A DNA stretch of 64,000 nt from an uncultured Ureaplasma sp. (lineage in GTDB: Bacteria; Bacillota_I; Bacilli_A; Mycoplasmatales; Mycoplasmoidaceae): the NCBI GenBank assembly GCA_947039515.1, contig CAMQYY010000004.1:20207-84206 (forward strand). Reading direction: 5' to 3'. Positions 1 to 64,000 of this stretch are shown piece by piece. Numbering within the stretch: position 1 is the stretch's first letter; the number at the start of each line of letters is the position of its first letter. The translations under genes and the position numbers were made by a program. A model generated the notes under the pieces. The model worked only from the letters and a program-made list of their open reading frames with translations, was not told the origin of the DNA and ran no database searches.

Positions 1-361
1 TTGAAACTGGTAGAAATAAAACATACTCATGTTTTAGAAAAAGTCTTTGAAGTTCTTTTTCAACAATTCCAAGAGGAATTGTACTTGTATTATATTTATA
101 ACCATTATCTATGTAATTGAAAATTTCTGAAAGAACTTTATCATTCGTTTCGTCTTCAAAAACATCTATTTCTGCACCTCTTGATCTTGTTACTGAAAAA
201 TTAAGAATAGATATATCCATTTTTTTTGCATCTTCTGGTGAAAGACTATTACTAGAATCTGTTACTAAAGCAATTTTATTTTTACTATGTGTTTTTGATC
301 CCGTTTTATTTTTGGTTTCTTCAATTATAGATGTTTCTGATTTTATTTTTGTAGTAGCCAT
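1..361 (-). CDS. DegV family (FakB-like) fatty-acid-binding protein, C-terminus cut by window edge
   Basis: Reading the minus strand from an ATG at 361 gives about 120 residues with the DegV start 'ALVTDSSNSLSP' near residue 31 and 'TSTIPLG' at the place where the family binds the fatty acid carboxylate. The first 30 residues are a Lys/Ser/Thr-rich extension. DegV proteins (FakB) hold a fatty acid while FakA phosphorylates it; fakA and plsX lie at 28.3-31 kb in this window, which supports that role. The gene continues past position 1, so about two thirds of the protein is missing. It is divergent from thrS. Confidence 0.8.
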   Translation of the reverse strand, partial: MATTKIKSETSIIEETKNKTGSKTHSKNKIALVTDSSNSLSPEDAKKMDISILNFSVTRSRGAEIDVFEDETNDKVLSEIFNYIDNGYKYNTSTIPLGIVEKELQRLFLKHEYVLFLPVS

Positions 362-389
362 ACTAAAAATATCCCTTATATTTGTTAAA

Positions 390-428
390 ATTATAAATAT
401 ATTTATTAAAAATAAATATATTTATAAT
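390..428. repeat. perfect 18-bp inverted repeat in the degV/thrS divergent region
   Basis: The arm 'attataaatatatttatt' is followed by a 3-base spacer (aaa) and its exact reverse complement. It is pure A/T and lies between two divergent genes, just upstream of a TATAAT box for thrS. It could be an operator, a cruciform-forming site, or chance in AT-rich DNA, although 18 exact pairs is long. Confidence 0.7.
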
Positions 429-449
429 TATTTTTTTTAATTATATTAT

Positions 450-455
450 TATAAT
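450..455 (+). promoter_or_regulatory. probable -10 box for thrS
   Basis: A perfect TATAAT lies 24 bases before the thrS ATG. No good -35 element is visible, which is usual for mycoplasma promoters. No T-box leader fits in the short space between this box and the gene. Confidence 0.5.
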
Positions 456-478
456 AGCATTATTAATTAGGATGCTTT

Positions 479-2206
479 ATGATTTTTAAAATTTTAGAAA
501 ATATTTCAATAAATTTATTTTTTCAAACAATTTCAAAACTTTATCCTTTTTCTAAACCTATATCTAGTGGAATAAATGATGAATTAGCTTATTGTGAGTT
601 CGATAATTGTAATATTAGTGATAAAGATTTTAGAAAAATAGAAAAGGCTTTTTTAAAGCTATCAAACGCTGCTTATAATCTTTCTTTAGAAAATAAAAAT
701 CCTGATTCAATTAAAAGAATAAAAGAAACTTATAGTGAATTAGCACTTAATGATGTTTTAAGAAATGAAAATTTTTTAAAAATTAATGATTTTTATATAC
801 CAATAGATAAAGATATTTCAGAGAATGAAATAAAGAACATTAAATCAAATTTAGTTAAAGGTATTTATGTCTTTAGTGTTGGTGGTTCTTATTGAAAAAA
901 TAATTGTAAAAATAAACAATTAATTAGAATTTATTTCTCTTGTAAAAGAACTCAAAAAGAAATGGATGATTTTGTTTTAGAATTTAACGAAAAACAAAAT
1001 AATGATCATAGAAAAATTGGTAAAGATTTAAAAATGTTTACTTTTGATATGTTATCTGGTAAAGGTTTGCCTATTTGATTAAACAATGGTTATATTGTTA
1101 AAAGTCAAGTGAGAAAACTTTTAAATGAAATAGAGTTTCAACACGATTTTAAATTAGTATCAACACCTATTTTAGGAAATGTAGAATTATATAAAACATC
1201 AGGACATTGAAGTCATTATCAAGAAAACATGTTCCCAATCCTTGATTTTGGAGATGAAGAATTGGTTCTAAGACCTATGACTTGTCCTCACCATGTTTTA
1301 ATTTATAAAAATGAAATTCAATCATATCGAGATTTGCCAATTAGACTAGCAGAAGAATCAATGCTTCATAGATATGAATCATCAGGAAGTTTAACTGGTT
1401 TTGAAAGAGTTAGAGAAATGACACTTGAAGATGCTCATATTTTTTGTTCTGAAGATCAAATAAAAGATGAAGTTTTGAATTGCTATCAAATGATTATTAA
1501 AGCTCATAAAAATTTTGATACTAAAATATTACAAGTGGATTTAGCACTTCATAATCCAGATAACAAAGAAAAATTTCATAATGATAATGAACTATGAATA
1601 AAATCTGAAAATCTATTAAGAAAATTATTAAAAGAAAATAATATTGATTTTGTAGAAAAAGTAGGTGATGCTGCTTTTTACGGTCCTAAAATTGATTTTC
1701 AAGTTAAAACAAATTTAAATAGAATTGTTACAATGTCTACAATTCAATTAGATTTTCTTTTACCAAAAAAATTCGATTTGGAATTTAAAGATCATGATAG
1801 CAAAATGAAAACACCAATAATGATTCATTTAAGTACAATTGGTACTTATGAAAGATTGTTATCAATTCTTTTAGAACAAAGTAAGGGAGCTCTAAAAACT
1901 TGACTTTCACCAAGACAAGTTGTTATTATTCCTGTTAATAAAAATAATGAAGAATATGCAAATATGATTCACAATAAATTAAAAATGAATTTTATTAGAA
2001 GTGAAGTTGATTTAAGAAATGAAAGAATTTCTAAAAAAATCAGAGAAGGACAGATTTCAAAAACACCTTATTTGCTTATTCTTGGTGATAATGAACAAAA
2101 TGAACAAACAATATCATATAGAGAATACGGTCAGGAAAATACTAATATTTTAAAAATTAATGATTTTTTAGAAAAAATTGAAAAAATAATTAGGCTAAGA
2201 GAATAA
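479..2206 (+). CDS. thrS: threonyl-tRNA synthetase with degenerate editing domain
   Basis: A 575-residue protein read through several TGA (Trp) codons. It charges tRNA-Thr. The catalytic core is intact: 'MTCPHH' (Zn-binding Cys) near residue 267, motif 2 '[15 protein letters not shown]' with the Zn-binding His, motif 3 '[14 protein letters not shown]', then the anticodon-binding domain with '[12 protein letters not shown]'. The N-terminal TGS domain is absent. The editing domain is badly worn: the HxxxH motif before 'LYP' reads LFFQT, and the usual CRGPH segment is replaced by '[10 protein letters not shown]'. Loss of aaRS editing is known in mycoplasmas. The stop lies 2 nt before the next gene, so the two are probably co-transcribed. 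Confidence 0.95.
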
Positions 2207-2208
2207 TC

Positions 2209-3078
2209 ATGAAAATATCTAATATGATTATTACAATTGATATGAATTCTTCTGATATTCAAAGAAAATTAGTAAATAATAATCGAGAATATTTTGGTAA
2301 TTTTCTTAGTGAAATAGCTATGAATAATTACTTAATTTTTATTACTAATGATTCTTTAAAAGATATTTATGATTTAATGAAAAAATGAAACATTAAAAGA
2401 GGCAATGTTATTGCTTGTAATGGTGCTATTGTTTATGATATTCAATCAAATAACATAATATTAAATAAACCTATAAATATTGATTCACTAAAATATTTAG
2501 TTCATTTTTCAACATTAACAAATGCTTTATTACAATTAAAATCAATAAATAAAACAGTTATCTATTCTTCAGATAAATGATCTAAAAATGATTTTAAAAA
2601 ATTTATTTCAATTAATGAAAAAACAGTTACTAACTATAACAAATTTATTGATTACATTGGTCAAAAACCATTTCATTCAATGGAATTATATAGTCCAAAT
2701 GATGATATTAATTTTAATATTAAATTAAATGATGTTCTAAGTTTTTTTAAAGAAAAAACAATTAATTATCAAGATGTAGGTAATAATTTACATATTTTTA
2801 ATGAGTATAAATGTTCAAAATCATCAGCATTAAAATTTGTATTGAAAAAAATAAGCCCTTACCAAACTATTAAAAGTGATATTTATGTTGCTTTTAATGA
2901 TATTGATAATAAGATTATTAAAAATTTATCTAGTCAAAATTTAATAAATAAAATATTTAAATCAAATATTGATCCTAATGCTAATCATTTTTATATAGAA
3001 AATGATAATGGTGAAAAAGATTCTCTACCTTTTTTATCATTTTATTTAAAGATTATGAAATTATTGAATATGGAATAA
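2209..3078 (+). CDS. HAD-superfamily Cof-like protein, probably catalytically impaired
   Basis: A 289-residue protein that starts 2 nt after the thrS stop. The Cof-type layout is recognisable: 'IACNGAIVYD' near residue 70 and 'SKSSALKFVLKKI' near residue 210. Motif I, normally DxDGT, reads 'TIDMNSSD', so the second Asp (general acid/base) is Asn and the GT is gone. The GDxxND loop reads 'AFNDID', losing Gly-Asp. The fold is likely kept but phosphatase activity is doubtful. Cof proteins usually act on sugar phosphates or flavin nucleotides; no substrate can be inferred here. Confidence 0.65.
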
Positions 3079-3081
3079 AAA

Positions 3082-3166
3082 TGGTGCTGAAAAAGGGACT
3101 TGAACCCTTAAGATATAAATCGGTAGATTTTGAGTCTACTGCGTCTGCCATTCCGCCATTTCAGCA
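3082..3166 (-). tRNA. tRNA-Leu (CAA anticodon)
   Basis: Reverse-complement reading gives a full cloverleaf with acceptor TGCTGAA/TTCAGCA, a long variable arm, T-loop GTTCAAG and encoded CCA. The anticodon stem GTAGA/TCTAC encloses CTCAAAA, so the anticodon is CAA (reads UUG). It converges on the HAD gene, ending 3 nt after that gene's stop. Confidence 0.95.
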
Positions 3167-3258
3167 AATTTAAAAAATTTATCTCAGATATATCAATATA
3201 AATAATATCAAACTAATTTAGTTTATTTATCTTAAAATAAATAGTAATAGTGATTATT

Positions 3259-4257
3259 TTATTTAATTCTTTTTTTTACTAATAAAATTTTTCAAATTTC
3301 ATCAATAAAATTATCACTAGAAATTTCTTCATCAATTAAATCAATTAAAGTTTTTAAAAAAGGATATTCGTCATTTTTAAAAAAACATTCTCTTAAATTA
3401 TTGATAGTTGTAAATCCTTCTATAACTTTGGTGTTATCATTAAGAGCTTTTTTAATTCCAAATTTAGCCACATTATAACCAAAATTAAAATTCCTTGATT
3501 TAATGCTAACACATGTTAAAAATACATCACCAAGAGCTGAATGTGATATTAAATTATCGGTATTAATATCTTTACTCATTAAGTATTTTTTTATCTCATT
3601 CATTATTTCAATGAAAAAGCATGCTTGAGTATTAATAGATTTTTCTTTAAAACTTAAAAAACCCATAAAAATTGCAAAAATATTTTTCATTGCTGAAATA
3701 TATAATAAACTCTCAATATTTTCAGTTACATTTTCGCAAATAAAATAATCATTATCTGAAAAAATCAAATTTGCTTTATTACAAATATCTATGTTCTTTC
3801 CAATTATATTAACAATAGTTCTATTTTTTTCCACAAGTTCAGTTGCAAAAGATGGCCCTATTAATGTCACAATATCTCTATTTAATATTCTTTCAATTAA
3901 ATAACTTATTGGTTTATTGCTCTTCAAATCAAAACCTTTTGAAGTATTAACAATAATTGTATTCTTATTAATTTTGTTCTTATTCAAAATTAAAAATTCT
4001 TCGATTTTATCAGTTGGAATCGCTATTATTATAAAATTCATATCATTAATAATTTCATCAAAATTACTAATAGCATTTATAATAGGTTTAAAAGTTAATT
4101 TTTTTAAAACTTTAGAGTTATAACCTTTTTTAATTTCTTCTAATTGTTCAATATTAATTCCATATATTCAAACTTCATTATTGCTTGAATTATCTAAAAC
4201 TGTGGCAAGAGCAGTTCCTCAAGCTCCAGAACCAATTACTAATATTTTATTTTTCAT
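3259..4257 (-). CDS. gpsA: NAD(P)-dependent glycerol-3-phosphate dehydrogenase
   Basis: A 332-residue protein, normal length for GpsA, ending '..EIWKILLVKKRIK' after a TGA-Trp that cuts the track ORF. It interconverts dihydroxyacetone phosphate and glycerol-3-phosphate, the backbone for phospholipids. The N-terminal Rossmann motif 'VIGSGAWGTALA' is followed by 'NTSKGFD' and 'LIGPSFATEL'. The C-terminal domain has 'SALGDVFLTC' (usually AGxGDLxxTC) and 'EGFTTINNL'. The ATG lies inside the end of der (11-nt overlap), so the pair is an operon and may be translationally coupled. Confidence 0.93.
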
Positions 4258-5587
4258 CAGATTTTTGTCTCTTTCTAGCATTTTTATTTTTTCAATAAAG
4301 TGTAATTGGAACATCATTTAAATCAAAAGCATCTCTAATTTTATTTTCAATATATCTAGCATATGAAAAATGTAATAAATCTGGATTATTACAAAAAATA
4401 GCAATTGAAGGGATTTGAGATTTAAATTGTGTTGCATATGAAATTAATAATCTAGAAGAGCCTTTAAAAATAGGCGCTTGTTGAGTCATTTGTGCTTTTA
4501 GAATAACATCATTTAAAAGTGATGTTGATATTTGAATATTTTTCTTTTCATTAATTTTAGTAATCATATTAAATATGTGATCAATTTTTTTATTATTCAG
4601 AGCGCTAATAAATATTATTGGTGCTCATGATAAATATTTGAATCTATCTCTAACTTTAAGAGTTAATTCATTTTTAGTTTTATTATTAAAATCCATTAAA
4701 TCAATTTTATTAATAATAATTATTGTCGGTATATTAGCATCAAATGCTAATCCGCCTACAACTTCATCTTGTTCAGTGATATCAATAGAACCATCTATTA
4801 ATAATAAGATTAAATCTGATTTTTCAATTGATTTTTGGGTTCTAAAATTTGAAAATTTTTCAATTTGATCGTACTGATATTTTCCTTTTCTTCTAATTCC
4901 AGCGGTATCTATTAATGTATATGCTTGTTTATTATAATTAAATTGAACATCTACTGAATCTCTAGTTGTACCTGGAATTTCACTAACAATTAATCTCTCT
5001 TCATTTAAAATAGTATTTGCTAAAGAACTTTTACCTGCATTAGGTTTTCCAATAATACAAAAATCAATAGATTTTTTTACTTTAATTTCTTCTTTAGGAA
5101 AATTTCTACAAACTTCATCTAATAAATCACCAGTACCAATACCATGTTCTGATGACAAAATAATCGGTTTACCAAAACCTAAAGCATAAAATGAATTTAA
5201 ATCTTTATCATTTTTAAAATTTTCAGCTTTATTAGCTGCTAAAATAATTTTTTTATCTTTTTTATTCTTTCTTAAAAGTTGAGAAATATAAATATCATCT
5301 CTATCAATCCCATTTTTATAAGAAGTTAAAAAAATTATAATATCAGCTTCATTAATAGCACAATCAACTTGCATATTGATATTTTGTTGAAAATCATTTT
5401 TAGAAAGAGTCAAGCCTCCTGTATCTATGATGTTAAATCTTCTAGTTAATCATTCACCTTCATCATAAATTCTATCTCTAGTAACACCTGGAGTATCAAA
5501 AATAATTGATTTTCTTTTATTAATAATCCTATTAAATAAGGTAGATTTTCCAACATTAGGTTTCCCAATGATAGCTACTGTTTTCAC
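4247..5587 (-). CDS. der: ribosome-assembly GTPase Der (EngA)
   Basis: A 446-residue double GTPase needed for 50S subunit maturation. The first G domain begins '[16 protein letters not shown]' with 'DTPGVTRD'. The second has '[15 protein letters not shown]', 'PGTTRDSVD', 'DTAGIRRKG' and 'NKIDLMD'. A KH-like domain follows. I chose the GTG at 5587: an AAGGAGAT Shine-Dalgarno sits directly before it, and the ATG overlapping it is in another frame. The longer track start (5644) adds a non-conserved tail. Three internal TGA-Trp codons split the track ORF. Its 3' end overlaps gpsA. Confidence 0.95.
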
Positions 5588-5720
5588 ATATCTCCTTAAA
5601 TCTAAATTAATATAATTATAATATTTTAAATATAAAATTACCAAATATCTTAATATTAAAATTAGAAATATTAAGATTAAATTTTGTTATTATTTAGTTA
5701 TCTATTTATCAAGAGGTATT

Positions 5721-7670
5721 ATGAATTCAAAATATATAAATGCGATGAAATCTTTAAGTGTTCAAGCAATTAAAAATGCAAAACAAGGACACACCGGAAT
5801 GGCTATATCAGCTACTAGTTTGAATTATAATTTATATACAAATTTTATTAACATTACAACTAAAGATCCTAAATGAATTAATCGTGACAGATTTATATTA
5901 AGTGCTGGACATGGAAGTTTGTCTTTATATACTTTATTACATTTTTCATCAATTTTATCATTAGATGAAATTAAAAATTATCGACAAGAGAATTCTCAAA
6001 CTCCAGGACATCCTGAATATGAAAAAGATAATTTTATAGATGCATCAACTGGTCCATTAGGACAAGGATTAGCTATGGGTATTGGAATGGCTTTTGCTGA
6101 AAAATATTTAAGAGAAAAATATTCTCAATTACCAGGATTGATTGATCATTATACATATATTGTTGTTGGTGATGGTGATATTCAAGAAGGTATTAGCTAC
6201 GAAAGTATGAACATTGCTAGTTTATTAAAATTAAACAAAGTAATAGTTATTCATGACTCTAATGATTATCAACTTGATAGTTCTGTTGAATTAGTAAATA
6301 AAGAAAATCTAAAATTAAGATTAGAATCGCAAAATTGATTTTATCAAAAATGTTCAAATGATCAAAATGAAATAACTGAATGTATTGAAAAAGCTAAAAA
6401 ATCTAAAGTTCCTTCATATATTGAAGTTAAAACTATTATTGGTGAAGGAACAACTAAACAAGCTTCTCACTTTGCACATGGGTTATCTATTGATGATAAT
6501 GAAATAAAAAGTGTTAATAATTATTTCAATATGAATCATGATAATTGAAATTTTGATCAAGATATCTATAACCACTTTAAGGAAAAAGTTGTTGATAGAG
6601 GAAATAAGAAATACTTGGAATGAAAAGATCTTTTTCATAAATATGAAAAAGAACAACCAGAATTAATTAAAAAAATGATTAATGAAATGGAAGATAATAT
6701 TGATTATCGTGATATTTTATCAATTGATAAAATAGAAAATAATCAAGATGCTTCTAAAACATATTTAAAACATTTCTTTGACCAACTAAATCAAAAAGAG
6801 ATGTCAAATATAATAACCTTGTCAGCTGATTTAGCTTCTACAACAAATTGTAAAATTGGTAATGAAAATTTTAATACTGACTTTAAATCTCAATATGTAA
6901 TGTTAGGTATTAGAGAATTTGCTATGAGTGCTTTTCAAAATGGAATTTTATTACATAAAGGCCTTAAATCTTTTTCAGGAACATTTTTATCTTTTTCAGA
7001 TTATATGAAATCATCAATTAGAATTGGTGCATTAATGAAATTAAATACTAACTATATCCTTACTCACGATTCTTATCTAATTGGCGCTGATGGACCTACT
7101 CATCAACCATTTGATCAAATCCCGATGTTAAGAGCAATTGAAAATGTTTATGTTTTAAGACCGAGTAGTTTAATGGAAACAAAAGTAGCAATTGAATCAA
7201 GTCTTAACTCTAAAGATAAAGTTAATTGTATTATTCTTACAAGACAAAGTATTAAAAATAATTATGTCGCTGAATATGATGATATTTTAAAAGGTGCTTA
7301 TATTATTAAGGATAATAAAGAAACTGATATTACATTAATAGCAACTGGTAGTGAAATTGATTTAGCAATTGATGCTAGTGAACTAATTGAAAGAGAAACT
7401 AATAAAAAAGTAAAAGTTGTTTCTTGTTTTAGTTTGAAATTATTTTTAGAACAAGATGAAAAATATATTAAAAATATTATTAATTCAAAATCTCAATTAA
7501 TTTCTATTGAAGCTAGTAGTGATTATATGTGATACAAACTTTCAGATTATACTAATGCTAAATTTAAAATGCTAGGTGCATTTAAATTTGGAAAAAGCAT
7601 GGATGGAAACAAGTTATATAAAGATATGAATTTTAATAAAGAGTATCTTTTAAATATGATTAAAAAATAA
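5721..7670 (+). CDS. tkt: transketolase
   Basis: A 649-residue thiamine-diphosphate enzyme that moves two-carbon units between sugar phosphates, linking glycolysis to pentose phosphates. Visible motifs are 'LSAGHGSLSLY', 'TGPLGQGLAMGIGMA', the ThDP/Mg site 'VGDGDIQEG' and, in the Pyr domain, 'GIREFAMSAFQNG' with 'THDSYLIGADGPTHQP'. It is full length once TGA codons are read as Trp. The ATG is preceded by AAGAGG. It is divergent from der and lies 17 nt ahead of pfkA, suggesting one transcript. Confidence 0.95.
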
Positions 7671-7687
7671 AATTAGAAAGGTTTTTA

Positions 7688-8686
7688 ATGAATACAATTA
7701 AAAAAATTGCTGTTTTAACATCAGGAGGTGATGCTCCTGGAATGAATAAAGCAGTTCATAAATTAGTTCAACTAGCGATGAATAATAATATGAAACCTTT
7801 TGTTGTCTTAGGTGGTTATAAAGGTTTATATGAAGATCAAATTAAAGAAGCTAACATTAAAAAAGTAGAAACTTTTTCAAATGTTTCTGGAACTTCAATA
7901 TTAACTTCAAGATTCCCTGAATTTGAAAACGAAGAAATTAGAAAAGTTTGTGCTGATAATTTAAAGAAAAAAAATATTGATGTTTTATTTGTTATTGGTG
8001 GAAATGGTTCATATCTTGGAGCTGAAAAACTATCAGAATTAGGAATAAAAGTTATTTGTCTTCCTGGAACTATTGATAATGATATTTGTTCAAGCAATAC
8101 AACAATTGGTTTTAATTCAGCTCTTGAAGTAATCATTGATACTATTGATAATTTAAAAACAACATCTTTTTCTCATCAAAATATTATGATTATCGAAACA
8201 ATGGGTAGAGATTGTCCTGATTTAACATTAATGGCAGCTTATGCAACTAAAGTTGATTATATTGTTACTAAAAACAATATCATTACAACTGAAAAATTTA
8301 TTGAAATAGCTAAAAAATTATTAGAAAAAGGTAAAAGATCAATTACTTTTCTTGTTTCAGAAAAAATATATGGCAAAGATGGTTTAGATTCAATTGAAAA
8401 AATTGCTGAACTAATTGAAAAAGAAACAAGTAAGAAAACAAAATTTCATCTAACAGGTTTTACTCAAAGAGGAGCTAATACTATTCCTTTTGACAGAATT
8501 TTAGCAACCAGATTATCAATTTTTGCATTCAAATGTATGATGGATAATATTTTTAATATATCTGTTGGAATTAGAGAAGATCAACTCGGCTTCATGGATA
8601 TTTATGAAGCCAATTCTTTATGTGATATCAAAAAAAGTAACACTATTATTGAAATTGATCAAATTAATGAAATTAATAGTATTTAA
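7688..8686 (+). CDS. pfkA: 6-phosphofructokinase with Asn in the GGDGS motif
   Basis: A 332-residue protein of the PfkA family, which phosphorylates fructose-6-phosphate with ATP. The ATP loop 'LTSGGDAPGMNKAV', the catalytic loop 'LPGTIDNDI', 'TIGFNSAL', 'MGRDCPDLTLMA' and 'GFTQRGANTIPFDR' are all present. The motif that is normally GGDGS reads 'GGNGSY', so the Asp equivalent to E. coli Asp103, which contacts the Mg-ATP, is Asn. Several flanking positions are also unusual (FN for FD/FF, CPD for CGD). The catalytic TIDND is intact, so activity is plausible but perhaps altered. SD AGAAAGG precedes the ATG. Confidence 0.9.
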   Translation: MNTIKKIAVLTSGGDAPGMNKAVHKLVQLAMNNNMKPFVVLGGYKGLYEDQIKEANIKKVETFSNVSGTSILTSRFPEFENEEIRKVCADNLKKKNIDVLFVIGGNGSYLGAEKLSELGIKVICLPGTIDNDICSSNTTIGFNSALEVIIDTIDNLKTTSFSHQNIMIIETMGRDCPDLTLMAAYATKVDYIVTKNNIITTEKFIEIAKKLLEKGKRSITFLVSEKIYGKDGLDSIEKIAELIEKETSKKTKFHLTGFTQRGANTIPFDRILATRLSIFAFKCMMDNIFNISVGIREDQLGFMDIYEANSLCDIKKSNTIIEIDQINEINSI

Positions 8687-8692
8687 ATTAAA

Positions 8693-9571
8693 ATGATCAC
8701 ATTTAGTAATAAAGTTAAAAATGAAATTTGCAATATAGATTTTGAAGATGGTTTTAATGATTCAATATTTTTGCTTTTCTATTTTAATAATTCTCAAGTG
8801 AAAATAGATAAAAATTATTATTATATTTTAATCAATAATAAAAACATTCTTTTTCTATTAAAGAAAAAAATTAAAATAGAGAGAAAAGATTTAAAAATAA
8901 AAATTTTAGTCTCAAAAAATAATGAAAAATCAAAATTGTATTTCAATAAATTATTTTTAGAAGGCATTGATTTTAAAAAAATAAATATTGATGATGATGT
9001 TATTAATAGAAGTATTATTATTGGTGCTTTCTTAAGTAATGGTAGTATTCAAATTTCAGATTTAACGAGCTCATATCATTTTGAAATAAGATCTAAAAAT
9101 AAAAAATATTTAGATTTCATTAAAAAAATATTTGAAAAATATTCTATTTTTAGCAAAATAATCAAAAGAAGAAATAATTTTATTTTGTACATTAAAAAAG
9201 CTGAAAGCATTAGTGATATTTTAAAAATAATGAAGTGTATTAAATCTATGTATGAATTAGAAGATTCAAGAATTAGTAAAGACTTTAATAATTCTTTACA
9301 AAGAACAAATAATCTTGATGTTTCAAATATTAATAAAACAATAAAAGCTTCAGCCATTCATATAAAAATGATTAACAAAATAATTGAAAGAAATGAGTAT
9401 GAATATTTAGATGAAAACATTAAATTATTTTGCCAAAAAAGATTAGAAGAACCTGAAGCATCATTACAACAAATATCTGAAATTATGAATACTAATCATA
9501 ATTTAAACTTATCAAAAAGTAATATTTCAAATTACCTTAGAAAAATAAAAAGTATTTATTCTAAATTGTAA
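8693..9571 (+). CDS. whiA: WhiA-family DNA-binding protein
   Basis: A 292-residue protein starting 6 nt after pfkA. WhiA joins a LAGLIDADG homing-endonuclease-like fold (here 'IIGAFLSNGSIQ' near residue 110 and 'SYHFEIRSK') to a C-terminal helix-turn-helix domain ('LQRTNNLDVSNINKTIKASA', 'LEEPEASLQQISEIMN', 'LSKSNISNYLRKI'). In Firmicutes it influences cell division and chromosome segregation. The N-terminal third is strongly diverged. The last 35 bases, including the stop, are duplicated exactly 1,046 bp downstream. Confidence 0.85.
   Translation: MITFSNKVKNEICNIDFEDGFNDSIFLLFYFNNSQVKIDKNYYYILINNKNILFLLKKKIKIERKDLKIKILVSKNNEKSKLYFNKLFLEGIDFKKINIDDDVINRSIIIGAFLSNGSIQISDLTSSYHFEIRSKNKKYLDFIKKIFEKYSIFSKIIKRRNNFILYIKKAESISDILKIMKCIKSMYELEDSRISKDFNNSLQRTNNLDVSNINKTIKASAIHIKMINKIIERNEYEYLDENIKLFCQKRLEEPEASLQQISEIMNTNHNLNLSKSNISNYLRKIKSIYSKL
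9537..9571 (+). repeat. 35-bp direct repeat, copy 1 (3' end of whiA)
   Basis: The 35 bases from 'ttagaaaaataaaaagta' to the whiA stop codon recur exactly at 10583-10617. The match ends abruptly on both sides. The copies flank a 1,046-bp segment carrying one unrecognised gene. Confidence 0.95.
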
Positions 9572-9847
9572 AAAATAAATAATTCTATTACTTTACATAT
9601 ACTCATTCTGATAATAAGTTAAGGAAGAATATATTTATAAAAAATATTAGGAAATAATTTATTTAGCATATATTAAAGATTAAAGATAAAGTTATTTATT
9701 CAATAGAATTAGAGAAATTAAAATATACTGGATTTGATTTTAATATTATGTTAATTTTAAATATTAAATAACTAAAAAATAAGATAAAAAAATATTTTAT
9801 AATAAAAATTAAAAGTGATTTAAATTAATTTAAGGATGTATAAAAAT
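9572..9847. other. AT-rich stretch inside the segment between the 35-bp repeats
   Basis: About 275 bp with no full gene. A short plus-strand open stretch (about 9682-9768) reads 'KDKVIYSIELEKLKYTGFDF' and ends in a TAA. It has no start codon or Shine-Dalgarno that I can see and may be a gene remnant. The end of the region holds the AAGGA ribosome-binding site for the next gene. Confidence 0.4.
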
Positions 9848-10501
9848 ATGAATAAAAAATTTTATGAATCTTACAAGTCATTAAATATAAAGGGAGTAAA
9901 TTATTTAGAATTATTATCAATAAATTTGCTTAATTGTTTATCAGAAATGAAAGATAAAAGATTAAAATTTTATGAAATTTTTGAATTAGCTAATGTTGAA
10001 GAAAAAGAATTGGTTGTTCTTTCTTTTAATCATCTACATGAATTATTTTGAGATAATTTTTGTAATTTAATGAGAGATTATTCAAATATTTTATATCAAT
10101 TATTAAATAAAATAGAAGGTAAAAAAATAATTCCAGTTGAAAAACATTTAAAAATAAAAGAATATATTGATTCAACAAAATTTATTTCTGTTTTTATGGG
10201 AAGTAAAGAATTTACTGCTTTATCTTTAAGTCTACATAATCATAATATATTAGATTATGGTAACTTAAAATATGATGAATCATTTTCTAAATATAAGGAA
10301 TTTGATAATGTTATTCATTATGATATTGATGATATTAGACATGAATTTGAAAACATATTTTTTTTATTTCAAATTATTGATGATAGTAATTATAATAATG
10401 ATTTATCCAATTTCATTAATAATGGTAAACATATTTTTAATATTGAATATTCACCTATATTTAAGATGTTCGATTTCTTATTAAATAAAATTAAAAAATA
10501 A
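9848..10501 (+). CDS. hypothetical protein in the whiA-serS insert
   Basis: A 217-residue protein when TGA at 10049 is read as Trp; the two track ORFs at 9836 and 10070 are the same frame. I prefer the ATG at 9848 because AAGGA at 9832-9836 is spaced correctly for it and overlaps the earlier ATG. The sequence is rich in Asn, Asp, Ile and Phe, soluble-looking, with no membrane segment or signal peptide. A central part reads 'FISVFMGSKEFTALSLSLHN'. I recognise no family. It sits in a segment bounded by exact repeats of the whiA end, so it may have been acquired. Confidence 0.6.
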
Positions 10502-10582
10502 ATTATTATCATAACTTATAATTATTGTTAATTAATATTAAAATAATCTTTAAAATTTTTTAAAAATAATGAAATTTAAAAT

Positions 10583-10617
10583 TTAGAAAAATAAAAAGTA
10601 TTTATTCTAAATTGTAA
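10583..10617 (+). repeat. 35-bp direct repeat, copy 2
   Basis: Exact copy of the last 35 bases of whiA, here outside any gene and 26 bp before the serS ATG. Without the insert and one copy, whiA and serS would be about 72 bp apart, which looks like the ancestral arrangement. Confidence 0.95.
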
Positions 10618-10643
10618 TATAATCCAATTAGGAGATTTTTAAA

Positions 10644-11921
<1,278 letters not shown>

Positions 11922-11955
11922 AAATTGTGTTAAAATGAAAATAGGAGAATAAAAA

Positions 11956-12372
11956 TTGTTTAAATTAATATCTAAATTATCTAAATGAGCTTTAATGTTA
12001 ATTGGAATTGCAATAGTTTTAGCATTCTTTGCTCTTTCTATTGTTGGAGTAATGGATAATGCTGGTACTATTGCATTTATTGATAGTTTAATGTTTCCGA
12101 TTGAAACACCCCCAGTTGAACCAATAGCAATATTACCTGTAATAGATGGTCCTGATTTATGAAATCAATTAGTTGGTCATTTTCGTTGATTACTTACTGA
12201 CCCTCAAAATATAACATTTGTAACTTCTATGAGTATAGTTGTTGGGATAATATTTATAATTGCACCTATAGCATATAGACTAAATTATAAAAGAGATATG
12301 AAAAAAATTCATGCTTTGATTGGTAGATCAAATACAGCTGTTAGTAAAGTTGTTAGATCTTCAAAATTATAA
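11956..12372 (+). CDS. small two-helix membrane protein
   Basis: A 138-residue protein missed by the ORF track because it starts with TTG and contains TGA-Trp codons. AGGAG lies 8 nt upstream of the TTG at 11956. A hydrophobic helix spans residues about 13-38 ('LIGIAIVLAFFALSIVGV') and a second about 88-107 ('MSIVVGIIFIIAPIAYRL'). Between them is a Pro-rich loop with 'PIETPPVEPIA', and a short basic tail follows. It lies 34 nt after serS and ends before a clear terminator. Function unknown. Confidence 0.7.
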
Positions 12373-12390
12373 ATTCATTTAGATAAAATA

Positions 12391-12422
12391 AAAAAACTCC
12401 CTATAACTAGGAAGTTTTTTTT
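12391..12422. terminator. bidirectional intrinsic terminator
   Basis: Stem AAAACTCCCTA / TAGGAAGTTTT (one mismatch), loop TAAC, T-run on the plus strand and A-run giving a T-run on the minus strand. It lies between the convergent small membrane gene and yebC and can serve both. Confidence 0.85.
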
Positions 12423-12430
12423 ATATATAA

Positions 12431-13135
12431 TTAATTTTCATTATTTGAAACCATTCATTGAATATCGTCATCATCTTCACAATTAGAAATAAAACGTTCT
12501 CATTTTTCAGCATAACTACTACCAATATCAATATATGATTCAGGAATGTATTTTATTGAATGATCAATAATTTCAATTTGATTATTATCTAAAACAGTTT
12601 TTATATTATAAAAATCATTAGGTTTTGTATAAATAACAAAGTATTCTTCTTCATGAACTAAATCTAAAAATTCTGATTCAATAATAATATTCATTAGCTT
12701 GTCTTCATCATATTTATTAGCATCAATAATAAATTCACCCATTTCTTTGAATAAAATTTTAACACTATTAGGTTTTGCTAATTGTCCATTAATTTTTGAA
12801 AAATAACCTCTAATAGCACTAACAGCTCTTTGTTCATTATCTGTTAGAACTTTAATTAAGATAGCAACTCCATTAGGTCCATATCCTTCATAAAAAAGTT
12901 CTTTAAAATTAGTTTTATCAGTACTAGCACCTTTGATATTTTTATCAATTGATTCACGACTTAAATTATTACTTAGTCCTCTAATAATAGCGGCTTTTAA
13001 TCTTGGATTAGCTTCTGGATTAACACCTCCAACTTTTGCAGCTGCTTTAATTTCTTTAGCACACTTCATTCATATCTTTGCTTGATGTTGTTGTTTTTTA
13101 TTAATTCCAGATGCTATTAAATGTTTTCTTGGCAT
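12431..13135 (-). CDS. yebC: YebC/PmpR family protein
   Basis: A 234-residue protein of the YebC family, recently linked to translation and earlier to transcription control. The N-terminus 'MPRKHLIASGINKKQQHQAK' replaces the usual MAGHSKWANIKHRK, followed by 'EIKAAAKVGGVNPEANPRLK' and 'KELFYEGYGPNGVAILIK', then 'RGYFSKINGQLAKPNSVKILF'. The track ORF stops at a TGA-Trp near the C-terminus; the real end is an acidic tail 'EDDDDIQWMVSNNEN'. Followed by a bidirectional terminator. Confidence 0.93.
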
Positions 13136-13157
13136 TGTTATTTATTTACTTTTCTAT

Positions 13158-15825
<2,668 letters not shown>

Positions 15826-15833
<8 letters not shown>

Positions 15834-16434
15834 TTAGGATAACCTCTTCTTTTTTATTAAACATTTTTCTAATTATTATAATATCACTAGGAAAAACTAT
15901 AAATATTAAAAGTAATGGTATTAAAATTGTAAATAATATTCCAGATCAATTTAAAGAAAGGTTAATTATTTTTATTCCACTAATTTCTGATATTGAATAA
16001 TTATAAATATTGTTAAGTTTTTTCATTACAGATGAAATTTCACTTGAAAATGTTGGTGTCATAAAACTAAAAGATGAAATAATAATAAAACAAATAAAAT
16101 TAATTAAAAACATCTTCAAATAATTAATCTTAATAAATCGATCTTTTTCATAGAAATAATTAATGACAAAAATTAAACTAAAGAGTATTACAAAAACAAA
16201 TATCACAATTGCAAATGAATTTATTTCTCAATAAAAGATATTATCTTGAGTAATTTTTGAAATAAACATCCCAATTTGAATTGAATCAAAATTCATAGCA
16301 AATGGTTGACTAGTTGGTAATACTAATAATAAAAACATAAAAAAATTAGTTAGAGAAAAAAAGATTATTGAAAAAATCATTAATAATCTAAAAATGTGAA
16401 ATGTTTTGATATCTCTTAAATTAATTTTAATCAT
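15826..16434 (-). CDS. four-helix membrane protein upstream of ileS
   Basis: A 202-residue hydrophobic protein with about four membrane helices (residues about 15-40, 72-97, 108-128 and 163-185). Its place beside ileS is where lspA often lies, but I find no LspA signature: the conserved Asn and paired catalytic Asp residues are missing. The loop between helices 1 and 2 is about 35 residues long. It overlaps ileS by 8 nt, so the two are co-translated. Function unknown. Confidence 0.65.
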
Positions 16435-16475
16435 ATTAATATATTATATAACAATTATAATAATTAAAATAATAG

Positions 16476-16503
16476 AAAAAAAATAGCATTGATTAGAATG
16501 CTA
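16476..16503 (-). terminator. intrinsic terminator after rpmA
   Basis: On the minus strand the stem TAGCATT/AATGCTA with loop CTAATC is followed by eight Ts. It closes the rplU-prp-rpmA operon. Confidence 0.85.
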
Positions 16504-16509
16504 ATTAAA

Positions 16510-16812
16510 TTATTTTTCTATTGCAATAACAGAAACTTTTGTTTTTTGATTATGAAATTTTGTGTATTTAACAATACCTTCAATTTTAGCAAATAAAGTG
16601 TGATCTTTTCCTTGACCAACATTTTTACCTGGATAAATTCTATTACCTCTTTGACGATAAATAATGTTACCAGGAATTGCTTTTTGTCCATCAGCTAATT
16701 TAGCGCCTAAAAATTTAGGATTCGAATCTCTACCATTTTTAGTTGAACCAGTCCCTTTTTTAGAAGCAAATAATTGCAAATCCGTTTTATTTCATATTTT
16801 GTTATTATTCAT
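16510..16812 (-). CDS. rpmA: 50S ribosomal protein L27 with cleavable N-terminus
   Basis: A 100-residue protein; the track misses the first 11 residues because of a TGA-Trp. The body '[20 protein letters not shown]' is classic L27, which reaches the peptidyl-transferase centre. The true start (16812) adds '[16 protein letters not shown]' before SKKG. This matches the Firmicutes-type prepeptide cleaved by the Prp protease just before Ser, and prp is the adjacent gene, one base upstream. Confidence 0.96.
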
Positions 16813-16813
16813 T

Positions 16814-17113
16814 TTAAAGTACTTCCTCACGTTTATCTATAATTTCAATATGCTTTTTATATTCACTATGGTAAATAGCATTTAATTGAATTCATAATAA
16901 CTCTAATTTATATATATAATCATCATTAATATTTGTGACTATTAACTTAATTAATCCTTCTTTTTTTTCTAAAAAAATATCATTTTTAATAAATCAATTT
17001 AAAGAACCTTCTACAATTGCACTTATTCCGGCACAAACAATATCATTTTGTTCTTTATAATTAGCATGACCTAAAATATTAAAAGCATTTTTGTAAAAAA
17101 TTATTTTAATCAT
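16814..17113 (-). CDS. prp: L27-processing cysteine protease Prp (YsxB)
   Basis: A 99-residue protein missed by the ORF track. It has the two signatures of Prp: 'ILGHANYKEQND' with the catalytic His and 'DIVCAGISAIVEG' with the catalytic Cys. Prp removes the N-terminal extension of ribosomal protein L27, an essential step in Firmicutes. It sits between rplU and rpmA, the standard location, separated by 2 nt and 1 nt. The stop, a single A and the rpmA ATG make TAAAATG. Confidence 0.92.
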
Positions 17114-17115
17114 AA

Positions 17116-17415
17116 TTATTCTTTAATTTTTTTAATTAATAATTTTGTATAAGGTTGTCTATGACCTTGTCTTTTCATATGATGTTTTTTAGATTGAAAT
17201 TTAATAATTCTAATTTTTTTCTGTTTTCCATGATTTTCAACAATTGCTTTAACTGTTGCATCTTTTAAATATGGTGTACCAACTTTTGTATCAATCATCA
17301 TAATTTCTTTAAAAACGATTTCAGAACCTATCTCATTTTTTAGTTTTTCAACATAAATAGTATCACCTTCTGATACTTTATATTGTTTACCACCTGTTTG
17401 GAATATAGCAAACAT
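17116..17415 (-). CDS. rplU: 50S ribosomal protein L21
   Basis: A 99-residue protein of normal length with 'MFAIFQTGGKQYKVSEGDTI' at the start and the basic 23S-binding tail 'KIRIIKFQSKKHHMKRQGHR'. It is the first gene of the rplU-prp-rpmA operon. SD AGGAG lies 7 nt before the ATG, inside a structured leader. Confidence 0.97.
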   Translation of the reverse strand: MFAIFQTGGKQYKVSEGDTIYVEKLKNEIGSEIVFKEIMMIDTKVGTPYLKDATVKAIVENHGKQKKIRIIKFQSKKHHMKRQGHRQPYTKLLIKKIKE

Positions 17416-17530
17416 TTTTTCTCCTATTAGAACTTAGACTCGCTAATATTGGGGTTTATCTTTCAAAACACTTAAACCAAATATTTTATGCGGTTGAAGC
17501 AGGATATTTTTAATAAGCACTGCTAATATA
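17416..17530 (-). promoter_or_regulatory. candidate L21 leader RNA element
   Basis: The roughly 110 bases before rplU are markedly less AT-rich than the surrounding spacers and hold blocks such as GCAGTGCTTATTAAAAATAT, CCTGCTTCAACCGCAT and CCCCAATATTAGCGAGTCTAA. Such a block before rplU matches the position of the Firmicutes L21 leader, thought to bind L21 for feedback control. I have not folded it against the Rfam model. Confidence 0.5.
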
Positions 17531-17569
17531 TTTTAGCATAAAATAGCAAAAATCTATCTATATTATAAA

Positions 17570-17604
17570 AAGTAATATTTTTAAAAAAATTAAAAATATT
17601 ACTT
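17570..17604 (-). terminator. intrinsic terminator after the DDAH-like gene
   Basis: Minus strand: AAGTAATATTTTTAA, a T-rich loop, the matching arm TTAAAAATATTACTT, then more Ts. It separates the hydrolase gene from the rplU leader. Confidence 0.75.
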
Positions 17605-17614
17605 AATATAATTC

Positions 17615-18463
17615 TTATTTACAACAAGAACATTCTGGAGCTTTAAATCTTAGTGATGTACAAGATAAACCACCATCAACTTTAGCAATTTCGCTAGTAG
17701 CACATTTATGGAAAGTATAATCTCCTCCATCTGGTCCTTTACCTTTAAGTTCAGTTTTAAGTTGATCATAAACTTCAGGAAATTCAGCTGGGACAATAAT
17801 ATGTTCATTAATTCAAATACTATTTGTAGCATAAGCTGATTTTTTTGGCACAATTATTTTATTAAATGAATCAAAAACATTATTTTTAACACTTATTAAA
17901 TAATCATTGAATGTTTCTTCAATCAATAAATTATTATGTTCTAAATATGATACGCTACTTTTTAAATGAAGACCAGCATCAATTTTAACACCAATAACTT
18001 TATAACCATATGGTTCATAAATTTTTGTTAATTGATCAATACCTTCTTGATTAGTTCTTGAAGTAATACCTACATAAAAAGTATCATCAACCATCATAAC
18101 ATCGCCAGCATCCATTGTTCCTGGTCCTTGAATATAATGAATTTTTTCAATTGGGTAAAATTGAGCTACATGAGCTGCCATTTCAGTTTTTTCACCTTGT
18201 CTGGTTGGATGTCCTGGATTAGTAATAACAGCACATTTATCAGCTAATAAAGCTGCATCTTCAACAAAAGTTGAATCAGGGTAAAATTCATCTGGTTCAA
18301 TAACATAAGTTTTCATTCCAATTTTTTCTAATAATTTAATGTAATCAGCATGTTGTGTTTTTGCTAAATCAATAATAATTCCTGAAGGTTTTCCTTCCAT
18401 ATTTTGACCATTAACTAAATTGTTGCATGATTTTCTTGAAATAGTATTTGTAAATTTGTTCAT
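17615..18463 (-). CDS. dimethylarginine dimethylaminohydrolase (DDAH)-like guanidine hydrolase
   Basis: A 282-residue protein; a TGA-Trp at 17813 splits the track ORF. Family marks are 'DSTFVEDAALL', 'GPGTMDAGDVMMV', 'GITSRTNQEGI', the catalytic His in 'GLHLKSSVSYL' and the catalytic Cys in 'KVDGGLSCTSLRF'. DDAH hydrolyses methylated arginine to citrulline and methylamine. It is much shorter than arginine deiminase (about 400 residues) and lacks the deiminase-specific helical domain. The C-terminus 'PECSCCK' adds three Cys, which is odd. It stands alone, with no otc/carbamate-kinase neighbours. It could act on another guanidine, so the substrate is inferred. Confidence 0.82.
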
Positions 18464-18534
18464 AATTATCCTTAAAGTATCCTACACTTTAATATTACTC
18501 TTATTTCATAGAAAAAATAAAATAATTTATATAC

Positions 18535-18563
18535 AAAAAAAGCACATAAAATGTACTTTTTTT
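18535..18563 (-). terminator. terminator of the tRNA cluster
   Basis: AAAAAAAGCACAT / ATGTACTTTTTTT with a 3-base loop and one mismatch, lying 50 nt after the 3' end of tRNA-Gly. Confidence 0.65.
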
Positions 18564-18612
18564 ATTTATATAAAATTAAAATTCTTATTTATATTAATTT
18601 GAAAATTAAATT

Positions 18613-18687
18613 TGGAGCAGGTGATGGGAATCGAACCCACACTAATAGCTTGGAAGGCTATAGTTCTACCATTGAACTACACCTGCT
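18613..18687 (-). tRNA. tRNA-Gly (UCC)
   Basis: Cloverleaf AGCAGGT...ACCTGCT with loop CTTCCAA, so the anticodon is TCC; CCA is encoded. It is the last gene of a five-tRNA cluster transcribed leftwards in the order Tyr, Gln, Lys, Leu, Gly. Confidence 0.96.
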
Positions 18688-18691
18688 TAAA

Positions 18692-18778
18692 TGGTGCTGG
18701 AAGAGGGACTTGAACCCTCACGTCCTTACAGACACAGGATTTTAAGTCCTGTGCGTCTACCATTCCGCCACTCCAGCA
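18692..18778 (-). tRNA. tRNA-Leu (UAA)
   Basis: Long variable arm (TGTCTGTAAGGACG), anticodon stem ACAGGA/TCCTGT around CTTAAAA, anticodon TAA, encoded CCA. It lies 4 nt before tRNA-Gly. Confidence 0.96.
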
Positions 18779-18781
18779 ATT

Positions 18782-18799
18782 TTTCTCCAAAAGGAGAAA
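18782..18799. other. short hairpin between tRNA-Lys and tRNA-Leu
   Basis: TTTCTCC-AAAA-GGAGAAA forms a perfect 7-bp stem in the spacer. It may guide tRNA processing or act as a weak terminator. Confidence 0.4.
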
Positions 18800-18811
18800 T
18801 TATATATAAAT

Positions 18812-18886
18812 TGGTGCCCCACGAAGGAATTGAACCTTCGACCCCTTCATTAAAAGTGAAATGCTCTACCTCTGAGCTAGTGGGGC
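18812..18886 (-). tRNA. tRNA-Lys (UUU)
   Basis: Acceptor GCCCCAC/GTGGGGC, D-loop AGCTCAGAGGTAGAGC, anticodon loop CTTTTAA with anticodon TTT, T-loop GTTCAAT, encoded CCA. Confidence 0.96.
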
Positions 18887-18929
18887 AAAAATATTAATAA
18901 AAGAAATAATATTCTTCATTAATTAAAAA

Positions 18930-19004
18930 TGGCTGGCCTGGGAGGAATCGAACCTACGCGTGGAAGAATCAAAATCTTCTGCCTTACCGCTTGGCTACAG
19001 GCCA
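18930..19004 (-). tRNA. tRNA-Gln (UUG)
   Basis: Acceptor TGGCCTG/CAGGCCA, anticodon stem GAAGA/TCTTC around TTTTGAT, anticodon TTG, T-loop GTTCGAT, encoded CCA after discriminator G. Confidence 0.95.
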
Positions 19005-19010
19005 ATAAAA

Positions 19011-19094
19011 TGGTGGACAGAGACGGATTCGAACCATCGAAACTTTCGTGGCTGAGTTACAGTCAGCTGCGTTTGGCCACTTCGCTATCTGTCC
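19011..19094 (-). tRNA. tRNA-Tyr (GUA)
   Basis: Acceptor GGACAGA/TCTGTCC, long variable arm, anticodon stem GCTGA/TCAGC around CTGTAAC, anticodon GTA, encoded CCA. First tRNA of the cluster. Confidence 0.96.
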
Positions 19095-19099
19095 ATTTA

Positions 19100-19126
19100 A
19101 AAAGGTATTGTATAAATATACCTTTT
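19100..19126 (-). terminator. hairpin between greA and the tRNA cluster
   Basis: AAAAGGTAT / ATACCTTTT with a 9-base loop; on the minus strand it runs into TTTTTAAAT just before tRNA-Tyr. A second inverted repeat, AAATGCAAT/ATTGCATTT, lies at about 19153-19173 nearer greA. Either could terminate greA. Confidence 0.6.
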
Positions 19127-19184
19127 ATTATTGTATTACAATTAACAGTAAAATGCAATAATAATTGCATTTAAAAAAATTAAT

Positions 19185-19652
19185 TTAAGAAATTGACAAA
19201 ATTTCTAATTTATAAGGCTTTTCAATTGATTTTACTTCCACAATATCACCTTTTTTCTTTTTAAGAACACTAATAGCTAAGGGACAGTCAATTGAAATAT
19301 AATTTTTGTCAAGATCTATTTCTAATGAACCAACTATTTTATAAGTTATTTCTTCTTTTTCTTGAAAATCAAAAACTGTAATTGTGTTATTAATTGAAAC
19401 AACATCTTTTTCATCTTCAATGCTATCAGTAAGAATATGATTATCAATAATTTCTTGAATTTCATTTATTCTGCTTTGAATAGCAACTTGTTTTTCTTTA
19501 GCAGCGGTATAATCAGCATTTTCAGAAAGATCCCCTTGTTCTCTTGCTTCTTGAAGCTCTATTAAAACTTTTGGTCTATCTTCGCTAATTAAAGTATCTA
19601 TTTCTATTTTATACTTTTCAAGGGCTATTTTTGAAATATAATTTTTATTCAT
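19185..19652 (-). CDS. greA: transcription elongation factor GreA
   Basis: A 155-residue protein, normal length. The N-terminal coiled coil carries 'EQGDLSENADYTAAKEKQ', whose acidic tip enters the RNA polymerase secondary channel to trigger cleavage of backtracked RNA. The C-terminal FKBP-like domain has 'YKIVGSLEIDLDKNYISIDCPLA'. SD GGAGAA lies before the ATG. Confidence 0.97.
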   Translation of the reverse strand: MNKNYISKIALEKYKIEIDTLISEDRPKVLIELQEAREQGDLSENADYTAAKEKQVAIQSRINEIQEIIDNHILTDSIEDEKDVVSINNTITVFDFQEKEEITYKIVGSLEIDLDKNYISIDCPLAISVLKKKKGDIVEVKSIEKPYKLEILSIS

Positions 19653-19695
19653 ATTTTCTCCTATTTCTTTTATATTATAATGATATTTTATTAAA

Positions 19696-21063
19696 TTAAT
19701 TAATAACTCTTAATCCACCATCAAAATCATCGATAATAGTTGTTGATATTAAAGCTTCATCATCAATTTTTCTAATCTCGCTAATTATTTTAGAAAGTTC
19801 TATATAATTACAGATTATTTCAATATTTTGCTTTTTTAATAAAGAATAACCACCAATAGTATTATTAATAGTTAAAGAATAATGGTAATTACCATCAATA
19901 AAATGATTTCTAATACTTAAAATATTTTCTTTATTTGTATATACTTGGATTTTGATTTTTTTATGTTTTGGAAAAATAGTATCTATTATTACAGAACTAA
20001 TTATTGTTGTAGCTAATGAAATTATTAAATTTGGTGAAAAGAATAAACTCACAGCATGAGCATTTTTGGAATTAGCTAAAAATTCTTCAATTCCAGGAGT
20101 TGTGATAATTGGAATAAAAATACCAATTGTTGTTGAAAGCATTAAGAATGTAATATTAAAATAAATTAATGTTTTTCCAATCTCTTTATTTTTCTTTTTT
20201 GAAAAATAAAGAGAAACAATATCAGTTCCACCAGTTGATCCATTTAATATATATAAAATTGAAATAGGAAATCCAATTAACATTATAGAAAAAATAGAAT
20301 ACATTGTTAAACTAACTACTTTAGCAACATCATTAGGTTCTCATGTTAAAAATGTTAATCCTTTGTCCTTAAGCTCACTAAATGGTGGAACTATTGATTG
20401 GACTTGACCAAAAATAAAAATATTATCTATTCCTGGAATAAAACTTAAAGCTAAACCAAATAATTGGGTTCAAAGAATATAAATAATCGTAATAATAGCA
20501 AATTGTTTTGAAATCTTCTTATAAGCAAAAATAACAAGTGGGATATTGATAACTGCTGTTAATCCCCAAAACAAAACATTAAAGACGGCATCAGCAGTGG
20601 TGGGATTTACACCTGAATCTAGTAATGAATTATTAACAAGTCTTGCAATACCTTGTAAAACACCACTAATTCCAGCTGAAAATAATCCAGAATTTTTAAT
20701 AAAGAAAATAGTGGCAACACTTACAAATGTAGCAAGTAAAATTGTTAGAAAAATTTTTCTAAAACGATATTCTTCATTGTAAAGAACAGAAAATTTTAAC
20801 ATCGAAGATTTGAATTTAACTAATTTTACTTCATGAGGATTATCTAAACTAACCAATCTCTGAGAAAAATTATTAATTGAATTTGCATGTTTCTTTTTTA
20901 AGGAATTTAGCTCATTTCTCAATTCTAAAATTTGAGCATCAATCTCTTCTTTTTCTATTTCTGTCTGGGATTTATTTCTTTTATTAAGTAAATCATCAAT
21001 TGAAATATTAATTTTCTTAATAAATTCAAAACTTTCTTTTTTACTTTTTTTATTTTCTTTCAT
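19696..21063 (-). CDS. YitT-family membrane protein with C-terminal DUF2179
   Basis: A 455-residue protein joined across TGA-Trp codons from two track ORFs. Residues about 1-100 form a charged coiled-coil head ('EIDAQILELRNELNSLKKK'), longer than in most YitT proteins. Then come about six membrane helices with 'GLFSAGISGVLQGIARL' and 'LNGSTGGTDIVSLYFSKKKN', typical of the YitT family, and a cytosolic DUF2179 domain near the end ('IRKIDDEALISTTIIDDFDG'). Transport function unproven. It is upstream of greA with a 44-nt gap. Confidence 0.85.
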
Positions 21064-21085
21064 AAAGGGATTTTAAAAAATATAT

Positions 21086-21460
21086 TTATTTTTTCTTTCT
21101 TTTATCTTCTTTAATTCTAGCTGATTTACCAGATCTCTCTCTCATATATGAAATATAAGATCTTCTAACTTTACCATATCTTTTAACTTCTATAGCTTCA
21201 ATTAATGGTGAATTGATTTGAAAATTTTCTTCAACTCAAACTCCACTAGATTCTTTTCTTACTAAGAAAGTTTCAGAAACTCCTGAACCTTTTCTTCTTA
21301 AAACAATACCTTCAAATTTTTGGATTCTAGTTTTATTATTTTCAATAATTCTTAAATGTACAACAACAGTATCACCTGAACTAAAATTAGGAATATCTTT
21401 TTTTAAATATTGTAATTCGACGTTTTTAATAATTTCGCCTCTATTTATTTTATTCATCAT
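21086..21460 (-). CDS. rplS: 50S ribosomal protein L19
   Basis: A 124-residue protein with '[20 protein letters not shown]', '[20 protein letters not shown]' and the basic end '[20 protein letters not shown]'. It is cut in the track by a TGA-Trp at 21236. Two consecutive ATGs start it; its first bases overlap the end of trmD by 11 nt, so expression is coupled. Confidence 0.97.
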
Positions 21461-22157
21461 TATTTTCTCTTTCTTTATTTTTATTAATAAATTTTAAATA
21501 TAAATCATTTCTTTTTAGTTTTGTTAATTCAATTCGTTCATTTTCTCTAAAATCTTTAATTTTTTGATGATTGCCTGATAAAAGAATTTCAGGAACAGAA
21601 TGATTTTCAAAAATTAAAGGTTTTGTATAAACTGAATGATCTAATAAATCATTTTCAAAAGATTCTGAAATTAAACTTTCAGATTTAATCACATTATCAA
21701 CTAATCTAGTAACTGCATCAATAATCACTAAAGAAGGTATTTCACCTCCTGTTAGGATAAAATCTCCAATAGAAATTTCATCATCAATATAATATTTTAT
21801 TCTAGCATCAAAACCTTCGTAATGACCTGATATTAAAATAATATGTTCATTTGTTTTAGCGATGTTTTTAGCAATTCTTTGATTAAATACTTTACCTGTC
21901 GGTGTTAATAGATAAACTTTAGAATTTTCTTTTTTATAAAACATAATTGCTTCAACGATTGGTTCTATACTTAAAACCATACCAGGGCCACCACCGAATG
22001 GTGTGTCATCTACACTTTTATGTTTTGATTTGGAAAAATTTCTAAAGTTAATAACCTCTATTTCAACCAATTTCTTTTCAATCGCTTTTTTCAAAATTGA
22101 AGAATTCAAAAAGGGTTCATATATTTTATCAAATAAAGTTAAAACAGTAATTTTCAT
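21450..22157 (-). CDS. trmD: tRNA (guanine-N1)-methyltransferase TrmD
   Basis: A 235-residue SPOUT enzyme that makes m1G37 and prevents frameshifting. 'DDTPFGGGPGMVLSIEPI', the knot motifs 'LLTPTGKVFNQ', 'LISGHYEGFDAR' and 'SIGDFILTGGEIPSL', and 'PEILLSGNHQKI' are all conserved. It lies between rpsP and rplS, the usual order, but rimM, which normally lies between rpsP and trmD, is missing here. Confidence 0.97.
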   Translation of the reverse strand: MKITVLTLFDKIYEPFLNSSILKKAIEKKLVEIEVINFRNFSKSKHKSVDDTPFGGGPGMVLSIEPIVEAIMFYKKENSKVYLLTPTGKVFNQRIAKNIAKTNEHIILISGHYEGFDARIKYYIDDEISIGDFILTGGEIPSLVIIDAVTRLVDNVIKSESLISESFENDLLDHSVYTKPLIFENHSVPEILLSGNHQKIKDFRENERIELTKLKRNDLYLKFINKNKERENNDE

Positions 22158-22162
22158 TTATA

Positions 22163-22840
22163 TTATTTAACTTTTATTTTACTTTTTATTTTTTCAATTT
22201 TAGTTACTTTAACTTTTTCTACTTTAGAAACTTCTTTTGTTTTAACTTTAGATGCCTTAGTATCTTTTGTTGATTCACCTTTTTCAACTTTAGTTGTTTT
22301 AGTAGTTTTTGGTGATTCAATTTTTTCAACTCTAGGTGCTTTAGCAACTTTTGCTGATTCACCTTTTTCAACTTTAGTTGTTTTAGTAACCTTTGGTGGT
22401 TCAATTTTTTCAACTCTAGTTATTTCAGGAACTTTTATTGTTTCTTTTTTAACATTTTCAGTTTTTTCAACTTTAACATTATCTGTTTTTGCAACTTTAG
22501 TTGTTTTAGTTTTATCAGCTTTAGGTTTAGTTTCTTTTTTAATCTTAACTACCTTTTCAATTTTAGGTTTATTAGCTATGTTATCATTTTTTGCTTTAAT
22601 ATATTCAGCTCAAATGCCTTCCTTACTAAATAAATTTTTAACAGTTTCTGTTGGAACAGCCCCATTTAATAAAAGTTTTAAAATAGATTCTCTATCGAAT
22701 TTTGAAACTTTTGAAATTGGGTCATAATGTCCTAATTGTTCAATAAATTTTCCATTAGCTTTTGATCTAGCATCTGCTGCTATTAATCTATAAAATGGTC
22801 TTTTATGTCTACCAATTCTTGTTAGTCTTAATTTTACCAA
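22163..22840 (-). CDS. rpsP: 30S ribosomal protein S16 with long repetitive basic tail
   Basis: The first about 85 residues are ordinary S16 ('VKLRLTRIGRHKRPFYRLIA', 'LGHYDPIS'). I place the start at TTG 22840: AAGGAGG lies just upstream and the product matches family starts; the track start at 22876 is spurious. After residue 77 a TGA-Trp opens an in-frame tail of nearly 150 residues, making 225 in all against the usual 80-90. The tail is Lys/Thr/Val/Glu-rich with two 28-residue near-repeats containing 'TTKVEKGES' and 'RVEKIE'. It probably extends from the ribosome surface; function unknown. Six bases separate it from trmD. Confidence 0.9.
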
Positions 22841-22879
22841 AATATCCTCCTTAATTAATCTATAAAATAATACCATAAA

Positions 22880-22921
22880 TTTTATTAGGTGTTAAGTAAA
22901 TTTACTTAACACCTAATAAAA
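22880..22921. repeat. 42-bp perfect palindrome upstream of rpsP
   Basis: TTTTATTAGGTGTTAAGTAAA is followed directly by its exact reverse complement, with no spacer. It lies 40 bp upstream of the rpsP start in the leader region. It lacks a following T-run on either strand, so a simple terminator role is not obvious. Confidence 0.9.
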
Positions 22922-23010
22922 AAATTTTCATTTTATTATTTAGGACATTAATAAATTATTTGTCATCTTTAGAATCGATATAAAAATTATGAAATATGTT
23001 AAAGATTTAT

Positions 23011-23052
23011 AAAAAAAAAATAGAGTTATCTCAAAAAGATAACTCTATTTTT
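23011..23052 (-). terminator. intrinsic terminator after ylxM
   Basis: A perfect 16-bp stem AAAAATAGAGTTATCT / AGATAACTCTATTTTT with a 5-base loop; on the minus strand it ends in ten or more Ts. It ends the smc-ftsY-ylxM operon. Confidence 0.9.
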
Positions 23053-23068
23053 ATAAATTGTTATTATT

Positions 23069-23377
23069 TTAGCTATATTCTATTTTTAAAAGTTCATTAC
23101 TAATTGAAGCATCATCGATTTTTTCATATAATTTTATTCTCTGTCAAAATTTTTTATGAAGGTTTAATTTCTTTTCATAACTTTTTAAAATAAGAACAGT
23201 CTTTTTTAAAGAATCATTAATAGCGATTTTAGATACTTCATTATTTTTAGCTATTTCATTTAAAGATAAATCATCAAAATAATGCAATATGAAATATTTT
23301 TTTTGCTTATCTGTTAAAAGATTTTGATAAAAATCAAACAATTCAATTATTTCATTTATTTCTTTAATTTCATTCAT
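23069..23377 (-). CDS. ylxM: YlxM-like helix-turn-helix protein
   Basis: A 102-residue protein (the track ORF ends early at TGA-Trp). 'LFDFYQNLLTDKQKKYFILHYFDDLSLNEIA' and 'EVSKIAINDSLKK' match the YlxM family, sigma-70 region-4-like proteins encoded beside SRP genes and thought to assist the SRP pathway. It starts 2 nt after ftsY. The usual partner ffh is not next to it. Confidence 0.88.
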
Positions 23378-23379
23378 TT

Positions 23380-24417
23380 TTATTCACCAAATGATTGACT
23401 CATTCCTATAATAAAAGATTCCAAGTCAAAAGGATGTAGATCATCAATTTTTTCACCAAGACCTATAAATTTAACAGGAATCTTAAAGATATCATTAATA
23501 CTAATAATAATCCCACCTTTTGAAGTTGAATCCATTTTAGTTAAAACAATTCCTGTAACTTTTGTTGCTTCAAAAAAACCTTTAGCTTGTAAAAGCCCTG
23601 ACTGACCCGTTGTAGCATCTAAAACAAGTAAAACTTCATGCGGAGCTGAATCATCAAATTTTTTAATAATATTTCTTATTTTAGTTAACTCATTCATTAA
23701 ATTAGTTTTATTTTGAAGTCTACCTGAAGTATCACATATGACTAAATCATAATCTTCTTCGGTGCCTTTTTTCACGCCTTGAAAAATCACACTAGCAGGG
23801 TCTTGATTTAACTTTTGAGGAACAACAATATCTACTTCTAATTTTTCAGCTCAAACTTTTAATTGTTCAACAGCACCAGCTCTAAAAGTATCACCTGCAA
23901 CCAATAATATTTTTTTATTTTGATCTTTAAATTTTTTAGATATCTTGGCAATAGAAGTTGTTTTACCAACGCCATTAGCTCCAACTAATAAAACAATATT
24001 TGTTCTATTTTCTTCTAAATTAATATTAGTATCAATATCAGAATTTTGAATATAATGAATTAATAATTTATCAATAAAAATTTCTTTAATCAATTTAATA
24101 TCTTTAATATTTTGAAATTTAACTTCTTCTTTTATTTGTTCAATAATAATATCAACAACACTATAACCAATATCATAAGAAAGAAGAACTTCTTCTAAAT
24201 GTTCAAAAAATTTATTATCTACTTTAGTATTTTCTATTGTTAAGTCTTCAATTAATTTAGCTAGACCTTTAGATGAATTTCTTAAACCTTTATTAAAAAC
24301 ATCTTGTTTTTTAATTTTCTTCTTATCAAAAAGAGATTTTTTTTCTTGTTCTTGATTAATTTTTTTAGAAATCTTTTTTTGGTCTAAGTTTTTAAAAACA
24401 TTTTTAAAAATACTCAT
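23380..24417 (-). CDS. ftsY: signal recognition particle receptor FtsY
   Basis: A 345-residue SRP GTPase that docks ribosome-SRP complexes at the membrane. A short Lys-rich N-terminus (residues 1-50) precedes the helical N domain, then G motifs '[17 protein letters not shown]', '[20 protein letters not shown]', '[15 protein letters not shown]' and '[10 protein letters not shown]', and the end '[15 protein letters not shown]'. Its ATG overlaps the smc stop (TAATG). Confidence 0.96.
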
Positions 24418-27356
24418 TAAGATTCCTCTTCAGAATTCTTAATTGCTTTTTCTAATTCAACAGAAATCATTTTTGTTATTCCAGGTGTTTGCATAGTAGC
24501 ACCTAATAAAGTATCACATTCTTTCATAGTACCAGGTCTATGTGTTATTACTAAGAATTGAGTATTTTCACCTGATCTTTTAATAATTTTAGCAAATCTT
24601 TCAACATTAGCTAAATCAAGAGCAGCTTCAGCTTCATCTAAAATAACCATAGGAAAAGAAGAAATTTTTAAGATTGTAAACAAAACAGAAATTGCTACTA
24701 AAGTTTTTTCACCACCTGAAAGTAATTTTAAATTACTAATTCTTTTACCAGGAGGATTAGCCATAATTTCTATTCCTGATTCAAGAACATTTTCTTCATC
24801 ACTTAATGTGATAGCACAAGTTCCTCCACCAAATAGAAATCTAAATATTTCAGATAAATTTTTATTCACATCAGAAATAATTTTTAAAAATTTCGATTTA
24901 GCAGCTTTATCTAAACTCAAAATAGATTGCCTAATATCATTAACACTTTTTTCGATTTCTTCTCTTGATTGAGTTATTTCAGAACATTTATTTTCTTTTT
25001 CAGTTAGTTCATCAATAGCATTAAAATTAATAGCTCCAAGAGTATCTATTTCAGAATTTAATTGTCTAATTATTTCTCTAGCTTGAACTTCAGTCATTGG
25101 AAGTTCACTTAAATAATTTTCCATTACAAATTCTAATGTTAATTTATATTTTTCATTAATTTTATTTTTAATAGAGTCAATTATTCCATTGGCCTTAATT
25201 AAATTTCTTTCTTCAGAATATAATTCTTCTTTAATTGAATCTATTTTTTTTCTTAAATCTTCAAGTTTACCTTCAGAATCTCTTAATTCAGATTGATATT
25301 TATTTTTAGCACTGATTGCAATTGTATTATTCTCTTTAGCTTTAAATAAAAGTGATTTAAATTTATTGATTTCTTCTTTTAAATCATTAGAATCAATGTT
25401 ACTTTTTTCATATTTCTTTTCAGAAAGAATTTCAAATTCAATAACATAATGTTCTCTTTTAGTTTTATTAGAATCATGGATAGTTGATCAAATTGATAAA
25501 GTATGATTTTTTTCATTAATTTTTTCATTAACATCATTGATGTCATATTTCAATTTATCAATAATAGCTTGATTATTTATTTTTTGTTTTTCTAAAATAA
25601 CAATTTTTTCATTTAATTCTTTTTTATTATTTTCAACATTTAAAATAGAGAAATTACTTTTTTTATCATAACCTCCAGCAATAGCCCCTCCAGCAAATAC
25701 AACATCTCCATCCAAGGTTATTATTTTATACATTTTGTTAATAAATTTAGAAATTCTTAAAGCATTTTCTATATTATCGCTAATAATAACTTGACCAACT
25801 AATGAATTGATGATGTTTGAATATTTTTCATTTGTTTTTACTAAATTACCAGCAATACCTTCATAACCTTCTAAACTATTTAAAAGATTAAGGTCATCTC
25901 TTTTGATGAAACGAGATTTGATATCTGAAATTGGTAAGAAAGTTGCTTTTCCTGCTTTATTATTTTTTAAAAATTTAATAGCATTTTTAGCATTTTCACT
26001 ATTATCAACAATAAGATTATTAATTGTTGAACCAAAAGCTTTCATAATAGCCTTTTCATATTTTTCATCAACTTTAATTAAATTTAAAATAGTGTCATGA
26101 ACACCACTTATTCCAGCTTTATTATTCAATATTGCATTAACACCAAAATTTTGATTATTAGAAGTATTTAGTTGGTCTAAAATAAATTTTAATGTTGTCC
26201 TAGATTCTGTTAAAGTATTGATAACATCAGATTGTTTTAAGTTGATATGATAATCTTTCTCTTGTAATTCATTTAAGATATCAGTGAAAGTTTCAATTTG
26301 AAGTTTTGATTCTTTTATTTTTAGATCGCTATTATTAATGTCAATAGTTAATCCATCTATTAATTGTTTATAAGAATTAATTCTGGTATTAACATCTGAA
26401 GCATTTAAATTATTTTCAAGATTAGAATCTATTAAAAGTTGTTTTTTCTCTAATGAATTTATTTTTTCATTATGTTCAAAAACTTTTTCATTATATAGGT
26501 GATTATCTTTATCAGCTTCTGATAATTTTTCTTTAATAATTAAAATTTTTGCTCTTAATTCTTCTAATTGAGGTTCAAAAATTACTTTATCTTCTTGATA
26601 AATTTTGACTGTCTCATTAAGTTTATTTATATTCTCATTTAACTTTTTAATATCTCTAACAAAAATAGTAAGTTCAATATCTTTTAATTTTTTTGATTTT
26701 TCTAAATATATTTTTGCAGTTTCAGCTTGTCTGTTTAACTTCTTTAAATCTTTTAATAATTCATTTTCTACTGTTTGAATAGCAATTAAATTTGTTTCAG
26801 CTTTTTCTAAGTTTCTTAATGATTCAGCTTTTTTGGTTGAATACATACCAATTCCAGCAGCATCTTCAAAAAGTTTTCTTCTAGCTTCTGGTTTTGAATC
26901 ACTAAAAGTATTAACAGTTCCTTGGGAAATTATCCCTAAAGAACCTTTACTAAGACCTGTATCAGTAAAAATTAATTGAATATCTTTTAATCTAGCGATT
27001 TGATTATTGATTTTGTATTCACTTTCACCACTTTCTCTAAAAAGTTTTCTTGATATAGAAACAGTTGTTTCATCAGAGTGAAGTACTTTTAGTGAATTAT
27101 CAAATGTTAAAACTACATGAGCAAATTTAGATTCATCACGATTAGTTGAACCTTTGAATATTAAATCAAATTTTGAATTACCCCGCATATCTTTTATTGA
27201 TTGCTCACCTAAAACTCATTTAAATGCATCAACAATATTAGATTTACCAGCACCATTAGGACCAACTATTCCAGTCATTGGTTTAGTAAATTCAATCTCA
27301 ATTGGATCTGCAAATGATTTAAAACCTGAAGCATAGAATTTTTTTAAAAAGATCAT
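24417..27356 (-). CDS. smc: chromosome segregation ATPase Smc
   Basis: A 979-residue condensin ATPase split in the track by TGA-Trp codons. The start at 27356 restores the head '[19 protein letters not shown]' with Walker A '[19 protein letters not shown]'. The head continues to '[21 protein letters not shown]', then a long coiled coil, a hinge around '[19 protein letters not shown]' and 'GGAIAGG', a second coil, and the C-terminal head with signature '[13 protein letters not shown]' and Walker B '[12 protein letters not shown]'. It is slightly shorter than typical Smc (about 1180). ScpA/ScpB are not in this window. Confidence 0.96.
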
Positions 27357-27521
27357 TAAATTTACCTCAATTTTTTATATTTTACTATTTTTAATTAAAA
27401 AGCTTACATATTAATGAAGCATTTTTTTATTAGTTATTATTATTAATAATAATATTATATTTACTAGTTTAAAAAACATTTTATTTATTTTTTATTCATT
27501 AACTATTATTAGAAAAAAAGG

Positions 27522-28319
27522 CTACTTATTTTCTTTCTTCTTTATTTTTTGGGTTTGTTTATTATCTACATTATTTTCTTCATCAGAAAGTCAACTTTCA
27601 TTTTTAGATAAAGCATCACTAGCTGCGTTTTGCTGAGCTATTTGTTTGTTTTTACCACTACCAAATCCAAATAATAAAACATTATTACCTTTTCAATTTG
27701 GCATTCTTACATATAACTCAGATGTATAGGTTTTATCTTCATTAATATATTCTCTATAAAAAAACTCAAGATCTTTATGCTTTTGAATTTTAATTTGAAA
27801 ATCACTTTTAGGATCAATATTAAATTTATTTGCATCAAAATTAACAAATAAAATTTTCTTTAGTAAATTATTAACTATTGTAAAATTTTGATTATTATCA
27901 AGCATAATAGCTGCTATTAATGCCTCAAAAATATCTGCATAAATATTGTCATTATCTTTTGATTCTTCTTGACCTTTTCCCAAAAGAGCAAATTTATCAA
28001 TTTCATATTTTTTAACTACTTTACTTAAAGTTTCGCCTTTAACTAATTCAGCTCGATACAATGTAAGTTTATCTTCTTTATAATTATTATTAGTTTTGAA
28101 AAGAAATATTGAAACTAAGTATTGAATGATGCTATCACCAATAAATTCAAAACGTTCATAATCATAATTAATATTATTTTCATTCTTATATGTTTTATGA
28201 GTAAAAGCTTGAAGATAAAGAGATTTATTCTTTATTTTTATTCCATATGTTTCTAAAAATAATTCAAGTGATTCAAATCATTCTATTTCAGAATTGAAAT
28301 ACTTATTGAATCTCTTCAC
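27522..28319 (-). CDS. rnc: ribonuclease III
   Basis: A 265-residue enzyme that cuts double-stranded RNA, including rRNA precursor stems like those around 16S and 23S here. The catalytic motif 'ERFEFIGDSIIQYLVS' and 'ADIFEALIAAIMLD' carry the metal-binding acids; a C-terminal dsRNA-binding domain has 'GSGKNKQIAQQNAASDALS'. I use GTG 28319, preceded by GGAGA and inside the last 17 nt of plsX. A charged tail rich in Lys, Glu and Asn follows the dsRBD. Confidence 0.92.
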
Positions 28320-29289
28320 TTATTGTCTCCTTAATTTTTTCAAGAATATTTCCATCAATTGTTTCTTTTAACATTCTAAGAGAACTATAAAATTCTTTAT
28401 AACCAGCGTTACCATGAGTTTTTACTGCTATTTTATTTAAGCCGATAACAAAAGCACCAGCATAATTTTTATAATCAAATCTTTTTTTCATTGATAAAAG
28501 AATTGGTGATGAAACTAGTAAAGAAAATAAATTTCACGGTTTTTTATATCGTTCAAGTAATTTTGAAAAAATAGTTTTAGTACTACCTTCAATACTTTTT
28601 AAAACTAGATTACCAGCATAACCATCAGTTACAATAACATCTGGTGCTGAATTTAATATACCTTTAGGTTCTACATAACCTACATAATTAATATTGCTAT
28701 TTTTCTTCAATTTTTCATGCACTTCTCAATGGTATTCAAATCCTTTTTTTTCTTCTGTTCCAATATTTAAAACAGCTACAGTTGGATTTGGAATACCTCT
28801 ACCTTTGGCATATATATTTGCCATAATTGCAAAATTATATAGATCTTCAGCATCACAAGTAATTGATGCACCTACATCAATTAAATTAAATCCTGATTTT
28901 TTTGATTCAAAAGTAGGAATAAAAGGCATAAATCCTGGTTTTTTAATTCCTGGAATTAGACCAAATGTTTTGTACATTAAAAAAATAAAAATAGAAGATT
29001 GACCTGCACTTAATAGGCCATCACCTTCATTATTTTTTACTAAATTAGCTGCAATTTCCATTGAAGAATTCTTTTTTCTTCTAGTATCAATTATTTTATC
29101 TGTTTGTTCTATTTGAACATTAGAATGAACTATTTCGAATTTATCAGTTGATAAGATATATGTTTTAATTAGATTTTCATCACCCACAAGAGTAATATCT
29201 ATTTTATTTTTTTTCATAAAATCTCTAGAAGCATCTATAGCGTCCTTAAGATTTCCTTCAAAACCCATAACATCTACAATTAATTTCAT
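28303..29289 (-). CDS. plsX: phosphate acyltransferase PlsX
   Basis: A 328-residue protein, normal length. It interconverts acyl carrier forms and acyl-phosphate at the first step of phosphatidic acid synthesis. Motifs are 'MKLIVDVMGFEGNLKDAIDA' (usually DxMGGD), 'DGLLSAGQSSIFI', 'LIDVGASITCDAEDLYNFA', 'NPTVAVLNIGTEEKKG' and 'DVIVTDGYAGNLVLKSIEG'. It lies 9 nt after fakA, which makes acyl-phosphate from exogenous fatty acids, and overlaps rnc. Confidence 0.95.
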
Positions 29290-29298
29290 AAAAAACCT

Positions 29299-30999
29299 CT
29301 ATTGCACTAATATATAGTAATTAAAAGTTTTTTGGCCACCATCTTTAAAGTCACAGAAACAATTATATTTTTCACTAATATATTCCCTAATTTCTTCGAT
29401 AGCATCTGAATCAACATTTTCACCTGTAAAGAAGAAAATTAAATCAGGTTTTTTGATTTTTAAAAATAACTTATCAACAGAAAATTTTAAAATATCTATT
29501 TCATTTTTTTCAGCCTTAATAATATCTTTATCTAAAACTAAAATAAAATCATTTTCTTCAATTTTAACTTTACCAAAAGTTACATCTTTAATAGATTTAG
29601 AAATCGTTGCTGTTGCACAATTTTTAACTTCTTTAATCATGTTTTTTATATTACTTTTAATATTTCTAGTAGAGTTAAATGCAATAGCTGCTACTAATGA
29701 TTCTGCTATATTTTTACCTTTAATTATTTCAATATTAATTCTTTCTCTAACAAGTTCTTTTGCCTCTTGTGCAGCAAGAAAAATATTTGAATCATCTATT
29801 ATTAGAATAATATTTTTTGAATTTGTTTGTTGAACTAAATTTAATAATTCACTAACTGATGGATTACCATTAATTGATGTATCAATTACATATTTAATTC
29901 CATATTCTTCATTTAAAATTTCTTTTATTTTGATACTTGGAGCTGTCATTATTATTGAAATATCTTCATTTAAAACATTTTGTTTATCCATTTTTTCAAT
30001 AACTTTTTTGTTACCTAAAATTTCGATTCCATCTTTTTTTAGTTTTTCATAATATTGGTTAGTCATGTTTTCAAACTTTGTTTTTATAAATTCACCATAT
30101 TTTTGAGAAATATCTAAAAAAGTTCCTGGGAAAAAAGTATGAATATGAACCTTAACAAGACCATAATCTTCTACACAAACTAAACTATCTCCTATTTTTG
30201 ATAGCTCTTTTCTAAATTTTGTAATTGAAAATTGTTTTTTATCAAGAGAATTAGGAGAAATTTTTGTTCCTACTTCCATAATAATTTCAGAACAATAACC
30301 AAAATCAGTTTCACCTTCTTCATTATGAAAACCATTGCTATCATAAGCATCAAAATCAATTTCAGCTAATTTTTCATCAATATCTTTACCAGTTATTGCT
30401 GAATTAAAACCTTTTAAAAAAGTAAGAAGACCATATCCACCAGAATCAACAACACCTGCATCTTTTAAAACAGGTAAAAGATTAGGTGTATTATCAAGTG
30501 AAACTTTTCCAAAATCAATAACATCATCGAATAGACTTTCAACAGTTTCATATTTTGATTGATTAAGCAACAATTTCTTTGAAATATCACTAATTACAGT
30601 TAAAATTGTTCCCTCAACAGGGTTTTTAATGGAAATATAAGCAATTTTTGCTGCATTTTGAAATGATTTTATTAAATCAGCTATTGATAAAAATGTTTGA
30701 TCTTCCTTAATATCAATAATGAAACCCTTCAAAATTTGACTCAAAATAACACCGGAATTACCCCTAGCATTCATTAGTAATCCTCTTGAAAATTTATGAG
30801 ATAATTGAAACATACTTTCAAATTTTTCACTTGCTATATCTTTTAAAGCTCCAGAAACAGTTAAACTCATATTAGTACCTGTATCGCCATCAGGGACTGG
30901 GAAAACATTCAATTTATTAATGTATTCAAACTCATTTTTAATTGATTGTGCACCTGAAATAAACATTTTATAAAATAAACTTAGATCAATTGTTGTCAT
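29299..30999 (-). CDS. fakA: fatty acid kinase FakA (DAK2 domain protein)
   Basis: A 566-residue protein without internal TGA. The N-terminal DAK2 domain has 'LNVFPVPDGDTGTNMSLT' (the Asp cluster binding Mg-ATP), 'LLMNARGNSGVILSQILKG' and 'GVVDSGGYGLLTFLKGF'. A middle domain and a DegV-like C-terminal domain ('IIMTAPSIKIKEILNEEYGI') follow. FakA phosphorylates a fatty acid held by FakB (DegV); a DegV gene begins the window. The operon fakA-plsX-rnc joins the kinase to the next step. Confidence 0.92.
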   Translation of the reverse strand: MTTIDLSLFYKMFISGAQSIKNEFEYINKLNVFPVPDGDTGTNMSLTVSGALKDIASEKFESMFQLSHKFSRGLLMNARGNSGVILSQILKGFIIDIKEDQTFLSIADLIKSFQNAAKIAYISIKNPVEGTILTVISDISKKLLLNQSKYETVESLFDDVIDFGKVSLDNTPNLLPVLKDAGVVDSGGYGLLTFLKGFNSAITGKDIDEKLAEIDFDAYDSNGFHNEEGETDFGYCSEIIMEVGTKISPNSLDKKQFSITKFRKELSKIGDSLVCVEDYGLVKVHIHTFFPGTFLDISQKYGEFIKTKFENMTNQYYEKLKKDGIEILGNKKVIEKMDKQNVLNEDISIIMTAPSIKIKEILNEEYGIKYVIDTSINGNPSVSELLNLVQQTNSKNIILIIDDSNIFLAAQEAKELVRERINIEIIKGKNIAESLVAAIAFNSTRNIKSNIKNMIKEVKNCATATISKSIKDVTFGKVKIEENDFILVLDKDIIKAEKNEIDILKFSVDKLFLKIKKPDLIFFFTGENVDSDAIEEIREYISEKYNCFCDFKDGGQKTFNYYILVQ

Positions 31000-31350
31000 A
31001 TATAATCTCCATTGTTACTTTTTCTACATATTATGAAAATAATAAACATCTATTTAAATAATAACACAATAATTTATAAAAAAATATGTTAAAATATTTT
31101 TGTAAATTATTGATTAATTAAATTTATTATTATTATTAAATTGTTAATTGAAGTATCTTAACTTCTTTTAAATTAATGTTTCATTTTTTTATCAATTTTA
31201 GTTTACAAAAGTTAATTTTATTTTTTTTCAATAATGAATGAGATCAAGATTTAATTTACATTAAAAAAAGATTTACATACCTTCGGGTGTGTATTTTTTT
31301 ATATAAAATTATATAATAAAATATAGGTATCCAAATATAGGTGGTTTTAC
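31000..31350. other. 351-bp divergent intergenic region
   Basis: Very AT-rich spacer between fakA (minus) and the hypothetical gene at 31351 (plus). I see no gene or structured RNA in the left two thirds, which must hold both promoters. The right third holds a terminator-like hairpin listed separately. Confidence 0.6.
31274..31300 (+). terminator. UUCG-loop terminator or attenuator upstream of gene 31351
   Basis: TACATACC-TTCG-GGTGTGTA (8 bp, one G-T pair) followed by seven Ts. It lies 50 bp before a plus-strand gene with no plus-strand gene upstream for about 18 kb, so it may attenuate a leader or end a short RNA. Confidence 0.7.
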
Positions 31351-31929
31351 ATGAGTTTAAAAATTTCTGATTTTTTATATATTGATGAAGTTCAAAAAAA
31401 AGCAAGTTTTGATGATGTAATAAATCAATTTTTTTTAGAAATTCAAGATATTAGTAAAAATTTATGAATTCAATATGTTACTTTGAGATTAGCAAATGAT
31501 ACATTCCCAAATACACTAAATTCATATCAAGCTTGTTGATATAAAAAAATTTTTATAGCAGCTTTATTAATTAAAAATAAAATTTTAAAAATTGAATATA
31601 GTAATAATATTATTAATGAAGTTTTTAATGAAAAAGAAACTTGTGATTTTTTAGTTTTACTAAAAAATACTTCTGAAATTATTTCATTAGTTAAAAAATC
31701 TATTCCATCAAAAGAATGAATGATAATGAATAAAAAATATGAAATTGACTCTTCAATTGAGAAATTAAATAATTTAGCAAATGAACCTATTAAATTCAAT
31801 TTAGAAAAACTAAAAGAACTTTCTTGAGATTTATCAGATTATGAAAATGATGACATGGAAATTGATTTTGAGGGTGATGAAAATATTACAAAACTTTTTG
31901 AAATGTTTAATGATCAAACAAAGAATTAG
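31351..31929 (+). CDS. hypothetical acidic protein upstream of tsaD
   Basis: A 192-residue soluble protein missed by the track because of TGA-Trp codons. It starts 'MSLKISDFLYIDEVQKKASF' after AGGTGG and ends in an acidic tail ('LSDYENDDMEIDFEGDEN'). No domain is recognised and no membrane segment is seen. Its acidic C-terminus recalls RNA polymerase delta, but the delta N-terminal motif is missing. The TAG stop is 2 nt before the tsaD ATG, so the two are one operon. Confidence 0.65.
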
Positions 31930-31931
31930 TA

Positions 31932-32882
31932 ATGTTAATAGAAAATGGAAAATATTTATTAGCAATAGAAACTAGTTGTGATGAAACTAGTTTTGCTTTT
32001 ATAGATAATAATAACAAAATTGTTGAAAAAACATTTTCATCAATAGATGAGCAAAAAAAATATAATGGTGTTGTTCCTGAATTAGCATCAAGAATGCATG
32101 AAAAATATTCCAAAATAATATTTGATGAATTAATGAATGAAAACAATATTGATATAGAAGATATCCAAGCAATTGGATATACTTCAGAGCCGGGACTTAT
32201 AGGTTGTATTCACATTGGAAAAGTTTTTGCTAAAACATTGGGTTATATTCTTAATGTTGAAGTTTTTAAATTGAATCATATGGAAGGTCATATTTTTTCT
32301 TTTGCCATTGAGAACAAAGAAATAATCAAATTTCCTTTTTTATCATTAGTAATTTCTGGTGGTAATACAATTTTATATCAAGTTAATTCTTTGGATGACA
32401 TTAAAGTTTTAAATGAAACATCTGATATTGCTGTTGGTGAGGCATATGATAAAGTAGGTATTGCACTTGGATTTAAATATCCATGTGGAAAAGATATTGA
32501 TAATCTATATGATGAAGCTAAAGCAAATATAGTTTTTACTAAAAAAACATCTCCTGAAGATAATAATTTTAGTTTTAGTGGGTTTAAAACCGCTGTTCTA
32601 AATTATATTATTAAAGAAAAAAATAAAAATACATTAGATATTGAGTCAATAGCTTCATCATTTCAAAAATCAATTATTGATAGTGTTATTAGAAAAATAA
32701 AATATTATGCTGAAATAACAAATATTGACACTATTGTAATTGGTGGAGGAGTTGCTAGTAATACTTATTTAAAAAAAGAAATAAGTTTGCTAAAAATGAA
32801 CTCTTTTCTAACAAGTAATAAGTATACTAATGATAATGCTAGTATGATGGCTTTTGTTATGAAGTTAAAATACTTTTCTTAA
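31932..32882 (+). CDS. tsaD: tRNA N6-threonylcarbamoyladenosine transferase TsaD
   Basis: A 316-residue ASKHA-fold protein that transfers threonylcarbamoyl to A37 of ANN-decoding tRNAs. 'LAIETSCDETSFAFID', 'VVPELASRMHEKY', the metal-binding 'KLNHMEGHIFSF', 'LVISGGNTILYQV', 'NFSFSGFKTAVLNYI' and 'IVIGGGVASNTYLKKE' are all present. The partner tsaB lies at 51.3 kb; tsaE and tsaC are outside the window. Confidence 0.97.
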   Translation: MLIENGKYLLAIETSCDETSFAFIDNNNKIVEKTFSSIDEQKKYNGVVPELASRMHEKYSKIIFDELMNENNIDIEDIQAIGYTSEPGLIGCIHIGKVFAKTLGYILNVEVFKLNHMEGHIFSFAIENKEIIKFPFLSLVISGGNTILYQVNSLDDIKVLNETSDIAVGEAYDKVGIALGFKYPCGKDIDNLYDEAKANIVFTKKTSPEDNNFSFSGFKTAVLNYIIKEKNKNTLDIESIASSFQKSIIDSVIRKIKYYAEITNIDTIVIGGGVASNTYLKKEISLLKMNSFLTSNKYTNDNASMMAFVMKLKYFS

Positions 32883-32898
32883 AAAAGGATTTATATAT

Positions 32899-32919
32899 AA
32901 AAAAAAACTACTTGCGTAG
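32899..32919 (-). terminator. short terminator after truA
   Basis: Minus strand CTAC-GCAA-GTAG (GNRA loop) followed by nine Ts, about 107 nt past the truA stop. The intervening 100 bases hold a small GC-richer block (AGGGGGAGATGAC) of unknown meaning. Confidence 0.6.
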
Positions 32920-33025
32920 CTTAAAAAAAGATTTAAAATTTGTGCCATACTTCAACAAAGAGCTATAAAATAGTCATCTCCCCCTAATATAACACATTTT
33001 ATTTATAGCATGATAAAATAAAAAA

Positions 33026-33751
33026 TTAATAAATAACATCAAATAAATATAAACCACAACCAGGAGCTTTATAAGTTGATTTACCCTTTTGAGGAAAATC
33101 AAATAAATTATTCAGTTCCTCTTTAGTTATTTTATTTTCATTAATAGCTAAAAATGAACCAATAATCATTCTAACCATATTTCTTAAAAAACCTTTACCG
33201 GTAATATAAAATTCAATTAAATCATCTTTTTTAATAATTTCAATTTTTTTTATTTCTCTAATAGTATTTTTAACTTCCGTTGTTGAAAATGATAAGAAAT
33301 CCTTATTACCAATAAAAAGATCAATAATCTCTTTAATTTTATCAATATCAATTTTTTTATTATATTGATAAATATAATCAGAAGTAAATACATCATAATT
33401 TTCATTTTCATTTATTTTATAAAGATAAGTTTTTTCTTTAACATCATATCTAGCATGAAATTCTTCTTTTACAATTTCTATTTCATTAATAAAAATATCA
33501 TATCTTAATTTATGATTAAGATATTTTTTTAATTCTATTAAATTTACTATTTTTTCATTATGAAAATTAAAAACTTGTTTCAATGCATGAACTTTAGCAT
33601 CAGTTCTTCCTGATCCTATGATAATAATATTTTCATTAAAGAAAATACTTAAAGCTTCTTGAACAACATATTGAATAGTTCTTTGTTCATTTTGAATTGC
33701 TCAACCATGAAAATTAGATCCATTATATTTAAGAGTTATTTTATAATTCAT
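33026..33751 (-). CDS. truA: tRNA pseudouridine synthase TruA
   Basis: A 241-residue enzyme making pseudouridine at positions 38-40. The start at 33751 restores 'MNYKITLKYNGSNFHGWAIQ' and the catalytic Asp motif 'GSGRTDAKVHALKQV'; the track began after these. 'FISVFDNF'-type substitutions aside, 'KGFLRNMVRMIIGS' and 'APGCGLYLFDVIY' are conserved. It lies 7 nt after ecfT, last gene of the ECF operon. Confidence 0.94.
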
Positions 33752-33758
33752 ATTAACC

Positions 33759-34925
33759 TTATCCTAATAAAACAGCATCTCAAATATTGAAATAACTAAA
33801 ATATACATTCATTATATTCATTATTAAAGCAAATGTAAATAACAATAAAGTTAATGAAAGAGAAATTAAATCATAATATCTAACTTTATAAGTTAGATAT
33901 TTAGTTCTTTTGTTTCTAGGGACATAACCTCTTGTTTCCATTGCATTTGAAATATCTTCTGATTTTTGAAAAACAGAGACAAATAATGGAATTATTAAAC
34001 TATTTAATGATTTTATTTTTATAATAATATTTTTACTTTTAAAATCAGATCCTCTACTTGCTTGTGCCTGAAGAATTTTTTTACTTTCATAATATAAAAT
34101 AGGAATAAAAGTAATACTCATTGAAAGAATCATACTTATTTCATTTGTTGGTATTTTTAAATATTTCAATGGTGAAAGAAATCCTTCAATACCTCTTGTT
34201 ATTTGAATATTATTAGTAGTAGCAATAAAAATAGTTGAACATAATAATATTAAAAAAATTCTAATAGAAACATATGTTGCCAGTATTATTGCTTTTGGTG
34301 ATAGAGAATATCAATTAGACGTATAAAAAAGAACATTTTCTCATTTTATATTAATGTTATTTTCTAAAAAAATATTATCAAAAATCTTATGCTGATAATA
34401 AATATTATTTATTGTAAAATTATTATTTAAAACATATAATAATTTTCTATTATATTCATTATCTCCTCCGAGTTCTATTAATAAACTATCTAATATATTT
34501 TGATCTAGATTAGCTAAATATTTATCCATACCAGGAAATGTATTGTTATTAATTAAAAATTCAATTTGAAATTTTTCTAAAATAGAACCTCCAAAAATAT
34601 TAGAAAAAATATATTCATTTCCATATCCAATAGTATTAAAATCACCTGTAAAAATAGCAATTGGATCTTTATAACTAATTCAATTAATTAATAATAAAAA
34701 GAGAAATAAAATAAAGATATAACCTAGTCTTTTAAAAAAACTTTTTATTGATATTTTACTAACAAAAAAGATAGTTATAATAACTGTAAATATAATTAAT
34801 AAAACAAAAAAAGTTTTTGAAATAAGAATAATAGTTATGAAAAAAAGAACTAAAATAAATTTAATTGTTGGATTTAATTTATGAATAATTGATTTATTTT
34901 CTTCATTTAAATTATTAAATAACAT
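33759..34925 (-). CDS. ecfT: ECF transporter transmembrane component EcfT
   Basis: A 388-residue integral membrane protein split in the track by TGA-Trp codons. It couples the two ATPases to substrate-binding S components for vitamin or metal uptake. Membrane helices are seen at residues about 20-80, 205-235, 245-265, 298-315 and 350-380. The coupling helices carry 'QAQASRGSDFKSK' and 'AMETRGYVPRNKRTKY', the conserved Arg-Gly motifs. A large extracellular-looking insert of about 110 residues (rich in Asn and Asp) follows the first helices and is longer than usual. No S component gene is nearby. Confidence 0.9.
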
Positions 34926-36066
34926 TTATTCCCTCTCTAAAATCATTAATTAATTTTGTTAATTCATTAATATTTTTCGGCTTCTTTTCTCATAAAAAAT
35001 TATACTCATGATTTTTATCAGTTAGTTTAGAAACAAAATTAATAACATTTGGTAATTTAATATTATTTTTTTCTAGAATTTCCTCTTCTCTAAAAAAACT
35101 ATATGGTTCAGCATCAAATATAATTTTATTGTTATCAAATAAAATAATTTTATCAGCAATATCTAAAATACTATTCATATCATGACTAATAATAATTATT
35201 ATCTTATTTTGTTTTTTTAAATCATTAATAATATTAAAAATACTTAATTTTGTTTGATAATCAAGGCCAACAGTTGGTTCATCAAAAATAACAACTTCTG
35301 AATCTATAATTAAAATTCCAGCAATAGCTACTTTTCTTTTTTCACCTCCACTAAGATGAATTCAACTTTCATTAAATTGTTCATTTTTAATATATAATCT
35401 TTCAAGTAAAGAATGAGCATTTTTAAGTGCTATATTTTTATCTATTTTAAAATTTAATGGTCCAAAAATAACATCTTTTTCAACTGTATCTTTGAAGAGT
35501 TGTTCTTCTGGAAATTGAAATACTACTGAAATTTTTTTTCTTAATTCATTTAAATTTTTTATTTCTTTTTTTTTAGAAAATAATTCACTAGTAGAAAAAT
35601 TATTAATAATATTAAGATTATTTATGCACTTTAAATTAAAAAATATCTCATAAGAATTTTTATTCTCTGTTTGATTTATCTTTATTTTTTTTAGAGATAT
35701 TAGTTGATTATTAATTTTAGAGTTAATATAAAGACTTAAAAATTTTTCATTGATTTTCTTATCAACATTAATTATTATTGATTTAGTGTTAACTCTAATT
35801 ATTTCTACATTGATATTATTTAAATCTATCTTTGTTTTATAAACTAAATCATTAAATATTAATGAACCTGAAATAGGTTTATTAATTAAATTTAGAGAAT
35901 TAATAAAAGTTGATTTGCCACTACCTGATTTACCAATAATTGCATAAACATTATTTGGTTTGAATTCATAATTAATATTAGAGATATTACTAGCTAATTG
36001 TTTTTTATATTTATCGTAAGTAAAAAACAAATTTTTAACTACCAAATGATTATCTATTTTTTGCAT
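34915..36066 (-). CDS. ecfA2: ECF transporter ATPase EcfA2 with large insertion
   Basis: A 383-residue ABC ATPase, about 100 longer than usual. Walker A 'IIGKSGSGKSTFINSLNL' is near residue 43; the Q-loop 'SVVFQFPEEQLFKDTVEKDV' is only near residue 182. The roughly 100 residues between them ('DLNNINVEIIRVNTKSII'...) are Asn/Ile/Lys-rich, in frame and without stops. Downstream come 'HLSGGEKRKVAIAG', Walker B 'EVVIFDEPTVGLD' and 'IIISHDMNSI', all intact. It overlaps ecfA1 by 13 nt and ecfT by 11 nt. Confidence 0.9.
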
Positions 36067-36866
36067 AAGTCACCTATTATAGAATCAAAACTAGAGTCAT
36101 TACTATTACTAATATTAAGTTTTGATTCCAAATCATAGAGAAAAGGAATTTCAATTTTGTTAGATTTTAAAATATTGATATTTCTTGCAATTTCATTCTT
36201 TTTGAAAATTATTAATTCTTTATTTTCATCTATTAAAAAAACTCTATCAGCTTGATTAATGTCTTCAATATCATGTGAAATACTAATAATTGTTTTATTT
36301 AATTCCTTTTTAATCTTAAAAATATAATCCTTAATTTTCTCCTTATTTCAGTGATCTAACATTGAAAAAGCTTCATCAAAAATAATGATATCTGGATCAT
36401 AAGCTAAAATAGAACTAATTGCTATTTTTTGCTTTTCTCCACCTGAAAGAAAAAATGATTTTTTCTTTAGTAAATCAGTAATATTCATAAACCTAGCAAT
36501 ATTATCAATAATTGGTTGCATTTGGCTTTGTTCAATATTTTTATTTTCTAGACTAAAAGCAATATCCAATTCAGCAGTATCAGCAATAAATTGATTATTA
36601 GGGTTTTGAAAAATAATACCTATTTTATTATAAAGATTCTTATAAGTATCATTGTTAACTAATTCATCACAAATATAAATTTCACCACTACTATTTTTTA
36701 ATAATAAACCTATTAAACTTCCGAGTGTTGATTTACCTGAACCATTATTACCAATAATTACAATGTATTCATTTTCAAAAATATCAAAACTAATATTTTT
36801 GAAAATTATTTTATCTTCATAATAAAATCCAACATTTTTAAAACTTATAATCTTTTTTCTATTCAT
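36054..36866 (-). CDS. ecfA1: ECF transporter ATPase EcfA1
   Basis: A 270-residue ABC ATPase. Walker A 'VIIGNNGSGKSTLGSLIGL', Q-loop 'IGIIFQNPNNQFIADTAELD', signature 'FLSGGEKQKIAISSIL', Walker B 'DIIIFDEAFSMLDHW' and H-loop 'ISISHDIEDI'. In Walker B the usual DEPT/DEST reads DEAF, still with the catalytic Glu. First gene of ecfA1-ecfA2-ecfT-truA. Confidence 0.92.
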
Positions 36867-36897
36867 ATATTAGTACCATTATTAAATAATAATAACA

Positions 36898-36955
36898 TTA
36901 AAAACAAAAAGAATAATTTAATCATAAATGATTAAATTATTCTTTTTGTTTTTAA
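36898..36955 (-). terminator. rRNA operon terminator, 28-bp perfect stem
   Basis: TTAAAAACAAAAAGAATAATTTAATCAT and its exact reverse complement are separated by two bases. It lies directly after the 5S gene in the direction of transcription. The stem is far longer than an ordinary terminator and contains T-rich ends on both strands. Confidence 0.85.
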
Positions 36956-36962
36956 TAATTAA

Positions 36963-37071
36963 GAGGCAATTTCCTACTCTCACCTAAAAGGCTACAATCG
37001 GCCCAACAATGCTTGACTTCTGTGTTCGGTATGGGAACAGGTATTTCCATTGCGATATCGTCACCACATTA
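36963..37071 (-). rRNA. rrf: 5S ribosomal RNA
   Basis: The minus strand reads TGTGGTGACGATATCGC...CCTGTTCCCATACCGAACACAGAAG...GCCTCT, the conserved 5S loops. Ends are approximate. Last gene of the 16S-23S-5S operon. Confidence 0.93.
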
Positions 37072-37093
37072 ATTTTTTTTTCAGATAAATCTC

Positions 37094-37111
37094 TGAAAAC
37101 TGAATATTATC
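37094..37111 (-). repeat. 23S processing stem, 3' arm
   Basis: tgaaaactgaatattatc is the exact reverse complement of 40143-40160 in the 16S-23S spacer. The pair would bracket 23S and form an RNase III substrate; rnc is in this window. Confidence 0.8.
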
Positions 37112-37131
37112 TCAATTTCTTTCCTTACAAG

Positions 37132-40046
<2,915 letters not shown>

Positions 40047-40142
40047 CCTACTTCTTTTTATTTGTGATCATTTTTGATGATTACTTATTCTTTTTGTAAT
40101 TGTTATACATTTTCTTCAAATGTATGACTAGAAAGATTTGTT

Positions 40143-40160
40143 GATAATATTCAGTTTTCA
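40143..40160 (-). repeat. 23S processing stem, 5' arm
   Basis: gataatattcagttttca pairs perfectly (18 bp) with 37094-37111 beyond the 3' end of 23S. Confidence 0.8.
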
Positions 40161-40211
40161 AAGATCTATCTCTTTATAAAAATTCATTTATAAAGGAGAG
40201 ATTTCTCTCTC

Positions 40212-40229
40212 AAAACTAAATACAACCCG
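40212..40229 (-). repeat. 16S processing stem, 3' arm
   Basis: aaaactaaatacaacccg pairs perfectly (18 bp) with 41853-41870 upstream of 16S, bracketing the gene for RNase III cleavage. Confidence 0.85.
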
Positions 40230-40336
40230 ACCTTAACAATATTTTTAAAATTTTTATTAAAACATCTTGATTAAGGATTTTTTTTCTTGTTTAAGTACAC
40301 TGTTAAATTTCTGTGTTTGTAAAATTAATTACTCCG

Positions 40337-41846
<1,510 letters not shown>

Positions 41847-41852
41847 AATTGA

Positions 41853-41870
41853 CGGGTTGTATTTAGTTTT
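41853..41870 (-). repeat. 16S processing stem, 5' arm with boxA-like leader
   Basis: cgggttgtatttagtttt is the exact complement of 40212-40229. Next to it the leader reads TTCTTTGAAAAC on the minus strand, similar to the rRNA antitermination boxA. Confidence 0.8.
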
Positions 41871-41933
41871 CAAAGAACAATCGGTACTTTTTGAATTAAT
41901 ATAAATATTAATGCTCCAAAAAGATACTTTTTA

Positions 41934-41939
41934 ATTATA
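41934..41939 (-). promoter_or_regulatory. probable -10 box of the rRNA operon
   Basis: Minus-strand TATAAT in TTTTATGTATAATTAAAAAG, about 90 bases before mature 16S and 31 bases past the mtaB-like gene's stop codon. No convincing -35 box. Confidence 0.5.
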
Positions 41940-41969
41940 CATAAAATTTTGAAAAATAAAATAAAAAAA

Positions 41970-43265
41970 TTATTTATTATTTTTTTTTAAAATTAATGTT
42001 TTTAAAAAAACCTTATCAACTAAAAAATTATGAATATTATTTGGTGTAATTTTTTCATCTGAACGATAACTGCATTTTAAATATTCAGATGTTTTTCCTT
42101 CATAAATATCATTATTATTTGATTCAAAAATAACATTTACTTCCTTATTAATAAATGTTTTTAAATATTCTTTTTCCAATTCATCAGAAAGTTTTATTAA
42201 TTCATCAGTTCTATTTTTTTTAGTTTTACTATCAATTTCAATATAAGTACTTGCTCTTGTATTTTTTCTAGATGAAAAAGGAAATACATGCAATGAAGAA
42301 AATTTCATTTCCTTAATAAAGTTAATTGTATCAAGATGGTCATTTTCTGTTTCTGTTGGAAATGATGAAATAACATCTGTTGAAATAGAAACATCAGGTG
42401 ATTTTTCTCTTATTTTATTAAATAAGATTCTAATATCATCAGTTGTATATTTCCTATTCATTTTTTCTAAAATATTATTAGAACCAGATTGAAGACAAAT
42501 ATGTCAGTGATTTGCAAACCTATTTTTATTACTACTAATCAAATTAATCATTTCATCAGTTATTTGAAAAGGTTCAATTGAAGAAATTCTAATTCTAAAA
42601 TTACCATCTATATTATTAATTGCTAATAAAAAATCATAAAAATTATGATTGTTATTTTCATATCCAGCAATATTAACACCAGTTAAAACAATTTCTTGAT
42701 AGCCTTTTTCAACTAAAAGTTGAACTTCGTTAATAATTGTTTCAAAATTTTGAGAACGTTGTTTTCCTCTTGTAAAAGGAATAATACAATATGAACACAT
42801 AAAATTACAACCATCTTGAATTTTAATATAGGCTCTTGTTTTATTTTGATTAATAACAAAATCATTTTTTTCAAATTCTTTTTCAATTAGTAAATTACTA
42901 ATTTTAACAATTGTCTTTTTTTCAAGTTGGTATTCATTTATTAAATTTATTAAATTATTTTTATGTTTATTGCCTATGATAATATCTGCTAATTTTTGTT
43001 CTAAAATTTCTTTGCTACTAACTTGAGAATAGCAACCCATAACAATAACTAAAGCATTGGGATTATTTCTTCTAGCCTTTGAAATCATATTTCTTGATTT
43101 TGAATCAGCATTATTTGTAACTGAACACGTGTTAATAATATAGATATCTGCAATATTACTAAAATCATGTTCTATATATCCAAAGGATAATAGATCATTT
43201 CTAATTGCTTCAGATTCATAAGAATTAACTTTACAACCTAAAGTTTTTATAGCAAAACTATTCAT
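41970..43265 (-). CDS. mtaB: MtaB-like tRNA t6A37 methylthiotransferase
   Basis: A 431-residue radical-SAM enzyme of the MiaB/MtaB family. The N-terminal MTTase domain has 'IKTLGCKVNSYESEAI', 'IINTCSVTNNAD' and 'VIVMGCYSQV' (three Fe-S Cys); the radical-SAM triad is 'DGCNFMCSYCIIPFTRGKQR'. The C-terminal TRAM domain is short. 'LGCKVNSYES' favours MtaB (ms2t6A) over MiaB. The start at 43265 is chosen because the longer track ORF extends into the upstream gene. It overlaps that gene by 8 nt. Confidence 0.88.
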
Positions 43266-43845
43266 TATCAACTTCTCTTTTATCATCCATGTCATTATAT
43301 TTATCTGAATGTTGATAAATTTCTTCACTATTTTCAATAATTTCTTCGTTATGTATATCAACTTCTCTAGAAATAGATTTTCTTCTCTCTTCATCAAAAG
43401 AAATTCGATAATTTATATAAGTAAAAAAAGTTGTAGTTAAGATTCCAAAAAATCCAGAAATAACTAAAGCTGAAATAAGAAAACTTAATCTCATTATATA
43501 AACATCATGAGGGCTATGTCCAGGAATTATTAAAGAAGCTGCAAAAATAACAAATAGGATTGGAAAAAAATTATTAAATAAAGAAACATAACCAATATTT
43601 TTAACCATATTAAAAAGTTTGGGATTAGTATGAAAAATTCTATGCTTTAAATCAGAATAGACTCTGATTTGAAATCAAGCAATAATTAAACCTGAAAAAA
43701 CCATAGCAACTAATGGTGCTATTAATAATATTTCAGGTTTTAAATCATTACTAGAACTATTAATTAATATAAATAAAGAAATAGCAATACCAATGAAAAT
43801 TAAAAGGTTACTAAATAACAATATGTAAAAATTACTTTTTTTCAT
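43258..43845 (-). CDS. four-helix membrane protein with acidic tail
   Basis: A 195-residue protein. Membrane helices lie at about 7-29, 36-58, 82-105 and 119-143. The cytosolic-looking C-terminus is charged and His/Glu/Asp-rich ('REVDIHNEEIIENSEEIYQ'). I recognise no family. It overlaps mtaB and probably shares its transcript. The track shows only the second half because of a TGA-Trp. Confidence 0.65.
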
Positions 43846-43903
43846 TATTTCTCCATTAATAAAAAAATAAAAATTTATTATTATTTTAACATAATATAAA
43901 TTT

Positions 43904-44305
43904 TTATTCTTTAAGTACTTTTTCTAAAACAGCATTAATAAATTTATAAGAAGGATTATCATCTATTCCAAAATTTTTTGCTGTAATAATTGCTTGATCT
44001 ATTAAAATAGTTTTTGGTAATTTAAGAGTGTTATATTCACAAACTGTTGCAATTAAGACTGCTTTGTCATGAAAACTAATATTATTTCAAGATCAGTCTT
44101 TACTTATATTATTAATTAGTAAATTAATAATTTTTTCTTTATTATCTGCAAAAAATTCAATACATCTTAAGTAGTCAGCATCAAATTCAAACATATCTAT
44201 GGCATTTTTTTTAATTTGCTCACTTGAGTTGTCTACAAATAAACAACTAAATATATATTGAAATAAATTAACTCTTTTTTCTCATTGAGGTTTAATATCA
44301 GACAT
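43904..44305 (-). CDS. nusB: transcription antitermination factor NusB
   Basis: A 133-residue protein not in the ORF track. The all-helical family pattern is visible: 'EKRVNLFQYIFSCLFVDN', 'WNNISFHDKAVLIATVCEY', 'LPKTILIDQAIITAKNFG' and 'YKFINAVLEKVLKE'. NusB binds boxA with S10 during rRNA transcription, and a boxA-like sequence is seen ahead of 16S here. Its ATG overlaps the efp stop (TAATG), a common pairing. Confidence 0.9.
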
Positions 44306-44871
44306 TATTTAGTTCTACCTACATATTTTCCAGTTCTTGTATCAATAATTATTGTTTCATTCTTTTTAATGAATTGTGGAACTGTAATTTCATAACCTGT
44401 TGAAATTCAAGCTTTTTTTGTAACATTTGAAATAGTATTACCTTGAACAGCTTCTTCAGCATCTGCTAGAACAAAATTCATTTGATCTGGAAGATTAACA
44501 CCTAATAATTCTGATTCAACAGTTAATACATTGATTTCAATTCCTTCTACTAAGAATTTCTTTTCTCATTCAAGTTTATTTTCTGGAATTTCAATTTGTT
44601 CTCATGTTTCATTATCAACAAAAACATAATTACCATTATCAATATATGAAAAATTCATCTTTCTATTTTCAATAATTGCTTGTTCAAGTTTTTCACCAGT
44701 TAATACTTCAACAGTAATTGTTCCGTTTTTTAAGTTTTTAACTTTACATTTAACGATACCTTCACGCATTGCTGTTTTATTAAATGAATTTTCAATAACT
44801 TGATATAAGTTATTCTTAAAGTAAAAAGCATTGCCTTCTCTAAGATCTTTAGCATTGATAATATTTCCCAT
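44305..44871 (-). CDS. efp: translation elongation factor P
   Basis: A 188-residue protein, standard length; the track ends at a TGA-Trp. Domains: KOW-like N domain ('[20 protein letters not shown]'), then two OB folds with '[20 protein letters not shown]' and the conserved end '[30 protein letters not shown]'-type sequence. EF-P relieves ribosome stalling at proline runs. The modified residue in the first-domain loop aligns to the '[12 protein letters not shown]' region. No modification gene is seen nearby. Confidence 0.95.
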
Positions 44872-44950
44872 ATTTTATCCCTTATTTTTAACTTTTATAT
44901 TATATTATTTTTTGATTATATAATGTAAATATAAATATAGAAAGAAACAT

Positions 44951-45691
44951 ATGAACCAAAAATATATTATTGGAAATTGAAAATGTAATATGAAAAGAAA
45001 TGATTTTTTTCAATGAAATAAAATATTTTCTTCATATTCTATTCCAAAAGACATTGAAACAATAATAGCCATACCTGATTTATATTTATTAGAAATTGAT
45101 AAAGTAAAAAATAAAAATTTAAAAATAGCTGCTCAAGATATTTTTGCTAAAGATTTTGGAGCTTATACTGGGAGATTATCAATTCAACATTTAATTGATA
45201 ACAATATTGAAAATGTAATTATTGGTCATAGTGAGCAAAGATTATATAATGATAATTCTAATCAAAAGATTAATGAAAAGATTCATTGATTGATTGAAAA
45301 TAATATTAATATTATTTTTTGTATTGGTGAGAATATTGATATTTATAATACTAATAAACAAGAAGAATTCTTAAAAGAACAAATTCTTTCTGGATTAAAA
45401 AATATTAATTTAAAAAATGAAAATAAAATAATTATTGCTTATGAACCAATTTGAGCGATTGGAACTAACAAAAATGCTGAAACTTCTTATATTAAAAGAA
45501 CTATAAAATTTATTAAAAGTATCTTAAAAGATTTAAATTTAGAAATATCTATTATTTATGGTGGATCAGTTAATTTAAATAATATTCATGAAATTATTAA
45601 TATTGAAGATAATTCTGGTGTTTTAATAGGTAATGCTTCATTAGATGCTAATAATTTTATTAACATGATTGAAGAAATTAAGGAAAATTAA
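44951..45691 (+). CDS. tpiA: triosephosphate isomerase
   Basis: A 246-residue TIM barrel missed by the track because of many TGA-Trp codons. 'IIGNWKCNMKR' holds the substrate-binding Asn and Lys, 'VIIGHSEQR' the catalytic His (usually GHSERR, here Gln), 'IIAYEPIWAIGT' the catalytic Glu, and 'IYGGSVNLNN' the phosphate loop. It interconverts DHAP and glyceraldehyde-3-phosphate. The stop and the gpmI start are one base apart. SD AGAAAG is upstream. Confidence 0.94.
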
Positions 45692-45692
45692 A

Positions 45693-47165
45693 ATGAATAA
45701 AAAAGTTATTTTAATAATTTTAGATGGTTTTGGAATTGGAAAAAAAGATAAAAATAATGCAATTTATTCTGCACAACCTAAAACATGAAATTTATTGAAA
45801 AAAGAGTTTCCTAATATTGAATTACATGCAAGTGAGGAATATGTTGGATTACCTAAAAATCAATTTGGTAATTCAGAAGTTGGGCATTTAACAATTGGTA
45901 GTGGAAAAGTAATTAAAATTGGTTTACCATTAATTAATGATTATATTAATCAAGGTAGTTTAAAAAATAATGAAAAACTATTAAGTTCAATAAATAATTG
46001 TAAAAAAAATAATTCTAATTTTCATATTTTTGGAATTTATTCAACTGGAGGTGTTCATGGTCATTTTGAACACATCAATGAATTAATTAATATTTGTAAT
46101 AAAAATAATTTAATTCCAATTGTTCATTTATTTAGTGATGGTAGAGATACTAAATCAAATGAATTTAAAGAAATATATAAAAATTTTGATGATATTTATT
46201 TAAAAAATGATAAAGCTATTCTTGGAAGTATTTCTGGTAGATATTGAAGTATGGATAGAAATTCTGATTTTGAAAAAACAAATAGATTAGTTGATTTATT
46301 ATTTCAAAATAATAATAACTTAACAGTTGATGAATACTTTAATAAAGAGAAAAATAATTCAGATGAGTTTTTTGAACCAATTAGTTTTTTAAATGAAACT
46401 AATTATTTAAAAAATAATGATACTTGTTTTTTCACAAATTATCGTAATGATAGGGTTTGACAAATTGTCAAAAGAATAAAGAATAATAATTCTAATATAA
46501 ATTTGAAAACATTATCTTTAGTAAAATTAAAATCAATTGATTTTGATGATCATATTATTGATCTTGATATTAAAAATAAAAGCATTGGAATGATTATTGA
46601 AGAAAATAATTTAAGACAAATAAGAATAGCTGAAAGTGAAAAATTTCCACATGTAACGTATTTTTTTGATTCTCTTAAAAACGTTGATTTAAAGAATTAT
46701 AAAAGCATAAAAATAGAATCAAAAAAAGTTAAAACATATGATTTATATCCAAAAATGTCAGCTAGTGAAATTACGAATGAAATAATTAAGAACATTAATG
46801 ATTTTGATTTCTTTGTTGTTAATTATGCAAATGCAGATATGGTAGGTCATTCTGGTAAACTTTTAGAAACAAAACAAGCAATCTCATTTATTGATAATGA
46901 ATTAAAAATATTATATAATAATATAGTTTTAAATAATTTAGCAACATTAATTATCACATCCGACCATGGTAATGCTGATATTATGGTAGATTTTAAAAAT
47001 AAAGAAGTTAAAACTCATACATTAAATAAAGTCCCTTTTTTAATAACTGATAAAAATATATTATTAGATGATAATGAAAATAACTCTTTAACAAATATTG
47101 CAAATACAATATTGAAGTTGCTTGGAATTAACCAAGATAAAGACAAAGATAAAGCATTATTTTAA
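45693..47165 (+). CDS. gpmI: cofactor-independent phosphoglycerate mutase
   Basis: A 490-residue Mn-dependent enzyme that converts 3- to 2-phosphoglycerate. The first metal Asp lies in 'ILDGFGIGKKD', the catalytic Ser in 'NQFGNSEVGHLTIGSGK', 'HLFSDGRDTKSN' follows, and the phosphatase-domain ligands are in 'NYANADMVGHSG' and 'ITSDHGNADIMVD', with 'THTLNKVPFLI' near the end. Three track ORFs belong to it. It is coupled to tpiA. Confidence 0.96.
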
Positions 47166-47179
47166 AATATTAGGTATAT

Positions 47180-48313
47180 ATGAAAAAAGAAACCGGAAAA
47201 AAAATTATTGATAATAAGATTAAAAAATCTGGTGATAATATTAAAAAATCAAATGATAAAATTGCAAAATCTAATAATAAGATCAAAAAATCAAATGATA
47301 AAATTATGGAATCTGATGGATTAACAACTCAATCTAGAAAAAGTAATCCATTAGTAATAAGTAATATTTCATTTTTAGTAATTTCAATGATAACTTTTTT
47401 TATTCTTTTTTTTACAACATTTGTAATAAAAAATAATTTGCCTATTCTAGGGCTTAATCCAAGTTTAGTTTCTCCTTTTTATGAAGCATTTATTAAAAAT
47501 AAAATAATTGTTTTAAATCTTACCTGATTTGCTTATGTTGCTATTGTTTTAGTATTATTAGTCGTAGTCATTGGATTTTTATCATTCTTTATGACATTAA
47601 AGAAGAAAAAGCAAATTAATAAACAAATGTTTATTAATTCTTTAATAATTTTCCCATTAACATCCTTTCTTTTAGTTTTTATTTTAATAATAGGACTAAT
47701 ACCTGTTGATACGATAGCTTGAGAAAAAAGTTTGATAACACAACCTGGTAATATTGTTATTGATGTTTTTGATAATATTTCTATTTTTTGAATATATTAT
47801 CTAAATGGTCCAGCATCACTAACAACATTAGGATTAGTATTTATGATTATTAGTGCTATATTAGGCAGTATGATTGCTATCTTAGTTGTATTACCTTTTG
47901 TATTAGGATCTATTTTTTCTTTAAATAAAAATAAAATGAATTGATCTAAAGAAAAAATATCTAGAATAAAAACAGATGATACTAAAGAATCATTTAGGGA
48001 TTTTAAAAAACGAATTAAAATTGTAAATGAAGAAAAAGAAAAGAAATCAAAAGAAGATTTAATTTCTAAAAATAAAAAAACATTTGATAATGTTGATTTA
48101 AAATATCTTGAAAATGATGAAAAGGAAACACTAAATATTGAATCAATATCAGGAAATATTACAGATTTGAATGAAGATCAAAAAACTGAGACTAAAAATA
48201 TTAGATCTAGTATGATTGATATAAAAACTAGTATGATTGATATTGAAAATGATGATGGTAGTGATACTGAAATTGATGGTTTTTTAGATGAAATTATCGG
48301 TAAAGATAAATAA
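47180..48313 (+). CDS. membrane protein with N-terminal heptad repeats
   Basis: A 377-residue protein starting 14 nt after gpmI. Residues about 10-46 hold five near-exact repeats of a seven-residue unit resembling KKSNDKI, a basic amphipathic run. Four hydrophobic helices follow (about 58-83, 115-140, 152-175 and 213-245), then a long charged cytosolic tail with 'SSMIDIKTSMIDIENDDG' and an acidic end. No family recognised; topology suggests both ends inside. Confidence 0.7.
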
Positions 48314-48376
48314 ACATTTCAAAAAATACTATTAGAATATATAATTTAATAGTATTACTTTTTAAAAAGGATTATT

Positions 48377-48544
48377 ATGGCAATAAAAAGAGCAATTAGA
48401 TTGCAATGTACTGAATGTAAAGAGATAAATTATTTATCTAAAAAAAACCAAAAAGAAAACCCTGACAAATTAGAATTAAATAAATTTTGTAACAGATGTA
48501 GAAGTGTTAAAAAACACAAAGAAACAAAAGATGTTAAAAAATAA
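48377..48544 (+). CDS. rpmG: 50S ribosomal protein L33
   Basis: A 55-residue protein too short for the ORF track. '[20 protein letters not shown]' and '[16 protein letters not shown]' give the zinc-ribbon CxxC pairs of the C+ form of L33. AAAAAGG precedes the ATG. It overlaps the next gene by 14 nt. Confidence 0.93.
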
Positions 48545-49625
48545 TTATCAAGAAAAAATTGATTTAATAGTTGATATTATAAAAACTAAAGATGTAGATG
48601 CTTTTTTATTAGTTTCTTCTATTAATAGATTTTGATTAACATCTTTTGATTTTTCTTTAGGTTATATTCTTATTAATAAAAATGGAGAAGTTGAAATTAT
48701 TAGTGATACTAGGTATATACTAGCACTTAATAAAAAAGTTCAATTTGGTAATAAAATCTTAATTGATAATGAAAATTCTCTTAACAAGATATTGAATGAA
48801 ATTAAAGAAAAATATAATATTAAAAATATTTTAATTGAAGAAGAGTATTTAAGTATTGCTGAATACAATAATATTAACTCTATTTTTGAAACTCAACTTT
48901 TAAAGTCTAGAGCGATTAGAGAAGTTAAATTTGATTATGAGATTAAATTTTTACAAAAGGCTGCTGATATTGTTGTTGATACTATTGATTGAGTAAAAAC
49001 TTTTATCAAACCTGGAATATCAGAAAAAGAGTTGGCTCAAAAGATTAATATTAAAATATTAGAACTAGGTGCTCAAAAAAATTCTTTTTCAACAATTGTT
49101 GCTGCTGGAAAAAATGGATCAAGTCCTCATCATCAACCGACAGATTATATTATTCAAGATGGAGATATGATTACAATTGATTTAGGTTGTATGTATAGTA
49201 ATTATGCTAGTGATATGACAAGATCATTTATTATTGGTAAAAAACCTAATAATAATGAAATGGTAGAAATTTATAATTTAGTAAAATTGTCTCAATCAGA
49301 AGGTTTAAAAGCATCTTGTGAAAATGCTGATTCAGTTGAAATTGATTCTATTTGCAGAAAAATAATTAATGATTCTAAATATAAAGATCTTTTTACTCAT
49401 GGTACTGGTCATGGTGTTGGAATAGAAGTTCATGAATTACCTGTTATAAGCACTCGTAATCCTATCAAATTAAAAAATGGCAATGTAATTACAATTGAGC
49501 CAGGTATTTATAAAGATAATGTTGGCGGAGTTAGAATTGAAGACACAATTGTTATAAAAGGTAATGATCCAATTATTTTAACTGGAAATAGTCCTAAAGA
49601 ATTAGAATATATTTATAATGAATAA
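48531..49625 (+). CDS. pepP: Xaa-Pro aminopeptidase (M24 family)
   Basis: A 364-residue M24 metallopeptidase. The N-terminal creatinase-like domain (residues 1-120) precedes the pita-bread catalytic domain. The five metal ligands are visible: '[19 protein letters not shown]' (two Asp), '[15 protein letters not shown]' (His), 'VITIEPGIY' and '[10 protein letters not shown]' (two Glu). It cuts N-terminal residues ahead of proline during peptide use. I start at 48531, inside rpmG; the track misses the N-terminus. Confidence 0.94.
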
Positions 49626-49626
49626 T

Positions 49627-49657
49627 AAAAAAAACTCTTTAAAAAGAGTTTTTTTTT
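49627..49657. terminator. bidirectional terminator between pepP and upp
   Basis: AAAAAACTCTTT / AAAGAGTTTTTT with a short loop and T-runs on both strands between convergent genes. Confidence 0.85.
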
Positions 49658-49671
49658 ATTCATATCTTCTA

Positions 49672-50295
49672 TTACTTAGTTCCGAAAATTCTATCACCAG
49701 CATCACCAAGTCCTGGAACAATAAATCCATTATCATCTAATTTATCATCAATAGAAGCTGTATAAATATTTACATCAGGATATGTTGCAACTAATTTATC
49801 AATACCATCTTGAGATGCAACAATACAAATAAAGGTAATTGAAGCTGGTTTATATTTTTTAATAATACTAACTGCATCACAAACAGAAACACCAGTAGCT
49901 AACATAGGATCTAATAAAATAATGTGTGAATTTTCAGTATGTTCTGGCATTTTAGTAAAATATTCAATAACATTTTTTGTTTCTTTATCACGATATAAAC
50001 CAATATGACCGATAGCAGCATTAGGAATAACATCTTTAACGCCATCAACCATACCAAGTCCAGCTCTTAAAATAGGAACTAATATAACTTTTTCTTTTAA
50101 CTTATAACCAATAACATTTTTAACAATTGGTGTATTAATTTCAATTTGGATAATTGGCAAATTTTTAGTAGCCTCATATGTCATTAACTTTGTTAATTCA
50201 ATTAAGGAAAATCTAAAAGAAGTTGAAATAGTTTCTATCTTTCTCATTCTAGTTAATTTATCTTTTATTAATGGGTGGTCAATTACTTTTAGCAT
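49672..50295 (-). CDS. upp: uracil phosphoribosyltransferase
   Basis: A 207-residue enzyme, usual length, that makes UMP from uracil and PRPP (salvage). 'ILRAGLGMVDGVKDVIPNA', the PRPP loop 'IILLDPMLATGVSVCDAV' and the uracil-binding end 'GFIVPGLGDAGDRIFGTK' are present. It has no TGA codons and stands alone between two plus-strand groups. Confidence 0.97.
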   Translation of the reverse strand: MLKVIDHPLIKDKLTRMRKIETISTSFRFSLIELTKLMTYEATKNLPIIQIEINTPIVKNVIGYKLKEKVILVPILRAGLGMVDGVKDVIPNAAIGHIGLYRDKETKNVIEYFTKMPEHTENSHIILLDPMLATGVSVCDAVSIIKKYKPASITFICIVASQDGIDKLVATYPDVNIYTASIDDKLDDNGFIVPGLGDAGDRIFGTK

Positions 50296-50357
50296 TTAAT
50301 GCTCCTTATTGCTTATTATTATATAATATTAAAAAGTAAAAGTTGATTGTAAAAATA

Positions 50358-51281
50358 ATGAATATATTAAAAACATATACGATAGAGACAAAAGATCGGC
50401 TTGATAAAAATCTTGTTAAGTTAACAAGTTTTTCTAGAACAAAAATTAATGAACTTATTAAAAATAAATTAATTTTAATAAATGGTGAATACGCTTTAAA
50501 AGCAGGACAAATAATTAAAGAAAAAACAGAAGTAATTATTTTAGAGAATAATGATATTTTAATTAATGAAAAAATAAAAGAAGAAGTTCTTTTTAATTAT
50601 GAACTTGATATAAAATATGAAGATGAATACTTATTAATTATTAATAAAAAATCAAATGTTTTATCTCATCCAACACTTTTTAATGAAACAAATACTTTAG
50701 CAGATGCTGTTAAGAAATATCTTAATTTGAATGAATATCCATTTCTTGTTCATAGATTAGATAAAAAAACATCTGGTCTAATTATTTTTGCTAAAGATTA
50801 TGAAACACAAGTTAAAATGCAAGAATTAATGGCATTAAAATTAATTGAAAAAAAATATTTTGCTCTTGTTAATAATTGTTTTAAAGAAAAAAAAATAATT
50901 ATTGATTTGCCAATTTCAAGATCTTTTCAAAGTAAAATAAGAATGCAAGTAGTTAAAGGTAAAAATTCAAAAGATAGCATTACTGAAGTTAATCTAATAG
51001 AAAATTATCAAAGCTCTGCTTTGATTGAATGTATTTTACATACTGGTAGAACTCATCAAATAAGAGTTCATCTTTCATATATTGGTCATTCTTTATTAGG
51101 AGATGAAATCTATGGTTCTAAAAAAAACAGAACAGATTATGGGCAATATTTAATTGCTTATTCTTTAAAATTTAATCATCCTATCACAAATGAGAAAATT
51201 AGTATTAAAATAAATTATGATAAAGAATTCGAAGATAAAATATTAGAATTAAAAAAAGGTGAATATTTTTATGAACAATAA
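50358..51281 (+). CDS. RluD-type rRNA pseudouridine synthase
   Basis: A 307-residue protein (312 if the TTG at 50343 is used; no Shine-Dalgarno settles this). The N-terminal S4 RNA-binding domain reads 'RLDKNLVKLTSFSRTKINEL', and the catalytic motif is 'LVHRLDKKTSGLIIFAKD', with 'HTGRTHQIRVHLSYIGHSLL'. It belongs to the RluC/RluD family of rRNA modifiers; the exact site is not clear. Its end overlaps tsaB by 11 nt. Confidence 0.92.
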   Translation: MNILKTYTIETKDRLDKNLVKLTSFSRTKINELIKNKLILINGEYALKAGQIIKEKTEVIILENNDILINEKIKEEVLFNYELDIKYEDEYLLIINKKSNVLSHPTLFNETNTLADAVKKYLNLNEYPFLVHRLDKKTSGLIIFAKDYETQVKMQELMALKLIEKKYFALVNNCFKEKKIIIDLPISRSFQSKIRMQVVKGKNSKDSITEVNLIENYQSSALIECILHTGRTHQIRVHLSYIGHSLLGDEIYGSKKNRTDYGQYLIAYSLKFNHPITNEKISIKINYDKEFEDKILELKKGEYFYEQ

Positions 51282-51837
51282 AATTTTTATTATTGATATG
51301 TGTTTAGATAAATGTAATTTTATTATTATTATCAATAATTGTATATATAAAAAAATATCAATAAATATTAATAGAAATTTAACAGATGTTTTTATAGATG
51401 TTTTAAAAGATATTTTTGATGATGAAATTAAAAAGGAAGATATTGATAAACTTTTTATTGTTACTGGACCTGGTTCTTTTACTAATATAAAAGTTTCTAA
51501 TATTATTTTGGGATTATGAAAATATATTAATCAAAATGTTGATTATTATGCTTTAGATTCTCTTTCTTATAAATCCCTTTTAAAAGGAATATCAATTTTA
51601 AAAGAAAAGAACTCATCTTATATAACTATTTATGATTCCAATAATAAAATGATAAATGAAATACAAAATTTAAATAATGATGAAATTACTAGAATCATTA
51701 ATGAAAATTCAAACATTGATGTTACTTATATCAATAATGTTAATTTAACTGATGATGATATTATTTCAACTCTTCCTTTTTTTAAAAAAATAGATTTAGA
51801 AAAATATAAACCTAAATACTATAAAATTGCATGATAA
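51271..51837 (+). CDS. tsaB: TsaB-like t6A biosynthesis protein
   Basis: A 188-residue protein with one clear mark, 'VTGPGSFTNIKVSNIILGLW', the family motif GPGSFTGxR. The rest is strongly diverged and Asn/Ile-rich, as expected for this non-catalytic partner of TsaD. Its last codons GCA TGA TAA (Ala-Trp-stop) overlap the rimI start. The tsaB-rimI pair is standard. Confidence 0.82.
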
Positions 51838-52253
51838 AGAAAATTGAAGATAACGAAACTATTAGAAAAATGGATCAACTTATTTTTCTAGATGAATCTT
51901 ATAATACAAATGAATATAAAGAAATGCAAAAATCTAGTGTTTATCTCTATTATCTACTTATTGAAGAAGATGAAATTATTGGATTTTCAATATTAACAAA
52001 AATTAAAAATGAATATGAAATTATTAAAATTGGTATTTTAATAGAATATCAATCTAAAGGATATGGAAATCTTTTCTTAAAAAATATTTTAAAAATAGGC
52101 ATTAGTGGAGATATATTTTTATTAGAAGTTGATTCAAACAATAAAAAAGCAATAAATTTATATGAAAAACTTGGTTTTAAAAAAATTTTTACAAGAAAAG
52201 AATACTATAAAAATAATAATGATGCTATTATATATCAACTATCGATAAAATAA
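51831..52253 (+). CDS. rimI: RimI-like GNAT acetyltransferase
   Basis: A 140-residue GNAT protein. The acetyl-CoA loop 'IGILIEYQSKGYGNLFLKNI' (QxxGxG) and 'LEVDSNNKKAINLYEKLGFK' are typical of RimI, which acetylates ribosomal protein S18 in E. coli. It overlaps tsaB by 7 nt. Confidence 0.85.
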   Translation: MIKKIEDNETIRKMDQLIFLDESYNTNEYKEMQKSSVYLYYLLIEEDEIIGFSILTKIKNEYEIIKIGILIEYQSKGYGNLFLKNILKIGISGDIFLLEVDSNNKKAINLYEKLGFKKIFTRKEYYKNNNDAIIYQLSIK

Positions 52254-52290
52254 TTTTTATTATATTATGATATAATAAAATGAGGTTAAA

Positions 52291-52869
52291 ATGGAAAAAA
52301 TATGTGTTATTATAGCTAATGGTAGTGATGATATTGAAACTATAGTTCCTATATCATTATGAAGAAAAGCTGGTTTTGTAGTTGATTTAATTTCTGTTGA
52401 AAATAAAAATACTTTAATTTTGGATTCAGGTATTAAAATATCTTGTAGTTATTCTATAGATAAAATTAATATATCTAAGTACAATGCTATTTACTTACCT
52501 GGTGGTAGTGGAATTGATAAATTGAAAAAAGAAAAACTATTGTTAAAACATAGTGAAAATATTTTAAAAGTTCATAATGAAATTAAAAAATTTATTATTG
52601 AAAATAAATTAATTTTTGGAATGAGTACAGCACCTATTATTTTTAATGAATTAGGTTTATTAAATGATGTGAAATTTACTGGATTACCTAGTTTAGTTGA
52701 AGAATTTAAAGGTTTAAATTTTGTTGATGAAACGGTTGTTGTTGACAAAAACTTTGTAACTGCAAAATCTTCAGCATCAATTGTTGAATTTACTTATAAA
52801 ATAGTTCTTATGATGTTGGGTCAAGAAGCTTTAGATAATCTTAAAAAACAAATTAATGATGTTAACTAA
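52291..52869 (+). CDS. DJ-1/PfpI family protein lacking the nucleophilic Cys
   Basis: A 192-residue protein with DJ-1 layout: 'VIIANGSDDIETIVPISLWR' (the conserved Glu near residue 17), 'AIYLPGGSGIDKLK' and 'NFVTAKSSASIVEFTYKI'. The nucleophile elbow, usually 'ICAAP', reads 'GMSTAPIIFNELGLL', so Ser replaces the oxidation-sensitive Cys. DJ-1 proteins are linked to glyoxalase/deglycase activity or stress sensing, which would need Cys. Function here may differ. Confidence 0.85.
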
Positions 52870-52890
52870 AAAATAAATATAGAAATAAAA

Positions 52891-52922
52891 AAAATACTAT
52901 TAAAAATTTTTAATAGTATTTT
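52891..52922. terminator. 32-bp palindromic bidirectional terminator
   Basis: AAAATACTATTAAAAA and its exact reverse complement, flanked by A and T runs, between the convergent DJ-1 gene and ymdB. Confidence 0.85.
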
Positions 52923-52925
52923 TTT

Positions 52926-53726
52926 TTATTCATTAAAATTAATTGTCTTAATATTGGTTGGAATATTATTCTCATTAATAGTTAAAATAACAGCATTAAA
53001 TTGATAATCACCTTCTTCTTCTGTTAATCTAAACCTCTCAGATTCTCCAATAAATTTTTTAATTATAGATTCTTTACTAGCGCCAATAATCCCATCTTTT
53101 GGACCCGTCATACCAGCATCAGTTATATAAGCAGTATTACTAACAATTTTTGAATCATTAGTTTGAACATGCGTGTGTGTTCCAAAAATAGCTGTAACTC
53201 TATTTTTAAAATAGTGTAACATTGCATTCTTTTCACTTGTAGTTTCACCATGAAAATCGATAATGTGAATATCTATATTTTTTTCAATTTTATCTTTTTC
53301 AATTATTTCATCAAGCAAATTAAATGGATTAAATATTTCATATTTATTGAATCAATCAATACTTTGACCTAGTAGATTAGTTATTCTAATTTTTTTATTA
53401 TTAACAATAACTATTTTAGTACCTTCTCCATTAATTATTTCATTTTTGGATTGAACATTATATGGTCTTATTATATTTTTTTCTTTATTAAAAATATCAT
53501 AAACTTCATCTTTATGTCATGTATGGTTACCCATAGTTATAAAATCAATTCCATAACTACATAAATCATTATAATCATCAAAATTTAACCCACGGCATTG
53601 AGTAGTATTTTCAGCATTAGCTATAACAAAATCTATTTTTTCATTAATTTTGATTTTATCAACATTTTCTTTAACAGCTCTAATTCCTGCTTTTCCAAAA
53701 ATATCTCCTATAAAAAGTATATTCAT
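52926..53726 (-). CDS. ymdB: YmdB-family metallophosphoesterase
   Basis: A 266-residue protein. Di-iron/phosphoesterase ligands are seen in 'FIGDIFGKAGIRAV', 'IANAENTTQCRGL', 'FITMGNHTWH', 'IIDFHGETTSEKNAM' and 'FGTHTHVQTND'. YmdB hydrolyses cyclic nucleotides in Bacillus and Deinococcus and affects development there. It starts one base after pcrA (TAAAATG). Confidence 0.92.
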
Positions 53727-53727
53727 T

Positions 53728-55914
53728 TTAATTTAACTTTCTAATAATTGCTTTATGATTAAATTTTATAGATTTTTTATAATATGGGGGTTTAAAAGAT
53801 ATTTCAAGTAAAGAACCATTAATATCAATGATAATGCCATTTCCAAATAATGTATGAACAATTTCATCACCAATTTGATAATTATTTTCTTGTTTTGTTT
53901 CTAGTTCTGAACCAAATTCTTTTTTATCTTTACTATTAAATCAATTTGAATCAAAATTAGAAAATTTTATAAATTCTCTTTGTTCAGTAATTAAATTATT
54001 TAATCCTATTTCTTTAATAAATCTTGAAGGTGTTTCACTACCTCCATAGAAATTACTATTAATACTTTTATATGGGTCACTAAAAGTTGAAATTCTAGAA
54101 GAGATAAATAATTTTTCTTTTGCTCTTGTTAGGGCAACATAAGCAACTCTTCTTTCTTCTTCTAATAATGAGCCGAAATTAGCTCTATGAGATGGAAAAA
54201 TATTTTCTACCATTCCTATTAAGAAAACATTCTTAAATTCTAATCCTTTTGCATTATGAACAGTCATTAATGATATGTGATCAATTTCTTTGTTTTCATC
54301 TGTATTAGAATATAAAGATAATTCTTCTAAAAATTCTTCAATTGTTGCATTATTATTTTTTATAAAATTAGATAAAGCGAATTTTAATTCATTAATATTT
54401 TCAATTCTATCAAATTCATTATTATCCTTTAACATCTCTATATAATTTGTTTTTTCTAAAATTAAATTAATAATTTTTGAAATATCTTGTTTTTCATTTT
54501 TTAATTCATCAATCATTTTTACAAATATTTTAATTGAATTTATTGCCATTGATGGGATTTCAATATCATCTATCTTTTTTAATGTTTGAGAAAAAGTTAA
54601 ATTATTAAGATAAGCATAATCAGAAATTTTATTAACAGATACTGGAGAAATTTTTCTTTTAGGTGTGTTAATAATTCTAATGTAACTTAATTCATCATCA
54701 GTATATATAACTCTTAAAAAAGCAATAATATCTTTTACTTCTTTTCGTTGATAAAATTTTACACCACCAAAAATAACATATTTAATATTGTTCAACATTA
54801 ATGATTGTTCTATATTTCTAGAAAGGAAATTTGCTCTATACAATATTGCTATATCTTTATTTTTTACACCTTCTCTTGTAAGTTTCAATATTTTATTTGT
54901 AACTCATTTTGATTCATCATCAGCATTTGATGCTATATAATAAATTGGCTTTGAAAGATCTGTATTATTAGCTATTAATTCTTTTTTAAATCTATTTTTA
55001 TTAATTTTTACTAAATTATTTGCAGCATTTAAAATACCTTGAGTTGAACGATAATTTTGTGTCAATACTATCTTTTCTGAATTTGGAAAATCTTTTTCAA
55101 AGCTTAGAATAACTCTTTCATCAGCACCTCTTCAGCCATAAATCATTTGATCAGGGTCTCCAACTACAAATATTCTTTTATTTTTTTTAACAAAAGTTTT
55201 TACAATTTCATATTGAACACTATTAGTATCTTGATATTCATCAATAAGAATATAATCAAAAAAATGAGATCATTTGTCTTTCATTTCATCTAATTCAAAT
55301 AACTTAGCTGTATAGTTTAATAAATCATTAAAATCTAGATAATTATTATTTAGATTTCTTTTTTCATATTCTTCAAAAATTCTAAGAGAATTTAATCCAT
55401 TTTTAACAGAATCTAATCCATAAAATTCAATTCCATCTTTTGATTTAATATATTCAGGAGACATTCTTTTTTGTTTAACATCATTTACTACTCTTAAAAC
55501 TGTTTTTGGTGTTAATTCTTTTGTATCTATTTTATAAAATCTAAATATTTCTTTAATAATTGAAATTTGTTCTTGATCATCAATTATTGTAAAACTTCTT
55601 TTTCTATCTAAGTATTCAAAATCTTCTCTTAATATTCTTAAACACATTGAGTGGAATGTTCCTATTCAAGTAACATTTTCAATATTTAATGTTCTAATCC
55701 TTTCTTTAATTTCATTTGCAGCTTTATTTGTAAATGTAATTGCCAAAATTTTATTAGGTCTGATATTTGTGTTATTTAATAAATATTCAATTCTAGAGAT
55801 TAAAACTTTTGTTTTTCCAGCTCCAGCTCCAGCCACAACTAATATAGGTTTGTTATAATCTGATGTAACAGCTTCTAATTGTTTTTCATTTAAGTTTTCA
55901 AAATTATTATTCAT
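53728..55914 (-). CDS. pcrA: UvrD/PcrA superfamily-1 DNA helicase
   Basis: A 728-residue helicase pieced from three track ORFs across TGA-Trp. Q-motif 'NLNEKQLEAVTSDYNKPI', Walker A 'VVAGAGAGKTKVLISRI', motif Ia 'ILAITFTNKAANEIKERI', motif II 'DEYQDTNSVQYEIVKT', and later 'LMTVHNAKGLEFKNVFLIGM' and 'EEERRVAYVALTRAKEKLF'. The C-terminal Tudor-like part ends 'GDEIVHTLFGNGIIIDI'. Used in repair and clearing of replication blocks. Confidence 0.95.
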
Positions 55915-56647
55915 TCTTTTCTCCTGTTATTTTATCTATTTCAGCTTCATCTAAAATTCCTGGAATATTATCATTAAAACCTTTATTTTCTTCATCAGAA
56001 CTAATTTCAACATCTAATGTGGAAATACAATATATACCAGCAAAATTATCATTAATTGTTACTTTACCCGATTTTATAAAAGATGATAATAAAACAATAA
56101 AACTTGGTAGGAAAGAAAAAATGAAAATGATTATAAAAATATTTGAAATTATTACATATCCTAGATTTTTTGAGAATATTGGTGGTATAGATGAATTAAA
56201 AGGAATTAAAAAATAGCATAATACCAAGGAATTAGGTACTAAAAAACTAAATATAGAAAAAAGAAATAATGTTAATATTGGCACTACTCAAATAAATATT
56301 TCACCTTTAAATAAATTGATAATTCTATTTTGATCTGAGTAAATATAATATTTAATCTTTAGAATTTTTCTAAAGAGAGTATATCCCTTTCAAAAATAAG
56401 GAATAATTATAAAATAACTAAAATTAATTAAGAAGCAAATAATAGATAAAAAGAGAATTTTTGTTGAAAAAATATAAGTTCCATCCCAATTTTCTGAATT
56501 TATTGCAGTATTTATTGCTTTTGAATCTAAATCTAGAAAAAATAGAAAAAATAATAGTAGTACAAAACAAAAAATTAGTACTAAATCAAAAAATCGTGCA
56601 ATAAATCTTCTCGAAAAATATGCTATATTTTTTTTATTTTCTCCCAT
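55907..56647 (-). CDS. RDD-like membrane protein
   Basis: A 246-residue protein with about five membrane helices. The start 'YFSRRFIARFFDLVLIFCFV' has the Arg-x-x-Asp arrangement of RDD proteins, and 'IPYFWKGYTLFRKILKIK' matches their second motif (usually GxTxGKxxxxI). The acidic C-terminus reads 'SSDEENKGFNDNIPGILDE'. The RDD assignment is moderate. It overlaps pcrA by 8 nt. Confidence 0.7.
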
Positions 56648-56669
56648 TAAAAAATCCTTTAAATGAAAA

Positions 56670-56690
56670 ATACCCTTTTAAAGGGGTATT
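56670..56690 (-). terminator. terminator of rnpB
   Basis: Minus strand AATACCCC-TTTAAA-AGGGTATTTTTC: a stem closing directly at the 3' end of RNase P RNA followed by Ts. Confidence 0.75.
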
Positions 56691-57050
56691 AGTTTGCAAA
56701 CTATAAGCCATGTTTTGTACTATAAATAGTGTTAATAATTTATCTATATGTCTATAAAAATAGACATATTCCAAAACAATTCTTTATTATTGTTTTAAGA
56801 TTCCCTTACCAAATTTTAGGTTTCTCGCTTGTGGGGTTTACCCGTTTCACCTTATAAATCACTTCATAAATTCGTCGCTGTTGCACTTTATAATTTCTAA
56901 ATCTTTAAAGAATAAAGATTTAGAAATCGCCGTTATTATTACTAATACTGTATTTTATTTTTTCAATACACACAAACACTATCTCCATCACAGGAAATGC
57001 GAGCATGGACTTTCCTCTACTTTTCAGCAGTAATTAACCGTTTGCAATTT
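56691..57050 (-). ncRNA. rnpB: RNase P RNA (rnpB), B-type
   Basis: The minus strand contains the hallmark GAGGAAAGTCCATGCTCGC about 35 bases from the 5' end, the GGTAAACCCCACAAGCGAGAAACC block in the middle, and GGCTTATAG near the 3' end. The ends pair as P1 (TTGCAAAC with GTTTGCAA). About 360 bases. With RNase P protein it trims tRNA 5' leaders. Ends approximate. Confidence 0.95.
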
Positions 57051-57077
57051 AAATTATAAAATATTTTTACTCAAATA

Positions 57078-57794
57078 TTAGAATAAAATTTCATCAAATT
57101 CTTTTTGCATAGTTTTTTGTAAATTTTTAGATAAAATATCTCTTTTGATATTCATATATTTGGCATGTTTAATAGGTTCTAAAATTTCTAATTTGGCAGT
57201 ACTTTTATCTTTATATTTAATAACTATTGGTTGAATTGGAACAAAACTTCTATAAGCTACCTCAAAAGATCCTGATTTAAATTCTAAAAATTCATTATTT
57301 TTATTTCTTTGTCCTTCTGGAAAAATTAAAATAGATCTACCTTCTTTTAATAATTCTTTTTGTTTGTCAATACTAGCAAACATTTGTCTTAAATTATTTC
57401 TATCTAAAAAAATAACATCAATCAATTTTAATAAATTACCAAGTAATCCTTTTTCTAATTCTTTTTTAGCTATTATTGTGTATTTTGAACCTACATTATA
57501 TTTTATTCAATGAATGATAACAAGTGGGTCTAATGCTGATTTATGGTTTGCAATAAAAAGAGTGGGTCTATTAGCTACCTTTGTTTTTGATTCAAATTCA
57601 TAACTTAAATCATTTACATAATAATAAAGCTTTGAAGCTCTTTCAAAAATAGCATATCTTTCATCAAGAGTATATCCTTTTGGATTTTTTTGATATTTTT
57701 TAGAAACGCTTGCTCCATAGACAATCAAAAGAAATAATATTGGTCATACAAATATTATTGATATTTTTTTCAAAATTTTTAATAAAATCTTCAT
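57078..57794 (-). CDS. plsC: 1-acyl-glycerol-3-phosphate acyltransferase
   Basis: A 238-residue membrane-bound acyltransferase. An N-terminal helix (residues about 8-30) precedes the catalytic 'IANHKSALDPLVIIHW' (HxxxxD) and the substrate motif 'ILIFPEGQRNKNN'. It adds the second acyl chain to make phosphatidic acid, completing the FakA-PlsX route. PlsY is not in the window. Confidence 0.93.
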
Positions 57795-57835
57795 GTATAA
57801 CTCCTATATTTTTTTATTATACATTTATTATAAAA

Positions 57836-58177
57836 TTAAATAAAAATATTCCCTTTATTAGAATAAATTTGAACACTATTTATTAGATTTTCATAATATC
57901 AATCAATTTGATCTGTTTCTAAAATTATGAAATTTGAATAATAACCTATAAAATTTGAACTTTTTTCAAATCAATTATTTTCTAATCTAAATTTAATATT
58001 TTCTTTATTATCAATCTTTAAATAATCATCTTTTTCAATAATAAGATAGTTAGATGAATCAACTTTCATTATTTTTCCACTTACATAATTATCAAATTTT
58101 AAAAACAATAATAGTGGCATAAAAATTGAAAAAAATATAATAAACCAAATAAAAATATTCTTAATTATTCTATTCAT
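57836..58177 (-). CDS. single-helix membrane protein following the ABC exporter
   Basis: A 113-residue protein with one N-terminal membrane helix (about 6-28, 'IFIWFIIFFSIFMPLLLFL') and a small outside domain with 'GKIMKVDSSNYLIIEKDD'. The short beta-rich fragment after the helix recalls membrane-fusion (HlyD-like) accessory proteins, but it is far too short for one. It starts 8 nt inside the exporter gene, so it probably works with it. Confidence 0.6.
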
Positions 58178-60146
58178 AAATTTCTAATGTATCTCTAAAA
58201 AAATTATGCATAAATTGATCATGACTTATTCAAATCAAAAAATTATTTTTAATAATAATGGGTTTAATATTATTCATTAATATTTCTTTTCTAAAAGAAT
58301 CAACATTATTTAAAACTTCATCTAAAATAATTACTTTATCCTCAAATAGAATAAGGAAAATGAAATTAAAAATTTGTTTAACACCAGGACTCATTTTTTC
58401 TATATTTAAGTCACCAATATTTAATTTCATATCTTTAATTGTTTTTATAACTATTTCGCTATATTCTGATTGAAAAACTTTATCAATTTTTTCTATATTA
58501 ATAGCATTATTAATTGACATGTAAATTATGTTTTTAGAAATTCAACTATTACTAATATTTTTCAAGTCTATTTCATTTAAATAAATATTACCGCTATCAA
58601 CATCATATTTCTTAGTTAACATTTTAACTATTGTTGATTTACCTATTCCTGACTTACCAAATAATAAAGTATCATTATGAATTGTTGAATTAAAATTTGT
58701 AATAATATTTCTAAAATTTACATTCTCATATTTAATTTTATTTATTTTTGATTTAATTTCTATATTTATATCATTCTCATTAATATTAGAAATATGTAAA
58801 ATATCGTTATAAATATTATTATTTACTTTATAAATTGGAATATCATTAATTAAACTTAAAAATCCATCAACAGATCCAGATACTAATTGAATTAAACTTA
58901 TTGAAAAAATTAAAGACCCTATATTTGTTTCATTATTGATAATCATTGTGTAGATACCTATAAAAACAATAAATACATAGATAATACTTTTTAATATTGA
59001 ATTAATGAAAGCAATATTGCTTGAAAATTTTATAATATTTTTACTTTCTTTCTTTTGAATGCTGAATAATGATTCAAGAGTAGTAATTTTACTATTAGTA
59101 TTATTAGAATTATGGTTACTTCTATTAAATAAAATATACTCGTTTCATGATTTAAATGATGAATTACTCAAATCTTGCATTTTTGAAATATTCTCTTTTG
59201 AGAAATTTAATTGAACAAGAGAAAATATAATTGATGAAATAATAATTAGAATAAGAACTAATAAAAATAATGGATTGATAATAGAAAGAACTATTGTACC
59301 AATAATAATACTCAATATATCAGCAACAATTTTATTTAGGTTCATCGAATAAAAAGAAGCGAGATCATAAATAATATCTTGTAGATTTATTAAGTAATTA
59401 TTATCTATTTTGTCATAGAAATCAAATTTTTTATTTGGAATTTTTTTATAAACATTATTCAGCATATAATTATATTTTTTAAGAACATCATCACTCATAA
59501 ATAGATTCAAAAAATATTCTGATATTTTATTTAATATAATTGCAATTATATAAATAATTGACAGTGTTAAGAGATTGGTTATTGATTCATTATTTAAACT
59601 TTTATCAATAATAGCTTGAATAAAAGTTCCAATAAAGACAGATAGTAATATATTTATAATATTAAATATATTTACAATTAAAATATATTTAATATTAATA
59701 TTTTTAAAGTAAGATTTATTATATTTTTTAATTTCTACATTTAAAAATACTTTTTCAACAAAAATAATGATTCCTGAAAAAATTTTTATAAATTCCTTAG
59801 TTGATAAGGAATATACTCCACTAGATGAATCATATATTTCAACTTCTTTTTTATTTTTTCTAGCAATAATATAATGTTGTAAGTTATTTTTATTAATAAT
59901 AGTTACAAAAAAATCATCAATTTTCGTTGCTTTAAATTCATCTGAATTCATTTCATAACTATCACAATCAATTCCATATTTTGATGCTAAATTCTCAAAT
60001 TGAATAATACTCATTCCACTATTTGTTATTTCAGAATCATCAAGAATTTGTGTCTTATTTATTTTTTTCTTATTAAAATGATTGAATAAAGACGTTATTA
60101 CACATACACCACACTCATTAGTATTTATTTGTTCTACAATTTTCAT
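58170..60146 (-). CDS. peptidase-containing ABC exporter (C39 family)
   Basis: A 658-residue protein assembled from four track pieces across TGA-Trp. Residues 1-140 form a C39 peptidase: 'INTNECGVCVITSLF' (catalytic Cys), 'QHYIIARKN' (His) and 'IYDSSSGV' (Asp). Then about six membrane helices, and an ATPase with Walker A 'LFGKSGIGKSTIVKMLT' and Walker B 'KVIILDEVLNNVD', 'ISHDQFM'. The signature, normally LSGGQ, reads 'MSPGVKQIFNF'. Such proteins cut the double-Gly leader from a peptide and export it. No substrate gene was found nearby. Confidence 0.9.
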
Positions 60147-60171
60147 TTTTCCTCAAATAATAAATAGTAGA

Positions 60172-60205
60172 TAAAATCCATAAATTACTAAATTTATGGA
60201 TTTTA
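60172..60205. repeat. hairpin 1 in the exporter/LRR divergent region
   Basis: TAAAATCCATAAATT-ACTA-AATTTATGGATTTTA, 15 perfect pairs. Confidence 0.8.
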
Positions 60206-60211
60206 CTATTG

Positions 60212-60254
60212 TTTAAATACTTTTATTAAAAATAATTTAATAAAAGTATTTAAA
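60212..60254. repeat. hairpin 2 in the exporter/LRR divergent region
   Basis: TTTAAATACTTTTATTAAA-AATAA-TTTAATAAAAGTATTTAAA, 19 perfect pairs, 6 bases from hairpin 1. The two occupy much of the 157-bp gap between divergent genes, so they may be operators rather than terminators. Confidence 0.8.
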
Positions 60255-60303
60255 TTATCTAAAAAAATTATTATCATTATATTAAAGATAAATGGTGAGT
60301 AGA

Positions 60304-61512
60304 ATGACTAAAAAAATAAGTTTATTATGAATTGCATTAGGAACTATATCATTGTCTATTTTATTGCCTATTACATTAATTGTTAATATAAATTCTAATT
60401 TAAATGAAAATAATTTATTAAGTATAAATTCAGAAAAAATTACTAAAACAGAAAAAATATTAACTAAAGATTTAGCAACTATTCTTGTTAATGATAAATT
60501 AGCAATGAGTAATTGAAATGGTCATTTAGTAGAAGAAGATTTTGAAACATATACAAGTATTGGTGAAAGTGCTTTTGAAGGAAACCAAAATATAACTTCA
60601 ATAACATTACCATTATCAATTACATCAATTGGTATGAAATCTTTTAGTAATTTAACTCTTTTAAAAAATATTGTTTTACCTGGTGTTACTAGTATTGGTT
60701 CAAGTGCTTTTAGTAATTTACCTAAGTTAACTACTATTGAATTACCTGTTGTAAGAAATATTAGTGAAAATGCTTTTATTGGTGCAACTAGTTTAAAATC
60801 TATTAATTTTCCATCTGCAACAAATGTAGCATCTGGAGCTTTTACTGGTGCAAGTAGTTTAACAACTATTGATTTACCTCTTGTAACAACTATTGGGCCT
60901 AGTGCTTTTATGGGTGCTACTAGTTTAATTACTATTGATCTTCCATCTGCTAAAACTATTGGACCTGAAGCTTTTAAGGGTATTAATGTTACTAGTATTT
61001 CAGCAGAACAAGCAACACTAATTGGTGCTGGTGCTTTTAGTAATTTATCTAAGCTAACTAGTATCAACTTACCTAATGCAAGCAATATAGATCAAAATGC
61101 TTTTACTAATGCAACTAGTTTAGAATTTATTGAATTACCTAAAGCAGTATCTATTGGTGATGGCGCATTTAAAGGCGGAACTAATTTAAAAGTTATTGAG
61201 TTACTTGTTGCTGAAAATATTGGTATTGGTGCTTTTAGTGGAAATTTAAATATAGTAAAAAGTGGAATAAGATTAACAAAAAATAATAATATACATCTTG
61301 ATAAAGCTAATCAATGAGAGACTAATACTGATAAACTAGATCTTTCTGGTACTAGTTATCCTATTCCGGATCCCCCTATCCCACCTATTATAAATAATCC
61401 TAATGATATTGATTGAATATTTTGAGGTTCAATAATTGGTGGTATTAGTTTTTTATTGATTATTGGTATAATTGTTGGAATATTAATTTATCGTAAAAAA
61501 ACATCTGAATAA
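60304..61512 (+). CDS. BspA-type leucine-rich-repeat surface protein
   Basis: A 402-residue protein (the ATG at 60292, in frame, is an alternative). An N-terminal hydrophobic signal/anchor (residues about 5-28) is followed by about eleven 22-residue repeats of the pattern 'TTIGPSAFMGATSLITIDLP', the LRR_5/BspA type. A short Pro-rich linker 'PIPDPPIPPIINN' and a C-terminal helix 'IIGGISFLLIIGIIVGILIY' plus a Lys-rich tail follow. This is a surface-displayed protein anchored at the C-terminus. BspA repeats in other bacteria and in Trichomonas bind host surfaces; that role is inferred here. Confidence 0.88.
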
Positions 61513-61532
61513 AATAAGAGGGTTTTCTTATT
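61513..61532. terminator. short hairpin between convergent LRR and HNH genes
   Basis: AATAAGA / TCTTATT with a GGGTTT loop in the 18-base gap; weak but positioned for both genes. Confidence 0.5.
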
Positions 61533-62778
61533 AAATATTTTCTTTGTGTTTTACTCAATTCTCATAATTTTCTTCAAGAAATTTTATTCTTTTTTCATTC
61601 AAAAATACTTTACCTATTTTTACATCATTGCTAATAATTTTACAATTTTTATCTACTAAATTACCATTATAATCAAAAGTAACTTTATTTGTAGTTATCA
61701 TTGCATGGTATTCTTTTGGAATTAGTAAACAATTATTTTTATCTGCAATTGAATAATAATCTTTTTTTAAAAAACATTTTTTAACTGAAACAATGTGAGA
61801 ATGATCCTGTCCGCTATATTCTTTAAGTAAATGAGATGAAATATTCATTTCTATACTTTTATCTTTTTTAAGATCTTTAAATTCTATTTGAATTAAATTT
61901 TTTTGCTTTTCTCTTAATATTCTTTCTGTTGCATTTTTTGTTATTAATTCTTCTTCAAAATCATCAATTGTTTCATTAATTTTTTTTAAAATATATTCTT
62001 CATCATTTAAATTTTTTTTTATTTTCTTATATGTTTTATCAATATCCTTTGTTCCATCAATTAAATTTAGTGTTTCTACTATTTCCTCAGATTCATGAGG
62101 ATTATCTACTATAAAATAATTTAATGATTTAAAAACTTTTTTAGCTGAATCAAAATATTGATTAGACTGTTTATCTTTAAAAATATCTAAATAATCATTT
62201 AAAGTAATTGTTTCTATATCTTCTAATTTTGTTTTTCCTAATTGAAGATGTTCAAATTTTTCAATTGATTGAAAAAAATCTACAAAATTATGTAAATTAA
62301 ATTCATCTTCAAAAAATTTATCATTTTCAAAATCAAAATACATAAATGCAGCTTTTTGAGTATCACCTTTACTACCTCCTCAATTAGAACCTGTTAGTAA
62401 ATCAAAATTTTTTTTAGTTTTGTTAAAATATTCAAAAGATAATTTATTGAACTCTATAACTTCTTCATCATTAAGAATTTTAGTTAAATGCTCTAATTTT
62501 GAAATATCATTAGGTTCAAAAGGTGATAAAAATTTTTCTCTAAATTTTTTAGAATACGGTCTCATACCTTTTCAATAATGAGTTAGTTTCATTTCTTTAT
62601 CTGTAGGACGGTATTCTGCACCTTTTATTTGTAAAAATTGTTTTCCTATATTTCCTGTTAATGGGTCATAAATATAATAAGCATGTCCTCAAATTTTGTA
62701 CTTACTAGTAGATTTACTTGAGTAATATTTTTTTGTTGCAAATGGAACTTTAACAGCTTTAAAAATTTTATTATTCAT
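61531..62778 (-). CDS. HNH-type restriction endonuclease (putative)
   Basis: A 415-residue protein split by TGA-Trp codons. The C-terminal quarter has an HNH fold: 'DHSHIVSVKKCFLK' (His), 'IADKNNCLLIPKEYHAM' (Asn and His) and 'VTFDYNGNLVDKN', the pattern of HNH restriction enzymes. The N-terminal part, which should hold the recognition domain, is not recognised; it starts 'MNNKIFKAVKVPFATKKYYS'. It begins 3 nt after the methyltransferase stop, so it is co-transcribed and probably cuts the sequence that enzyme protects. Confidence 0.75.
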
Positions 62779-62781
62779 AAC

Positions 62782-64000
<1,219 letters not shown>

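Follow-up and report, generated by a model that had tools for sequence, protein, structure and literature searches.

What does a C39 peptidase-ABC exporter transport in a mycoplasma? Mycoplasmas have the smallest genomes among free-growing cells, and the cut sites best known for C39 enzymes are GG, GA and GS. The question is raised by one gene in the 64,000-nucleotide stretch of uncultured Ureaplasma DNA analyzed here, which we call the window. Exporters of this kind survive in almost all mycoplasmas and have persisted even in the engineered minimal cell; there, for want of a known substrate, a speculative import role was put forward (PMC6609329). A passage of the same source, which cites Dirix 2004, describes C39 proteins in mycoplasmas without candidate double-glycine peptides.

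The exporter gene occupies 58170..60146 on the reverse strand, as do all of its features given below, and is an open reading frame of 658 amino acids in genetic code 4. Three Pfam domains score above their cut-offs: Peptidase_C39 (PF03412, E = 2e-22, 79.7 bits against a cut-off of 22), ABC_tran (PF00005, 1e-13) and ABC_membrane (PF00664, 2e-7). The N-terminal C39 domain (amino acids 2-132, 59751..60143) carries the oxyanion residue Q6 and the triad C12 (60113-60111), H91 (59876-59874) and D106 (59831-59829), and the first-pass annotation was right to describe this triad as intact and the Walker motifs as kept. The chain continues with an exporter-type membrane domain (amino acids 162-426, 58869..59663) and an ABC ATPase with Walker A (GKSGIGKST, amino acids 497-505, 58632..58658), Walker B with the catalytic Glu (VIILDE, amino acids 605-610, 58317..58334) and an H-loop that reads SHD. 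This combination in one chain is that of the PCAT class. No other C39 domain occurs in the 686,630-bp assembly.

The partner gene (57836..58177, reverse strand, code 4) overlaps the exporter gene by 8 nucleotides and encodes 113 amino acids with one N-terminal transmembrane (TM) helix and a predicted beta domain. The initial suggestion that a 113-residue single-helix protein is coupled to the exporter is borne out by this overlap, by the predicted helix and by the recurrence of the pair in relatives. In most loci a small single-TM gene directly follows the exporter, usually with an overlap of 1-53 nucleotides. Almost every relative that was examined has the exporter-partner pair, and therefore the arrangement is not due to chance. 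The C39 domain itself was found in 268 of 296 genomes of the order (230 of the 248 high-quality ones), almost always in one copy. The pair tends to be found directly upstream of ybeY (a name read from the sequence) in families f5, f7, f8 and f10, and this linkage across families points to vertical inheritance of the pair.

Over its full length the exporter has as its best named family NF045998, 'Mbov_0121 family peptidase domain-containing ABC transporter' (E = 9e-83), with a score of 278.6 bits that is below the curated cut-off of 500, so that by NCBI's rule it is not a member; only 4 of 59 relatives pass this cut-off. The partner aligns end to end but weakly with NF045999, 'MAG1140 family' (14.1 bits, below the cut-off of 35, which the partners of genomes G053 and G044 pass). 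We regard the window exporter and partner as divergent relatives of these two families, whose models name the pair and give no substrate, and we agree with the earlier remark that mycoplasma C39 exporters are poorly described. Among characterized systems, PCAT1, ComA and LcnC (TIGR01193) have in common with the window exporter the order of C39, membrane and nucleotide-binding domains, the catalytic Gln, Cys, His and Asp, and the Walker motifs. It aligns end to end with PCAT1 (E = 9e-17) and ComA (4e-16) in the PDB, and, as in PCAT systems, an accessory gene lies immediately downstream. In contrast, identity is approximately 20-25%, the Q-loop Gln is lost, the chain is shorter, the accessory protein has just 113 amino acids, and the proposed substrates are unlinked.

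We searched for leader peptides with profiles and in targeted stretches. Near the window exporter we found no convincing GG-leader open reading frame, in accord with the earlier observation that no short double-Gly leader gene lies close by, and beside the exporter in 40 further neighborhood stretches there were only chance-like short frames of this type. A scan of genome contigs returned generic ATPase matches in non-mollicutes, two of which (L069 and L089, from other Bacilli) revealed the key operon: the same overlap of exporter and small partner, followed by two short GG-leader genes. In most loci read from family f20 of the Bacilli, a single operon encodes two GG-leader peptides together with the C39-ABC protein and its small single-TM partner. 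The first peptide carries the motif ..GxxDGxxRPxxC and the second ..SGTLINA..GRSLGSxIRR..C, and a profile of the second matches 48 of 395 genomes of the class, all in f20. By BLAST the f20 exporters are no closer to the mycoplasma exporters than a lactobacillus exporter is, and exporter orthology between the two groups is thus only a possibility. A third small membrane protein follows the two f20 peptides at L153:1656-1829, L169:1653-1823 and L176:1629-1775 (reverse-complement coordinates); it has no GG leader, ends in LGRYLGTVAR, a motif like that of peptide 2, and is possibly an immunity-type or partner protein.

The f20 and mycoplasma partners are related. Their profiles align with an hhalign E-value of 3.7e-8 over 117 columns, and the extracellular parts, with the TM segment removed, reach a score of 30.8, whereas none of 60 column shuffles exceeded 9.8. 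The AF2 model of the window partner has a pLDDT of 50, with the helix alone reliable; the model of the f20 partner (pLDDT 69) shows one TM helix and a beta domain that includes a short helix. Pfam and PDB profile searches with the partner gave no match. The best Foldseek matches of the f20 model were not significant, and membrane fusion proteins were among them at E-values of 0.3-0.7. In a comparison with ten HlyD/LcnD-type accessory proteins, the extracellular f20 profile falls on their C-terminal barrel and tail, and the full profile on their N-terminal TM segment. The former alignment scores 24.8, above the 14.8 that the best of 80 shuffles reached, but has an hhalign probability of only 8%. 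These accessory proteins and the partner share a gene position directly after the C39-ABC gene; unlike them, the partner is one quarter the length and has no lipoyl and hairpin part. On the strength of position and register we propose that the partner is a miniature accessory (adaptor) protein, and we treat this likeness as a lead and not as family membership. The partner was also considered as a substrate of the exporter and rejected: it has no leader, and in f20 partner and peptides occur side by side.

The larger f20 peptide profiles match small proteins of mycoplasmas via their leader. Profiles built from these mycoplasma sequences find precursors in 136 of 298 genomes, and a broad precursor profile has matches in 231 of the 296 genomes of the order at E ≤ 0.1 and in 191 at E ≤ 1e-3. 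Candidate substrates are thus present in roughly two thirds to three quarters of the searched relatives among mycoplasmas. Examples are MEKLSIQKSREIIGG followed by KGMLGALLNG... in f5, MKKLNEKQCNEISGG followed by IAITALISS... in f7 and MQLMKETDKKQINGG followed by IAPMLLWII... in f1. Within families the mature parts have conserved motifs (KIGNSTFKxDN in f5, GEIKTKDGFxAKWxD..GFHYC in f7 and RxSPxPSR in f1), a conservation that is not imposed by the leader-based search. The leaders of 38 precursors, whose statistics are biased since the precursors were found via the leader, are mostly 15 amino acids long, with Gly at -1 and -2, Ile, Leu or Val at -4 and Leu at -12. The relatives' precursors thereby show the hydrophobic residues at -4 and -12 and the Gly-Gly, Gly-Ala or Gly-Ser cut site of double-glycine leaders. 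Mycoplasma leaders were probably missed earlier because they have only about 15 residues, have no usual hydrophobic residue at -7 and, in the genus of the window, have partly lost the second Gly.

One precursor, MYKLEKAQAKQVVGG followed by LSFWTFS..., comes from genome G020, which we take to be M. genitalium, and is a member of NF045747, 'MPN313 family' (E = 5e-41, 138.9 bits against a cut-off of 100); the N-terminus of this family is the GG leader. Type A and type B precursors from the window's own family match NF045747 more weakly, and the pair pepA and pepB described below does not match it. NF045747 is named as a family only, with no function given, and in the earlier literature, as far as we searched it, we found no link between the MPN313 family and a C39 exporter. 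In the window's family, types A and B occur as a tandem pair in several genomes. The best-supported reading of this leader-bearing small-protein family is that it comprises previously unrecognized, mostly unlinked substrates conserved through the order. With such a family, an orphan exporter gene and a set of uncharacterized small proteins, among them the MPN313 family, would become a single pathway open to testing.

The genome of the window has a tandem pair of its own. The gene pepA (95 amino acids, C4:5861-6148, forward strand) and the gene pepB (71 amino acids, C4:6148-6363, forward strand) lie on the exporter's contig but outside the window, about 14 kb to the left of its base 1 and some 72 kb away from the exporter. 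The statement that no substrate is visible thus stands for the neighborhood and fails for the genome. An absence of any leader peptide from the genome, which the first-pass annotation had named, together with evidence that the gene is not expressed, as refuting its proposal, is not what we found. The pepA product reads MKRIINKENIFAG followed by AAAKK..., its predicted mature part beginning AAAKKPKPPPAMFSQQ, and is matched by a type A profile built without the window's own sequences (G000:C4:5861-6139, E = 5.9e-12). The pepB product reads MIKLSGISKILKG followed by ITPLGTATVVG..., and the type B profile gives it 12.5 bits, compared with 9.6 for the top-scoring of 500 shuffles; it is less well supported than pepA. 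Run directly on this genome, the f20 peptide profiles gave no match, as did profile A11; profile A14 includes the genome's own pepB, and its match there is not counted as evidence. The pepA leader ends in AG and that of pepB in KG, with Gly at -1 only, and for this reason a GG search misses both.

The two genes follow acpS and an rRNA methyltransferase-like gene (names read from the sequence). A ribosome site, AAGGAGAT, precedes pepA, pepB starts on the last base of pepA (a 1-nucleotide overlap), and downstream of pepB lies a strong hairpin with a run of T (-17.8 kcal/mol, z -8.1), which a simple terminator scan requiring three G-C pairs does not list. The dN/dS values are 0.072 for pepA and 0.30 for pepB. 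The same pair occurs in the sister genome G003, and 4 of 5 other genomes of the genus that were searched (G001, G002, G004 and G005) have pairs or candidate pairs with leaders ending in AG, GG or AGG.

Because the peptides are unlinked to the exporter in mycoplasmas, their pairing rests on co-occurrence, on C39 specificity and on the f20 operon. A precursor match at E ≤ 1e-3 is present in 186 of 268 C39-positive genomes and in 5 of 28 C39-negative ones, a count in which eight C39-negative genomes are taken by inference to have no match at this threshold. The Fisher values of 1.4e-7, and of 1.1e-4 when eight f11 genomes lacking both C39 and peptide are left out, are inflated, since the genomes are related and their independence is overstated. 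Three of the five C39-negative genomes with a match are fragmented MAGs. The AG and KG ends of the pepA and pepB leaders, in place of GG, count against the pairing. On balance we think it likely, judging from sequence, that the exporter and its miniature accessory protein cleave and export the conserved pair pepA and pepB, and that the window holds one half, the exporter, of a peptide-secretion system that is conserved in mycoplasmas. The C39 domain would recognize a short leader of about 13-15 amino acids, ending in Gly, on small precursors and would cut after this terminal Gly, and the ATP-driven membrane domain would carry the mature peptide, which is hydrophobic, across the membrane or into it. 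The substrates in this genome would be the tandem pepA and pepB of the acpS-rRNA methyltransferase-pepA-pepB cluster. The overlapping single-TM partner would serve as the accessory protein and probably corresponds to the C-terminal barrel of an HlyD/LcnD-type adaptor minus the long hairpin, for which a wall-less cell would have no use.

Such a role presupposes a working exporter, and the ABC signature had been called degenerate. The site of LSGGQ does read MSPGVKQ (amino acids 585-591, 58374..58394). However, S586 and G588 are retained, and both are invariant across 29 family members, as are the catalytic Gln, Cys and His, the Walker Lys, the Walker B Asp and Glu and the H-loop His. Relatives have LSxGQ/E. 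At position 589, where LSGGQ has its Q, 24 of 29 members carry Q and three carry E; V occurs only in the window and G003, to which MSPGV is limited. The odd signature is drift in one small lineage, and we see in it no sign of an inactive ATPase. A second anomaly, which the first-pass annotation did not mention, is that the Q-loop Gln (amino acid 545) is missing in 28 of 29 members and is thus a family-wide loss; with the catalytic Glu and H-loop His invariant, this loss may reflect an altered coupling between ATP hydrolysis and the membrane domain. Compared with G003, dN/dS is 0.124 for the whole exporter gene, 0.105 for C39, 0.076 for the membrane domain (amino acids 136-460) and 0.235 for the nucleotide-binding domain; the partner has 0.25. 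All exporter domains are under purifying selection, with the ATPase evolving faster, and the whole-gene value of 0.12 indicates that the gene is not decaying. An exporter that is decaying or inactive would agree with the MSPGV signature, the higher value of the nucleotide-binding domain and the lost Q-loop Gln, but we hold it to be very improbable given the retained ATPase residues, the low whole-gene value, a frame that is intact in both sister genomes and proposed substrates that are likewise constrained. The Asp equivalent to D106 is kept in 26 of 29 members; L019, L023 and L026, two of which belong to the genus of the window, have Cys in its place, and all three genomes contain leader peptides.

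A working exporter could instead belong to a class IIb two-peptide bacteriocin system, with peptides of the pepA and pepB type acting as antimicrobials released against competitors. The tandem arrangement would fit, the f20 peptides resemble lactococcin G-beta (1.9e-4, below the cut-off) and Bacteriocin_IIc (0.001), and some mycoplasma precursors touch the class IIb model TIGR03949 (0.004-0.04). However, every bacteriocin-family score is below its curated cut-off, the mature mycoplasma peptides are longer (about 58-115 amino acids) with conserved polar tails, and pepA is strongly constrained. No candidate immunity gene was seen beside pepA and pepB, nor a linked one in mycoplasmas, and on these grounds the pair does not qualify as a class IIb bacteriocin. 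The exporter is near-universal and single-copy in the order, so that a sporadic bacteriocin exporter is not to be expected, and we consider the bacteriocin system unlikely. These properties and the apparently vertical inheritance favor a resident envelope or signaling function. The chances seem to us about even that the exporter, the miniature adaptor and the short-leader membrane peptides form a vertically inherited, often two-peptide secretion system, kept by nearly all Mycoplasmatales (M. genitalium among them, and probably also the JCVI-syn3A lineage), that has such a role and does not serve competition, and that its substrates were overlooked from the time the exporters were annotated. 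A different proposal is import: gene 0401 of JCVI-syn3A was tentatively modeled as a lipoyl importer (PMC6609329), which would bring in lipoyl-lysine or a lipoyl-peptide, the lipoate being transferred to PdhC. This role was proposed because no double-glycine peptide had been found (PMC6609329). Leader-bearing precursors do exist across the order, the C39-ABC fold is an exporter fold, and f20 operons pair C39-ABC proteins with GG peptides; we give import hardly any credence.

Several further features surround the exporter genes. Divergent from the window exporter, at 60292-61512, is a gene whose product is a leucine-rich repeat protein of the BspA type (LRR_5, 5e-45) and has a TM segment at its C-terminus; this gene adjoins the exporter in G003 too and is absent beside it in the other relatives shown. 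Genomes of genus g5 have small Cys-rich open reading frames immediately upstream of the exporter (L020:1120-1389; L021:381-740 and 938-1249). At the right end of the window (63949-64000), a long (AG)n/(CT)n run lies within a frame resembling a DNA cytosine methyltransferase, in its open 5' part, and translates as SLSLSLSL..., which suggests phase variation by slippage.
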